The position numbers and the translations under genes are program-made. 35,071 nt of DNA from Halanaerobium salsuginis (GTDB lineage: Bacteria > Bacillota > Halanaerobiia > Halanaerobiales > Halanaerobiaceae). Below the pieces are notes generated by a model that was not told where the DNA came from, ran no database searches, and saw only the letters and a program-made list of their open reading frames with translations. The stretch spans positions 1 to 35,071 of the forward strand of contig NZ_FOTI01000030.1 of assembly GCF_900114545.1 (NCBI RefSeq). The letters run 5' to 3'. How positions within the stretch are numbered: position 1 is the stretch's first letter; the number at the start of each line of letters is the position of its first letter. Shown here one piece after another: positions 1-35,071 of this stretch.

Positions 1-345
1 TACAGATTCCTGATGTTAAAGAGTCTATTCAAGCTTTAAATAACTGGTATGAAAATGTTAGTCAGTCTAAATTAAATCTTTTCTATAGAGCTAAAGGAAC
101 AGTAAAACGCTGGGAACAACACATTATTAACTATTTTAAAACTAGAATAACCAACGGATTTGCTGAAGGATTAAACAACAAAATCAAATTAATCAAAAGA
201 ATTGGCTACGGTGTTCCCAAAGTTGAAAACTTAAAACGCCGAGTATTTTTATCATTGCTAAGTATTTAAGAGTAATTCAAAAAAACAAAGAGATAACATG
301 ATTCAAACGGTGCTATTTAGATTTCACAACATTTGTCAAAGAACC
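1..345 (+). mobile_element. ISL3-family insertion sequence, right-hand part
   Basis: This is the 3' end of an ISL3-family element: the transposase tail (3-269), a short non-coding stretch, and a terminal repeat at about 322-345. Read inwards from 345 on the minus strand the terminus begins GGTTCTTTGACAAATGTTGT, which resembles known ISL3 ends (GG-T/C-TCTTTG). The left end lies outside the window, so the 8-bp target duplication usual for the family cannot be checked. The element has inserted into the minus-strand gene ending at 313: the last ten codons and stop of that gene lie inside the IS terminus. Confidence 0.8.
3..269 (+). CDS. ISL3-family transposase, C-terminal fragment (window edge)
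   Basis: This open frame enters from the left edge and stops with TAA at 267-269, giving 88 residues. It contains the segment ITNGFAEGLNNKIKLIKR, the conserved C-terminal block of ISL3 (DDE_Tnp_ISL3) transposases around the last catalytic Glu, followed by a basic GYG region. The enzyme cuts and pastes the surrounding element. Full-length family members are about 400-450 residues, so only the last fifth is visible. The frame shows no disruption here, so the truncation is most simply the window boundary. Confidence 0.88.
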   Translation, partial: QIPDVKESIQALNNWYENVSQSKLNLFYRAKGTVKRWEQHIINYFKTRITNGFAEGLNNKIKLIKRIGYGVPKVENLKRRVFLSLLSI

Positions 346-762
346 AACATTTTTAACTAATTCTAATGAATTTATTCTATTTAGAATCTTTTCTTTATAG
401 TCATCTGATAATTGTAAAGTTGTAATGATTAAAATATTCTTAATTTCCAAGCTATCATTCAATATTCTATCAAAAAAATTTTTATTATTAACTAAATGTA
501 TTAAAGAGGCTCTATTAGTATAAGATTTAATTTCAATTATTGTCTTACCTTCAATTTGATCAAAACCATCTACCGCATATCCATCATATTCCAAGTACCT
601 ATTATTTGTGTCTGGATTCCTATAGTAAGGCTTAAACTCTTTGCCTTGATCTTTTAAATATTTAGCAAACAATTTTAATATTAATGTTTCAATCATCATA
701 TGAAATCTTCTAGGATTGTCATTATTTTCTCTAATATTTTTAAAAATATCTTTTATAGTCAT
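313..762 (-). pseudogene. PD-(D/E)XK nuclease-like protein, 3' end replaced by ISL3 terminus
   Basis: The 149-residue frame starts at ATG 762 behind a good site (AAGGTGGT). Residues about 59-79 contain YDGYAVDGFDQIEGKTIIEIKS, which has the spacing of a restriction-endonuclease-like D...ExK active site (Asp, then E-I-K). I infer a Mrr/REase-type nuclease domain; such domains occur as N-terminal effectors of larger STAND or NACHT defence proteins. The last ten residues (GSLTNVVKSK) and the stop are encoded by the inverted terminal repeat of the ISL3 element, so the native C-terminus is lost. The remaining part, if kept, would lie beyond the other end of the IS. The gene sits in the cassette following attC-like site 1. 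Nuclease assignment is moderate; truncation by the IS is strong. Confidence 0.65.
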
Positions 763-816
763 TATTAAATACCACCTTTATAACAATATTATTTGTACAT
801 TTGTTCTAAGTATTTC

Positions 817-957
817 GCATAACGTCCCTGGTGTTCCCGACGTGCTCGTGCCGTTAGGCCTGGCAGGACTTTTGCTTGTGTTTTTGCAAAAGGCATGACA
901 GAGAGCATGTCCCGAAGGGTAGCCGATTTTTGGCGTCACGGGAACACCATGTTAGGC
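817..957 (-). repeat. attC-like integron recombination site 1
   Basis: Read on the minus strand, the site begins GCCTAAC (957-951) and ends GTTATGC (823-817), the inverse-core and core pair of an attC site. The arms continue as TGGTGTTCCCG and CGGGAACACCA, which pair, with unequal unpaired spacers (A versus GGGAC) next to the cores. The total length of 141 bp is at the top of the usual attC range. Outer bases (tatttcgc / gcgaagt) match site 2. It lies 118 bp after the stop at 1075 and 55 bp before the start at 762, the position expected at the end of a cassette. The 958-1074 gap beside it shows nothing else. Confidence 0.72.
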
Positions 958-1074
958 GAAGTAGTACTTGGGTAAAAAATCAAGAATAAATACATTAAAA
1001 CTTGTTATAATAAAATTAATTAACTTTAATTCCCTATTCATTAAAAATATTTGATACCTGCATTACTTTTAAAA

Positions 1075-1803
1075 TTATTTACTTAATACATCTGAGCAAA
1101 CTTTTTCAACTTTTTTGATAGCTGTATATAGTCTTTTTAATAATTCATCTTCTTCAGACATTTCCCAAAAAACAGCTTCATGTTTATGCATTTCTTTTAA
1201 ATGTTTTTCAAATTCTTCATCAGTCATATTTTTTCTTCCCTGACGTTTCCAATAATGTTCTCCTAACATTTGTGCAGATATAAATATTTCATTTATAATC
1301 TTATTAATCTCGTGAAAAGGAGCAATTGTATCTGATCCAAACAATGCCATATAACGATATTTGAGACTATTAAGTTTGTTAAAATCTTCTTTTACTTTTT
1401 CATATCTCTCAAAAACTACATAAGCTTGATCTAATAATTCTTTTTATTGAGGTGTTTCACCGGAACTACTTTTTCTAGTAGAACCTTCCCCTTTATAACT
1501 GAAAGGATTTCTTATCATTTTAATATGATCTTTACATTGATAAAATAAAACAAGAACTTCTTCTGCAAGTTCCATTTGTTTTTTACTTTTTAATTCTCTT
1601 CTCCATTCATTTATTCCCTTTAGAGCAGCAAAAGACGCAACAATAATAGATAAACTCTTCAATATATCAAATATGTTTTTAGAAAAATATTTTAATGTAC
1701 TTAAAAAAAACTCCAAAATAATTATATACACTCCTAAACTAAAGAAATTACTTATGATACCTACATTAGTGAAATTATTGTACGAATAATAAAAACTGCA
1801 CAA
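1075..1803 (-). pseudogene. Membrane-anchored protein of unknown function, broken by one in-frame TAA
   Basis: One 242-codon frame runs from TTG 1803 to the stop at 1075, interrupted by TAA at 1446-1444 after codon 119. Reading through joins ...SSSGETPQ to KELLDQAYVVFERYEKVKED without a frameshift, so a single nonsense change (for example GAA to TAA) is the simplest cause. The N-terminus has a hydrophobic stretch with one or two membrane segments (about 15-60), followed by a charged, mostly helical cytoplasmic part. I do not recognise a named domain; it resembles hypothetical proteins found in accessory DNA. The start overlaps the upstream HEPN-like gene by 43 bp, so the two were probably one translationally coupled unit in a single cassette. 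The start site is uncertain (weak AGAGAG site). Confidence 0.68.
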
Positions 1804-2576
1804 TCAAGTGCTCTCTTTACAAATATGGATGAAGAATTCTGTTCTCCATGAACATCTGAAAACTCTCTTCTACATGCACCTAAAACATAACCCGCCTGAT
1901 TAACTGATCCTCTATGATTTTGCCAAAATATATTTATTTGTCTATCAGAAAGATTTGTTTCTTCCAGAGTTCTTTTATATTCAACTTCAAATACATCAAT
2001 AGATTTTGCTACTCTCTCTTGATAAGAAGCATCACGATGATCTCCCAGATCATAAGTTTGGTAAACATCTTCAGTTAAACTATCAACAGCTCCACATATA
2101 GATGTCATTGCTCCAGTAATATCACCATCTCTAAATCGCTTTAATACTTTTTTTACCTCGTTATGCATTTCTTCTGGTAATTCACTAGTATCAATATCCA
2201 TTTGTAAATCTAAAGGATATGGTTCATTGCCACTAATACCCCATCCAACTCTTTCTAAAACTTGTTCCAAATCTTCTTTTAAAGATGATTTTCTATTTAA
2301 AATTTCTTCTATACAATAACTAACAACTCTATTTTTCTCTGTTTGAGACAAATTAAAAAATAACTCTTCTATTGCATCCATTAATTGTCCCTTACTAGTT
2401 CCTCCATGAAAACTTTGCTGTAAATGAGCTAATTCATGAATTGGTAACCCTGCGGCCCCCACAATATCTTTAATATTTGCAAAAGAAAATTCACTTCTAA
2501 TAATTCCTCTAATCGTGCCCCAAGTATTAGATAATTCCAAATTATATTCACTCCCATTTATGATATTAGTAAGCAC
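1761..2576 (-). CDS. Abi_C/HEPN-like abortive-infection-type protein
   Basis: This is a 271-residue soluble protein. Its C-terminal third has the layout of the Abi_C (abortive infection C-terminal) domain: a helix with SICGAVDSLTEDVY, then NHRGSVNQAGYVLGACRREFSDVHG and a hydrophobic final helix. Residues R237-EFSDV-H243 fit the R-X4-6-H catalytic signature of HEPN RNases, so RNA cleavage is a reasonable inference. The N-terminal half is not recognised. The GTG start at 2576 lies only 7 bp past the attC-like core and would have to use a weak AGGCGA site inside it. A TTG at 2540, preceded by GGGAGTGA, is a real alternative. The downstream gene overlaps this one by 43 bp. Its place between two attC-like sites marks it as a cassette gene. 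Confidence 0.68.
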   Translation of the reverse strand: MLTNIINGSEYNLELSNTWGTIRGIIRSEFSFANIKDIVGAAGLPIHELAHLQQSFHGGTSKGQLMDAIEELFFNLSQTEKNRVVSYCIEEILNRKSSLKEDLEQVLERVGWGISGNEPYPLDLQMDIDTSELPEEMHNEVKKVLKRFRDGDITGAMTSICGAVDSLTEDVYQTYDLGDHRDASYQERVAKSIDVFEVEYKRTLEETNLSDRQINIFWQNHRGSVNQAGYVLGACRREFSDVHGEQNSSSIFVKRALDCAVFIIRTIISLM

Positions 2577-2582
2577 TATTTC

Positions 2583-2687
2583 GCCTAACGTTACTGGGAT
2601 TTAAGAAGTTTATGAGGCTTAGGGCGACTGCCCTTGCCGAATAAATTTGCAATGGAGCGCAGCGGAATCTTCAATCCCATGTTATGT
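2583..2687 (-). repeat. attC-like integron recombination site 2
   Basis: On the minus strand it runs from ACATAAC (2687-2681) to GTTAGGC (2589-2583). The next arm bases (TGGGATTGAAGA and TTAAATCCCA) pair, again with a 1-base spacer on one side and a longer one (GTAAC) on the other, as in site 1. An inner hairpin (agggc-gact-gccct) lies in the centre. The site is 105 bp long. It starts 18 bp after the stop of the RES gene (2706) and ends 7 bp before the next start (2576), so it sits exactly at a cassette junction. Outer bases tatttcgc and gaagt are shared with site 1. Confidence 0.75.
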
Positions 2688-2705
2688 GAAGTTACTTTTT
2701 GAAAA

Positions 2706-4010
2706 TTAAATATTTAAATCTACAAAAGTAGCATCAGGATCTGTTAAAAGTTCTTTATCAATAAAATCAATTTCCTCAAATGATTCTTCTGAATTTATTG
2801 AACTAGTAAATTTTACACTTTCAATTTGTAAAACTTCAAATTTTTCTAAATACATTATATTTTTAAATGAATCAAGTTTATTTTTAAAATAATCTCTTGA
2901 AATATATTTACTTTGATAAGCGTCACTATCTGGTCCACAAAACAAGGTATAATTAGAACCTTCTTCTGACTGACTGCTATAATACTTTATTCCATTGTAA
3001 TCTAAACTCCTTATATATTCAGAAAACAATTGCGTAGGCACATATTCTAACATAACATCATATGGAGATAGAGGTTTAGATATTTCTTCTATAAAACCTT
3101 TCAAAAAATCTTTACCCCATCTAATGTCATGTGTATAGTCGGGATCAAATAAACTTTTAATTTTAAAACTAGGTATTTTAGTTAAATCTAATATTTTTAA
3201 TTCTTGTGTCAAAATAAATTTACCCAACCAGATTTTATCACCAACATTGGGTTTGATTTCTGAAATGCAAACTTCACGATTATCTGCTACATACATATAA
3301 GGAATCCCTGCTGGACTCATTCTATTATTAGAAGCCTTATTTAATGGAGGAGGTCCCATTTCTTTCATATAGGACTTTGGTTCACCAGATATAACACCAT
3401 CTCCTTTAACCCTTACACGCCAAATTTCTTTTCCAACTTCTAGTTTTATAGTATTATCCTTCATAAGTTTTGCTATATTATTTAATAAATTTTCTCTATT
3501 TTCAAGACCAATGTCAAAAAAACGATTGAAATGTTTTACTTGGTTTTTAAAAGTATTCCATGAATAAGAAAATTCATTATATTTTGCTCCATTTAATTTT
3601 CCTTTTAGAATAAATTTTGCTTGCTCACCATCAAAAATGTTTGTTTCATTATCATTTTTTTCTTGCTTACTAGGACTACCATCTGTTATTAAATCATTAC
3701 AAAGATTTTCAGTTTTATTCTTTGATTTTAATTTTTCAGAAAAAGCATCCTCTTGAGAAAGTATATCAAAAGGCACCTTAAAATCTATATCTTTTTGTCC
3801 TATATAATCTTTATATTTTGCATATTCAGAATCATTAATATGATCATATGCTTTTAAAATTGATTCTCTTATAAAAGGACCTAAATCTGAAGTTTTAGTT
3901 ATATTTATTTCATTTGATCCACAATAATCACAATTACCTTTCAAATTTGCTTCTTTAATTTTTTCTTTAATGAATTTATTATCAAAACATTCAATACAAC
4001 AGATTCCCAA
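2706..4010 (-). CDS. HEPN/RES-NTD and RES-domain NAD-degrading toxin-like protein
   Basis: The protein has 434 residues from the preferred TTG at 4010. The start is chosen because GGAGGG (4022-4017) sits 6 bases before it, whereas the ATG at 4025 has no ribosome site. The N-terminus has C5-x2-C8 and C27-x2-C30, a zinc-ribbon-like pair typical of the HEPN/RES N-terminal domain 1 family. The RES domain spans about 195-365: WRVRV near 197, then NRMSPAGIPYMYVAD with R230, Y238 and Y240, E251 in ISEI, and a late YYSSQSEEGSNYTLF block. RES proteins such as MbcT degrade NAD+; with this N-terminal domain they are thought to act in defence or growth arrest. No separate antitoxin gene (Xre/MbcA type) is adjacent, which differs from classical RES-Xre pairs. 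The gene is followed directly by attC-like site 2. Confidence 0.83.
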   Translation of the reverse strand: MGICCIECFDNKFIKEKIKEANLKGNCDYCGSNEINITKTSDLGPFIRESILKAYDHINDSEYAKYKDYIGQKDIDFKVPFDILSQEDAFSEKLKSKNKTENLCNDLITDGSPSKQEKNDNETNIFDGEQAKFILKGKLNGAKYNEFSYSWNTFKNQVKHFNRFFDIGLENRENLLNNIAKLMKDNTIKLEVGKEIWRVRVKGDGVISGEPKSYMKEMGPPPLNKASNNRMSPAGIPYMYVADNREVCISEIKPNVGDKIWLGKFILTQELKILDLTKIPSFKIKSLFDPDYTHDIRWGKDFLKGFIEEISKPLSPYDVMLEYVPTQLFSEYIRSLDYNGIKYYSSQSEEGSNYTLFCGPDSDAYQSKYISRDYFKNKLDSFKNIMYLEKFEVLQIESVKFTSSINSEESFEEIDFIDKELLTDPDATFVDLNI

Positions 4011-4234
4011 AATAAGCCCTCCCATTTTATAGATGTTTTTTAATAAATTAATTGATATATCTTAAAAATTAAGTAATTTCATATAATTCACTTATTCACG
4101 AACTAACTTACATTAATCCCTTAAAAATAAAGATCTTAACGAACCTTATTTCATTAATATCTTATATAAATAAAAAATAGACAATATAATAAATATTCAA
4201 TAAAAGTAATAATTATCCTTTGCATAAACCAAAA

Positions 4235-5005
4235 TCAACTAAATTTACTCACAATTTTATCGAACCTACTATCCATACAGACACTCAAATCAGTAGTCAC
4301 AAATTTACCATTATAAAAAAGGCTAAAAATAGTAGCTGGTGTTGGGGCAGATTGAGCCATCTCAAGTGTAGTGAGTTTTATTACTTTAGGAACAAAACCT
4401 CTTTTTTGGCCAGTTTCAGCAAATGATTGAGTAGCATGATACTCGCTATAAGGGCATCGTTCTGTATAATAAACAACATAACCTTCTTTATCAGGACATT
4501 CACCAGTCCGAACTGTTTTTTTGAATTCTACCTTTGTTTTTCCCTCATCTAGACCAAATTTTAGCCTGAGTAAAACAAAGCCAGCAGGAGTTTCATCTAC
4601 AACCTTAAAACCTTGTTTTTTAAGCCATTTACCATCACTCATAAAGTGATATTTTTTCTTACCAACTACTGTTACTAATCCAGCCATATTTTCTTCTTTA
4701 GCTGCTTCAATAGCCTTAGCTAAAAGCATTTTACCATGCCCCTTTTTCTTATAAAGACCAGAAACCCAGAAACAGCCCAAAAACATATAATTATCTGCTT
4801 TAATAGGTAGCCAGGCTTTTTCAGCTGGGCCATACTCAATAAAAACTTTAGCTCTTTTATCTAATCTGTAAAAATTATAACCATTCTTAAACTCTTTACT
4901 CAACCAAACTTTTTTGGCCTGATAACCAGCAGAACACTTTTTATCAGAAATTGCACAACAAATATGCTCATCTCTAATATTTTCTGAATTAAGTTTAATA
5001 TACAA
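4235..5005 (-). CDS. GNAT N-acetyltransferase with YoaP C-terminal domain
   Basis: The protein has 256 residues. Residues about 70-150 form a GNAT acetyl-CoA-binding core (FLGCFWVSGLYKKKGHGKMLL, where KKKGHG is the pyrophosphate loop). The C-terminal part (about 165-250) matches the YoaP domain, with a thioredoxin-like TERCPYSEY motif whose lone Cys lies where glutaredoxin folds carry CxxC. Family members are cytoplasmic acetyltransferases of unknown substrate. The TTG start at 5005 is supported by GTGGTGAT about 5 bases upstream. It lies downstream of the alkA-MGMT gene but behind that gene's terminator, so it is probably transcribed separately. The 209 bp on its other side (4026-4234) is AT-rich and shows no gene or clear attI. 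Confidence 0.82.
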   Translation of the reverse strand: MYIKLNSENIRDEHICCAISDKKCSAGYQAKKVWLSKEFKNGYNFYRLDKRAKVFIEYGPAEKAWLPIKADNYMFLGCFWVSGLYKKKGHGKMLLAKAIEAAKEENMAGLVTVVGKKKYHFMSDGKWLKKQGFKVVDETPAGFVLLRLKFGLDEGKTKVEFKKTVRTGECPDKEGYVVYYTERCPYSEYHATQSFAETGQKRGFVPKVIKLTTLEMAQSAPTPATIFSLFYNGKFVTTDLSVCMDSRFDKIVSKFS

Positions 5006-5070
5006 TTTTAATCACCACTTCTTATCATAATTTTCTAAAAATAATAACTAAAAAAATTATATCATTCAAC

Positions 5071-5106
5071 AAAAAAAACGGCAAATAGTTATATCAACTA
5101 TTTGCC
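5071..5106 (-). terminator. Rho-independent terminator overlapping the alkA-MGMT stop codon
   Basis: On the minus strand the stem ggcaaatagtt / aactatttgcc (11 bp, 5-base loop gatat) is followed by GTTTTTTTTG. The TGA stop of the repair gene (5096-5094) lies within the hairpin, so coding end and terminator overlap. Confidence 0.85.
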
Positions 5107-6203
5107 AATTTTTGCTCATGATTTAAGAGCCACTCTTTTCTCCAGAGTCCTGCTCCATAACCACCCAGGCCACCATCACTTGCAGTCACACGATGACAAG
5201 GAATTACCAATACTATTTTATTTTTATTATTTGCATTACCAACAGCCCGGTAAGCATTTTTATTATTAATTGCAATTGCAACATCTTTATAGGCTCTAGT
5301 TGTACCATAAGGAATCTGCTGTAGCTGCTGCCAGACTTGTTTTTGAAAGTCAGTTCCTTTTAATTTAAGAGGTAGTTCAAAATATTTTCTCTCACCAGCA
5401 AAATACTCTTCAAGTTGCTGCTGCGCTTTCTCAATTACTGGTACTAAATCCTCCTGATAACGCTGTTCAGGTTGGAACTGCAGACTAACAATCTGCTGAT
5501 CAGCTGCCTGAATTTCAATTAAACCTAAAGGAGAATTATAATAAGCAACTTTATTTTTAGTAAATAGTTCTCCTGGACTGGCAAACTTATCTGGTAAATT
5601 AAGACTAGTCGCTTCCCAGAGATAGAAAGAAGCTAGTGTATTATAAGGAGTAAATTTTTGCTTAAATTTATTAAATTGTTTTTTACTTGGCTCAGAATTT
5701 AAACCTTCAAACCACTGAATTCCCTTTCTAATTCCCAAGTCATTATAACTAATCACATTTTGTCGATTTAAAGAAAATATTAAAAATATTTCGGCAGTCC
5801 AGACTCCAATTCCTTTTAACTTAACTAATTCTTCAATAATCTGCTGATTGTTAAGCTTCTTTAGCTGATCTGGTTTAAAATCCCCATTTACTACAGCAAT
5901 AGACAATTCTTTTAAATAAGTTACCTTACGATTAGAAAGTCCACAATCTAATAATTCTTCTGCTGATATTTTACTAATTCTATCAGCAGTCACTACTCCC
6001 AATTCATCTTGAAGACGCTGCCAGATTGAATCTGCTGCTGTCCCGGAAAGCTGCTGAAAAACTATATTTCTTACCAGAGCCAGAAAGGGATCTGGTATTC
6101 CTGTTCGTTCAATCTCTCCCAGATAGTCAACTAGATCAGCCATCCGCTGATCTTTAGCCTGCAAAGCTGCTAAATCATCTTTTGCTAGCACAATTTTCTC
6201 CAT
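5094..6203 (-). CDS. AlkA-type DNA glycosylase fused to O6-methylguanine-DNA methyltransferase
   Basis: This 369-residue protein has two repair domains in one chain. Residues about 1-205 are an HhH-GPD glycosylase: helix-hairpin-helix LVKLKGIGVWTAE at 126-138 and the likely catalytic Asp at 155 (SYNDLGIRKG). Residues about 219-363 are an MGMT/Ogt domain: arginine-finger region IPYGTTRAY (R303) and the alkyl-acceptor VIPCHRV with C336. The first removes 3-methyladenine-type bases; the second takes methyl groups from O6-methylguanine in a suicide reaction. There is no Ada-type N-terminal regulator domain, so this is not classical Ada. It starts at ATG 6203 behind AGGAGGTAAGG, 87 bp after speD. 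A minus-strand TATAAT near 6244-6249 may give it its own promoter. Confidence 0.9.
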   Translation of the reverse strand: MEKIVLAKDDLAALQAKDQRMADLVDYLGEIERTGIPDPFLALVRNIVFQQLSGTAADSIWQRLQDELGVVTADRISKISAEELLDCGLSNRKVTYLKELSIAVVNGDFKPDQLKKLNNQQIIEELVKLKGIGVWTAEIFLIFSLNRQNVISYNDLGIRKGIQWFEGLNSEPSKKQFNKFKQKFTPYNTLASFYLWEATSLNLPDKFASPGELFTKNKVAYYNSPLGLIEIQAADQQIVSLQFQPEQRYQEDLVPVIEKAQQQLEEYFAGERKYFELPLKLKGTDFQKQVWQQLQQIPYGTTRAYKDVAIAINNKNAYRAVGNANNKNKIVLVIPCHRVTASDGGLGGYGAGLWRKEWLLNHEQKLANS

Positions 6204-6290
6204 CCTTACCTCCTTTTTTATAACTTGAACAAATATATTATTAATTATACTAGAAGGTAAGTTTACTTACAAGCTAATTGATATTAAATC

Positions 6291-6650
6291 TCAAATACCT
6301 CTTTCTATAATCTGCAGCTGACTGCTAAGAGCTTCAAAACTAGCTTTTATATAATCAACAGCAAGCAGAGGATTTAATCTTTGCCCACAACTAAAAATAT
6401 CAACTGCTGCATATTTGTACTCAGGCCAACTATGAATAGTTAAGTGCGACTCTGCAATCACAACCACGCCTGTAACTCCCTGAGGAACAAATTGATGGAA
6501 AAAAGATCCCAGCACATCTGCTTCTGCTTTTACAGCAGCTTTTAGCATTACCTCTTCAACCAGTTTTACATCATTAATTTTTAATTGGTTACAATTATAT
6601 AGCTCTAAAATTAAGTGTTTACCTAAGTTTTTAATTCTATTTTGTTTCAT
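6291..6650 (-). CDS. speD: S-adenosylmethionine decarboxylase proenzyme (SpeH class)
   Basis: The 119-residue length is typical of the small bacterial and archaeal AdoMetDC. The self-cleavage site is E67-S68 in VIAESHLTIHSWPEY; Ser68 becomes the pyruvoyl cofactor. His73 and Cys88 (DIFSCG) are the other conserved active-site residues. It makes decarboxylated AdoMet, the aminopropyl donor for polyamines. The ATG at 6650 abuts the stop of bpsA (TAA at 6653-6651), and its site AAAGGAGA lies inside the end of bpsA, so the two are translationally coupled. The product feeds the BpsA reaction directly. Confidence 0.95.
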   Translation of the reverse strand: MKQNRIKNLGKHLILELYNCNQLKINDVKLVEEVMLKAAVKAEADVLGSFFHQFVPQGVTGVVVIAESHLTIHSWPEYKYAAVDIFSCGQRLNPLLAVDYIKASFEALSSQLQIIERGI

Positions 6651-7844
6651 TTAATTATCTCCTTTCAAATTTGATCTTTTTAAGTCAAAAATATGCTGCC
6701 CACAGTTAAAACAACCTTGCTTTTTTAAAGCTGTGATTGTCTCAAATTTGCTCTGACTGCCAACCAGATAAATTTGCCCACAAGTTTTACATTGATAGAG
6801 CCGCTGTTTAATATTACATTCTCCAGTATATATTGGCCTGGCTTTTTGTTTACTTTTGGCAAGTAGTAATTTTCTGTTTAGAGTTGTTGATTGAGCAGTT
6901 GTTTCTAAAATTATCATATCACTCTGGCCAGCTATAATTTCAGCCCCTTCATATTGATTAAAAGCTGGCTTAATTTCTTTGATAACTAATCCCAATTGAG
7001 TAAATAACTGCTGTGACTTTAGCTTGAATTCTGGATATTTAGCTGCCATAGCAAGAAAAATAGTCTGCTGACCTGCTGATTTTAAAAAACTTATCCCACT
7101 TTCTAAAAATAATTCTAAACCAGTCATTGTATAAGGTGGATCAAGAAAAAGACAGTCATACTCATGTCGCAGTTCAACTTCTGCTTTAGTTCTTAAATCA
7201 ACCTCTTTAGTTGTTAAATTAATTTGATATTGATCAGCTATCTTAGTAATATAAGTTAAGATTCTTCTATCAATATCTAATACAGTTATTTTAGCTTGTT
7301 TAGCTGCTACTTTTTGGGATAACTTTTTAAGCAGCATTCCTAGACAAATACTAACTAGGTCATCATCTCCAAGACAAAGAATATTTTTACCCAGTAGCGA
7401 ATTATTTTGTACAGCAAGTAAAGCTCTATGCAAACTTGTTTCAGGTGTAGCTTTTGCCTGATCAAGTGTTACATCTGCTGCTGGACGCTGACTAAATATT
7501 TTCTGCAAAAGCTCTAACTCAAATTTGAAATCTAATTCTAAACTAAAATCATTCTTAACTATCTTTTGCACCAAACTATTTTCAAAAACATGATAGCCCA
7601 GTTGTTGTTCAACATATTCTATTGCTAATTTAGTTAGTCTAATTCCACTCTGCTGTTTAATAAAGCCAATTTTTTTGAATTCATTTTTTATTGCAACAAC
7701 TATGGGGATAGGCAATGCTAAATTAGTAGCTAAACTGCGATTAGAAATACCCTGCTTTAAATAGACTGTTTTTAAATAATCTTCCAGTATTTTTATATCT
7801 TCTCTTAATTCTAAATTTTGATAAACATCTTTTAAATAATTCAA
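6651..7844 (-). CDS. bpsA: Branched-chain polyamine synthase (N4-bis(aminopropyl)spermidine synthase, DUF43 family)
   Basis: The protein has 397 residues, of the size and layout of BpsA (PF01861). It has an N-terminal winged-helix region (about 15-80), then a Rossmann methyltransferase-like fold with GDDDLVS at 159-165 (the family signature for dcAdoMet and polyamine binding) and DPPYT at 235-239. The C-terminus carries CKTCG and CFNCG, a possible zinc knuckle absent from the minimal archaeal enzyme (family memory, not verified). BpsA adds aminopropyl groups to spermidine N4 to form branched polyamines, known mainly from thermophiles. No linear spermidine synthase (speE) is visible here. It is the first gene of the bpsA-speD unit. 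Confidence 0.88.
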   Translation of the reverse strand: MNYLKDVYQNLELREDIKILEDYLKTVYLKQGISNRSLATNLALPIPIVVAIKNEFKKIGFIKQQSGIRLTKLAIEYVEQQLGYHVFENSLVQKIVKNDFSLELDFKFELELLQKIFSQRPAADVTLDQAKATPETSLHRALLAVQNNSLLGKNILCLGDDDLVSICLGMLLKKLSQKVAAKQAKITVLDIDRRILTYITKIADQYQINLTTKEVDLRTKAEVELRHEYDCLFLDPPYTMTGLELFLESGISFLKSAGQQTIFLAMAAKYPEFKLKSQQLFTQLGLVIKEIKPAFNQYEGAEIIAGQSDMIILETTAQSTTLNRKLLLAKSKQKARPIYTGECNIKQRLYQCKTCGQIYLVGSQSKFETITALKKQGCFNCGQHIFDLKRSNLKGDN

Positions 7845-7915
7845 TTAATTTTTGCTCCTTTTTTGAAGTTTTAAAATTTTAATCCAAATTAATTTTTATA
7901 AGCTTAAAAACAAAA

Positions 7916-7944
7916 AAACCACAGGCATAATAAACCTGTGGTTT
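7916..7944 (-). terminator. Rho-independent terminator (distal of two) after the sugar operon
   Basis: A 10-bp perfect stem, aaaccacagg / cctgtggttt, has a 9-base loop. On the minus strand it runs into a T-rich tract (the plus-strand A run at 7912-7918), so it stops transcripts coming from the operon that ends at 8287. It lies in a 442-bp gap (7845-8286) that holds only this and a second hairpin. Confidence 0.85.
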
Positions 7945-8007
7945 AAAAATAATTATTTTAAAATAAGCTGTTCTATTAATCAGAAACTAGCTTTATTAAT
8001 TAAAAAA

Positions 8008-8032
8008 GCTATGGGTAAATAAAACCCATAGC
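8008..8032 (-). terminator. Rho-independent terminator (proximal of two) after the sugar operon
   Basis: The 9-bp perfect stem gctatgggt / acccatagc has a 7-base loop. On the minus strand it is followed by TTTTTTA. It stands 255 bp after the stop of the GH172 gene, ahead of the 7916-7944 hairpin. Confidence 0.8.
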
Positions 8033-8286
8033 TAATTATACTTAATATATTAAATGAATCTATAATTGTTCAACCAGGAATTTATTAATCTAAAATTTCA
8101 CAGACTAATTTTTACTAAAAATTGGTAAAGAAACCCCTTGTAATTTTAATAAAAATAGCTTGGAAAAATTATTTAATTTATTTAGATTAATAAACCTACA
8201 TTCATCAAGACACTCCTAATAAAAATTGAATTAATTTAAATTACATTCTAATTATAGCAGTTAGTATTTTTTATGTCAAAAATATT

Positions 8287-9396
8287 TTATCTGGGCCAGC
8301 GTTCTTCTTTAGCCGGTAAAAGTGGAAACTTATTATGAGGCTCTGACTGATACCAATAAGCTACAGTTGCCACATCATCTTGTCTTTCAAATAGACCTTT
8401 ATTACTAACTCCAATCTGCTGCATTGTCACCCTGATATTTTTCTGAAAACGAATTGGATCTAAAATATGCCAGCGATAAAAACCTCGCATGGGAGGACAA
8501 TCATCATTATAGTAAAGACTAGAAGCCAGCTTGTCTGTTTTTGAATAATAGGGATAACCTAAAAAAGGAGTTGAATAAGTATTTTCAACTGTTTTACCGT
8601 TTTCTTGACTGGCAAAACTCCAGGCCCCTCCAAAATAATCTTCAGTTCCTGTTCCACAGATAGTTGGATATTCCTGATCATCGTCGAGATAAAACTTAAG
8701 CTCTCCCTCTCCCCACCAATATCTTTCGAGAGTTGTTAAAGCAAGATATGTGCCAACATACTGACCTTGTCCGCTTACATTATCTAAAATAACATAGTCT
8801 TCCTGTATTTTAGTAATTTTTTCACGCCGCCACTGAGCATGAAAATATGCTGTCTCTGCTGGCAGTTCAGTCGGTAAACTATAGTCTATTTGATAGAAAA
8901 AAGCTGGAATATCAACTTCATGTTGATTTTCAATTGTTATTTTAGCCTTTTTACGAAAAGGCATACTAAAATAGGAATTCATACCTCTAGTTGGATTAAC
9001 AACTATTGGCAGTGAGTTAACAAGTGCTCCTCTGGCAAAACCATTACAGAAAAAATCTCCTAGAGGAGTTTCAACAGAAGGGTTTTCTTCCCCATCCCAA
9101 TACATGCGCAATACTAGATCTCTCAGCACAAAAAAATCTGCTTCAGTTTTATCAGTAACTGTTAGCCAGATATGATTTATTATCCCCGGGCCATCAATCT
9201 CAGCTAAAACTCTTGTTTCACCTGCTTTAATTTTTTTCAAGCAAGGAGAACCCTTCCGTGACTCACCTAATTTACTGGCAGCTTGACCACCTTTTCCTTT
9301 TTCTCCCCGGGGGTTTTCAGCGGTAATTGATCTACTCTTACTGTTATTCATTAAAGGGAGAGTACCTAAAGTATTTAAAAATGGATTATTTAACAT
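8287..9396 (-). CDS. GH172-family glycoside hydrolase (DUF2961)
   Basis: This 369-residue protein has no signal peptide and is therefore cytoplasmic. It has the DUF2961 blocks: GPGIINHIWLTV near 69-80, the jelly-roll segment MYWDGEENPSVETPLGDFF, WWGEGELKFYLDDD at 227-240 and GTGTEDYFGG at 248-257. E230 and E252 are the likely catalytic pair by analogy with the difructose-dianhydride enzyme that founded GH172; other members are arabinofuranosidases. It is the last gene of a sugar ABC-transporter operon, so it probably acts on the imported fructose- or arabinofuranose-containing sugar. The start at ATG 9396 follows AGGAGTGAAGCA. The exact substrate cannot be read from sequence. Confidence 0.87.
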   Translation of the reverse strand: MLNNPFLNTLGTLPLMNNSKSRSITAENPRGEKGKGGQAASKLGESRKGSPCLKKIKAGETRVLAEIDGPGIINHIWLTVTDKTEADFFVLRDLVLRMYWDGEENPSVETPLGDFFCNGFARGALVNSLPIVVNPTRGMNSYFSMPFRKKAKITIENQHEVDIPAFFYQIDYSLPTELPAETAYFHAQWRREKITKIQEDYVILDNVSGQGQYVGTYLALTTLERYWWGEGELKFYLDDDQEYPTICGTGTEDYFGGAWSFASQENGKTVENTYSTPFLGYPYYSKTDKLASSLYYNDDCPPMRGFYRWHILDPIRFQKNIRVTMQQIGVSNKGLFERQDDVATVAYWYQSEPHNKFPLLPAKEERWPR

Positions 9397-9434
9397 TGCT
9401 TCACTCCTTATTAATTATAATTAAGATAATTTTA

Positions 9435-10280
9435 TTAAGCTTTTACTCCACCGGCCATAATACCATCCATAATTTGTTTTTCAAAAACAGCTACAAAAAT
9501 AATAATTGGCAAAATTATTATCCAACCCATAGCACTGACTAAATCCCAGGGCACAGAATACATATTTCCCTGCAAAGGAAGTTGGGTAATCGCTGTTGAT
9601 AACACCTGAATATTATTAGCATAAAAAAGTGGAATAAAGAATTCATTTAAGCAGATTATAAAGTTTGTAATTGCTACTGTTGCAATAGCAGGCTTTAGCA
9701 GCGGCAGAACTATATTAAAAATCATCTGAAAGAAATTAGCTCCATCAATTGCTGCTGCTTCTTCAATTGAAATTGGAATATTATTAACAAAATTTCTTAA
9801 AATTAAAACTGTAAACGGAATAACCTGACTTATATAAAGAATTATTAACCCAGGATAAGTATCATATAAATCAACCTTACGCATAAAATCATACAGGGGA
9901 CGAGCAGTAACTACATTCGGAATCAACATCGAAAAAAGAATAAATAAAAAAGCTATATTCAATCCCAGACTATTATAGCGAGCAAAAGCATAAGCTGCCA
10001 TAATTGAAACTATGGTACTTACAATTAAAGTAATTCCAATAATAATAACTGTACTTATTATTTTATTCATTAAACCAACATTTTTTAATAAAAAGATGTA
10101 ATTAGACAGTGTAGGATTTTCCGGTAGATAATTTATTGGTCGTTGAAACAATTCTCCACTGGGAGTAATTGAAGAAATAAAAATCCAGTATAAAGGAAAT
10201 AAAATCAAAAAAGCTACTAGCAGAGCAATTATCCATTTAAATACACCTGTCAAAAATAATTTTTGTTTGGACTTTAACAT
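9435..10280 (-). CDS. Carbohydrate ABC transporter permease, MalG type
   Basis: The protein has 281 residues and six predicted membrane segments. The EAA loop with EEAAAIDGANFFQMIFNIVLPLLKPA contacts the ATPase, and the C-terminus ends in the family-typical IMDGIMAGGVKA. It forms the membrane channel with the MalF-type partner encoded upstream, 18 bp away. The ATG start follows GGAGGCGAATTAA. No ATP-binding subunit is encoded in this operon, so a shared MsmX/MsmK-like ATPase is probably used. Confidence 0.93.
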   Translation of the reverse strand: MLKSKQKLFLTGVFKWIIALLVAFLILFPLYWIFISSITPSGELFQRPINYLPENPTLSNYIFLLKNVGLMNKIISTVIIIGITLIVSTIVSIMAAYAFARYNSLGLNIAFLFILFSMLIPNVVTARPLYDFMRKVDLYDTYPGLIILYISQVIPFTVLILRNFVNNIPISIEEAAAIDGANFFQMIFNIVLPLLKPAIATVAITNFIICLNEFFIPLFYANNIQVLSTAITQLPLQGNMYSVPWDLVSAMGWIIILPIIIFVAVFEKQIMDGIMAGGVKA

Positions 10281-10298
10281 TTAATTCGCCTCCTTACT

Positions 10299-11168
10299 TT
10301 ACTTTTTATTTGCAACATATAAATTTAGGGAACTAAAAATTAACATTGCAATAAATAATAATACAGCTAAAGTAGCTCCATAACCTAAATTTAAATTAGT
10401 GAAAACTTCTGTAGTAATCCGATAAGCGATTAATTCAGTATCTGACCCTGGGCCACCGGAAGTCATAGCATAAACTATATCAAAAGAAGCCAGTCTCCAC
10501 ATTGTAAAAGGAATAGATAAAATCAAAATGTTTTTCATAATTAAAGGCAGTGTAATTTTTAAAAAAGCCTGTACTTTAGTCGCCCCATCAACACGGGCCG
10601 CCTCATAAAGTTCATTCGGAATAAATTGCAGACCTGCCAGAACCAGAATTGCAAAAAAAGGTAGATCTTTCCAGACATCCATAGCAATTACAGCAAAACG
10701 AGCCGTATTAGTATGAATTAACCAGCTCAATTCAAAATTAGCAAAAAATCTTCTGATAAAATCATTTACCAGGCCATAATCATTATTAAAACCCCACTTA
10801 GCAGCCATTCCAATTACAACCATTGGCATTGCCCAGGGAATTAAGACAATAGTTCTTAAAAAACGTCTTCCTTTAAAATCCATATTTAAAATTAATGCCA
10901 GAATAACCCCAAATATAATATGTAGCAGCATCGAGACAACTACAAAAATAAAAGTAAATTGAATAGCAGTTAACACCTTGGGATCTTTAAATACATCTAG
11001 ATAATTTTGTAATCCAACAAATTCGTTTATTCCTCTCAGCAAACTTACTTTATAAAAACTGATTTTAAAAGTAGCAAAGATTGGATAAATTATAGTAAAT
11101 CCTCTAATTACTAATGCTGGTAAAACTAATAACCAGGCAATTAACAGCATCGATTTATTTTTCTTCAA
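10299..11168 (-). CDS. Carbohydrate ABC transporter permease, MalF type
   Basis: The protein has 289 residues and six membrane segments, starting with an N-terminal helix (about 8-30). The EAA motif YEAARVDGATKVQAFLKITLPLIMKN is at about 188-213. TTG is used as start at 11168, behind GGAGGGGAAGATAAT. It follows the binding-protein gene after an 80-bp gap that contains a strong hairpin, which probably lowers permease expression relative to the binding protein. It pairs with the MalG-type permease. Confidence 0.93.
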   Translation of the reverse strand: MKKNKSMLLIAWLLVLPALVIRGFTIIYPIFATFKISFYKVSLLRGINEFVGLQNYLDVFKDPKVLTAIQFTFIFVVVSMLLHIIFGVILALILNMDFKGRRFLRTIVLIPWAMPMVVIGMAAKWGFNNDYGLVNDFIRRFFANFELSWLIHTNTARFAVIAMDVWKDLPFFAILVLAGLQFIPNELYEAARVDGATKVQAFLKITLPLIMKNILILSIPFTMWRLASFDIVYAMTSGGPGSDTELIAYRITTEVFTNLNLGYGATLAVLLFIAMLIFSSLNLYVANKK

Positions 11169-11206
11169 ATTATCTTCCCCTCCTTAAACAGACCTAGCTT
11201 AAAGTA

Positions 11207-11241
11207 AGGTCAGCTGACAGATAAAATTTATCAGCTGACCT
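11207..11241 (-). promoter_or_regulatory. Intercistronic hairpin between binding protein and permease genes
   Basis: An 11-bp perfect stem, aggtcagctga / tcagctgacct, encloses a second small palindrome (gataaaatttatc). No T tract follows on the minus strand, so a full terminator is unlikely. Such hairpins after binding-protein genes commonly stabilise the upstream message or attenuate downstream expression. Confidence 0.7.
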
Positions 11242-11248
11242 ACCAATT

Positions 11249-12466
11249 TTACTTGTACTGTTCTACAAATGATTGCGCTTGCTGACAAAATTCATCTATT
11301 GTAATTTTATCCTGCATTGCCTGTTGAAAAATAGTGCCCATTTGAGTTATAAATTCCATTGTTTGAGGTGCCATTGGTCTTCCTCTTACTATACACTCTT
11401 CACTATACCTTTGATACATTTTTGTTATTTCATTTTCTGGTATTTCCTTAGCTACATCTGAACGAGCCGGAAATCTATCAAAGTTATCCCAGGCACTCAA
11501 CATGCCCTGTTCACCTGCTACATAGCGTAAAAACTTATAGGCAGCTTCTTTATTTTTAGAAGCAGAATTTAAAACATAACTCCAGGAATCAGTAAAAATA
11601 CTTCTAGTTTTAAATTCAGGCATCATTGCCATATGAATCTGATCCTGCCCATAGCGATTAGCTGCCCTATATTCAGCTCCTGTTCCCCACATGAAAATCA
11701 TTGCATATTTACCATCAATAAATTTTTGATTCAGCTGCTCATATTTATCTGCTAATTGTTCAATTGGGGTTACCTGCCATTTGTGGACCATGTCATACAT
11801 AAACTGAATTGCTTCTTTATTGGCGGGATTTGTCCAGTCAAAATAATCTCCACCAAACAAATTAACGAAAGTTGCAATTTCATTAAAGACATAGGTTCTT
11901 TCCCAGGAACCACCATAACCATAATTACCATCTACAGAAGCTGCTTTAGCAAAAGCAATAAAATCTTCCTTATTATCAATTGAATCAAAACCATATTTAT
12001 CTAACTTTTGCTGATCAACCCAGAAAGCAAGATAGCCACTATAGCCAGGAACTCCGATAATATCGCCCTGGCGTGAAGTAATCATATCACTCACATAACC
12101 ATCTGGAAAATATTTCAATATATCTGCTGTCAATACCTGAGCTTGCAAAGGTGCCAGCCAGCCACTATTTTTAAAAGAAGATGCCATTTCATCATTTAAC
12201 TCTAAAATATCAATACTGCTGTCACCTGAGGATAAAATAGTAGTTACTTTTTGCTGCCGGGTGTCACTGTTTGTAGGTGCAGCAATTACATTAATTTTTA
12301 ATCCAGTTGCTGTTTCAACATCATTTAACCAGTCTGAAAAATCAGGATCAGTGGTTAAAATACTATAAAGTGTAAGATCATAATCCGCTGCTGATATAGA
12401 AAAACTAAGCCCAAATAATAATAAAGTAATGCTAACTAAAATTAATAAGTAATTATTTTTTTTCAC
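11249..12466 (-). CDS. Extracellular sugar-binding protein of the ABC transporter
   Basis: This 405-residue family-1 solute-binding protein has a signal peptide at 1-26 (KKNN, then a hydrophobic stretch, SISA before ADYD). There is no lipobox Cys near the cleavage site, so the mature protein should be soluble rather than lipid-anchored, which suggests a periplasm and a diderm cell. Conserved features include the DILELND and GKYAMIFMWGTGAEY segments of sugar-binding proteins. The GTG start at 12466 is well placed after AAGGAGGT. It is the first transporter gene after the operator at 12561-12596. Confidence 0.92.
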   Translation of the reverse strand: MKKNNYLLILVSITLLLFGLSFSISAADYDLTLYSILTTDPDFSDWLNDVETATGLKINVIAAPTNSDTRQQKVTTILSSGDSSIDILELNDEMASSFKNSGWLAPLQAQVLTADILKYFPDGYVSDMITSRQGDIIGVPGYSGYLAFWVDQQKLDKYGFDSIDNKEDFIAFAKAASVDGNYGYGGSWERTYVFNEIATFVNLFGGDYFDWTNPANKEAIQFMYDMVHKWQVTPIEQLADKYEQLNQKFIDGKYAMIFMWGTGAEYRAANRYGQDQIHMAMMPEFKTRSIFTDSWSYVLNSASKNKEAAYKFLRYVAGEQGMLSAWDNFDRFPARSDVAKEIPENEITKMYQRYSEECIVRGRPMAPQTMEFITQMGTIFQQAMQDKITIDEFCQQAQSFVEQYK

Positions 12467-12527
12467 AAAAATACCTCCTTTTTATTTAAAAAACAAAACC
12501 GCTGAGAACTCACCTCCTCAAGAATAA

Positions 12528-12559
12528 ATTATAAGCTTAACCATCTATATTAATATCAA
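12528..12559 (-). promoter_or_regulatory. Putative promoter of the sugar transport operon
   Basis: On the minus strand TTGATA (12559-12554) and TATAAT (12533-12528) are separated by 20 bases. The -10 is perfect but the spacing is longer than ideal. It lies directly downstream of the palindromic operator. A second strong ribosome-site-like GAGGAGGTGAG (12519-12509) follows with no evident reading frame. Confidence 0.5.
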
Positions 12560-12560
12560 T

Positions 12561-12596
12561 TTTAGTCTAGTAGTAAACGTTTACTACTAGACTAAA
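12561..12596. promoter_or_regulatory. 36-bp perfect palindrome, LacI-family operator
   Basis: The half-site tttagtctagtagtaaac is repeated perfectly inverted around a central CG, so the core reads gtaaacgtttac, the classic LacI/GalR-family operator centre. It lies between the lacI stop and the binding-protein gene, adjacent to the putative -35. It lacks a loop and a T tract, which argues against a terminator. The symmetry extends well beyond the usual 14-20 bp. Confidence 0.85.
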
Positions 12597-12638
12597 TTAA
12601 TAAGCTAAATTGCAAATTTACTACTTAATATTCTAGAG

Positions 12639-13652
12639 TTATTTAGCTTTTTTTAAGTTAGCCACACTATCACGGATAATAAGCTGCTGAGAAAACTTAT
12701 TTTGTTCTGCCTGATAATCTGGCTGTTTAATTTTATTTAATAAAATTTCTACCGATTTTTTAGCCAGCTTTTTTTTAGGTAGACCAACTGTTGTTAATGC
12801 TGGATAAAGATATTCTGCAATTGAATCATCATAGCCAATTAATGAAATTTCAGCTGGAATTTTCAGCTTATATTTTCTAAAAGCCCGTATTGCTCCTAAA
12901 GTAAGAAAGTCATTACACCCAATTAAAGCTGTAAATTCCGGTTTCTTATCCTGTAAATAATTAGTAACTGCTGTATAGGCTGCTTTTTCATCATGACCAG
13001 CAGTAGTAATTAACCAGTCATTATTAAACTCAAGTCCAGACTCAGCTAATTTTTCTTTAAAAAAATGAAATCTTTTATTTTGGTTGCGGCTATCTGCTAC
13101 TTTAAGTAAAGCAATTTTATGATGGCCCTGGCTAATTAGATATTCAACTGCCTGATCCATTCCAGTTTTCTCGTCACTAGTTACCATAGACTCTTCTTTA
13201 AAAATATCTGGCTCAAATAAAATAACAAAAGGAATCTTTTTTTGCTGACAAGATTCTACTATTAATTTCCCACAGCTCCTAGTTTGAGTCATAATCAAAC
13301 CATCTATATTCGAAGAATGAATAATACTCAAATAAGATTTAGTTAAATCTACTCGAGCTTCATTATTTAATAAAATTAGGTCATATCCTTTTTTAATTAG
13401 CGAATGCTGCACTTGGTTAATAAATTGAGCAAAAACCAGATTTTTTATCGAGGGAACTATGTATAAAATTCGTTTAGTATTACCAACTTTTAGAGCTCTG
13501 GCAACTGGATTTGTTTTATAACCCATCTCATTAATAACTTTTAAAACTTTTTCTCTAGTTGCCTGAGCAACTGGTCGGCTGTCATTAATAACTGAAGACA
13601 CTGTTGCAATTGATACTCCTGCTTCCTCTGCTACATCTTTAATTGTAACCAT
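12639..13652 (-). CDS. LacI-family transcriptional regulator of the sugar operon
   Basis: The protein has 337 residues. The N-terminal helix-turn-helix is VTIKDVAEEAGVSIATVSSVIND, followed by the hinge helix NPVARALK and a periplasmic-binding-like effector domain (about 60-330) with LIGYDDS near 270. It binds a sugar or sugar phosphate and represses (or activates) transcription. Operator candidates lie on both sides: the perfect palindrome before the transporter genes and a matching AAACGTTTACTA upstream of its own start, so autoregulation is likely. The ATG at 13652 has AAGGGGT upstream. Confidence 0.94.
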   Translation of the reverse strand: MVTIKDVAEEAGVSIATVSSVINDSRPVAQATREKVLKVINEMGYKTNPVARALKVGNTKRILYIVPSIKNLVFAQFINQVQHSLIKKGYDLILLNNEARVDLTKSYLSIIHSSNIDGLIMTQTRSCGKLIVESCQQKKIPFVILFEPDIFKEESMVTSDEKTGMDQAVEYLISQGHHKIALLKVADSRNQNKRFHFFKEKLAESGLEFNNDWLITTAGHDEKAAYTAVTNYLQDKKPEFTALIGCNDFLTLGAIRAFRKYKLKIPAEISLIGYDDSIAEYLYPALTTVGLPKKKLAKKSVEILLNKIKQPDYQAEQNKFSQQLIIRDSVANLKKAK

Positions 13653-13684
13653 ATTATATACCCCTTATTAATAATTATTACTGA

Positions 13685-13698
13685 CAAAAACGTTTACT
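13685..13698. promoter_or_regulatory. Second LacI-type operator upstream of the regulator gene
   Basis: The sequence aaaaacgtttacta, 33-46 bp before the lacI start, shares AAACGTTTACTA with the downstream palindrome, including the central CG. Only one flank matches beyond the core. The position suggests autoregulation. Confidence 0.6.
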
Positions 13699-13842
13699 AT
13701 AACTTTATATTAAATATTCTTCACTATTTTAAATATCCCTGCTAATTTTTTAAAAAATTTTTAAAAAATTAAATATTTAATATAAATCAAGCTAATTATT
13801 TTGCTAATTTATAATTTGAATCAATAAATAATATTAAAAATT

Positions 13843-13892
13843 AGCCTGACTGGCTAGATTAAATCAATAGAATTAATCTAACTCATCAGGCT
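13843..13892 (-). terminator. Hairpin terminator after the PH-like membrane protein gene
   Basis: Outer stem agcctga / tcaggct and inner stem agattaa / ttaatct are stacked. On the minus strand a T-rich stretch (aatttttaat) follows. It is placed right after the stop at 13898. Confidence 0.65.
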
Positions 13893-13897
13893 TTAAT

Positions 13898-14470
13898 TTA
13901 TTCTGCCTTGCTTATCCAGGCCGATATTTCTTTAATTAAATGATTTCCTTCTGCTTCTTCAATAGAATTAGCAAATTTTACTGTCTTCATTCCATAATCA
14001 AAAGCTAATACTCCCCCACTATAACCCAGTATTTCCAGAAAGTATTTAAAGCTAAAGTAAGGTCGCTGATTGGCAATTCTTAGATTTTTTAATTCACTAA
14101 TAAGATATTCTTTCTGAGAACCAATCCCGAGAATTTTTCTTTTAACTAATAAATTATTTTGCTTAAAAATGATTCTTTCTTTACCAAATATATTCCAGAA
14201 AAATCCAAAAGCAAAAAAAGAACCTAAAGGAATAAAGATAAACACCCAGATTGCAATAAATAATAAAAATTCTCCATTAGTTATTCCATTAAATATTATT
14301 GAAACAACAGTTGTTAAAACAATAATTGTCATAAAAAGCCACTGGATAGTGAAAACTCCTAAAAAGAAAAATCTAAAAAAATTAAATTTAACTGGAATTG
14401 TGATTGCAAGCTGATCAGCTGTTTTATCAATTACTGCTCTGCCTTTATTTTGTGGTGAAATAGCTGAAAT
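13898..14470 (-). CDS. PH-like-domain membrane protein, probable AUU start
   Basis: The first ATG (14332) gives 144 residues but lacks a ribosome site and cuts into the first membrane segment. The frame stays open upstream to a stop at 14485-14483, with no ATG, GTG or TTG. A strong GGGAGGG (14484-14478) precedes in-frame ATT codons; the one at 14470 is 7 bases away and gives 190 residues. The extension adds ...LAITIPVKFNFFRFFFLGVFTIQWLF, completing a hydrophobic pair with the segment near residue 70. The remainder (WNIFGKERIIFKQNNLLVKRKILGIG onward) resembles a bacterial PH-like domain. Function is unknown; I recall related small membrane proteins with the same layout. The gap 14471-14596 shows nothing else. 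Confidence 0.68.
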   Translation of the reverse strand: MSAISPQNKGRAVIDKTADQLAITIPVKFNFFRFFFLGVFTIQWLFMTIIVLTTVVSIIFNGITNGEFLLFIAIWVFIFIPLGSFFAFGFFWNIFGKERIIFKQNNLLVKRKILGIGSQKEYLISELKNLRIANQRPYFSFKYFLEILGYSGGVLAFDYGMKTVKFANSIEEAEGNHLIKEISAWISKAE

Positions 14471-14596
14471 ATTAATTCCCTCCCTAGTAAATATTAATTA
14501 TTAATTGCTTTAATTGTTCATAAATTTGGTCTTTATTATACTAAATAGAATTAAGACTTACAAGTTAATTTATCACATCTAAAATATAAATTATTT

Positions 14597-15085
14597 TTAT
14601 TTATTATCTAATTTATGTTCGAGCAGCGTATAACGAGGTTTAAAACCAAGTTCTTGATAAAAATCTGCTGCTGACTGGTTAAAAGACCAGACAGTTAATT
14701 CTAATTCTAAAATCTCTAATTCCTTTAACTTAGCAGCTGCAGCCTGATAAAGTAATTTTCCTAAACCCTGGCGGCGATATTTTTTTGCTACACACAGATC
14801 ATTAAGATAAGCGTAACGTCTGTTAACTAAATTTTCATTCTCAAAAGTATCCTTTAAGTCCAGCTGACAAATGGCCGCAACTTCGTTAAAAGGAACTGCA
14901 ATTACAACTAAAAGAATTTGCTGTTCAGCTGCTAAAATCTCTTTGAATTCAGTTTTTGTTAGTGGTTTATCAACTTTTTTATGTAAATCTGGACGCTGCC
15001 GATAATGAAGCAGGTAAACTTCCTGCATTAATGCTACAGCTCCTGAATAATCAGTAATTTTTGCTTCTCTAACCTGCCATTTCAC
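14597..15085 (-). CDS. GNAT-family N-acetyltransferase
   Basis: This 162-residue single GNAT domain has its acetyl-CoA loop in LCVAKKYRRQGLGKLLY (RRQGLG) and a C-terminal FNQSAADFYQELGFK motif. Substrate is unknown. The GTG at 15085 follows AAGGAGA by 9 bases and is preferred to the ATG overlapping it, which runs straight into TGA. It is the first of three GNAT genes within 2.3 kb and is 35 bp downstream of the nucleotidyltransferase gene. Confidence 0.88.
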   Translation of the reverse strand: MKWQVREAKITDYSGAVALMQEVYLLHYRQRPDLHKKVDKPLTKTEFKEILAAEQQILLVVIAVPFNEVAAICQLDLKDTFENENLVNRRYAYLNDLCVAKKYRRQGLGKLLYQAAAAKLKELEILELELTVWSFNQSAADFYQELGFKPRYTLLEHKLDNK

Positions 15086-15120
15086 ATTTAAAATCTCCTT
15101 TAAATAAAATTATAATAATC

Positions 15121-15903
15121 TTATAAATCAGCTACTGGAACACTACCATTCAACCAGTTAAGTTCTCTATCCTGCATAAATAAATTAGGCCAGCTGTCAG
15201 CACTTTTACTCCAATTTCTAAAATCTTTAATTAGCCGATAAAAATTATTAATTCGTTGTTGATCAGGTTCTTCTAATAATAAGTCAATTCTGGTAAGCAA
15301 ACCAGTTGGCTTTTCTTTTACATCAGCCAGTACTTTTAAAAACCATTTATGATAGGGATAAAGCTGTTCATTTTCAGTCAGAATAAGCCGGCCCGCAAAT
15401 AAAATAAATTGGGTAATTGAATAATTTAATAGATATAGATTATTATGTTTAAGTGCTTCTTCTGCATACCATTTCCAGGCTTCAAATTGAGCATAAAATC
15501 TAGCTATTCTATCTTGTTTTCCTGCCTGGGGATAGCTAACAATTTTCTGCAACAGCTGTTCCAGATCTGCAAAATTAGAATAGCTAATTAGAGCTCCCTC
15601 AAATGCAAATCTAGCCGGCTCACTTCCCTGAGTGGCAACTTTCTTTAAAAATTCAGGGCTAATATATTTACCATCTATATATCCGCCCTGATAAAAATCA
15701 ACTGTTTCGTAATATTGTAAATTATTATCTCTTTTACAACGCTTATATTCTGCTTCAGTGACTAAAATCATTAAATCAAGATCAGAATCTGGACGAGCAA
15801 AACCATGAGCGATTGAACCGGAAACAAGCACAGCTAAAACAGAGCTCTTTTTAGCTAACTTTTTAGTAATATAGTTAAGAGTTTGCTGATGGTGTTTAAA
15901 CAT
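15121..15903 (-). CDS. Nucleotidyltransferase-domain protein (aminoglycoside adenylyltransferase-like)
   Basis: The protein has 260 residues. VSGSIAHGFARPDSDLDLMILV (about 28-49) is the pol-beta-type nucleotidyltransferase signature GS-x(n)-DxD, with D39 and two further metal-binding acids nearby. The helical C-terminal part resembles the substrate-binding half of kanamycin/streptomycin-type adenylyltransferases, but I do not see a specific resistance family. It probably transfers AMP to a small molecule. It sits among acetyltransferases on the same strand, with a start at ATG 15903 behind AGAAGGAT. Confidence 0.82.
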   Translation of the reverse strand: MFKHHQQTLNYITKKLAKKSSVLAVLVSGSIAHGFARPDSDLDLMILVTEAEYKRCKRDNNLQYYETVDFYQGGYIDGKYISPEFLKKVATQGSEPARFAFEGALISYSNFADLEQLLQKIVSYPQAGKQDRIARFYAQFEAWKWYAEEALKHNNLYLLNYSITQFILFAGRLILTENEQLYPYHKWFLKVLADVKEKPTGLLTRIDLLLEEPDQQRINNFYRLIKDFRNWSKSADSWPNLFMQDRELNWLNGSVPVADL

Positions 15904-15939
15904 GATAATCCTTCTTCCTTAAAATAAATTAATAATAAA

Positions 15940-16356
15940 CTAAATTTTTTTATAAATCATCCCAACTGAATCTGGCTCACTAAGCTGAAAACCAAATTTT
16001 TGATATAAGAATTGTGCTTTCCCATCAGCTAAAAGAACAAGATAGGCTTCTTGCGGAGCATGTTCATGATAATAATCCATTAAAACTTCCATTACTTTAG
16101 TTCCTAATCCCTGCCCCTGATATTCAGGCAAAACAGCTATATCTGTAATTAAAAAACTACAGCCACCATCTCCAACAATTCTTCCCATAGCAACAACCTC
16201 TTTGCCAGTAATTATCTGAACTCCAAACCAGCTATTCTGCATTGCAGTTGCTGCTCCTTTTTTATTTCTTTTACTCATCCCAACTGCCTTTCTAATTTTC
16301 AAATAGTCAGCAGCTGAGGGAGGGCTCTTAATTATTTCAAGTTGATCTGCCATCAA
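15940..16356 (-). CDS. GNAT-family N-acetyltransferase
   Basis: The protein has 138 residues. The acetyl-CoA site is in LPEYQGQGLGTKVME (QGQGLG), followed by FLYQKFGFQ. The N-terminal segment AADYLKIRKAVGMSKRNKKGAATAMQNSWFGV is the arrangement seen in small GNATs of unknown substrate. The start may be TTG 16356 or ATG 16353; the upstream AGAAGGT is compatible with both. It lies 36 bp upstream of the nucleotidyltransferase gene. Confidence 0.87.
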   Translation of the reverse strand: MMADQLEIIKSPPSAADYLKIRKAVGMSKRNKKGAATAMQNSWFGVQIITGKEVVAMGRIVGDGGCSFLITDIAVLPEYQGQGLGTKVMEVLMDYYHEHAPQEAYLVLLADGKAQFLYQKFGFQLSEPDSVGMIYKKI

Positions 16357-16421
16357 ACTATAACCTTCTTAATAAATTGTTTAATTAGTAAGTGTAATTT
16401 TTGCTAATTTTTAATCCCTAA

Positions 16422-16895
16422 TTAAACTGATAATTTTTTTTCCAAAAATACAGCTTCAGATAGAGGATTTCCATTATATGAGTCAATTTCATAAAAACCA
16501 AAACTATGGTAAAGGTTAAGAGCTGGCGTAAGTGATTTTAAAGTATCAAGCCTAATAAACTGATAGTCCAATTGAACTGCCTTATTAAGGGCTGTTCCCA
16601 TTAATTTTCTGCCAAGTGCTCTACCTCTACATTGGGGTTTTACATAAAGCCGTTTTAATTCACAAATATCTTCAGACAGAGCTTTAAGAGCAACACATCC
16701 ACAATAATTATTATCATCTTTTACAGCAAATAGTGCTCCTGTTGGTGGTGTATATTTACCTGGTAATTCTTTTAATTCAGATTGAAAGTCCTGAAAATCA
16801 AGATTAACTCCTAAATCTGCTACATACTCGTTAAATAATTTGCGAATTTGGGCCAGTTCTTTTTTATCTGGCTCAACTAATTCTACTATTTTCAT
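16422..16895 (-). CDS. GNAT-family N-acetyltransferase
   Basis: The protein has 157 residues. The core is CELKRLYVKPQCRGRALGRKLMG, where CRGRALG is the acetyl-CoA loop, followed by ALNLYHSFGFYEIDSYNGNP. It resembles the MarR-associated or YiiD-like GNATs that end with a FYEI..Y..NP signature. Substrate is unknown. ATG 16895 follows AAAGGAAGATG. Confidence 0.88.
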   Translation of the reverse strand: MKIVELVEPDKKELAQIRKLFNEYVADLGVNLDFQDFQSELKELPGKYTPPTGALFAVKDDNNYCGCVALKALSEDICELKRLYVKPQCRGRALGRKLMGTALNKAVQLDYQFIRLDTLKSLTPALNLYHSFGFYEIDSYNGNPLSEAVFLEKKLSV

Positions 16896-16935
16896 TACTC
16901 ATCTTCCTTTCTCCTATTGTACAAAATAAAAAAAC

Positions 16936-17280
16936 TTAATCAAAAACTGCTAGTTTTTTATTTTTATGGTGAAATTCAAAACATAATTTGATTTGTTCTT
17001 TCGTATTTCTGCTTTTTGATAATTTTGGTAAATTATCCACTGTAAAAAATTGGGCAGTACTTGTTTCTATATTTTCTGCAAACTGAAACTCCACTAACTT
17101 ACATTCAACAAATATTTTATAAACAGCAAAAGCAAGTGGTGGTTTATTATGTTGATCCCTATCCTGAACAGCAATTAAATTTAATGGTATTATTTCTGCT
17201 CCAGCTTCTTCGCTAGCTTCTTTAATTAAATTTTCTCGCACAGAAAGACCAGCAAATCTAAAGTCGTCATTTATTTTCCT
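16936..17280 (-). pseudogene. Nudix hydrolase remnant, 5' half missing
   Basis: The readable frame covers about 101 residues from GTG 17241 and can be extended to about 17280. It retains GLSVRENLIKEASEEAGAEI, the REx2xEExG half of the Nudix box, and a C-terminal part (AVQDRDQHNKPPLAFAVYKIFVECKL...) typical of YjhB-type Nudix enzymes of about 200 residues. The N-terminal domain and the first conserved Gly of the Nudix box are missing. An ATG at 17270 with a good site (GGAGGAAAATAA) is out of frame and stops after 14 codons. The gene has lost its beginning up against the XRE-cupin gene and is probably inactive. Confidence 0.7.
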
Positions 17281-17292
17281 CCCTAATCAATT

Positions 17293-17844
17293 TTAATTAT
17301 AAAAAAGAATTAAATAAATTTTGATTAAATGGTCAGTTTGATTATAATAAGAGTGCTCACAATCTGCTTTAAAATGAATCATTTCCCCTTGCCCAGCAGT
17401 TAACCTTTTATCAGCTGCTGTAATCTCCAGGCAGCCATCTATCGGCATTACATACTCTTCTACTCCATTACTATGTGCTTCTGAATTATGCTGATACCCT
17501 GCTTCCATCTCAGTTAGATATATTTCAAAACCTCGTTTTTCTGTATATGGCAGCAGAGGATAAACTCTATACATATTTTCTGCTTCCAGAACTGGTGTAA
17601 CATCAGTTTTACTAACTTTTGACATAGTCTGTTTATTTTCCTCAACAAAAAAAGAAAAAGATACATTTAAACTTTTGGCAATTTTCCAAAGTGTTTTTAC
17701 AGTTGGATTTGATTCTCCTCTTTCAATCTGGCCGAGCATTGATTTACTAACTCCGGACAGCTCTTCTAACTGGCTTAAGGTATACCCTTTTTTCTTGCGT
17801 AATTCTGCTAATTTTTTATCTATATTTAAATTGAAATCTTCCAT
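17293..17844 (-). CDS. XRE-family regulator with cupin sensor domain
   Basis: The protein has 183 residues. An N-terminal HTH_3 domain (about 11-66: LAELRKKKGYTLSQLEELSGVSKSMLGQIERGESNPTV) is followed by a cupin (about 105-180) with the conserved EEYVMPIDGCLEI and HFKADCEHSYYN blocks. It is divergent from azlCD, with 137 bp between the start codons, and most likely controls that exporter in response to an amino acid-related ligand. The divergent spacer holds AATG-N8-CATT around GTTATAAC (about 17868-17883), a candidate operator. ATG 17844 has CGGAGTTGA upstream. Confidence 0.9.
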   Translation of the reverse strand: MEDFNLNIDKKLAELRKKKGYTLSQLEELSGVSKSMLGQIERGESNPTVKTLWKIAKSLNVSFSFFVEENKQTMSKVSKTDVTPVLEAENMYRVYPLLPYTEKRGFEIYLTEMEAGYQHNSEAHSNGVEEYVMPIDGCLEITAADKRLTAGQGEMIHFKADCEHSYYNQTDHLIKIYLILFYN

Positions 17845-17867
17845 AAAATCAACTCCGTTATCTCTTG

Positions 17868-17883
17868 AATGTTATAACGCATT
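17868..17883. promoter_or_regulatory. Candidate operator between XRE-cupin gene and azlCD
   Basis: The sequence aatgttataacgcatt has AATG and CATT ends flanking the palindrome gttataac. It lies in the divergent promoter region. Assignment to the XRE-cupin protein is by position only. Confidence 0.35.
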
Positions 17884-17981
17884 AATATATAATATATTAT
17901 ACAAACTTTTAATAATAATTGCTCATCAAATATTTTTTATATCTTTTAACCTATTGTATATTTAAGGAGGGAGTTGAGTCA

Positions 17982-18689
17982 ATGAATTTTATCGATAATT
18001 TTAAGGAAGGGTTAAAAAGAGGAATTACAATAGCACTTGGTTATATCCCGACTGCTATTACATTTGGCTTAATAGCAAGTTCTCAAGCTGTTCCTGCTCA
18101 GATAAGTATTTTAATGTCAGCCCTGGTTTATGCGGGTGCCAGCCAATTTGTAGCTTTAAACCTAATTAAACTTGATACAGGGATAATTAGTATTATTTTA
18201 ACTACTTTTATTGTAAATTTAAGACATTTTTTAATGACAGCAGCTTTAGGCCAGCGGATTAAAGATAAAGTAGATCACAAATGGATGCCTCTACTTGCGT
18301 TTGGAATCACTGATGAAAGCTTTTCCCTAATCTCTTTAACAGATAATGATTCGTTATCTTTTGGTTTCATTTTAGGAATTAATTTAATTGGTTATCTGGC
18401 CTGGGTAATTGGAACTATTTTTGGAGTTTATCTGGGTAATGTTCTACCAGAAATAATTCAGGTTAGTATGAAAATAGCTTTATATGCTATGTTTATTGGA
18501 CTGCTTGTACCAAGTATGAAAAGATCAAAGCCTGTGCTGTTTGTAGCAGTGCTTGCTTTACTTATTAGTGCTCTACTTAACTGGGGGCCAGCATTTTTAA
18601 CGTCACTGGCTCAGGGATGGAAAATTATCATTATTACTATAATATCTTCTACAGCTGGTGCCTGCTATTTTAGAAACGAGGAGGTTTAA
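17982..18689 (+). CDS. azlC: Branched-chain amino acid exporter, large subunit AzlC
   Basis: The protein has 235 residues with about six membrane segments. The AzlC signature GYIPTAITFGLIASSQAVPAQ near the N-terminus and YAGASQFVALNLI near 65 are present, along with NLRHFLMTAALGQ. It works with AzlD to export branched-chain amino acids or analogues. ATG 17982 is chosen because AAGGAGGG lies about 10 bases upstream; a longer frame from 17919 has no ribosome site. It is preceded by the divergent XRE-cupin regulator. Confidence 0.94.
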   Translation: MNFIDNFKEGLKRGITIALGYIPTAITFGLIASSQAVPAQISILMSALVYAGASQFVALNLIKLDTGIISIILTTFIVNLRHFLMTAALGQRIKDKVDHKWMPLLAFGITDESFSLISLTDNDSLSFGFILGINLIGYLAWVIGTIFGVYLGNVLPEIIQVSMKIALYAMFIGLLVPSMKRSKPVLFVAVLALLISALLNWGPAFLTSLAQGWKIIIITIISSTAGACYFRNEEV

Positions 18690-18693
18690 AATA

Positions 18694-18999
18694 ATGAATA
18701 AATTAATTTTACTTATTATCGGGATGACCCTGGTTACTTATTTACCCAGGATGCTGCCAATGCTGCTTTTTTCTCAGCTCGATCTCCCCCCATTTTTAGT
18801 TAAATTTTTTAAATTTATCCCTTATACAGCTTTAACTGCTCTTATTTTCCCAGCTGTTTTAAACGCAACTCCTGACCACTGGTCTGGTATCTTTGGAGCT
18901 TTACTGGCGGCTTTATTTGCCTTAAGAGAAAATAGCCTATTTACAGTTGTTTTTAGTTCAATTGCAGCAGTTTTATGCTGGCAGCTGTTTTTTATTTAA
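18694..18999 (+). CDS. azlD: Branched-chain amino acid exporter, small subunit AzlD
   Basis: The protein has 101 residues and three to four membrane segments. It has the AzlD pattern: GMTLVTYLPRMLPMLLFSQLDLPPFLVKFFKFIPYTALTALIFPAVL. ATG 18694 is used; its ribosome site GAGGAGGTT forms the last codons and stop of azlC, 4 bp upstream, so the genes are coupled. It forms the exporter complex with AzlC. Confidence 0.93.
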   Translation: MNKLILLIIGMTLVTYLPRMLPMLLFSQLDLPPFLVKFFKFIPYTALTALIFPAVLNATPDHWSGIFGALLAALFALRENSLFTVVFSSIAAVLCWQLFFI

Positions 19000-19012
19000 A
19001 AAATGAATCTAA

Positions 19013-19084
19013 TTATCCTTTAACTGCTCCTGCTGTCATGCCCTGGACTACTCTTTTTGAAAATATTAAATAAATAATTATAAC
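19013..19084 (-). pseudogene. Remnant: C-terminal tail of a MalG-type sugar permease
   Basis: On the minus strand the frame reads VIIIYLIFSKRVVQGMTAGAVKG and stops at 19013. This is the diagnostic C-terminal end of MalG-type permeases (compare GIMAGGVKA in the intact copy at 9435). Nothing upstream continues it. It is the leftover of a deleted sugar transport locus. Confidence 0.72.
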
Positions 19085-19116
19085 TAGCTAATAAAAATAG
19101 TATAAACAATTTACTT

Positions 19117-19526
19117 AAAAAATATTTTTAGAGTTCACAGCTGTTCAAGCAAGCTATGAAAATATTAAAGATATTGTCTTACGGATTATCTCTTTAGCTA
19201 GAGCAGTTATGGAAGAGCTAACAACTGAACTGGAAGTAGAATTAATTTATACTGATTTTTATAGTGAAATTGATAAATATGAAACTATTATAGAAATAAA
19301 AAATTGGCTTGGGGGTCTTTTAAATAAGTTCATTGATATAATAATAGAAAAAAGAGAAAAACAATATAGTAAATCTACTAAAAAAGCTATTACTTACCTA
19401 AAGAATAATTATCAAACCACTATCACTCTAGATAATATAGCAGCTGAAGTATATTTGAGTCCTAACTATTTTTAAAAAATATATTAAATTAAGCCCAAGC
19501 CAATATCAGCAAAAAATTAATCTCAA
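19117..19526 (+). pseudogene. Remnant: AraC/YesN-type response regulator, truncated and frameshifted
   Basis: An open frame from about 19117 gives residues such as VQASYENIKDIVLRIISLARAVMEEL, then KKAITYLKNNYQTTITLDNIAAEVYLSPNYF, which is the first helix-turn-helix of an AraC-type domain as in YesN. A stop follows at once (TAA near 19473-19475). A one-base shift continues the family pattern (FKKYIKLSPSQYQQKINLN). The receiver domain is absent. Such regulators usually control sugar ABC operons, which fits the permease remnant beside it. Confidence 0.7.
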
Positions 19527-19530
19527 CTAA

Positions 19531-20865
19531 TTAATCTAACTCACTTGCTGTAAAATTATCTGTCTCTGAAAAACTGTTCAATAACTCTAAGTAACTTGTT
19601 TTAGTCAAAACAGGTTGATGATTATTAATAACCTGTCTGGCTGTTTCTGCATTCTTAAAAAGTAAATCAATTATTGTCATAGCTAATGCTTTAACGGGTA
19701 AAATATAGGCTGTTTCTGGATCAATTATCTTAAAATTTCTTGTGTGGAGATCTCCAGTTACACCACCAAAAAAAGGATGTAAAACAGGCATTAAATGAGA
19801 TATATCTCCAAAATCAAAAGAACCCGTAAAATCTCCTCCAACTGTAATTTTAGCAGCAGATTCTAAATTAAGCAGATTATCCTGCAAAAGCTGATCAAGT
19901 TCTTGATTATTTAATAAAGGTAAATAGCCAGGAATATCTTTAATTTCTATTTCAGCCCCAACAGCAAGTGCCCCTGCTTTTAAAGCCCGGTTTACTTTCC
20001 GATTAGCATTCTTCATAGCACTAATATTTCTGGCTCTAACATAACTTTCCAGATGAACATCTGCTGGTACAATATTAACAATATCCCCCCCTTTAGTGAT
20101 TATAGGATGAACTCTGACACGATCCTCATCAGTAAAAGTCTCTCGTTGAGCATTAATATTATTAATCGCAAGAACTGCTGCATTAAGGGCGTTAATTCCT
20201 TTTTCAGGAGCTGAACCAGCGTGTGATTCTTGACCTTTAATTCTTATTTTTTTACCAATGAATCCGTTACCTTTAGGTCCAATTAAAGCTTTTTTATCCT
20301 CAAGGTTAAGAGAATGCATCATCACTGCTAAATCAACCTGATCAAAATAGCCTCTTTTTACTAATTCCTGTTTACCACCAAAAAAACTTATTTTACCAGA
20401 TTCCTTCAGCTGATCTCGGTAGGCAAGTTCGATAAACTCTTCGGCTGGGGTCGAAATAAACTTAATACTACCGCTTAATTCGGTTTCCAGTCCAGCCTTT
20501 TTTAAAGCAAGTGCAACACCATACATCACACTAGACTGCACATTATGACCACAGGCATGAATTGCCTTAGTTTCTGGATCTGCATCAGGATGTTCAGCAC
20601 AGGTAACTGCATCTAGCTCTCCTAAAACAGCCAGGCAGGGCCCAGAATTTTGCATTGTTAGTTGAGCATTAATCCCTGTTATATCCTGATTATATTGATA
20701 ATCTAAATCAAGCTCCGCAAAAGCTGCTGCCATAATTTCAGTTGTTTTATTCTCTTTATATCCTAACTCGGGATTTTGATAAATTTCTTCTCCAACTTTA
20801 ATAATTTCTGAGCGATGTTGGTCAATAATTTTTAGTACACGATCTTTTATTTCGCTTTTTTGCAA
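19531..20865 (-). CDS. M20-family amidohydrolase (peptidase M20/AbgB-like)
   Basis: The protein has 444 residues from TTG 20865, which is chosen because AAGGAAG lies 8 bases upstream; the longer frame from 20910 has no such site. Metal-ligand motifs are LGELDAVTC (Asp), HACGHNVQSS (His) and STPAEEFIE (Glu pair). The dimerisation domain starts near GPKGNGFIGKKIRIKGQESHAGSAPEKG. The family hydrolyses N-acyl or peptide-like amides; AbgB-type and aminoacylase-type enzymes are the nearest named relatives. It lies 81 bp downstream of two membrane-protein genes that probably import its substrate. Confidence 0.88.
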   Translation of the reverse strand: MQKSEIKDRVLKIIDQHRSEIIKVGEEIYQNPELGYKENKTTEIMAAAFAELDLDYQYNQDITGINAQLTMQNSGPCLAVLGELDAVTCAEHPDADPETKAIHACGHNVQSSVMYGVALALKKAGLETELSGSIKFISTPAEEFIELAYRDQLKESGKISFFGGKQELVKRGYFDQVDLAVMMHSLNLEDKKALIGPKGNGFIGKKIRIKGQESHAGSAPEKGINALNAAVLAINNINAQRETFTDEDRVRVHPIITKGGDIVNIVPADVHLESYVRARNISAMKNANRKVNRALKAGALAVGAEIEIKDIPGYLPLLNNQELDQLLQDNLLNLESAAKITVGGDFTGSFDFGDISHLMPVLHPFFGGVTGDLHTRNFKIIDPETAYILPVKALAMTIIDLLFKNAETARQVINNHQPVLTKTSYLELLNSFSETDNFTASELD

Positions 20866-20946
20866 GTAAAACACTTCCTTAATAGAAATAAGTAGCAATA
20901 AAATTAACAAAAACTAACTATAATAAGTAATTTAAATTTAAAATAA

Positions 20947-21411
20947 TCAAATAATCCCCTGAATTTTTAGTACTATTTGAGCAACAATTGCTGACCCAAA
21001 GAAAGTACCAATAAAAACCGCTATTGCAACAATAAATACTTTCCAGCTCAATCTTTTTAAGTCTTCAATTTTATTACCAACTGAAATACCCGCAAAAGCA
21101 AGAATAGGAGTTGTTGTACCTAAAAAGTTAACCTGATTAGTATATTTTAAAAACAACTCAGCTGTTGGCATAAAAGGCATACTTAAAATTAAAGCAATTA
21201 AAGATGCCCAGGCAAAAGCAGGAAACTTAAGAGCAGGAAAACTATCTTTAATTACCAGAGCAATAAAAGCTATTAAAGCTATTATTATCATTCCTGGTAA
21301 GGAAGAAATAATTTGCATACCATAACCAATTCTTTGACCAATCAAAATCATTACAGAAATAACAGCCAGCATTTTTAAATACTCAAATCCTCTATCTAAT
21401 TTCAGGCTCAT
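20947..21411 (-). CDS. Small membrane partner of the DUF3100 transporter
   Basis: The protein has 154 residues with about four to five membrane segments (for example IVAIAVFIGTFFGSAIVAQIVL at the end). It contains NFLGTTTPILAFAGISVGNKIEDLKRLSWK, a conserved-looking loop. I do not know a named family. Its ATG overlaps the TAA stop of the DUF3100 gene by one base (TAATG), and GAGGTGAAAAATA precedes it, so the two proteins are made together and probably form one transporter. Confidence 0.8.
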   Translation of the reverse strand: MSLKLDRGFEYLKMLAVISVMILIGQRIGYGMQIISSLPGMIIIALIAFIALVIKDSFPALKFPAFAWASLIALILSMPFMPTAELFLKYTNQVNFLGTTTPILAFAGISVGNKIEDLKRLSWKVFIVAIAVFIGTFFGSAIVAQIVLKIQGII

Positions 21412-22268
21412 TATTTTTCACCTCGATTTCTTTTATCAAAAACTGGTGATAGCTTATCATACATAAAATTAACCAGTGGTAAGCCTAGAAAAACAACTGA
21501 ATAAAGCCCAGTTACTCCTGTCAGCATATTACTAGTAGCAGCATAAGCAAGAATACTATCTTTCATTTCTGGTACTGCTTCTGCTAGTGCACCTGAAGCA
21601 GCTGCCATCATACTTCCGCTTCCCATTCCACTTGCCATTGCAAGAGCGAGTGGGTGCAGTCCAGTTGCTACGGCAAATCCACCCAGCAAACCAAAAAAGA
21701 TAGTTCCAAAAACTGTTCCCATTAAATAAGTTCCTAACACTCCTGTTCCTTCTGGTGAAGAAATTCCATACTTTTCTCCAATAACTCCCAGCGTAGGTTC
21801 TCGACAAATACTGGCAGTTGCTCCAACTGCTTCTCTTCCCATACCTAAAAAGAGTGCCAACGGTAAAGCAATAAAAACTGTACCTAGATTACCAAGTTCC
21901 TGCAGCAAAAATGCTGGTCCTGATTTAATTACCTGGACAATATTTGGGCCAACTAAGGTCCCATATTTGACTCCCAACGGCAATAATGCAATCATCACAT
22001 AAGAACCAGCTGTTTTTACTTCAGTCATCGAAATAAGATCTCTCAGCTTAGTAATTTTTGCTCCTAATAAATCGGGAGTAATAATAATTCCAATTATAAC
22101 AGCAAACAACATTGGCAGCAAAACAACCTGGCCCGGACCAATTGAAAAAGTCTTTGTTCCAATCATCTCAGTAATAACTACAATTACTAAAACCGTTAGA
22201 TAAAGCTTTACTAATGAAGCAGGTTGTTCAGTCATTTCTAATTTACTTCTTTTCTTCTCTTTACTCAT
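21411..22268 (-). CDS. DUF3100-family membrane protein
   Basis: This 285-residue protein has multiple membrane segments. The conserved-looking loop GMGREAVGATASICREPTLGVIGEKYG (about 150-176) and glycine-rich MASGMGSGSMMAAASGALAEA resemble substrate-binding or re-entrant loops. DUF3100 proteins are often found next to M20 amidohydrolases, as here, and are thought to be transporters for the amidohydrolase substrate; that role is inference. ATG 22268 follows GGGGGAGA. It is the first gene of the transporter-partner-M20 operon. Confidence 0.82.
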   Translation of the reverse strand: MSKEKKRSKLEMTEQPASLVKLYLTVLVIVVITEMIGTKTFSIGPGQVVLLPMLFAVIIGIIITPDLLGAKITKLRDLISMTEVKTAGSYVMIALLPLGVKYGTLVGPNIVQVIKSGPAFLLQELGNLGTVFIALPLALFLGMGREAVGATASICREPTLGVIGEKYGISSPEGTGVLGTYLMGTVFGTIFFGLLGGFAVATGLHPLALAMASGMGSGSMMAAASGALAEAVPEMKDSILAYAATSNMLTGVTGLYSVVFLGLPLVNFMYDKLSPVFDKRNRGEK

Positions 22269-22423
22269 TAAAAAATCTCCCCCTTATAGCAATAGACTAG
22301 TTGTATTATATTTTTCTGTCTGAATAATGTCAAGCAAATTTAACCAGCATCTGGAATATCCTTGTATACTTCGTTAGAATAGTGATATCATCTGTAAACT
22401 ATACCTTAATTTGGTAAAAAAAA

Positions 22424-22450
22424 AAGCCAATCGCTATTAGCGATCGGCTT
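22424..22450 (-). terminator. Rho-independent terminator after the MIF-like gene
   Basis: On the minus strand aagccgatcgct / agcgattggctt forms a 12-bp stem (one G-U pair) with a 3-base loop, followed by a long T run (plus-strand A run 22416-22425). It ends the ARH-MIF unit. Confidence 0.9.
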
Positions 22451-22470
22451 TCTAATTTTATTAACCAATT

Positions 22471-22809
22471 TTAGAATGTACTACCCTTCCAACCCCACAT
22501 TGAACCAGACACTGAGGCAAACTCGATATAAATTCGATCGGGACTTATTTCTAATTCTGTACTTATAAAATCACAAATTACAGCTGATAATTGACTGGTA
22601 GCTGTTTCTTCTAAGCCAATACTTTTTAATTCAACAAAAGCTGCTGGTTCAGTTGAACCAGCAAAAGTCAGGCTGAAATTACTTTCCAGAGCTGTCATTA
22701 TATAAGTTTCTGGTTTACCAAGTTCAGCAGCTAATTTAGCTGATAATTTTTTTAATAAAGCAGTCTCATCAGCTAGTTCTTGATTAGTTTGTAGTTTTAA
22801 ATAAGGCAT
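22471..22809 (-). CDS. MIF/tautomerase-superfamily protein (macrophage migration inhibitory factor homologue)
   Basis: The 112-residue length matches MIF. Pro2 follows the initiator Met (MPYLKLQTN) and would be the catalytic N-terminal proline of the tautomerase. Other MIF blocks are LAAELGKPETYIMTALESN, RIYIEFASVS and the C-terminal GWKGSTF. Bacterial MIF-like proteins catalyse phenylpyruvate-type tautomerisation; the physiological role is unknown. It lies 68 bp after the ADP-ribosylglycohydrolase gene on the same strand and before a terminator, so the two are probably co-transcribed. Confidence 0.88.
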   Translation of the reverse strand: MPYLKLQTNQELADETALLKKLSAKLAAELGKPETYIMTALESNFSLTFAGSTEPAAFVELKSIGLEETATSQLSAVICDFISTELEISPDRIYIEFASVSGSMWGWKGSTF

Positions 22810-22877
22810 TCAATTATCACTCCTTAAATTAATCTAGTTTCGACTCGTTACTTATAATATTCAATTTACCAATTAAA

Positions 22878-23948
22878 CTATAAATGAGCAGTCATCCGTT
22901 CAGTTAAATCTAAAAGTTCTTCCTGATCATTTAAACCATCTAGAAAACGCTGTGGTATCCCCTGCAGACCAACTTGAGCGCCAATTAAAGCTCCTGTCAA
23001 CATTGTCCTCACCTGATTTTGACCGCCTCCGTTTAGGGCATGTAATACTCCTGCTTCAAAATTATCTTTATAGCGCGCACTTAAGTAATAAACTGCCGGC
23101 AAAACATGATAAATAGCACAGGGCATTCCATAAACAAGCGAAACTTTCCAGGCGGGCTCAATTGTAATTCCTTCGTCTTCCCAGGCCCGGGCCATATAGG
23201 CAGGGCTCATCAAACCATCGGGAGAAGAAAATAAGGTCATTGACTCAGCAGCAGTTCTTGCTTCTGTTGGTGGCTTAAGATCAGCTGCAGTAATTTTATT
23301 ATAAGGCAATTCTCCACCAGCTACTTTATTCATCAATTTTTTACTAATCTCTTTATCAAGCTTTTCACCCTGAATTAAAACTGCCAGCAGAGCGCTAAAT
23401 GCTGTTGTCAAGGAAGCAATCAAATCATCGCTCTGGGTTAATAATGTATTAGAGGTAACACTTAAGGCAAGTTTTTCTAAATTATTAGCATAATAAACTG
23501 CTGTTGCTATATTTCTTTCTAAAGCTTCTGTTGTATCAGCATTACTGGCTACTTGAGACCAATCTTTACCCTGCTTAACTCGCTGCTTCCAGAGATAACG
23601 CATCGACTGACTTGTATAACCTCCCGGGCCACCCATTGGCTTACCATCAAGTTCAGGTAAAAACTGCTGATCCATCATCTCACAAAAAGCCTGTTGATCA
23701 TAGCCTGACTCTGCTAATAAATTTTCCGCCAGCAGTTTCATTAAAATTGCTGACTGCGAAATATCTCCTGCCTTTAAATTACCATGATAACGATTTGGTT
23801 TAGGATCTGTATAATCACTAATCCAGTCACCATATTCTGCTCTCATCTTTTCTAGATCATAATACCAGTGAGGTCCAACACCTAAGGCTTCTCCAATAAA
23901 AGCTCCCATCATAGCACCTTTAGCTCTTGCTTTAAGATCAGTACTCAT
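22878..23948 (-). CDS. ADP-ribosylglycohydrolase-family protein with altered metal sites
   Basis: This 356-residue all-helical ARH/DraG-like protein begins KGAMMGAFIGEALGVGPHWYY, the usual family start. In active enzymes two Mg2+ are held by an early GDDT motif and a late GGDTDT motif. Here the early motif is GDISQSA (61-67) and the late one is GGGQNQV (307-313), so most of the expected acids are missing. It may act without the usual metals, bind rather than cleave ADP-ribose, or have another substrate. ATG 23948 follows GAGGAGGTCATATTA. It is paired with the MIF-like gene. Confidence 0.8.
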   Translation of the reverse strand: MSTDLKARAKGAMMGAFIGEALGVGPHWYYDLEKMRAEYGDWISDYTDPKPNRYHGNLKAGDISQSAILMKLLAENLLAESGYDQQAFCEMMDQQFLPELDGKPMGGPGGYTSQSMRYLWKQRVKQGKDWSQVASNADTTEALERNIATAVYYANNLEKLALSVTSNTLLTQSDDLIASLTTAFSALLAVLIQGEKLDKEISKKLMNKVAGGELPYNKITAADLKPPTEARTAAESMTLFSSPDGLMSPAYMARAWEDEGITIEPAWKVSLVYGMPCAIYHVLPAVYYLSARYKDNFEAGVLHALNGGGQNQVRTMLTGALIGAQVGLQGIPQRFLDGLNDQEELLDLTERMTAHL

Positions 23949-24002
23949 TAATATGACCTCCTCAAACTAGTAGTATTCAATAATTTATATTAATTAATCA
24001 AT

Positions 24003-24656
24003 CTAACTGCCAAATTCTCTCATCTTTTCTAAATTATCATTTTTACCCATTAAAACTAATTTATCACCTTCCAGAATTTTATCATCAGCGCCTGGAGAAA
24101 TATGCAAATTTTCGCCTCTTTTGATAGCCATTACATTAACATCAAAATTAGCTCTAAATTCTAGTTCTTTTAAGGTCCTGCCAAACATTTTATCAGTTGC
24201 CAGAATTTCAATAACTCCATATTCTGGAGCAAATTCTATATAATCAAGCACATTTGAAGAAATAAGATTATGAGCAATTCTGGCTCCCATGTCACGCTCC
24301 GGATAAACAATACGATCTGCTCCAACTTTGGTTAAGACTTTACCATGTAAGCTATCTGGAGCTTTAACAATTACATAGGGTAAGTTTAATTCCTTTAAAA
24401 TTAAGGTACATAAAATATTAGCAGAAACATTATCACCAATACTAACTACTGCTACATCAAAATTTCTAACCCCTAAAGTTTTTAAAGCATCCTCATCAGT
24501 TGCGTCTGCTTCAACAGCATGAGTAACCTGAGTAGAAATTGATTGAACTTTTTCTGCATCACAATCAATTGCCAGCACATCATAGCCACTTTCTGCCAGA
24601 GTTGTAGCAACACTGCTCCCAAAACGTCCTAATCCAATTACAACAAATTGTTTCAT
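24003..24656 (-). CDS. ktrA: Potassium channel/uptake regulatory protein KtrA/TrkA
   Basis: The protein has 217 residues. An RCK_N (TrkA_N) Rossmann domain with GLGRFGSSVA at 8-17 and a ligand acid in LAIDCD is followed by RCK_C (about 135-217). It gates a KtrB-type K+ transporter; no ktrB lies in the window. The gene is preceded by a c-di-AMP riboswitch and terminator, so it should be turned off at high c-di-AMP. In KtrC/A proteins the RCK_C domain can also bind c-di-AMP. ATG 24656 follows GGAGGTTATAGATT. Confidence 0.92.
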   Translation of the reverse strand: MKQFVVIGLGRFGSSVATTLAESGYDVLAIDCDAEKVQSISTQVTHAVEADATDEDALKTLGVRNFDVAVVSIGDNVSANILCTLILKELNLPYVIVKAPDSLHGKVLTKVGADRIVYPERDMGARIAHNLISSNVLDYIEFAPEYGVIEILATDKMFGRTLKELEFRANFDVNVMAIKRGENLHISPGADDKILEGDKLVLMGKNDNLEKMREFGS

Positions 24657-24708
24657 AATCTATAACCTCCATCAAACTCAACTTAAGTAAGCTAAACTAC
24701 TCTCAAAA

Positions 24709-24737
24709 CAAAAAAACACCACAGATAGACTGTAGTG
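24709..24737 (-). terminator. Regulated terminator of the c-di-AMP riboswitch
   Basis: On the minus strand cactacag / ctgtggtg (8 bp, one G-U pair, 5-base loop) is followed by TTTTTTTG. It sits between the aptamer and ktrA, where the expression platform of an OFF switch is expected. Confidence 0.85.
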
Positions 24738-24740
24738 CCA

Positions 24741-24889
24741 TTTAAATAATCGCCATGACAGGCAGTCTGTCCTTTAATAAAATCTACGGAGTTAGCTGTC
24801 GGGCTGGAAGTAAAGGTCTTCCTCTAAACTTAGATTCGCCCCAAATCGGTGGGTTCCCCGCTCTCAAATAGAGATTCGACAACAGATAA
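24741..24889 (-). ncRNA. c-di-AMP riboswitch (ydaO-yuaA type) upstream of ktrA
   Basis: Read on the minus strand, the aptamer core blocks are gagcggggaaccca (24863-24850), ttggggcgaatct (24845-24833) and cagcccgacagctaactccg (24806-24787), matching the conserved GGGGAACC, GGGGYGAAUC and CCG-CAGCUAAC parts of the ydaO family. A closing stem can form between ttgtcg near 24882 and cgacag near 24799. A further hairpin (ggacag...ctgtc, near 24755-24772) follows. In the family, c-di-AMP binding favours the downstream terminator and lowers K+ uptake genes, which fits ktrA here. Confidence 0.93.
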
Positions 24890-24966
24890 TATTCTTTTTA
24901 ATTATTAAATCATAATTTACTTTGTTTGTCAATTATAGATAAAATCAGGCTTTTTAATAAATCAAG

Positions 24967-25000
24967 TTATAAAAACCAGGTTTAAACCTGGTTTTTATAA
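24967..25000 (-). terminator. Terminator of the copper operon
   Basis: A perfect 34-bp palindrome has the half ttataaaaaccaggttt. On the minus strand the stem runs into TTTTTATAA. It lies 59 bp after the csoR stop; by symmetry it could also act on plus-strand transcripts. Confidence 0.8.
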
Positions 25001-25058
25001 CTTAAATTTACTTTTAAATAAAATCTGAACTACAATAATTAAAACAAAATATCTCTTG

Positions 25059-25334
25059 CTAATCTGTAAATTTAGCTAATACTTCCATTAGCTCATCAAT
25101 AACTGCATCTCCTTCTTCATTTTTAACTGCCCGCTGTACACAACCATGAACATGTTTATCAAGTATTTTTAAAGCAACCTTTTTTAAACCACCCTGGATT
25201 GCTCCTACCTGGTGTAGAATATCTACACAATATTTATCTTCTTCAATCATACGCTGAATCCCACGAACCTGACCCTCAATTCTTTTCAATCTATTAGTAA
25301 GATCTTTTTTATCAAGATCACATAAAGAATTCAC
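25059..25334 (-). CDS. csoR: CsoR-type copper-sensing repressor
   Basis: The protein has 91 residues from GTG 25334, placed 7 bases after AAGGAGGT; the longer frame from TTG 25358 would start upstream of that site. It has the DUF156 four-helix layout (LTNRLKRIEGQVRGIQRMIEEDKYCVDIL...). The C-H-C copper ligands are present: Cys in DKYCVDIL, and His and Cys in KHVHGCV (H-x3-C). Cu(I) binding releases DNA. It lies 38 bp downstream of copA on the same strand. Three matching operator sequences occur in this island. Confidence 0.93.
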   Translation of the reverse strand: MNSLCDLDKKDLTNRLKRIEGQVRGIQRMIEEDKYCVDILHQVGAIQGGLKKVALKILDKHVHGCVQRAVKNEEGDAVIDELMEVLAKFTD

Positions 25335-25372
25335 TTCAATTACCTCCTTCTGCTTCAATATTTCAGTTGAGT

Positions 25373-27847
25373 TTATTTTTTATAAGCTGGCTGTACATTT
25401 GCTTTTCTCAACATATTAGCATTTGATACAACTGTAATTGAACTACCGGCCATTGCCATTTCTGAAATAACAGGGTGCAATAAACCTAAAATAGCAATTG
25501 GTATTGCAATAATGTTATAGAAGAAAGCCCAAAATAAATTCTGTTTGATCTTCTTAAAAGTAGCCCGAGACAATTTAACAGCTGTTATTACAGCAGATAA
25601 ATCTCCTCTAACCAATGTTATATCAGAAGATTCAATTGCAATATCTGTTCCAGTTCCAATTGCAATTCCAACATCAGCTTGAGTCAGAGCTGGTGCATCA
25701 TTAATTCCATCTCCTACCATAGCAATAATTCCAAATTTTTCCTGCAGTTCTTTTATTTTATCAACTTTACCATCAGGTAAAACTTCAGCAACTATATGAT
25801 CAATTCCAACTTCAGCACCGATTGCCTCAGCTGTCCGCTGATTATCTCCAGTAATCATTGCTGTTTCTAATCCTAATTCTTTCAATTCTTGAATTGCTTT
25901 AATAGAATCCTCTTTCAGGGCATCAGCAACAGCAACAATCCCCAGCAGTTTATTATCAGCTGCTACCAGCATAGCAGTTTTAGCTTCTTTTTCTAGTCTC
26001 ACCATTTCTGCTTCGAGTTCTTGAATTTCTATGCCTGCTTCTGTTAATAATCTTCTGCTGCCAACAAGTACAGACTGACCTGCTAAATCAGCTTTTACTC
26101 CTTTTCCTGTTACAGCAGTAAAGTTTTCTGGCTGTTCAAGCTTAAGTTCTCTATCCTGAGCGCCCTTAACAATAGCAGCTCCCAATGGATGTTCTGAACC
26201 AGTTTCTACAGCTGCAGCCAGGGCAAGAAGTTGCTCCTTATTAACACCAGCAGCTGTTACTAGATCTGTTACTTCTGGTTTCCCCTTCGTGATCGTTCCT
26301 GTTTTATCAAAGACCACTGTATGAACATCTTTCATTGTCTGGATCGCTTCACCTTTTCTAATTAAAACTCCATTTTCTGCTCCAATACCGCTGCCAACCA
26401 TCAAAGCTGTTGGAGTAGCAAGGCCAAGAGCACATGGGCAGGCAATAACTAATACAGCAATAGTAGCAAAAATTGCTAAAGTTATTGTTCCTAGCTCTGG
26501 ACTAACCCAGGGAAGAAAACTCTGCGCCCAAAAACCAACCTGACGAAAACTGTCAGTAAATACCAACCAGGATAAAAAAGTTAAAACAGCAATTATTAAA
26601 ACTGTTGGAACGAAAATACCAGTAATTTTATCAGCAAATTCCTGAATAGGAACTTTTGTTCCCTGAGCTTCTTCTACCATCTTTACTACCTGAGATAAAA
26701 AGGTATCCTTACCAACTTTAGTAGCTTCAACTTGAATTAAACCATTTTGGTTAACTGTTGCTCCAATAACTTCGTCCCCTTCACCTCTATTAACTGGCAT
26801 AGATTCACCAGTTGCCATTGATTCATCAATTGTTGTTTTACCAGTGATAATCTTGCCATCAGTCGGGATCTTTTCACCAGGTTTAACCAGCATAATATCA
26901 CCAGGCTGAACATTTTCAATAGCAATTTCTTTTTGTTCACCATCGACAATAATAGTAGCTGTTTTAGCTCCTAATTCTAACAATTTTTTTATTGCCTGAG
27001 AAGCTCTTCCTTTAGCAGTTTCTTCTATATAACGACCCGTTAAATGAAAAGCCATAATCATTGCTGAAACTCCAGCATAATTAGCAATTGGAGTAAAGAA
27101 AACTGCTGGCCCAGTTATAAAGGCAGCTCCAGTTCCTATTGCAATTAAAACATCCATATTTGAACTACCATGGCTAACTGCTCGATAGGCTGTAACAAAT
27201 GTTTTTCTACCATAAACAAATAAGGGAGGTATAGCTAAAATGATCATACCAAGATTAAAAATCGTCTCATTAGGCCAGGCAATTCCAAATACCATTTCTG
27301 GAATCATCCAGAGCATGATCGGAATTGTAAAGGCCCAGGTACCCCACATTTTATGTTTAGCAAGAGCTAATTTTTCTAAATCATCATCAGCTGAATCAGA
27401 AGTTGTTGTTTCATCATCAGCAAATCTACTTAATTCATAACCAGAATTCTTAACTATTTTTCGAAAATCATTCCGATCAAGTACAGCAGGATCATATTCA
27501 ACACTACCTTTCTCAGTAGCAATATTTACATTAGCCTGATAAACTCCAGCACTTTTATTTAGAGCCTTCTCTACAGCTGCTGAACAGGAAGCACAGCTCA
27601 TTCCATCGATATCAAAAGTTATTTTTGCCTTTTCTTCCTTAACATCATAACCACTTTTGCGCACTGCAGAAATTAAGTCTGATTTTGCTATCTGATCTGC
27701 ATCATAATCTACATAGGCTTTTTCAGCAGCAAAATTAACCTGTGCTTCTTTAACTCCTGCTGTCCGATTAAGGGCTTTTTCTATAGCCTGAGCACAAGCT
27801 GCACAGCTCATACCCTTTAACTGCAGTGTCTCTTTTTTAACCATCAT
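25373..27847 (-). CDS. copA: Cu+-exporting P-type ATPase CopA (CPC class)
   Basis: The protein has 824 residues. Two N-terminal heavy-metal domains carry GMSCAAC (C15, C18) and GMSCASC (C85, C88). The P1B-1 core includes TGES at 346-349, the membrane CPC motif at 470-472 (VIACPCALGLATP), DKTGT at 514-518 (phosphorylated Asp) and SEHPLG. It pumps Cu(I) out of the cytoplasm. ATG 27847 follows GGAGGTATAATTA. The upstream copZ and small Cys-Cys peptide and downstream csoR form one copper unit. Confidence 0.96.
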   Translation of the reverse strand: MMVKKETLQLKGMSCAACAQAIEKALNRTAGVKEAQVNFAAEKAYVDYDADQIAKSDLISAVRKSGYDVKEEKAKITFDIDGMSCASCSAAVEKALNKSAGVYQANVNIATEKGSVEYDPAVLDRNDFRKIVKNSGYELSRFADDETTTSDSADDDLEKLALAKHKMWGTWAFTIPIMLWMIPEMVFGIAWPNETIFNLGMIILAIPPLFVYGRKTFVTAYRAVSHGSSNMDVLIAIGTGAAFITGPAVFFTPIANYAGVSAMIMAFHLTGRYIEETAKGRASQAIKKLLELGAKTATIIVDGEQKEIAIENVQPGDIMLVKPGEKIPTDGKIITGKTTIDESMATGESMPVNRGEGDEVIGATVNQNGLIQVEATKVGKDTFLSQVVKMVEEAQGTKVPIQEFADKITGIFVPTVLIIAVLTFLSWLVFTDSFRQVGFWAQSFLPWVSPELGTITLAIFATIAVLVIACPCALGLATPTALMVGSGIGAENGVLIRKGEAIQTMKDVHTVVFDKTGTITKGKPEVTDLVTAAGVNKEQLLALAAAVETGSEHPLGAAIVKGAQDRELKLEQPENFTAVTGKGVKADLAGQSVLVGSRRLLTEAGIEIQELEAEMVRLEKEAKTAMLVAADNKLLGIVAVADALKEDSIKAIQELKELGLETAMITGDNQRTAEAIGAEVGIDHIVAEVLPDGKVDKIKELQEKFGIIAMVGDGINDAPALTQADVGIAIGTGTDIAIESSDITLVRGDLSAVITAVKLSRATFKKIKQNLFWAFFYNIIAIPIAILGLLHPVISEMAMAGSSITVVSNANMLRKANVQPAYKK

Positions 27848-27883
27848 TAATTATACCTCCATTTTAAATCAAAATTTATTAAT

Positions 27884-28000
27884 TAAAACTTAACTATTTT
27901 TTTCACTACTACAGCAGTCCGGTGTCTGATTTCCATATTCTTTCTGATTAGCGGAAGCCAATTTATCAATAAATTTTTGCCACCAACTCTTTTTTGCCAT
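27884..28000 (-). CDS. Small Cys-Cys peptide of the copper locus (38 aa)
   Basis: The peptide has 38 residues: it begins MAKKSWWQKFIDKLASANQK and ends ...QTPDCCSSEKIVKF. ATG 28000 has AAAGGATG upstream at a normal distance. The basic-aromatic start, amphipathic helix and DCC pair resemble small putative metal-binding proteins with an LDCC-type motif that I recall from clostridia. It lies between copZ and copA, just after a CsoR-like operator, so it should be induced by copper. A Cu(I)-binding role is inference. Confidence 0.68.
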
Positions 28001-28038
28001 TTTTATCATCCTTTATATTAAAAAATATGATTAAATTT

Positions 28039-28054
28039 ATACCCCTACACTGTA
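28039..28054. promoter_or_regulatory. CsoR-like operator before the small peptide and copA
   Basis: The sequence atacccctacactgta matches the two other sites of the island (tataccccYtacNNtgta pattern). It lies 39 bp upstream of the small peptide start. Confidence 0.7.
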
Positions 28055-28105
28055 AAAGTAAATCTTTTAACTAATAACTAAAAATATTAGTCATGAAAAA
28101 TTTAG

Positions 28106-28315
28106 TTAAACAGTTTTTATATATTCATAACCAGCTTCACTAACTGCTTCTGCTAGCTTGTCATCTGTAACCTCTTTACTTAAGCTAACTACAACTTGAC
28201 CTTGATCAGCATTAGCTTTAGCATCACTAACTGCATCAATTTTTAATAATTCTTTTTCTGTTCTTTTCTCACAGTGTTCACATGACATACCTTCTACGAT
28301 CAGTGTTTTTTCCAT
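28106..28315 (-). CDS. copZ: Copper chaperone CopZ
   Basis: This is a 69-residue single HMA domain with GMSCEHC (C12, C15) and a final GYEYIKTV. It carries Cu(I) to the CopA N-terminal domains. ATG 28315 is preceded by GAGGAGCTG. It has its own CsoR-like operator at 28345-28363. Confidence 0.93.
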   Translation of the reverse strand: MEKTLIVEGMSCEHCEKRTEKELLKIDAVSDAKANADQGQVVVSLSKEVTDDKLAEAVSEAGYEYIKTV

Positions 28316-28344
28316 TTTATATAACAGCTCCTCTTTTTATACAA

Positions 28345-28363
28345 TATACATGTAGGGGGTATA
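28345..28363. promoter_or_regulatory. CsoR-like operator before copZ
   Basis: The sequence tatacatgtagggggtata is the inverted copy of the island motif. On the minus strand it is preceded directly by tataat (28365-28370), a likely -10 element, so repressor binding would overlap the promoter. Confidence 0.75.
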
Positions 28364-28406
28364 ATTATATTATCATTATTTCTAGTCCCTGTCAAAAAAA
28401 TCTTAG

Positions 28407-30350
28407 TTAATTATTATTAAATTTAAGCAGTTTTGCATTGACTGCTACAATAACTGTACTAAGGGACATTAAAACAGCTCCTATAGCAGGTGAAATCATA
28501 ATCCCAAATCCAGCAAGAACCCCGGCGGCAAGAGGAATAGCAAAAGCATTATAACCAGTTGCCCAGAATAAATTCTGAACCATCTTTTTGAATGTTAACC
28601 CCCCAAATTCAATCAATTTTAGAACATCAAGCGGGTCACTTTCGACCAAGATAATATCAGCGGTTTCAGCCGCTACATCTGTTCCTGATCCAATAGCAAT
28701 TCCAATATCTGCTTTGGCTAGAGCTGGAGCATCATTAACACCATCACCAGTCATTGCTACAAAAGCACCATTTTCCTGGAGTTCTGCAACCTTTTTTTGT
28801 TTTTGATCTGGTAAAACTTCTGCAAAAAAGTCATTTAAACCAAGCTCATTACTTACATACTGAGCAGTTTTCTGATTATCCCCAGTTAGCATCTTAACTT
28901 TTATACCTTTATCTTTCAGTTTTTTCACAACCTGATAAGAACTCTCTCTAATTTGATCAGCTAGCCTAACTAAACCTATTAACTGACCAGATTTTAAAAT
29001 AAATACTTCTGTAAATGGTCCTTCTTTTAATGCATCTGCTGGCACTTCAATTTCATTTTCTGTTAAATAACCTGGTGAAACAGCCTTAAACTCTGTATCA
29101 GATATCTTAGCTTTTACACCTTTTCCCTTCATAATTGCAAAGTCTTTAACTTTAAGTAGATCTAGCTCATCACTTTTAGCTTTTTTAATTATTCCTCTCG
29201 CTATAGGATGTTCTGATTCTTGTTCTAAAGATGCAGCATGCCGTAAAATATCTTCTTTACTATAATCTTCTCCAAAACTTACTACAGCTTCTACTCCAAA
29301 TTCACCTTCTGTAAGAGTACCTGTCTTATCAAAAAGAATTGTATCAATTTTACGGGCATTTTCAAAAGCAGTTCTATTTCTAATTAAGAGACCATTTTTA
29401 GCTGCCATAGTGGTAGAAACTGCTACTACTAGTGGAATAGCAAGTCCCAGAGCATGGGGACATGTAATAACCATTACAGTCGCCATTCTTTCAATTGCAA
29501 AAGCAAAATCATTGCTTATTAAATACCAACTTATAAAGGTTAAGACACCAGCTGAAATAGAAATTATTGTCAGCCAGAAAGCTGCTCGATCAGCAAAATT
29601 CTGAGTTTTAGATTTTGCAGCCTGAGAATCCTTTACCATATTAATTACCTGTGATAAATAACTATCCTCACCAGCTTTTTTGATTTCAATTTTTATAGAA
29701 CTATCTCCATTAACTGAACCACCAATAACTTCATCATCTACTGAATGTTCAACCGGTTCTGCTTCACCTGTCAGCATTGATTCATCAATATAAGAATTAC
29801 CTTCATAGATAATACCATCGGCAGGTATCTTCTCACCAGGTTTAATCAGTACTTTATCACCTTTACTTAATTCTTTGATTTTAATTTCTTTAACTTCTCC
29901 ATCAACTAATTTATGAGCCTGATCTGGCATCAATTTTGCTAATTCTTCCAGAGCGTGTGATGCTCCCATAACTGATTTCATTTCTAACCAGTGTCCAAGC
30001 AGCATAATTACAATTAATGTTGCCAGTTCCCAGAAAAAGAAGCGTCCTTCTAAACCAAAAACAACTGCTGAACTATAAAAGTAAGCTACTGAAATTGCCA
30101 GAGCAATTAAAGTCATCATACCTGGATTTTTATTATTAAGTTCATCCTTTAATCCAGTTAAAAAAGGCCAACCACCATAGAAAAATATGATAGTAGAAAG
30201 TATAAACAACAGATAATTACTCCCACTAAATTCTAATTTATAACTCAAAAAACTCTGAATCATTGGCGAAAGTATTAAAATTGGTAATGATATTACTAAA
30301 GAAACTATGAATCTCTTTTTAAAATCTGCTAACATTTTTTGATGATCCAT
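28407..30350 (-). CDS. copB: CopB-type copper P-type ATPase (CPH class)
   Basis: The protein has 647 residues. There is no N-terminal HMA domain; it starts MDHQKMLADFKKRF followed by membrane helices. TGEAEP at 194-199, CPH at 297-299 (VITCPHALGLAIP) and DKTGT at 341-345 mark a P1B-3 pump, a class linked to copper or silver export. It complements CopA, which has CPC. ATG 30350 follows AGGAGGTATTAAAA. A CsoR-like operator lies 37 bp upstream. Confidence 0.93.
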   Translation of the reverse strand: MDHQKMLADFKKRFIVSLVISLPILILSPMIQSFLSYKLEFSGSNYLLFILSTIIFFYGGWPFLTGLKDELNNKNPGMMTLIALAISVAYFYSSAVVFGLEGRFFFWELATLIVIMLLGHWLEMKSVMGASHALEELAKLMPDQAHKLVDGEVKEIKIKELSKGDKVLIKPGEKIPADGIIYEGNSYIDESMLTGEAEPVEHSVDDEVIGGSVNGDSSIKIEIKKAGEDSYLSQVINMVKDSQAAKSKTQNFADRAAFWLTIISISAGVLTFISWYLISNDFAFAIERMATVMVITCPHALGLAIPLVVAVSTTMAAKNGLLIRNRTAFENARKIDTILFDKTGTLTEGEFGVEAVVSFGEDYSKEDILRHAASLEQESEHPIARGIIKKAKSDELDLLKVKDFAIMKGKGVKAKISDTEFKAVSPGYLTENEIEVPADALKEGPFTEVFILKSGQLIGLVRLADQIRESSYQVVKKLKDKGIKVKMLTGDNQKTAQYVSNELGLNDFFAEVLPDQKQKKVAELQENGAFVAMTGDGVNDAPALAKADIGIAIGSGTDVAAETADIILVESDPLDVLKLIEFGGLTFKKMVQNLFWATGYNAFAIPLAAGVLAGFGIMISPAIGAVLMSLSTVIVAVNAKLLKFNNN

Positions 30351-30386
30351 TTTTAATACCTCCTAAATTAAATTAAACTAAATATT

Positions 30387-30403
30387 ATACCCCTACGGTG
30401 TAT
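30387..30403. promoter_or_regulatory. CsoR-like operator before copB
   Basis: The sequence atacccctacggtgtat is the most symmetric of the three island sites (ATAC / GTAT ends). It lies 37 bp before the copB start. The rest of the 314-bp gap (30351-30664) holds the candidate operator at 30573-30590 and the ribosome site of the next gene. Confidence 0.75.
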
Positions 30404-30572
30404 CTTAAGCATAGTATAACACTCGGAATTAATCGCGTCAAGCTAATTAAACATCTTCAAACCTTTTCAAAGTCAATTCCCTTCTTCTATAACATAAAGT
30501 TATTCAGCATAAGATATTATTATTTTAGTCTGCTAAATAAATAGTATATACTTAGTGTAGAAAGTTTGTTTT

Positions 30573-30590
30573 GTGAATAAATTTATTTAC
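30573..30590. promoter_or_regulatory. Palindrome upstream of the sulfur transport operon
   Basis: The sequence gtgaataaatttatttac is an 18-bp palindrome with one mismatched pair, 75 bp before the yeeE-type start. It resembles ArgR-, Rex- or CRP/FNR-like sites without matching any fully. A regulator site is plausible but unassigned. Confidence 0.4.
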
Positions 30591-30664
30591 TTTTGCGAAT
30601 TTTATTACAAAGTTAATAAATTTTTGTTGTTTATTTAATCTTAAAGGGAGGTAATTCTTAAAAA

Positions 30665-31927
30665 ATGAAAAAAGGAGAAAAACTTTTAGGTATTATTGCA
30701 GTATTAATAGTTTTGTTAGCTGCTAAATTCTGGCTAAAAACTGATTTACTGTTTTTTAGGTTGTTAATAGGAACTGGACTTGGCTATACATTAGCTAGAG
30801 CTTACACAGGCTTTGCTGGCAGTGTTAATCGTGCTTACAGAACAGGCTCTACTCAATTAATGAGAACCTTAATGTTCATGTTTTTTATTACAGCTTTACT
30901 GACAACTGCCTTTTTATTTGGCAAAGATCCAGCTAGTTATAATCTCTGGATTAAACCAATTAACTTAGGTGTTATGCTAGGTGGTCTTTTCTTTGGCTTC
31001 GGTATGTCTTTATCAGTTTGTTGTGCTAGTGGAGTTCTAACTGATTTACCAGTTGGTCTACCCAGAGCATTTATAACTTTAATCTTTTTTGGTTTAGGTG
31101 TTTTTGTAGGATTTCCAGTTCAAAATACTGCCAGTTGGGTACAGGATTCCTGGTATAGTACTTATATTGGCATTAGAACTATGGGAGGAGTTTTTCTACC
31201 AGATCTCTTCCAGGGAGATGGTTTTGAAGGCTACCTTGGTGGGCTCATACTCTTAGGTGCCCTGTGCTTAATCTTTACAGTGCTATCCTATATTTATGAA
31301 AAACATCAGATTAAAACTAAAAAATATACTGGGCTGCCAATTGAAAAACTCCAGTCTGAACTTAAAGCTATTGATTTAAAAAACTTTAATCTGTTTAGTG
31401 CTGATACATATTATCACTTTTTTGAAAAACCCTGGACTTTAAAACAAGGGGCAATTGTCTTAGCTGTTATTTTCACTTTAATGATGGGAGTAACTGGTGC
31501 TGGCTGGGGTGCTTCACAACCTTATGGTATCTGGTTTGGTAAATTTTTAATGTTACTAGGTGTTCCAGCTGCCAGTCTAGCTAACTTTACCCATCTGTCT
31601 GCCAGTCATTTTACAATTCCGTTTTTTGAACAGCAAATTTCTGTACAGAACTTCGGAATCATTGTTGGCGCAATTATTTATCTTTTGACAGCAGGTAAAT
31701 TAAGTGAATCATTTACTGCTGGTCTCGAAATCGATAAAAAAGCTGCTGCTCTTTATGCTTTAGGTGGAATTTGTATGGGATTTGGAACTAGATTAGCTAA
31801 TGGCTGTAATGTAGGAGCTTTATATACTCCTATTGCTAATTTTTCTTTATCAGGTTGGATCTTCTTAATCTTTATGATTCTTGGTGGAGTAATTAGCAAC
31901 AAATTTAGTGATAAAATTTATAGTTAA
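30665..31927 (+). CDS. YeeE/YedE-family sulfur compound transporter
   Basis: This 420-residue membrane protein has about ten hydrophobic segments in two homologous halves. The signature cysteines are in GFGMSLSVCCASGVLTDLPVG (C119, C120) and GFGTRLANGCNVGALYTPI (C381). Related proteins (TsuA) import thiosulfate, with these cysteines relaying the substrate. The next gene encodes a CoA-disulfide reductase with a rhodanese domain, so imported sulfane sulfur is probably handled there. The start at ATG 30665 has GGGAGGT about 12 bases upstream, a little far. Confidence 0.9.
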   Translation: MKKGEKLLGIIAVLIVLLAAKFWLKTDLLFFRLLIGTGLGYTLARAYTGFAGSVNRAYRTGSTQLMRTLMFMFFITALLTTAFLFGKDPASYNLWIKPINLGVMLGGLFFGFGMSLSVCCASGVLTDLPVGLPRAFITLIFFGLGVFVGFPVQNTASWVQDSWYSTYIGIRTMGGVFLPDLFQGDGFEGYLGGLILLGALCLIFTVLSYIYEKHQIKTKKYTGLPIEKLQSELKAIDLKNFNLFSADTYYHFFEKPWTLKQGAIVLAVIFTLMMGVTGAGWGASQPYGIWFGKFLMLLGVPAASLANFTHLSASHFTIPFFEQQISVQNFGIIVGAIIYLLTAGKLSESFTAGLEIDKKAAALYALGGICMGFGTRLANGCNVGALYTPIANFSLSGWIFLIFMILGGVISNKFSDKIYS

Positions 31928-31960
31928 GTAAAATTAATAAATCTACAGGAGGAATAAAAA

Positions 31961-33658
31961 ATGAGTAAGAAAATTTTAGTTGTTGGGGGAGTAGCTGGTG
32001 GAGCTGGAACAGCTGCCAGAATAAGAAGACTTGATGAAGATGCAGAAATAATTATGTTTGAAAGAGGACCACATGTCTCTTTTTCTAACTGTGCTTTACC
32101 TTATCATTTAAGTGGAGTAGTTAAAGATTGTGATGATTTAGTTTTAATGTGTCCTTCAAAATTTGCTGAGCAATATAATATTGAAGCCAGAGTTAATAAT
32201 GAAGTTTTAAGTATTAATAAAGAAGCTAAAACTGTTGAAGTTAAAGATCTAATAAATGATAAAGTTTATACAGAAAAATATGATAAACTTATCTTATCTC
32301 CTGGTGCTAATCCAATTAAACCAAAAAGTATTACTGGAGTAGATAGAGATAACGTCTTTACAATCCGCAATGTAGTTGATATTGATAAGTTAAATAAATA
32401 TGTAAATTCAAATAATGTTAAAAATGTAGCAGTAATTGGAGCCGGTTATATCGGGGTAGAAATTGCTGAAAACTTTATTCATTCAAATAAGAATGTTGCT
32501 TTAGTGGAAGCAATGGATCAAGTTCTACAACCACTCGATTTCGATATGGCCCAAATTTTACAAAAAGAATTATATGATAATGGCATTAATGTGGTTTTAG
32601 CTGATCCTTTAACTGAAATACATAGTGATCATGTAGTCTTAAAATCAGGTAAAAAAATTAAAGCAGAAGCTATTGTTTTAGCTATTGGAGTTAGCCCAGA
32701 AACTAAACTAGCAAAGGCTGCTGGTCTTAAAATAGGCGAAACTGGTGGCATTGAAGTAAATCATAACTATGTAACAAGTGATCCTAATATTTATGCAGTA
32801 GGTGATGTAATCGAAGTCTATTCTAAAATTGCTCGCAGTAAAACAAGATTACCTTTAGCTGGTCCAGCTCAAAGACAGGCTCGTGCTGCTGCCAATCATA
32901 TTTATAATATACCTAATCGCAATAATGGGGTTATTGGTTCCTCTGTAATTAGAGCTTTTGATTATAATGCTGCTACTACAGGTTTAAATGAAAAACAGCT
33001 GAAAAAAGCCGGGATTTCTTATGATTTTGTTTATGTAATTCCCATGGATAAAGTTGGTTTAATGCCTGATGCTAACCCAATTCATTTTAAATTACTATAT
33101 GAAGTTCCAACTGGTAAAGTTCTGGGAGCACAGGCTATTGGAAAAGGTAATGTCGATAAAAGAATTGATATTATAGCAACAGCTATTTTATTTGAAGCAA
33201 CAGTTGAAGAGTTAACTGAGCTTGAATTAGCTTATGCTCCTCTCTTCTCAACTCCACGTAATGCAGTAAATCAGGCTTCTTTAGTTGCTACTAACTTAAT
33301 CAACAATCGTTTTAAACAAGTTCCAGTAACTAAAGTAAGAGAACTTGTTGAAAATGATGCTTTTATTGTTGATGTTAGAGAAAAAGATGAATATGCTCAA
33401 GGTCACTTAATCAATTCTATTAATATTCCTTTAAGTGAATTACGCGAAAGAACAGCTGAAATACCAACTGATCAACCTGTTTACTTACACTGTCGTTCAG
33501 CTCAAAGAAGTTATAATGCCTGCCTTGCTTTACAGGGTAAAGGTTACGAAAATGTAATTAATATCTCAGGCTCTTATCTTGGTATTTGTTGTTACGAATA
33601 TTTCCTTGATCAAACAACTGAGCGAGCTAAAATCGTAACTGAATATAATTTTAATTAA
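31961..33658 (+). CDS. cdr: CoA-disulfide reductase/persulfide reductase with rhodanese domain
   Basis: The protein has 565 residues. An FAD/NAD(P)H disulfide reductase (about 1-450) begins KILVVGGVAGGAGTAARIRR, has the single active-site Cys44 in FSNCALPY, a second GxGxxG at about 160 (VAVIGAGYIGVEIAE) and a dimerisation domain. A rhodanese domain (about 455-555) has VDVREKDEYAQGH and C511 in HCRSAQRS. The fused form reduces CoA disulfide or persulfides/polysulfide with NAD(P)H. ATG 31961 follows AGGAGGAATAAAAA, 33 bp after the YeeE-type gene. The two make a sulfane-sulfur uptake and reduction unit. Confidence 0.93.
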   Translation: MSKKILVVGGVAGGAGTAARIRRLDEDAEIIMFERGPHVSFSNCALPYHLSGVVKDCDDLVLMCPSKFAEQYNIEARVNNEVLSINKEAKTVEVKDLINDKVYTEKYDKLILSPGANPIKPKSITGVDRDNVFTIRNVVDIDKLNKYVNSNNVKNVAVIGAGYIGVEIAENFIHSNKNVALVEAMDQVLQPLDFDMAQILQKELYDNGINVVLADPLTEIHSDHVVLKSGKKIKAEAIVLAIGVSPETKLAKAAGLKIGETGGIEVNHNYVTSDPNIYAVGDVIEVYSKIARSKTRLPLAGPAQRQARAAANHIYNIPNRNNGVIGSSVIRAFDYNAATTGLNEKQLKKAGISYDFVYVIPMDKVGLMPDANPIHFKLLYEVPTGKVLGAQAIGKGNVDKRIDIIATAILFEATVEELTELELAYAPLFSTPRNAVNQASLVATNLINNRFKQVPVTKVRELVENDAFIVDVREKDEYAQGHLINSINIPLSELRERTAEIPTDQPVYLHCRSAQRSYNACLALQGKGYENVINISGSYLGICCYEYFLDQTTERAKIVTEYNFN

Positions 33659-33705
33659 GTAAAGTTGTTTAAACTAATAAATTATATAAAAATCAAATTA
33701 ATAAT

Positions 33706-33736
33706 AAAAGACCATCAAGATTCTTGATGGTCTTTT
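33706..33736 (+). terminator. Terminator after the cdr gene
   Basis: A perfect 15-bp stem, aaaagaccatcaaga / tcttgatggtctttt, has a single-base centre, with the last Ts of the stem continuing into ttttaaaa. It lies 47 bp after the stop. Confidence 0.88.
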
Positions 33737-33839
33737 AAAATTGCTATTTAGAAAAATATATGATATTTTGATGATAATAAAGCTAAATTATTCTTATTAC
33801 AAATTTTAAATGTTTAAAGCTTAAGGACGTGTAGCTAGT

Positions 33840-34694
33840 ATGTTTTTTAAAAGAAAATCACAAACTAAAAATATAAATTCTAATAATCTTATTACTCAGC
33901 AGACTAAAAATAACGAGGATAATAAAAAAAGTCCAGTCGAAAGAATCTTAACTGTTTCAACCTGGCTGTTCATTTTTTTAATCTGGTATTTAGTAACTAA
34001 GCTAGAAATTTTTACTCCTACTTTATTACCAGGACCAAAAAGAGTCTGGTTGGCCTTTTTACATATCCTTAAAAATGGTTATAATAATGTCCCCCTCTGG
34101 GTGCATTTAGGAACAAGTTTTAAAAGACTTTTTGTAGCCTTATTTTTTGCTATCTGTACTGCAATTCCACTGGGATTATTAAGCGGCTATTTTAATAAAG
34201 TAGAAGCAGTAATAGATTCAGTGGTAGAATTTTATCGACCTTTACCACCACTGGCTTACTATACTCTCTTGATTCTCTGGTTTGGAATTGATGATACCTC
34301 CAAACAAATTCTACTCTTTTTGGCTGCTTTTGCACCAATTTATTTAGCTTGTGTTTCAGCTGTTAGAAAATTAAACCAAGATTTTGTATTAAGTGCTAAA
34401 TCATTAGGTGCAGACCAGAAAGATATCTTTTTTAAAATAGTTCTACCAGCTGCTATGCCAGAGATATTTACTGGTATCAGAACTGCTTTTGGAGTTGCTT
34501 ATACAACTTTAGTTTCATCAGAAATGGTTGCTGCTACTTCTGGAATTGGCTGGATGGTTCTCGATGCCTCTAATTTCTTAAAAAGTGACGTAATTTTTGT
34601 TGGGATAATTATTATGGGAATTTCAGGTGTTTTAATTGATGCTTGCTTAAGACTGTTAGAAAGAAAAATTATTTTCTGGAAAGGTCATATTTAA
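33840..34694 (+). CDS. ABC transporter permease, TauC/SsuC type
   Basis: The protein has 284 residues: a 35-residue polar N-terminal tail, then six membrane segments. The substrate-binding-protein-dependent permease motif LSAKSLGADQKDIFFKIVLPAAMPEI lies at about 181-206, with FYRPLPPLAYYTLLILWFGI before it, typical of nitrate/sulfonate/taurine permeases. Its ATPase and binding protein are not upstream, and downstream an IS256-family element begins within 30 bp. The start at ATG 33840 has only a weak AAGGA site. Given the sulfur genes next to it, sulfonate or a related compound is a reasonable but unproven substrate. Confidence 0.87.
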   Translation: MFFKRKSQTKNINSNNLITQQTKNNEDNKKSPVERILTVSTWLFIFLIWYLVTKLEIFTPTLLPGPKRVWLAFLHILKNGYNNVPLWVHLGTSFKRLFVALFFAICTAIPLGLLSGYFNKVEAVIDSVVEFYRPLPPLAYYTLLILWFGIDDTSKQILLFLAAFAPIYLACVSAVRKLNQDFVLSAKSLGADQKDIFFKIVLPAAMPEIFTGIRTAFGVAYTTLVSSEMVAATSGIGWMVLDASNFLKSDVIFVGIIIMGISGVLIDACLRLLERKIIFWKGHI

Positions 34695-34781
34695 ATAAAT
34701 ATTTAGTTTCAATAAATATAAGGAAGTAATGTACAATAAGTTGTGTAAATTAAATATCGATATTTTTTTAAAATAAAAAAA

Positions 34782-34855
34782 GAGGAATCCTTCTTTAAGT
34801 GGTTGAATATATTTATCGACGAAAATAAAAAATCAAACCACTAGGAGGACTCCTC
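34782..34855 (+). promoter_or_regulatory. Hairpin that can sequester the transposase ribosome site
   Basis: The left arm gaggaatccttctttaagtg plus gttgaat (34782-34808) is an imperfect inverted repeat of the right arm (34831-34855), which holds the AGGAGG site (34843-34848) and ends at the ATG. In RNA read in from outside the element the ribosome site would be paired, limiting transposase production. Confidence 0.6.
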
Positions 34856-35071
34856 ATGAAAAGTATACCTGAAAAACCCAACAATGGTCAAGTGAATTTT
34901 GATGACATGATTAATGATTTGATCAAAAATTTTCTCGAAAAATTGCTTAAGTCTGAATTAACCGAATTTCTAAATTACGATAAATATGAAGTTACTGGTA
35001 AAAACTCTGGCAACAACCGCAATGGTAATTATTCTCGTAACTTCCAGACTAAATACGGTGTCATTGAAAAT
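34856..35071 (+). CDS. IS256-family (mutator-type) transposase, N-terminal fragment (window edge)
   Basis: The first 72 codons are visible from ATG 34856: MKSIPEKPNNGQVNFDDMIN, then LIKNFLEKLLKSELTEFLNY, and GNNRNGNYSRNFQTKYGVIEN, the conserved N-terminal region of IS256 transposases (NRNG-Y-R-KT-G). The full protein is usually about 400 residues. No disruption is seen; it is cut only by the window edge. The ribosome site AGGAGG is 7 bases upstream and lies in the hairpin described separately. Confidence 0.9.
   Translation, partial: MKSIPEKPNNGQVNFDDMINDLIKNFLEKLLKSELTEFLNYDKYEVTGKNSGNNRNGNYSRNFQTKYGVIEN

Follow-up and report, generated by a model that had tools for sequence, protein, structure and literature searches.

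Integron-like cassette arrays in Halanaerobium salsuginis and a XerA-type recombinase without the IntI patch as their probable enzyme

Two long imperfect inverted repeats resembling attC sites lie in the window, that is, the whole stretch of 35,071 nucleotides of Halanaerobium salsuginis DNA analysed here, and no integrase gene is seen beside them. This raises the question of whether the repeats are recombination sites of a gene-cassette system and, if so, which enzyme would act on them. Published surveys list one complete integron and few CALINs (attC clusters without an integron integrase) in Firmicutes, and count Bacillota and Bacteroidota as nearly integron-free (PMC9024848). To address the question, the genome was examined by pattern, protein and DNA searches. 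The sites are very probably equivalents of attC in a system that captures cassettes as an integron does, its enzyme being a XerA-type tyrosine recombinase without the IntI patch. Array anatomy, cassette boundaries, movement between species, the attI match, the association with the recombinase and the absence of the IntI patch, all established at the level of sequence, carry this reading.

Both sites are present on the minus strand, with the cores, shared outer bases and asymmetric spacers that an earlier note on this DNA had described. On that strand, the site at 2687..2583 (hereafter site 2) reads CTTCACATAAC-A-TGGGATT...AATCCCA-GTAAC-GTTAGGCGAAA, or by parts CTTC-ACATAAC-A-TGGGATT...AATCCCA-GTAAC-GTTAGGC-GAAA. 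The site at 957..817 (site 1) reads CTTCGCCTAAC-A-TGGTGTTCCCG...CGGGAACACCA-GGGAC-GTTATGCGAAA, or by parts CTTC-GCCTAAC-A-TGGTGTTCCCG...CGGGAACACCA-GGGAC-GTTATGC-GAAA. Cores, outer bases and the 1-nt and 5-nt spacers are common to the two; the stem sequences are different, yet each still pairs. A generic inverted-repeat finder returned no such sites from five composition-shuffled copies of the window, and an Rfam search matched no family at either site. Elsewhere in the window, a c-di-AMP riboswitch (ydaO/yuaA leader) lies at 24766-24891 on the minus strand, with a score of 71 bits, far over the gathering score.

A search of the genome for the shared cores, as the earlier note had suggested, gave at least 22 copies, located on contigs C10, C55, C66, C70 and C97 (the last being that of the window), against none for the reversed pattern. 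Related genomes contain up to 32 copies each by the same core pattern, again with none in the reversed control, while the main site type was not found in the viral contigs searched. Nearly all sites of the family share the 1/5-nt spacer layout, and they measure 100-160 nt, with a conserved DNA core at either side and no U-run. Folding of the bottom strand was a further check suggested in the note, and this strand folds better at both window sites (Table 1). Folding energies make it the more stable strand in 119 of 122 and 65 of 73 sites, 184 of 195 overall, a calculated preference that is partly owed to G-T pairing in an asymmetric sequence. Because the site finder selects for stems, stem conservation was judged by counts against shuffles and against the opposite strand.

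Table 1. Features of the cassette array in the window
Feature	Position	Strand	Remarks
Orphan attI	4084..4167	-	Copy of the 80-bp region from recombinase stop codon to crossover point; core AAGTGA↓ATTATATGAAAT (GTT to ATT)
Cassette 0	2589..4086	-	Spans the interval between the crossovers of attI and site 2; unit set by crossover points
Cassette-0 gene	2706..4025	-	439 aa, HEPN/RES-domain protein; Pfam RES 5.9e-12, HEPN_RES_NTD1 5e-8
attC-like site (site 2)	2583..2687	-	R'' ACATAAC and R' GTTAGGC, 1/5-nt inner spacer; bottom strand favoured in folding (z -3.2)
Cassette 1	823..2588	-	Perfect pairing of its ends, R' GTTAGGC with R'' GCCTAAC
Cassette-1 gene	1761..2576	-	271 aa without Pfam match; start codon follows site 2 by 6 nt
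Cassette-1 ORF	1444..1803	-	119 aa, unknown (ORF list, Pfam)
Cassette-1 ORF	1075..1350	-	91 aa, unknown (ORF list, Pfam)
attC-like site, longer type (site 1)	817..957	-	R'' GCCTAAC and R' GTTATGC, 1/5-nt inner spacer; bottom strand z -8.65
Cassette 2, truncated	290..822	-	Own site missing; cut by transposase-like fragment at left end of window (partly inference)
Cassette-2 gene	313..762	-	149 aa, unknown (ORF list, Pfam)

The order of genes and sites agrees with this description. The sites follow genes of the same strand, which bears out the claim that minus-strand genes are each followed by a site in the correct orientation. For instance, the gene of cassette 0 lies on the strand of its site and ends with a stop codon 19 nt before site 2; its HEPN/RES product is likely a toxin. 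In cassette 1, the same-strand 119-aa and 91-aa neighbours (1075-1803) may represent one gene split by a stop codon or a frameshift. At positions 1-290, a transposase-like C-terminal fragment ends the last cassette at the contig edge.

With cassettes cut at GTT, each site would leave its R' half to the following cassette, and the best partner of this half is then expected to be the R'' of the next site. The window follows this rule: each site is mismatched internally, and the perfect pairing listed for cassette 1 joins the R' of site 2 to the R'' of site 1. Such R'/R'' pairing between neighbouring sites is the signature of the intervening cassette. The same holds on a larger scale in 195 sites grouped into 36 arrays, where every locus has its sites on one strand only. 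Single-orientation arrays also occur in related species, with 16 sites by the finder in G012 (contig C28) and 21 + 21 in G014, for example; contig C66 of the present genome has 15. The main ORF lies on the strand of the site in 65 of 73 cassettes, with a median stop-to-site distance of 30 nt. R' of one site and R'' of the next form 6.02 of 8 pairs, compared with 4.20 within one site and 4.28 with other sites (same cassette versus same site, p 3e-28; maximum of 2,000 permutations 4.70). Beyond the family of the window, the corresponding values are 5.88 of 7 for the same cassette and 3.42 of 7 for the same site.

Comparison of arrays further revealed 34 cassette pairs shared over their full length at 90-100% identity. 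In 24 of these, the flanking gene regions match on neither side, and identity ends at the ...C↓GTT core (the arrow marking the crossover). As read from these alignments, cassettes thus travel as precise units delimited by cuts at ...C↓GTT, the breakpoints being resolved to within the shared CGTT core. A 1,734-bp cassette on contig C55 of this genome is 100% identical in another species (G012), with different neighbours, indicating that the system was active recently.

These data bear on two other readings of the repeats, which the earlier note had named as possible refutations and which are both rejected here. According to the first, they would be MITE-like or transposon-derived palindromes lying between genes by chance. 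The inverted ends CTTCGCCTAAC and GTTAGGCGAAAT do resemble terminal repeats and many near-identical copies exist, but the copies never lie on both strands of a locus and, in distant phyla, are confined to the region downstream of the recombinase. Moreover, the repeat does not move by itself: gene and site travel together, with the cut at GTT within the repeat, and the ends pair by cassette and not by repeat, making this origin extremely unlikely. The second reading takes them for intrinsic terminators or for some other kind of RNA element at the ends of genes, as their short distance from stop codons and their hairpin folding might suggest. It has next to no probability in our opinion, given the length of the sites, the conserved DNA cores on both sides, the missing U-run and Rfam match, the better folding of the DNA bottom strand than of the transcript-sense strand, and the exact cassette boundaries inside the repeats.

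The cargo of the cassettes includes matches to phage-defence proteins (Gabija GajA, MADS, SoFic, PARIS AriA, Uzume, OLD) and to toxin types (Fic, PIN, HigB-like Gp49, RES), together with methyltransferases, glyoxalases and many unknowns. Defence and toxin-type cargo is typical of integrons. Small paired ORFs that run opposite to the cassettes at three loci (L049, L055, L058) resemble the toxin-antitoxin cassettes with their own promoters of Vibrio superintegrons. Contig C70 starts with transposition-type genes, an AAA ATPase and a DDE-type protein, beside its array (L011:170-2933).

Arrays of several related genomes (G012, G016, G017, G018, G022, G001 and, in interrupted form, G014) are headed by a tyrosine recombinase gene that runs in the direction of the cassettes. 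In G014, an inserted stretch interrupts the recombinase (C1:1188.4-1190.7k, L050/L066), and two large arrays with many duplicated cassettes persist there. The array-head recombinase of the present genome (361 aa) is encoded at C75:389-1474, on a contig that ends 388 bp downstream. The remark that no integrase is in view stands for the window; the genome has this dedicated array-head recombinase on another contig. Among 38 genomes of the order, 11 have both recombinase and sites, 4 sites only, 4 the recombinase only and 19 neither (Fisher p 0.0009).

The recombinase is followed by an attI about 80 bp past its stop codon (C75:306-390; about 80-150 bp in general). Since a first cassette that entered at a recombinase-adjacent attI should find the complement of its R'' there, this complement was sought 40-260 bp past the recombinase stop codon at 24 loci from several phyla. 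The mean match was 5.5 of 7, with 17 of the 24 loci at 6 or 7, while shuffled partners gave a mean of 3.45 and a maximum of 4.25 in 5,000 permutations. The orphan attI of the window, situated just upstream of the first cassette gene, is 89% identical over 84 nt to that of C75 (alignment score 144, shuffled maximum 63). Such copies of attI number three in the 38 genomes, all in this genome (C75, C55 and the window). The array of the window thus starts at an orphan attI with its recombinase on another contig, which explains why no integrase was seen in the window. Its core, changed from GTT to ATT, may indicate an inactive or worn-out copy. On C55, the core GTTATGTGAA of the orphan attI (L059:8699-8783) matches the end of the first cassette, CTTCACATAAC, a sequence match suggesting that a cassette was captured at an attI distant from the recombinase gene.

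The catalytic domain of the recombinase matches PF00589 (3e-42), and array recombinases show no variation at the catalytic residues R, K, H-x-x-R, H and Y. By sequence family, catalytic domain and fold, the protein is close to archaeal XerA (NCBIfam NF040815; PDB 4a8e, 5hxy): it scores 227.9 and 230.4 bits with the XerA model, over the curated cut-off of 220, and its AlphaFold model (pLDDT 87) has archaeal XerA (Z 23.3) and VchIntIA (Z 21.6) as closest folds. Archaeal XerA acts in chromosome resolution at dif sites, whereas the present gene is found at the head of cassette arrays and encodes an additional N-terminal domain of ~80 aa. This domain matches HARP weakly (E 0.005, below the family cut-off), and its structure resembles the XPB damage-recognition domain (Z 5.5) and the SMARCAL1 HARP domain (Z 4.0), both under the trust level, so that the HARP/XPB resemblance is only a lead. 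No close relative of the recombinase above 46% identity was found in plasmids.

An ordinary integron, with a canonical IntI and canonical attC sites in an under-sampled order, would share much of this logic: a recombinase, an attI, cassettes in a single orientation and a GTT crossover. The recombinase also reaches 195 bits with the integron-integrase model, in addition to its structural similarity to VchIntIA. However, this score is under the curated cut-off of 265, and the XerA model fits better. The ~35-aa IntI patch between the conserved lysine and HxxR is absent in comparison with VchIntIA, IntI1 and two Bacillota IntIs, and the alignment of VchIntIA is a split match. In a tree that included three IntIs only, these form their own clade with support of 100, and the array recombinases fall outside. 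In this genome and order, the search for IntI gave only partial matches, all without model positions ~180-230; since 2 of 398 Bacillota genomes did yield true IntIs by the same search, this negative is meaningful. A finder for the 1/5 layout misses the class 1 attC of a reference plasmid and detects no site near any Bacillota IntI. Finally, the recombinase gene runs with the cassettes, whereas in class 1 integrons it runs against them. On these grounds an ordinary integron is highly improbable. The integrase with an integron-specific patch for which the earlier note proposed to search is thus a clean negative as regards the patch, and a patchless recombinase was found.

To follow the system further, named genomes were scanned with the recombinase family, which gave 80 loci with distant relatives. 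A finder built on AACA-stem...stem'-nnnnC-GTT detected 62 sites on the recombinase strand and none on the opposite one (shuffled, 1 and 0); at a slightly lower threshold, 68 sites lie downstream, with none upstream or on the opposite strand. The hosts include Nitrospirota MAGs, Halanaerobacter, Halonatronum, Fusibacter, Arundinibacter, Rufibacter and several Flavobacterium species, with 12 consecutive sites in F. difficile. The presence of Halonatronum and Halanaerobacter among the named matches fits the host order, Halanaerobiales, proposed for the window. In 42 of the 80 cases the contig stops within 2.5 kb past the recombinase. Among the 38 relatives with long downstream sequence, 20 have no site by this finder, suggesting either that not every family member heads an array or that their sites differ. 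An independent set from a Bacillota sample gave 14 sites downstream and none elsewhere, cassette pairing of 6.4 versus 4.1 of 7, and attI matches of 5-7 of 7. Across the 398 Bacillota genomes, the recombinase (E <= 1e-70) occurs in 21, with a detectable array in only some of them, and IntI in 2. Relatives without a detected array include those of Paenibacillus and Saccharibacillus (L091, L092, L093, L096), where the contig ends soon after in three of the four.

It could also be imagined that the cassette system is genuine but moved by the host XerC/XerD or by some other recombinase, and not by the array-head gene, all the more as the latter is Xer-like and a XerC lies near it on C75. This is very unlikely, as the sites and attI directly follow the array-head gene in many phyla and its presence tracks that of the sites within the order, whereas XerC/D are, to our knowledge, near universal. 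We retain the array-head recombinase as the probable enzyme of the system.

In the proposed mechanism, the array-head gene on C75 encodes this recombinase, and the attI 80-150 bp past its stop codon would be a double-stranded site ending in ↓GTTRNNNN. The cassettes, of one to a few genes each, would most likely pass through a circular form, whose joined ends would make a long imperfect hairpin with an extended ~10-bp R box, the 1/5-nt asymmetric spacer and a variable stem. Folding calculations point to the folded bottom strand as the one on which recombination would take place. The recombinase would join the cassette to attI at C↓GTT, so that cassettes would enter at the head of the array and in one orientation; it could also excise cassettes or move them from site to site. 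Further arrays are headed by several attI copies that have no recombinase gene, that of the window among them, and these copies are presumably served in trans.

Comparison with IntI integrons (mobile class 1, sedentary chromosomal in Vibrio, archaeal) reveals a common plan. Both have a tyrosine recombinase with an adjacent attI that receives the first cassette, and one-orientation cassettes, each closed by a long hairpin site and together carrying many defence and toxin genes. The crossover G↓TT, the R boxes RYYYAAC/GTTRRRY and the R' carried by the downstream cassette are also the same. On the other hand, the present recombinase lacks the IntI patch and has the N-terminal extension, its gene is codirectional with the cassettes with attI after the stop codon, and several attI copies exist in one genome. 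In canonical attC sites, the central spacer occupies both arms of the stem and the L box has extrahelical bases; the present sites differ, with their 1/5-nt asymmetric spacer and extended R box. The earlier interpretation as a CALIN is correct in that these are cassette-array recombination sites on a contig without a nearby integrase. It does not hold as a simple CALIN of ordinary attC, because the array has its own attI copy, the genome has the matching recombinase on C75 without an IntI patch, and the spacer is non-canonical. With no IntI patch and such a spacer, the system is integron-like and stands beside, not inside, the known IntI family, possibly as a separate integron lineage. We are somewhat inclined to go further and regard it as a second, deeply branching lineage, present in several bacterial phyla and commoner than IntI in Bacillota, in which the XerA-type recombinases would never have possessed an IntI patch; here the HARP/XPB-like N-terminal domain may replace the patch in reading the extrahelical bulge of the folded site. 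A search of open-access full texts found no earlier description of the system.

Collectively, the sequence comparisons indicate that the same arrangement of a recombinase, a capture site and swappable cassettes recurs in salt-loving Clostridia-like bacteria and other Bacillota as well as in Bacteroidota and Nitrospirota. The IntI-specific patch or domain is the integron criterion of the field, used by IntegronFinder and by surveys (PMC9668308, PMC2426708), and standard searches would probably miss such arrays or not report them as integrons. If the system works as it looks, Bacillota and Bacteroidota own large cassette reservoirs with phage-defence and toxin genes. The finding also touches on the origin of integrons: since a related but patchless recombinase seems able to recombine hairpin sites, the need for the patch becomes testable. 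Furthermore, if the N-terminal domain does the job of the patch, cassette capture at folded sites would have two molecular solutions.

Follow-up and report, generated by a model that had tools for sequence, protein, structure and literature searches.

Genes at the locus

The window, i.e., the whole stretch of DNA analyzed (35,071 nucleotides of a contig of Halanaerobium salsuginis), carries two adjacent open reading frames at the coordinates given in the preliminary description; both are intact and lie on the minus strand (Table 1). The first encodes a MIF homologue scoring 82.3 bits with the Pfam MIF model (cut-off 22). The protein begins with MPY, Pro2 being intact as previously described, and this proline following the Met, together with the Pfam score, places it in the MIF family; its nearest solved relative is the MIF of Prochlorococcus (2xcz, 102.2 bits). 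It is an ordinary bacterial homologue of the MIF/tautomerase superfamily. The second open reading frame encodes an ADP-ribosylglycohydrolase (ARH)-like protein, residues 11-334 of which match the entire Pfam ADP_ribosyl_GH profile (positions 1-287 of 287) with 158.4 bits against a cut-off of 26.2.

Table 1. Coordinates of the genes, motifs and hairpin at the locus (positions in the window)
Feature	Positions	Strand	Remarks
ARH-like protein, 356 aa	22878..23948	minus	metal-less ("GGQN") subfamily of PF03747
MIF-family tautomerase homologue, 112 aa	22471..22809	minus	adjacent gene, not a conserved partner
TrkA-type potassium-uptake regulatory protein	24003..24656	minus	next gene upstream of the ARH-like gene, at 54 bp
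Terminator-like hairpin after the MIF gene	22421..22453	minus	15 pairs, T tail
GDISQ, residues 61-65	23754..23768	minus	TDDT slot, first Asp now Gln65
GGGQNQV, residues 307-313	23010..23030	minus	GGDTDT slot, Asp now Gln310, Thr now Asn311
GPHWYYD, residues 25-31	23856..23876	minus	Glu-flap segment, Glu slot now Trp28, His27 adjacent
MPCAIYH, residues 275-281	23106..23126	minus	Cys277, Tyr280 and His281 each in 81/81 sequences

Since the two genes are separated by only 68 bp and a terminator-like hairpin is located 3' of the MIF gene, their co-transcription in the window is plausible; the term "operon partner" used in the preliminary description can be kept to that extent only.

Other genes were found in rows on the minus strand of the window. 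Those encoding a DUF3100 membrane protein, a small membrane protein that matches no Pfam model and an M20 peptidase (19531-22268) resemble a unit for taking up and hydrolyzing an amidated substrate. A CsoR-like regulator and two P-type metal ATPases, as judged from their translations only, occupy positions 25059-30350. The window showed no match with plasmids and one weak match with phages (19% coverage), and no relative of the ARH-like protein was found in viral contigs. An ordinary ARH with intact TDDT and DTDT motifs is encoded elsewhere in the same genome (G000:C45:46308-47117, referred to here as L001), and the metal-less copy is therefore not the only ARH-fold protein of this genome.

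Extent and distribution of the family

Scanning the genome collection with the window protein alone yielded no relatives, and scanning it with an alignment of the genus copies yielded 354. The best 80 of these 354 relatives were kept: four come from Halanaerobium and the other 76 from clostridial, erysipelotrichial, proteobacterial, desulfobacterial/desulfuromonad, campylobacterial, verrucomicrobial and other records. With the family profile, 41 copies in 39 genomes scored at least 590 bits and the next match only 99.6 bits, and the family is therefore sharply bounded. In a quick tree, 29 ordinary ARHs fell on one side of a branch with a support of 100 (several long branches being flagged on the ordinary side), and the window protein grouped with the four Halanaerobium copies (support 96). 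Judging from these sequence comparisons, the metal-less subfamily appears to be discrete and to have a single origin.

The ARH-like gene is present in 8 of the 12 Halanaerobium genomes, and its motifs are kept in all of these copies. Only one of the 149 genomes in the phylum-wide sample around the window's genome carries it, namely the window's own, and the distribution of the family is therefore patchy. The class samples gave 5/274, 45/195, and 2/249 genomes, counts in which the centre genome or previously known genomes are included. Most genomes carry a single copy. Two full-length copies were found in each of two assemblies (L038/L041, which share an accession prefix, and G222, which includes L067). 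In the genome of Nitrosomonas mobilis (G215, that of L057), fragments with stops (C77:18693-19134) occur besides the intact copy and look like a second, decayed copy of the family.

No paper on the metal-less subfamily was found in the open-access literature, a result which proves little given the narrow queries. The passage on other ARG-centred systems (phosphatase, Nudix/WYL regulators) in PMC9503650 and that on ADP-ribosylglycohydrolase genes changing in the cold in PMC6080646 make no mention of the motif described here.

Loss of the metal ligands

The residues occupying the functional slots of the ARHs were mapped by alignment with MJ1187 and with a profile of 29 ordinary ARHs. GDISQ and GGGQNQV had been described as replacing GDDT and GGDTDT: the ligands are indeed absent, but the register was off, the motif lost being TDDT and not GDDT. 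The GEWTDDT stretch of MJ1187 aligns with GDISQSA, T-D-D-T corresponding to S64, Q65, S66, and A67. In the second motif, D-T-D-T falls on Q310-N311-Q312-V313, so that GGDTDT has become GGQNQV. In the profile alignment, the catalytic TH maps on T171-Q172 and has thus become TQ, the slot of DraG Asp97 maps on Y111, and the Glu-flap Glu maps on W28 (this last slot being uncertain by one residue); since the diversity on the family side is low (Neff 2.2), an error of one residue is possible for slots outside the two glycine/aspartate motifs. The GNGxxMR segment of the ARHs reads TTExxER in the family, Arg145 being kept.

These replacements were found throughout the 81 sequences compared (the window protein and the best 80 of the 354 relatives). 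Q65, Q172, Q310, N311, Y111, R314, W28, and H27 are each present in 81/81, as are D31, D138, E141, R145, C277, and H281; D244 and H55 are also invariant. S64 occurs in 80, T171 in 79, and the complete GPHWYYD stretch in 80 of these sequences, and the remaining slots vary (A/S/Q/P/E at 66, G/A at 67, Q/L/M/E at 312). The four aspartate slots are devoid of Asp in all 81. TDDT-like words do occur in five members, at LTQ(S/T)DD(T/S) near residue 172, outside the ligand slot. As a control, 30 ordinary PF03747 loci (high-scoring matches and L001) were collected, 29 of which gave a usable frame; in 25 of these 29, a regular expression detected both a TDDT-type and a DxD[TSN] motif. Computation thus shows that the four Asp ligands, the Glu-flap Glu and the TH His have been lost in every member examined. 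Neither sequencing errors nor pseudogene formation can account for the motifs, which are the same in all eight genus copies and all 81 sequences. One of the 81, a copy in a metagenome-assembled genome of Arcobacter (L040, 5998-7071), has an in-frame stop near codon 61, reflecting either decay or an assembly error.

According to a review (PMC7050489), all the ARH enzymes characterized use a binuclear metal centre and both ions are needed to position the substrate. Since the ligands have been lost and the characterized ARHs need both ions, ordinary ARH chemistry would not be possible in the ARH-like protein. The proposal that the protein cannot assemble the usual two-metal centre in its known form is therefore upheld on alignment grounds, the ligand loss being conserved across the whole subfamily, and the counter-evidence envisaged at the time, ordinary ARH enzymes bearing the same motif, was not found. 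None of the T-D-D-T, GGDTDT and Glu-flap Glu ligands defining the metal-dependent ADP-ribosyl hydrolases is present, and because these ligands were tested and found to be absent, we classify the protein as a member of the ARH fold family (PF03747) and not as one of those hydrolases.

The invariant residues D31, D138, E141, D244, H27, H55, and H281 could in principle form a new metal site, and the protein might then be an ADP-ribosyl hydrolase of the ordinary kind whose ligands have moved or which binds only one metal. We take this to be decidedly unlikely: the slots of the TDDT Asp, the GGDTDT Asp, the Glu-flap Glu, the TH His and DraG Asp97 are replaced in 81/81 sequences, and the protein scores far below the NCBIfam cut-offs of the DraG model (TIGR02662, 40.6 versus 337.05 bits) and the Tri1 model (NF041672, 36.8 versus 490 bits).

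Predicted fold and conservation of the pocket

The AlphaFold2 model based on 66 sequences (pLDDT 92.2, pTM 0.93) shows a complete, all-helical ARH fold, the ligands being found absent by alignment only. In VIA-align, the predicted structure matched MJ1187 (1t5j, Z 36.4, rmsd 2.5 Å over 299 residues), Tri1 (6drh, Z 33.6), ARH3 (2qty, Z 32.2), and DraG (2woc, Z 31.7). MJ1187 is the nearest solved relative in terms of sequence (58.6 bits with a seven-sequence profile), and none of the solved structures belongs to the metal-less subfamily on this basis. The protein has the whole fold and the order of the motif segments in common with the members of PF03747 (DraG, Tri1, ARH1, ARH3, and MJ1187), the Z values with solved members ranging from 25 to 36, and differs from them in the slots described above.

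Among 66 sequences, 72 of the 356 positions are invariant. Within 3 residues of the mapped functional slots, which were chosen from the ARH motifs, 24 of 57 positions are invariant, versus 48 of 299 elsewhere (Fisher p 2.7e-5); the figures were 20/45 within 2 residues (p 6e-5) and 25/81 within 5 (p 0.0065). Because the invariant residues are concentrated near these slots, the ARH pocket appears to have been rebuilt under constraint rather than lost. Cys277, Tyr280, and His281 of the MPCAIYH segment may be new catalytic residues.

The main rival explanation, which we regard as possible though doubtful, is that the protein is a non-catalytic pseudoenzyme whose pocket binds ADP-ribose, NAD, a related ligand or a protein, and which acts as a sensor or scaffold. 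All the catalytic slots have been neutralized, and conserved pockets occur in non-catalytic binders as well. There are also precedents: the fold matches include ARH-fold subunits for which no enzymatic role has been shown, namely mt-SAF23 in ribosome assembly (6sga/9hny) and a subunit of the chloroplast FtsHi motor complex (8xks/8xqw), and ARH2 (ADPRHL1), which shares the ARH fold, has been described as lacking residues critical for activity and is regarded as inactive. These proteins are all eukaryotic, and mt-SAF23, the only one compared in terms of sequence, gave 18.8 bits. The invariant Cys277, His281, His27, Asp31, Asp138, and Glu141, on the other hand, are more suggestive of an enzyme than of a scaffold subject to drift, as is the full-length pairwise identity of 49-94% among phyla.

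The eukaryotic J1-crystallins and selenoprotein J presumably form an ARH-fold branch with an N-terminal HW.YD stretch resembling that of the ARH-like protein. Searches of the open-access literature for this resemblance gave incidental papers only. If it is genuine, the subfamily would be a bacterial branch of a partly known group.

Gene context in Halanaerobium

A MIF gene was identified in 10 of the 12 genomes of the genus, including two which lack the ARH-like gene. Strict adjacency occurs in only one of the eight genomes having both genes, the window's genome, where MIF lies downstream of the ARH-like gene. In five of the seven sister genomes, MIF lies 2.0-3.5 kb upstream, with CorA and nicotinate phosphoribosyltransferase (NAPRT) or similar genes in between; in the other two it is about 11 kb away. 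Outside the genus, the link disappears: a MIF relative was present in the stretches fetched around 3 of the 80 loci, all of which are Halanaerobium, and thus in 0/76 of the others, and none was found in 39 further loci.

The preliminary description suggested that the pair might define a new reaction. It might be argued that the two proteins catalyze consecutive steps on one keto or sugar substrate, since the genes lie 68 bp apart in the window with a hairpin after MIF and are on the same strand, two to three genes apart, in five of the seven sister genomes. We consider this highly improbable given that MIF occurs without the ARH-like gene in two genomes of the genus, that the gene order differs, that CorA and NAPRT intervene elsewhere, and that none of the 76 + 39 other copies has MIF nearby. 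The two-gene system was discarded on the grounds that adjacency is confined to one genome, without any linkage in the loci covered outside the genus; it is in terms of strict adjacency only that the pairing is unique to this strain. The neighbouring MIF gene, which differs from a true partner in having no conserved link with the ARH-like gene, is mostly a local coincidence outside the core function, and at most part of the same stress theme. MIF acts on quinone-like compounds in other organisms, which fits this theme only loosely.

In all seven sister genomes, the direct neighbour of the ARH-like gene is the NAPRT gene (681.9 bits versus an NCBIfam cut-off of 469), which it follows by 37-50 bp where the distance was measured; only the adjacency was recorded in G003, where the open reading frame runs to the end of the contig. 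The end of this contig (L012, G003:C111, about 8600-8649) reads into a stretch whose translation resembles transposase-kit adapter sequence, and this copy therefore has an artificial C-terminus. Seven genomes of the genus have both NAPRT and the ARH-like gene, three have neither, one has NAPRT only, and one, the window's, has the ARH-like gene only: no NAPRT was detected in this 99.9%-complete genome at E <= 1e-30. This pattern is consistent with an NAD-salvage enzyme working beside NAPRT on a by-product of pyridine nucleotides, such as an alpha-anomer or a damaged nucleotide. The case for such a role is based on a single genus, one member of which lacks NAPRT, and no NAPRT was found near the gene in the 76 loci outside the genus or in the 39 further loci, which makes it rather unlikely. 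Since MIF occurs without the ARH-like gene in two genomes and the window's genome has no NAPRT, neither gene is an obligate companion.

Gene context outside the genus

The Pfam neighbour tally, which dealt exclusively with loci outside Halanaerobium, covered 122/145 first and 96/125 second neighbours, one third neighbour also being added by hand; near-duplicates and doubtful short open reading frames were removed by hand. No single partner dominates, and same-strand clusters recur. These include MarR-YceI-FMN reductase-LigB-Pirin-ARH in Arcobacter (L084), MarR-YceI-LigB-SnoaL-ARH in Sulfurovum (L039), and MarR-YceI-isochorismatase-amidohydrolase-LigB-ARH-OsmC/hydrolase-rhodanese/YceI in Geomobilimonas (L094), which together span two phyla; the LigB of L094 passes the NCBIfam cut-off for 4,5-DOPA-dioxygenase. 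In Marinobacter (L107), the ARH gene lies beside a divergently placed LysR-DoxX-GST-LigB set, and the arrangements ARH-YceI-nitroreductase (L086) and WrbA/FMN reductase-ARH (L108) were also found.

The recurrence of these neighbours was tested in 39 further loci, 35 of them belonging to the Geomonas class and four being others, and in control windows placed some 100 kb from them, 19 of 20 of which existed. The 35 were taken from the 45 matches in the class sample, three of those left out being already included and the rest being partial or near contig ends. Eleven stress classes were searched for: YceI, FMN reductase/WrbA, LigB, pirin, OsmC-hydrolase, rhodanese, isochorismatase, DoxX, GST, nitroreductase, and SnoaL. 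At least one of them was present in 21 of the 39 further loci versus 1 of the 19 control windows, and every best match was on the strand of the ARH-like gene itself. An OsmC-hydrolase gene directly follows the ARH-like gene, at 29-66 bp, in 13/39 loci, and a rhodanese gene occurs in 7/39; DoxX, GST, nitroreductase, and SnoaL were not found in these 39 loci. The Fisher p values, 3.6e-4 for the 39 loci and 3.9e-4 for the 36 remaining after removal of repeats, overstate independence, since the lineages are related, the queries came from the earlier loci, and 3 of the 39 repeat earlier ones. Computation thus shows that the gene recurs near oxidant/electrophile-stress genes. This context is lineage-specific: in 18 of the 39 loci, and in the majority of the first 76, the 11 classes are not represented at all, and the Halanaerobium copies have NAPRT and MIF in the place of such neighbours.

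Proposed function and significance

The explanation we prefer, and hold with moderate confidence, is that of a remodelled, metal-independent ARH-fold protein, probably an enzyme, involved in oxidant/electrophile stress, both the enzymatic step and the stress role being inferred. A discrete bacterial subfamily with the ARH fold would have dispensed with the two-metal centre, its pocket being remade at the original site from amide, aromatic, His, Cys, and carboxylate residues. The cavity would be lined with the amides of Q65, Q114, Q172, Q310, and N311, and the chemistry might be provided by the invariant H27, D31, D138, E141, C277, and H281. The ligand would be a small molecule of the nucleotide or sugar type arising in peroxide, quinone or electrophile stress, and the protein may catalyze a metal-independent reaction or, at the very least, bind a ligand. 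More tentatively, the metal-free Cys/His/Asp/Glu site may serve to repair or degrade an adduct that is linked to a nucleotide or sugar and results from quinone, peroxide or electrophile stress, which would be a new reaction for the ARH fold.

The name "ADP-ribosylglycohydrolase" automatically given on the basis of Pfam predicts a metal-dependent activity which the sequences of this family do not support. The family is discrete, conserved and often present in a single copy, and in the Desulfuromonadia the gene often has an OsmC-hydrolase gene directly 3' of it, which makes relatives of Geobacter tractable for knock-out experiments and the study of stress phenotypes. If the pocket is catalytic, this would be a case of an enzyme fold having switched from metal-dependent to metal-free chemistry.
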